A stretch of 5,761 nt of DNA. Source: an uncultured Dorea sp. Lineage in GTDB: Bacteria > Bacillota_A > Clostridia > Lachnospirales > Lachnospiraceae. The notes beneath the pieces are model-generated. The model was given only the letters and a program-made list of their open reading frames with translations, made no database searches and was not told the origin of the DNA. This document shows positions 1 through 5,761 of this stretch, in pieces. Every line of letters begins with the position of its first letter. The stretch's first letter is position 1. Position numbers and translations under genes: made by a program. The stretch covers positions 1-5,761 of the forward strand of contig CAOKJI010000147.1 of the NCBI GenBank assembly GCA_948468495.1. Reading direction: 5' to 3'.

Positions 1-1159
1 GCTTGCGAAGCTGTATGAGGACGGCGCGGTCGTTCCGGTTCTGACTGCGGTTGGATATGTGGGAGAGCCTGGAGAGAAGGTTCCGGAGAATGGAGATTCT
101 GCAGCAGCAGAAGAAAAGAAGGCGCCAGAGCAGACTCCGGCGGCAGCGTCTCAGCCGAAGGCTGCGGCCAGGGTTCTTTCTAATGGAAATGAAATCCCGG
201 CAACGCTTTATGCGAAGAAGATTGCGTCGGATAACGGAGTGGATTTGGCAGAAGTGATTCCTTCCGGCCGCCATGGCGAGATTCGGGCAATTGATGTAGA
301 GAATGCATTGAATGCACAGCCGAAGGCTACGCCGCTTGCAAGAGCGATGGCCGCGGACTTAGGCATTGACTTAAAGACCGTTGCAGGAAGCGGCTACAGA
401 GGAAAGATTACCAGCGCGGATTTGACGCCGAAAGAAAAGGCAGAGATTGAGGCGGCGGTGAAGGAGATTGAAGCGGTTCTTGAGCGCAGGAAACTGTCCG
501 GAATGCGGAAGGTAATTGCCCAGAGAATGAGCGCGAGCCATACCGAGATTCCGAATGTTACACAGAATATCAAGGTGGATGTAACAGAACTGCTTGCGCT
601 GCGGGCTAAGATTAATCAGGGCAAGGAGAAACCGGATAAGGTATCTGTCAACGATTTGATTATCAAGGCGGTAGGTAAGGCAACCGCAGAGTTTGAGCGG
701 TTCCGTATGACGTTAGAGGGCAATGAATACGTGCTGCACAACCAGATTAACGTAGGTATGGCAGTCGGCATTGACGATGGACTGGTGGTTCCGGTTATTA
801 AGGATGTTGATAAGAAGAGCCTTGTTGAAGTATCTAAGAAAGCAAAGGAACTGGCTAAGAAAGCAAGAGAAGGGAAACTTATGCCGGATGAAATGGGAGA
901 CGGGCGCATCACCATTTCCAATATCGGTATGTACGGAACCCACAGCTTTACGCCGATTATCAATCAGCCGGAGGCGTCGATTGTGGGCGTATGCGGCACA
1001 GAAGACGAGCTGGCGCTGGTTGACGGAGAAGTAGTGGTACGCAAGAAGATGATGATCTGCGTGACCTTCGACCACAGAATCCTGAACGGTACGGAAGTAT
1101 GCGAATTTGAGTCTTATTTAAAGAATCTGTTAGAGAACCCAATTAGTATATTGATTTAA
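1..1159 (+). CDS. E2 acyltransferase of a 2-oxo acid/acetoin dehydrogenase-type complex (5' end outside window)
   Basis: The E2 core enzyme moves an acyl group from a lipoyl arm to CoA in the cytoplasm. The reading frame is open from base 2, giving 385 visible residues. The GTG at 59 lies inside the lipoyl domain and is not the start. Visible order: the end of a lipoyl domain (residues 1-27, including AVVPVLTAVGY), an Ala/Pro/Glu/Lys-rich linker (about 28-66), two successive peripheral-subunit (E3/E1)-binding domains (about 67-103, with IPSGRHGEI, and 110-142, with AGSGYRGKIT), a charged linker, then the CAT-like catalytic domain (about 163-380). The catalytic His is residue 358 in FDHRILNG. 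The usual Asp of DHRxxDG is Asn362. The E3 gene follows in the same direction. The lipoyl-bearing E3 partner resembles acetoin dehydrogenase (AcoC/AcoL) systems, but a pyruvate or branched-chain complex is also possible. The family is certain; the substrate is not known. Confidence 0.93.
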   Translation, partial: LAKLYEDGAVVPVLTAVGYVGEPGEKVPENGDSAAAEEKKAPEQTPAAASQPKAAARVLSNGNEIPATLYAKKIASDNGVDLAEVIPSGRHGEIRAIDVENALNAQPKATPLARAMAADLGIDLKTVAGSGYRGKITSADLTPKEKAEIEAAVKEIEAVLERRKLSGMRKVIAQRMSASHTEIPNVTQNIKVDVTELLALRAKINQGKEKPDKVSVNDLIIKAVGKATAEFERFRMTLEGNEYVLHNQINVGMAVGIDDGLVVPVIKDVDKKSLVEVSKKAKELAKKAREGKLMPDEMGDGRITISNIGMYGTHSFTPIINQPEASIVGVCGTEDELALVDGEVVVRKKMMICVTFDHRILNGTEVCEFESYLKNLLENPISILI

Positions 1160-1170
1160 TGATAGGAAAG

Positions 1171-1242
1171 ATATAAAGAGAAGAAGCGTCTGTAAGCCGG
1201 TGCGCAGAGCGCCGGTATGCAGACGCCGGAAGCTCTTTATAT
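1171..1242 (+). repeat. Imperfect 72-nt hairpin between the E2 and E3 genes
   Basis: Three nested stems can be read directly. ATATAAAGAG (1171-1180) pairs perfectly with CTCTTTATAT (1233-1242). GCGTCTG (1186-1192) pairs with CAGACGC (1220-1226). CCGGTGC (1197-1203) pairs with GCGCCGG (1209-1215) with one G-U, closing a five-base loop. Internal loops of 5 x 6 and about 4 x 4 bases separate them. No T-tract follows, so it is not an ordinary terminator. It begins 11 bases after the E2 stop and ends one base before the E3 ribosome binding site. A role in mRNA stability, processing or E2:E3 balance is inferred. A small palindromic repeat element is the alternative. Confidence 0.8.
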
Positions 1243-1243
1243 G

Positions 1244-1249
1244 AGGAGG
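1244..1249 (+). promoter_or_regulatory. Ribosome binding site deciding the E3 start
   Basis: AGGAGG lies six bases before the ATG at 1256. An in-frame ATG at 1217 would add 13 residues, but it sits inside the hairpin and has no such site. This fixes the start at 1256, which also begins the protein with the standard lipoyl-domain N-terminus MATELYMPK. Confidence 0.9.
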
Positions 1250-1255
1250 ATTAGA

Positions 1256-2995
1256 ATGGCAACAGAATTATATATGCCGAAGAACGGTATGGATATGGAA
1301 GAGGGTACCATCGTAAAATGGCTGAAAAATGTCGGCGATAAGATTGAAAAGGATGAGCCATTTATGGAAATTGAAACCGATAAGATTACGATGGAAACGG
1401 AATCTCCGGCAGCAGGCGTACTTCTTGCGAAGTTGTATGAGGACGGCGCAGTTGTTCCGGTTCTGACGGCAGTCGGATATATCGGTGAGCCTGGGGAGAA
1501 GATTCCAGAGGCAGGCGCACCGGCTGCAGCGGAGGAAACTCCGAAGACAGCAGCGGCTCAGGGATTAGAAAGCTCTAAGTCGGCTCCGGCAGCAAAGGCT
1601 GAGAAGAAAGACGGATACGACGTTGCAGTAATCGGTGGTGGTCCGGCGGGATATGTGGCGGCAATCCGGGCGGCGCAGCTTGGCGGAAAGGTCGTGATTT
1701 TTGAAAAGGACACTGTTGGCGGGACCTGTCTGAACAGAGGATGTATTCCTACCAAGACCTATCTTAAGACGGCAGAGTATATTCATCATATTGAAGCGGC
1801 AGCTTCCAGAGGCATTGTGGTAAATGCAGAGCACAGCGTAGATATGCCGAAGGTAGTCGCATATAAAAATAACGTTGTTAAGACACTGACCGGCGGCGTT
1901 GCAGGTCTGTTAAAGAGCAACGGCGTTACTCTGGTAAATGGAGAGGCAGCCCTTGAAACAGCTACAACCGTAGCCTGCGCAGGAAAGAGCTATCAGGCAG
2001 ACAAGATTATTCTGTGCGGCGGCTCCAAGGCAATCCGTATTCCGATTCCTGGCGTGGAGCACAAGGACGTGATGACCAGCGATGAAATTCTGGATATGGA
2101 AATAGTTCCAGAGCGTCTGGGTATCATCGGCGGCGGCGTAATCGGCTGTGAGCTGGCTTCTGCATTCAGCGCATTTGGCAGCAAAGTAACGATTGTAGAG
2201 GCAATGGACAGAGTAGTATCCATGCTGGATAAGGACATCTCGGCAGAAGTAGATAAGACTCTGAAACATTCCGGCGTGGACGTAAACTGCGGACGCAAGG
2301 TATTAGAGATTAAGGATAACGCAGGACATCCGGTCATTGTGACAGATAACGGTGAATTTGAGTGTGATAAAGTACTTCTTTCTATTGGAAGGGCGGCAGA
2401 CTTAGGATGCCTTGGCAAGCTGGCGGACCAGATTAAGACAGAGCGGGGCAAGATTGTAGTAGACGATACCATGAAAACGAGCGTAGATAACATCTATGCC
2501 TGCGGCGATATCAACGGCCGTATTATGCTGGCGCACTCTGCGTTCAAGATGGGTGAAGTAGCTGCAGAAAATGCAGTGACAGGCAGCGCAGTCAAATGCG
2601 ATTTGCGCTATGTTCCAAGCTGTCTCTATCTGTCGCCGGAGGCTGCTTCCGTAGGACTTACCGAGGAGAAGGCGAGAGAACTTCATCCGGAGGGAATCCG
2701 GATTGGGCGATTCAACATGGCTGCCAACGGAAGAAGCGTGGCTTCCGGAGAGAAGGCCGGCTTTATCAAAGTAATCGCTGACAATAAGTATGGACAAATT
2801 CTCGGTGTGCATATGGTAGGCGGAGTTGCCTCTGAAATGATTGCAGAGCCCACCTCCCTGATGCAGATGGAGATTACCGTAAATGAGGTGGCTGAATCCA
2901 TTATTCATGCGCATCCAAGTTATTCAGAGGCATTTGCAGAAGCCTGTGCGGACTGTTTAGGAATCTGCATTCACCAGCCTCCGAAGAGAAAATAA
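1256..2995 (+). CDS. lpdA: Dihydrolipoamide dehydrogenase (E3) with N-terminal lipoyl domain
   Basis: This FAD flavoprotein reoxidises the dihydrolipoyl arm of the dehydrogenase complex and passes electrons to NAD+ (cytoplasmic, normally a homodimer). The protein has 579 residues, longer than the usual roughly 470 because of an added lipoyl domain. Domains: lipoyl 1-82, with the lipoylated Lys43 in ETDKITM; an Ala/Lys/Glu-rich linker about 84-119; FAD-binding GGGPAG at 127-132; redox disulfide Cys158/Cys163 in GGTCLNRGCIPTK; NAD-binding GGGVIG at 292-297; second FAD motif YACGD around 414-418; C-terminal dimer domain with HAHPSYSE at 551-558. There His553 and Glu558 fit the catalytic pair of the family. 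All key residues are present, so it should be active. E3s with a lipoyl domain are known from acetoin dehydrogenase (AcoL) and from pyruvate complexes of some Gram-positives and Neisseria. It is the last gene of the operon, followed by a terminator. Confidence 0.96.
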   Translation: MATELYMPKNGMDMEEGTIVKWLKNVGDKIEKDEPFMEIETDKITMETESPAAGVLLAKLYEDGAVVPVLTAVGYIGEPGEKIPEAGAPAAAEETPKTAAAQGLESSKSAPAAKAEKKDGYDVAVIGGGPAGYVAAIRAAQLGGKVVIFEKDTVGGTCLNRGCIPTKTYLKTAEYIHHIEAAASRGIVVNAEHSVDMPKVVAYKNNVVKTLTGGVAGLLKSNGVTLVNGEAALETATTVACAGKSYQADKIILCGGSKAIRIPIPGVEHKDVMTSDEILDMEIVPERLGIIGGGVIGCELASAFSAFGSKVTIVEAMDRVVSMLDKDISAEVDKTLKHSGVDVNCGRKVLEIKDNAGHPVIVTDNGEFECDKVLLSIGRAADLGCLGKLADQIKTERGKIVVDDTMKTSVDNIYACGDINGRIMLAHSAFKMGEVAAENAVTGSAVKCDLRYVPSCLYLSPEAASVGLTEEKARELHPEGIRIGRFNMAANGRSVASGEKAGFIKVIADNKYGQILGVHMVGGVASEMIAEPTSLMQMEITVNEVAESIIHAHPSYSEAFAEACADCLGICIHQPPKRK

Positions 2996-3032
2996 TTTCG
3001 ACTTTATCAAATTCCTTCTTAAAATGTTTATA

Positions 3033-3074
3033 GAAAAGAGCGCTTTCTGCCGGGAGGTGGGGAAGCGCTTTTTT
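3033..3074. terminator. Rho-independent terminator after E3, possibly bidirectional
   Basis: AGCGCTT (3039-3045) pairs with AAGCGCT (3063-3069) around a 17-base loop. It is followed by T-rich 3069-3074 and preceded by GAAAAG (3033-3038). It lies 43 bases after the E3 stop and 20 bases beyond the stop of the convergent regulator gene. The A-run on the left gives a weaker T-run on the - strand, so it could end both transcripts. The E3 direction is the stronger reading. Confidence 0.82.
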
Positions 3075-3093
3075 CGTTGAAGAAAATTATCTG

Positions 3094-3990
3094 CTACAGA
3101 TAAAAAGGATAATGCCTCACAAACGCCGTAAAGGCTCTTGTAATCGGATAATCTAATAATTCTTTCAGCGTTACATAGAATATCGTCCTGTGTAAATCCA
3201 CTTCCAGCGGAATCAGCACATGATGTTCCGCTTTTAGTGTATGTGCAATAGAATTGGAGGAAAAGTATACGGCAAGCCCCTGTCCTGCAAGCTGCATGCC
3301 GATATCAGACTGGCTTGTCTCGCATACGATTCTGGGGACTACAAAATACCGGTCAAATACCTGTTCTAATTCTTTGCGGAAGGCGGAGTCTTTGGAAGGC
3401 ATAATGATATTCTGCCCTTGGAAATCTTCGATTTTGAGGACGTCCCTTTTGGCGAAGGGATGTGTTTTGCTGACGACAGCTACATAGTAATCATCCTGAA
3501 GTTTCTGATAATAAAGGTCTTCTTCTTTCCGAAGAATATTTTCATGACTGATGATAAATGCAGAGTTAATAGAGCGCGCCAGTAGAAGCTTTAAGAGCGC
3601 CCGGCTTCCGTCTACAGTGATTTTGTATGTGATTCCCGGATGCTTTTGGTGGAAATCTGTGAGAATCTGAGGGTAATTTAAATATCCGGCAATCCACAAC
3701 ATCCCGACTCGGAGCGTACCGTCCTGCATCCGGCTGAATTTGTCCATTCGGTCGGTGAGCTGCTCGATATTATTTAAGATACGTTCTGCGGCGGCCGCGA
3801 AATGTTCTCCCGCTTCAGTCAGGGAAACAGACTTGGAATGGCGGATGAAAAGCGGGATTCCAAGTTCCTGCTCCAGTTTGAGAATCTGCTGCGACAGGGA
3901 AGGCTGCGCGATGAATAATTCTCTTGCGGCAGCGGAAAAGTTCTTTTTTTCTGCAACTTTTAATACGTATCGTAGTTGGTGAATCTGCAT
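3094..3990 (-). CDS. LysR-family transcriptional regulator
   Basis: A DNA-binding regulator of 298 residues, the usual length for this family. The N-terminal winged helix-turn-helix occupies about 1-60, with the family signature spread over FSAAARELFIAQPSLSQQ and the following KLEQELGIPLF. A linker helix follows (about 60-88), then the effector-binding domain of periplasmic-binding-protein fold (about 90-298, beginning GTLRVGML). Family members normally bind as tetramers and respond to a small molecule, often the substrate of the pathway they control. The gene is convergent with E3 and divergent from the SLC13-type permease. By the usual layout of this family the permease promoter is its most likely target, together with its own promoter. 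The effector cannot be read from sequence. The ATG at 3990 is supported by a ribosome binding site and by the normal N-terminus MQIHQLRYVLKVAE. Confidence 0.95.
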   Translation of the reverse strand: MQIHQLRYVLKVAEKKNFSAAARELFIAQPSLSQQILKLEQELGIPLFIRHSKSVSLTEAGEHFAAAAERILNNIEQLTDRMDKFSRMQDGTLRVGMLWIAGYLNYPQILTDFHQKHPGITYKITVDGSRALLKLLLARSINSAFIISHENILRKEEDLYYQKLQDDYYVAVVSKTHPFAKRDVLKIEDFQGQNIIMPSKDSAFRKELEQVFDRYFVVPRIVCETSQSDIGMQLAGQGLAVYFSSNSIAHTLKAEHHVLIPLEVDLHRTIFYVTLKELLDYPITRAFTAFVRHYPFYL

Positions 3991-3997
3991 AAGGAAA

Positions 3998-4004
3998 TCC
4001 TTTC
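3998..4004 (-). promoter_or_regulatory. Ribosome binding site of the LysR gene
   Basis: On the - strand GAAAGGA (4004 down to 3998) lies seven bases before the ATG at 3990, supporting that start. Confidence 0.75.
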
Positions 4005-4015
4005 AATTCAAATAT

Positions 4016-4044
4016 ATTTTAGATAAATTTGTGCAGGTATACAA
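4016..4044 (-). promoter_or_regulatory. Candidate sigma-A-type promoter of the LysR gene
   Basis: On the - strand TTGTAT (4044-4039) and TAAAAT (4021-4016) are spaced by 17 bases, a fair match to TTGACA/TATAAT. Transcription would start near 4009, leaving a leader of about 20 bases with the ribosome binding site. The -35 overlaps the dyad at 4028-4045, as expected for negative autoregulation by a LysR protein. AT-rich DNA yields chance matches, so this is a prediction. Confidence 0.5.
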
Positions 4045-4045
4045 A
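4028..4045. promoter_or_regulatory. Candidate LysR recognition site (TTTGT-N8-ACAAA)
   Basis: Perfect 5-bp dyad TTTGT (4028-4032) and ACAAA (4041-4045), containing T-N11-A spacing. Its centre lies about 55 bases upstream of the predicted permease transcript start and on top of the LysR gene's own -35. This is where LysR-family recognition sites usually lie in divergent pairs. Binding is inferred, not shown. Confidence 0.45.
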
Positions 4046-4056
4046 AATGTCATGTA

Positions 4057-4085
4057 TTATAGTTTTTTCCTATTGATTGTATAAT
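4057..4085 (+). promoter_or_regulatory. Candidate promoter of the permease transcript
   Basis: A perfect -10 TATAAT (4080-4085) with only a weak -35, TTATAG (4057-4062), at 17-base spacing. A good -10 with a poor -35 fits a promoter needing an activator, such as the divergent LysR protein. The start would be near 4091, giving a leader of about 310 bases that contains the large palindrome. Confidence 0.5.
4059..4073. promoter_or_regulatory. Candidate LysR activation site (ATAG-N7-CTAT)
   Basis: ATAG (4059-4062) and CTAT (4070-4073) form a perfect 15-bp dyad with T-N11-A spacing (T4060, A4072), the classic LysR-box form. It overlaps the weak -35 of the permease promoter. Its centre is about 30 bp, close to three helical turns, from the centre of the dyad at 4028-4045. 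Confidence 0.5.
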
Positions 4086-4090
4086 ATATG

Positions 4091-4127
4091 AATATTTTAC
4101 AAATAACAAGAGTTTAAATAAAATATT
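4091..4127. repeat. 9-bp inverted repeat at the predicted transcript start
   Basis: AATATTTTA (4091-4099) and TAAAATATT (4119-4127) are perfect reverse complements separated by 19 bases. The surroundings are extremely AT-rich (7 G/C in 4081-4140). It could be an operator or a weak 5' stem of the permease transcript. Chance is plausible in such biased DNA. Confidence 0.4.
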
Positions 4128-4147
4128 AACAAATATAACATATGATG

Positions 4148-4377
4148 TGTTACAATTCGCTGGGGATTTGTCCTGCCCGGAAAGCTTTGCAGCAGGAAGC
4201 GGGCGAGACAACATTCCAGTGAACTAACTGCTAACGGAGACTAAGAAACTCAGGAAAGCCTTCGTTTCCAAGTCTCCATAAGCAGTGGATTTCACTTCCA
4301 TTAAAAGCGTCTCTTAATTGCCCTGCTTCCTGCTGCAAAGCTTTCCGGGCAGGCCAAATCCCCAGCGAACTGTAACA
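4148..4377. repeat. 230-bp fold-back palindrome upstream of the permease gene (MITE-like element or structured leader)
   Basis: The outer arms 4148-4200 and 4325-4377 are reverse complements at 51 of 53 positions (mismatches A4155/C4370 and T4171/C4354), starting TGTTACA and ending TGTAACA. Pairing then continues inward with internal loops: GGGC/GCCC (4201-4204 with 4320-4323), GAGAC/GTCTC (4205-4209 with 4309-4313), AGTGAA/TTCACT (4218-4223 with 4291-4296), ACTGCT/AGCAGT (4227-4232 with 4281-4286), GGAGACT/AGTCTCC (4236-4242 with 4271-4277) and GAAAC/GTTTC (4245-4249 with 4264-4268). The whole element folds into one rod. It is much richer in GC than the DNA to its left. No reading frame of its own, transposase or convincing target-site duplication is seen. 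It accounts for most of the 414-bp gene-free stretch between the LysR and permease genes. Confidence 0.9.
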
Positions 4378-4389
4378 TGGATTGTAAGG

Positions 4390-4395
4390 AAGGAG
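4390..4395 (+). promoter_or_regulatory. Ribosome binding site of the permease gene
   Basis: AAGGAG lies nine bases before the ATG at 4405, within the purine run 4386-4402. It sits 12 bases beyond the end of the palindrome. Confidence 0.85.
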
Positions 4396-4404
4396 AGAGA
4401 AGTT

Positions 4405-5761
4405 ATGGCGAAGAAAGGCACAAAGGAAACATTGGTATTGGTTCTGGCGCTGATTGTTATTATCGGGGCAAGATTCATACCGGGTATGGGAGGATTGTCC
4501 GCTGATGCGGTGGCGGTTCTTGGAGTATTTTTTGGTTCTCTGATTATGTGGATTGGTTTGTCCATTGACTGGCCCAGCATGATTACTTTGCTGGCTCTGG
4601 GGTTTATCCCGGTTTTTGGATTTGGGGGAACCTTTTCCGGGGCGTTTGGCAATACGACGGTTGCATTTTTGATTTTTACGTTTGCGCTGGTGTATCCGCT
4701 GGCTAAGACGAATTTTGTGCGGAGATGTACGATTTCATTTATTACCAATGGAATTGCGAGGAAGGGGCCCTGGTATTTTGTATGTTTCCTGTTTGCGGCG
4801 GTGACATTTATGGGATTATTCATTTCGCCGTCTGTATTGTTTGTGGCGTTTATGCCCTTTTTGGAAGATATTTTTCAGGTGCTTGAGGTGAAGAAGGGCG
4901 GAAAGGCCGGCAACATGATTATGATGGGAACGGCTTTTTGTATTAGTTTATCCTCTGGCATGACGGCGATTGGCCATGTGTGGCCGACGATGGCAATCGG
5001 CTATTATACCGCGGCTACCGGGAATGATGTAAATCAGTTCCAGTATATGGCGATGGGGATTCCGGCGGGTATCCTTCTGATTGTTCTGTTGATTCTGGTG
5101 TTCAAATTCATTTACAGGCCGGATGATATCACAGATATTCAGCCGGAGAAGGCAATGAGCCTGCGGGGGACTGTCCCGGCGGCGGATTTCCGGGAGAAGA
5201 TTATTCTGGGCGTTATGTTCCTGACTGTATTCTTATGGGTGGGACCGAGTCTGATTAAAGGAGCGCTTCCGGATGTGTATGCCATGGTAAATGGCTGGTC
5301 TACGGCCATGCCTCCTCTTCTTGGCTGTGTAATTTTGTTCGTGGTACAGGTAGACGGCGAACGCATCCTGAATTTTAAAGAAGTAACCAGCAAGGGGATT
5401 CTCTGGGGGAGCATCCTGATGACGGCGGCGGCTACTCAGCTTGGCTCCTGCCTGACCAATGAGGAAGTGGGAATCAGCGCATGGCTGACCGGAACATTAG
5501 AACCGCTGACAGGAAGTCTGCCAGTGATAGGAATGATTCTGTTCTTCATGACCTGGGCGGTCGTTGAGACTAATTTTTCTTCCAATATTGTCACCACAAC
5601 GGTTGTCAGCGCCGTTACGTTATCCGTATTAACAGCGCTTCCGGAGGGCTCTGTCAATGTGGCGGCAGTGGTATGTATGGTGGGCTTTGCAGCAGGCGTA
5701 TGTAACATGACTCCGGCAGGGCAGAGTACCGTCAATACGGTAGCGATTGGTTCCGGATGGA
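4405..5761 (+). CDS. SLC13/DASS-type sodium:anion symporter-like permease (3' end outside window)
   Basis: An integral membrane carrier, open for 452 codons to the right edge. Families of this type run about 450-500 residues, so little is missing. Hydrophobic segments recur throughout, for example about 9-21, 36-52, 58-72, 83-98, 122-150, 217-234, 267-283, 374-388 and 418-432. A hydrophilic loop spans about 236-263. The two-repeat layout of the family is visible. The second repeat has SSNIVTTTV (Ser393-Asn394), corresponding to the SNT motif, and later TPAGQSTVNTVAIGSGW (436-452), corresponding to the conserved Thr-Pro/Gly-Ser-Gly segment. The first repeat has FISPSVLF (139-146) where SNT is usual. 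Family substrates are di- and tricarboxylates or sulfate, mostly with Na+; the substrate here is unknown. It is divergent from the LysR gene, which probably controls it. More distant ion-transporter-superfamily members (citrate or arsenite-type) are the alternative. Confidence 0.82.
   Translation, partial: MAKKGTKETLVLVLALIVIIGARFIPGMGGLSADAVAVLGVFFGSLIMWIGLSIDWPSMITLLALGFIPVFGFGGTFSGAFGNTTVAFLIFTFALVYPLAKTNFVRRCTISFITNGIARKGPWYFVCFLFAAVTFMGLFISPSVLFVAFMPFLEDIFQVLEVKKGGKAGNMIMMGTAFCISLSSGMTAIGHVWPTMAIGYYTAATGNDVNQFQYMAMGIPAGILLIVLLILVFKFIYRPDDITDIQPEKAMSLRGTVPAADFREKIILGVMFLTVFLWVGPSLIKGALPDVYAMVNGWSTAMPPLLGCVILFVVQVDGERILNFKEVTSKGILWGSILMTAAATQLGSCLTNEEVGISAWLTGTLEPLTGSLPVIGMILFFMTWAVVETNFSSNIVTTTVVSAVTLSVLTALPEGSVNVAAVVCMVGFAAGVCNMTPAGQSTVNTVAIGSGW

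Follow-up and report, generated by a model that had tools for sequence, protein, structure and literature searches.

A probable MITE-like insertion in the presumed leader of a permease gene, with variable arms and a conserved core

The window, that is, the whole stretch of DNA analysed here (5,761 nucleotides), carries a palindrome between a LysR-type regulator gene on the minus strand and a permease gene on the plus strand (Table 1). Elsewhere in the window, Pfam recognises a gene for a 2-oxoacid dehydrogenase acyltransferase and one resembling dihydrolipoamide dehydrogenase. The arms of the palindrome (4148-4203 and 4322-4377, 56 nt each) are 95% complementary, with agreement at 51 of the outer 53 positions, and the pairing goes on in blocks to a 4-nt tip. 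The minimum free energy of the folded strand is -145.4 kcal/mol, compared to -61.5 ± 4.6 kcal/mol for 200 shuffled sequences, none of which was as low (z = -18.2). The near-perfect palindrome of 230 bp described in an earlier note on this DNA is thus real, with its bounds refined: as judged from the family ends and the 8-bp duplications (see below), the element is a 228-bp unit spanning 4149-4376, and positions 4148 and 4377 are to be counted as flank. The element has no coding capacity for a transposase, the ORFs that overlap it running in from the permease frame or its reverse. Its left flank is AT-rich, as the same note had read from the sequence. The promoter that the note had placed upstream is present as a promoter-like site, albeit three such sites were found in the scanned region against 1.7 expected; the promoter scan detected none inside the element on either strand. 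The element lies about 25 bp downstream of this site, in what is presumably the 5' leader of the permease gene. Since the site ends at 4124, a transcript from there would carry the hairpin before the start codon at 4405, and we would guess that the hairpin lowers or tunes permease expression.

Table 1 Features of the window at and around the palindromic element.
Feature	Position	Strand	Remarks
LysR-type regulator gene, divergent from the permease gene	3094..3990	-	Pfam
Promoter-like site TTTACA-17-TAAAAT	4096..4124	+	upstream of the element; 10/12 consensus positions; related loci have a similar sequence
Degenerate sequence ATATGATGT, presumably the left copy of the target duplication	4140..4148	+	3/8 match ungapped; deduced from the family rule and 237 = 228 + 9
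Whole element, 228 bp	4149..4376	+	oriented with the core as in relatives, GAACTAACTGC...; ends GTTACAATTCGC / GCGAACTGTAAC fit the family ends
Left terminal inverted repeat GTTACAATTCGC	4149..4160	+	family pattern GTTACNGTTCAC, from which the window copy departs
Left outer arm, differs between copies	4149..4202	+	inverted repeat, 95%
Structured core, conserved, including its tip and the mismatched places inside it	4203..4321	+	alignments A1 and A3
Right outer arm	4323..4376	+	inverted repeat
Right terminal inverted repeat, GCGAACTGTAAC on the + strand	4365..4376	-	family ends
ATGGATTG, right-hand copy of the presumed 8-bp target duplication	4377..4384	+	identical letters at the empty site of L002
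Permease gene, Na_sulph_symp (PF00939)	4405..5761	+	Pfam; runs off the window end

Related loci were collected by a permease scan, which resulted in 36 loci, two of them close (L001 and L002). L001 is 97% identical around the element and carries the element itself at 99.6% identity, one of the two arm mismatches being repaired in it (52/53 as against 51/53 in the window). L002, which is 86-91% identical over long matches, lacks the element at the site: its sequence there is TATAAC-ATGGATTG-TAGGG, as opposed to TATAAC-ATATGATGT-(GTTACAATTCGC ... GCGAACTGTAAC)-ATGGATTG-TAAGG in the window. The window has 237 bp more than L002, which fits a 228-bp element plus a target duplication of 8-9 bp; as the window's own left copy of the duplication agrees at 3 of 8 positions ungapped, the duplication of this particular copy is deduced from its right half together with the net gain of 237 bp. 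No BLASTN match to the element was found at E ≤ 1e-3 in the remaining 34 permease loci. L002 is a natural element-free comparison for the permease leader.

The element is a member of a dispersed family. A nucleotide search with the element yielded at least 39 matches in the genome of L001 (G001) and at least 45 in the genome of L002 (G002), the strands of the palindrome being counted separately and 40 candidates being scored per genome, and no match in G003 and G004. A covariance model of the core (E ≤ 1e-4) found at least 130 copies in G002 and at least 35 in G001 (150 candidates scored in each) and a single copy in G686, with no copy in the remaining 8 of the 11 genomes of the genus. Across the bacterial family, 20 of 299 genomes were found to contain the core of about 120 bp (model R1), and across the class 3 of 391 (model R2), the latter being G002 and two genomes from the family-level set; these genome counts are lower bounds, because the searches over 40 genomes had stricter filters. 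Copy number is very uneven across genomes, and in drafts it is probably too low, because draft contigs break inside elements. In the draft G001, contigs C155, C226, C279, C280, C194 and C335 start or stop inside elements. BLASTN searches of plasmids and phages with the element gave no match, and an exact 27-base arm pattern was not found in viral contigs. In G002, several 239-bp copies stand in tandem (L171:1500-2826), and two adjoining ones have GTTTGATG/GTTTGATA/GTTTAATA in common at their joints, as if one had been inserted next to the other. A 299-bp copy (L231:301-599) is broken by an unrelated inverted repeat of about 60 bp.

The terminal pattern GTTACNGTTCAC occurs 169 times in G002, as compared to 2 occurrences of the reversed pattern. 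In a set of 53 core-bearing elements with recognisable ends, which includes both length groups (about 228 bp, the window type, and about 239 bp), an 8-bp target duplication was perfect in 17 and matched at 7 or more of 8 positions in 23, whereas shuffled partners gave 0.09 on average and at most 2 (200 shuffles); direct repeats of 4-7 and 9-12 bp were perfect in 0-1 of the 53, and a clear duplication was absent in 30 copies. Copies of about 228 bp with the duplication include L055 (8/8) and L059, L098 and L058 (7/8). When the junctions were defined by the arm ends and not by the family ends, direct repeats were not in clear excess (scores of at least 7 in 5/52 against 5.4% of shuffled junctions, and of at least 8 in 3/52 against 1.5%). 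Perfect 8-bp duplications were also detected in three of seven core-less elements with GTTACNGTTCAC ends (L228, L230 and L232) and a 7/8 match in a fourth (L234), a clear duplication being absent in the other three. Since core-less elements also show duplications, it is the ends, and not the core, that go with movement in this lineage. The core-less elements (L226-L230, L232 and L234) are 77-181 bp long; some resemble internally deleted core elements, and the interior of others is unrelated.

The window element is thus short and without transposase coding, shares its terminal inverted repeats (12 bp) with other copies, and belongs to a family with dispersed copies, an empty site in relatives and a fixed-length (8 bp) duplication; taken by itself, the window copy matches at 3 of 8 positions. 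The MITE-like fold-back insertion proposed in the earlier note is supported by the dispersed copies with their variable flanks, the family duplication and the empty site of L002, while the target duplication that the note had asked for is evident in the family and too degenerate in the window's own left copy. From the ends, the duplications, the copies and the empty site we infer a transposase that would recognise the GTTACNGTTCAC ends and would have moved the element in trans; acting on these ends, it may have put the element into the permease leader in an ancestor of the window and L001.

The inner part of the element behaves differently from the arms. Cores of ten genomes besides the window's can be aligned (alignment A3, 38 sequences), and 27 of the 32 predicted pairs have at least one sequence in which both sides are changed with the pair kept. 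In alignment A1, which comprises 32 of 37 listed cores (L075, L078, L086, L097 and L103 were left out, and L094, L099 and L101, with incomplete cores, and L105, in which no core was found, had been dropped before alignment), 26 of 36 predicted pairs are changed on both sides. The unpaired letters of the core are also conserved, and the persistence of conserved mismatched places, which arm copying should erase, suggests selection on them. Neither the window nor 14 copies matched any Rfam entry at the gathering score, and a lax threshold yielded two weak matches only (E 1.7 and 3.4). The earlier note had opposed two outcomes, dispersed copies proving a mobile element and covariation proving a structured RNA; both were obtained, dispersed mobile copies and a covarying core, and as the core of a mobile element covaries, the test is not exclusive. 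We propose that the inner core is a separate conserved Lachnospiraceae hairpin module, which would have been caught in an inverted-repeat element. In L206 and L212 (G301), the tip of the core bears a long, almost perfectly paired hairpin, at the foot of which stand a run of A and a run of T, as in a bidirectional terminator.

The arms are near-perfect within a copy and often unrelated between copies. In a second set of 43 loci (L151, L201, L211, L215 and L225 were skipped of 48), arm length ranges from 16 to 130 bp, and most arms are near perfect. Ten arms of G030 gave 20 matches, all 20 being between the two arms of the same element. Arms related between copies inside one genome were found in G137, in G301 and among the 239-bp copies of G002; going by these sequences, the arms diverge fast and are not always made anew.

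Pairs selected in an RNA would, on general grounds, be expected to tolerate G.U and not A.C. In 52 elements, the arm mismatches comprised 45 G.U, 50 A.C and 43 others, and the core mismatches 13 G.U, 21 A.C and 33 others (of 88 matches, 57 had passed a score limit meant to exclude the palindromes' own reverse-strand matches, and arms were scored in 52). The arms of the second set (43 of 48 loci) had 24 G.U, 28 A.C and 68 others; the counts of the two sets are not added, because the sets overlap (e.g. L111 = L186, L115 = L154, L131 = L187). Mismatches in 30 young copies were 17 G.U and 31 A.C. The tolerance of G.U over A.C expected of a structured RNA was therefore not found in the arms, and the lack of bias suggests that the pairing is maintained at the DNA level, perhaps by template switching, and not by RNA selection. 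A structured RNA, either a regulatory leader or a trans-acting RNA, with its pairing kept by selection and its copies spread by duplication, would agree with the covariation of the core across genomes (27/32 pairs), the conserved unpaired core letters, the very low folding energy and the position in the presumed 5' leader. We consider it very unlikely, however, given that G.U is not preferred over A.C in the arms (45:50, 24:28 and 17:31), that the window and 14 copies are without an Rfam match at the gathering score, and that the element is missing at the L002 site. Selection on an RNA rod, which the earlier note had listed among its explanations, is not supported for the arms.

Comparison of orthologous copies bears on how the arms are kept. 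In the pair L102/L139, 9 of 50 arm columns are changed on both arms, all 9 still matching, and 8 are changed on one arm; in the pair L083/L097, there are no paired and 5 unpaired arm changes. In the 30 young 239-bp copies, mismatch within a copy (0.10) is not below the difference between copies (0.08), and 34 paired arm changes were counted against a shuffled mean of 9.7 and a maximum of 17 (500 shuffles), a number inflated by shared ancestry, with one pair accounting for 13 of the 34. Repair between arms, as suggested in the earlier note, is partly supported, by the absence of a G.U excess and by the paired changes of one orthologous pair, but not by the other pair. L066/L086 have the same site with the core inverted relative to the flanks, and in L100/L138 the right half of the element is deleted; L042/L136, L053/L143 and L098/L140 were read by eye as remnants. 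Template switching has been reported to homogenise inverted-repeat arms and invert spacers (PMC8604942) and to create and maintain hairpins (PMC8794818), effects described there in yeast coding DNA and in RNA genes. The mismatch symmetry, the paired changes in one orthologous pair, the inverted core and the half-deleted copies support such a process: replication through the hairpin would copy one arm onto the other, so that the arms stay complementary, and the same template switching may flip the core and give deletions. The inverted core of L066/L086, a single orthologous pair, could also be taken for an invertible switch, with the permease controlled by inversion of the core between the arms. 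This we regard as extremely improbable, because none of the window's four long ORFs matched a recombinase family in Pfam, an inversion would change little in a nearly palindromic core, and no promoter-like site was found in the element on either strand.

L068/L090 (= L041/L049) have the site and the outer end in common and differ in their arms, which may reflect replacement by another copy. Capture of arms from the target was considered for G106/G690: at L148/L314 the site is short in G690 but keeps GGACGCAAGAAGGC, which an insertion and a deletion between two GGG explain equally well.

Altogether, we propose with considerable confidence that the palindrome is a non-autonomous MITE-like insertion moved in trans via its GTTACNGTTCAC ends, the arms of which are kept by template switching, and which carries the core inside as a separate hairpin module.

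The features of some other genomes have to be weighed against this proposal. In 26 of the 43 loci of the second set, the left arm is immediately preceded by GAC and the right arm immediately followed by TG. A fold-back element transposing as its own folded single strand, with the core as recognition hairpin and with arms remade by self-primed copying at each insertion, would explain these edges, which occur whatever the arm length (16-130 bp), as well as the G030 arms, private to each copy (20/20 matches to own arms), and a core that is conserved between genomes where the ends differ. It is nonetheless hardly probable: young G002 copies have arms in common, therefore arms were inherited on movement there; core-less elements move with the same ends; and the exact 8-bp duplications point to an ordinary double-strand transposase. 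Of the 28 GTTACNGTTCAC-type ends in G106, ten form five pairs with a spacing of 142-145 bp, and the core elements analysed in this genome (7) have edges other than GTTACNGTTCAC; on the core elements inspected in other genera, GTTACNGTTCAC ends were not seen. We also entertain, as a tentative and rather unlikely reading, a Lachnospiraceae-wide family of mobile hairpins: the unit that moves would be the conserved folded-DNA core, present in distant genomes and having GGAC and TG[GT] at its borders, which would be read as a single-strand hairpin by a putative protein, with hypervariable, often copy-private arms regenerated by fold-back synthesis; in the window lineage it would have been captured by an ordinary inverted-repeat transposon. 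This doubtful reading, a hairpin-borne unit with regenerated arms, would apply to the GGAC/TG elements of other genomes, for which the comparison of G106 and G690 yielded no clean empty site.

The MITE is a known kind of element, and this family is without a recognised description in Rfam or in the open-licence literature searched, no title or abstract of which was recognised as describing such an element. It shares with bacterial MITEs (PMC10969869) the short length, the lack of genes, the terminal inverted repeats, the target duplication, the dispersed copies and the formation of stem-loops. It differs from them in that nearly the whole length pairs, the core is conserved between distant genomes, the arms differ between copies yet pair within each, and no autonomous partner was identified. 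Unusual is the conservation of the core between distant genomes in elements with different ends, along with arms that vary freely yet pair. Correia, RUP, ERIC and RPE are likewise small mobile repeats, some of which fold when transcribed; however, the passages of PMC2229807 cited here name none from Lachnospiraceae, and they are set side by side with our element by description, not by sequence. Repeated stem-loops have been described in families, some of them in Clostridium perfringens and C. tetani, with sizes of 31-93 for these two species in the part of PMC2267715 used here, this likeness being also one of description and not of sequence. Like our family, REP and REPIN are dispersed small palindromic repeats called mobile in the sections of PMC3116915 and PMC3733652 cited; REPs, however, measure 20-40 bp and carry GTAG or CGTC tags, whereas the element is about 230 bp long, with other ends and an 8-bp duplication. 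Membership in REP/REPIN, the partner of which is the RAYT transposase, was rejected, as the length and the ends differ.

With more than 100 copies in one genome, the family is a large natural data set for RNA selection and DNA-level arm homogenisation as causes of well-paired stems. Covariation alone would suggest a structured RNA for the core, but the approximately equal G.U and A.C mismatches speak against it, and the G.U versus A.C check is usable on other candidate RNAs found by covariation. The conservation of the core in elements with different ends raises the question of which protein or process reads the core.

An autonomous partner was searched for around the ends. None was seen by eye from the spacing among the 100 ends listed of the 169 in G002 and among all 28 ends each of G001 and G106, several of the genomes being fragmented drafts. 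ORFs were examined around unpaired ends at six loci, and no transposase family was matched by Pfam in the ORFs searched. Two ORFs of L235, taken by eye for a transposase, were rejected, as they have no Pfam family and are located outside the end; an ORF between two ends (L309) turned out to be a Crp-like regulator. A core-less 131-bp relative used as bait recovered more ends, but no transposase-like ORF common to the loci. A recurrent neighbour gene as partner was also discarded: the largest cluster consisted of the elements' own reading frames and others of orthologous or overlapping loci, while two clusters join different loci with only 25-37% identity (L041, L042, L049, L052 and L129; L050, L125 and L150). 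Elements of two genomes, L041/L049 and L129, stand near related neighbour genes (ORFs 33-54% identical, one of them Der-type GTPase-like by eye), either by coincidence or owing to a shared insertion hot spot. In G233, the core elements L113 and L132 have similar arms, and their outer ends look by eye like TATACTTTTT inverted repeats, unlike those of the window family.
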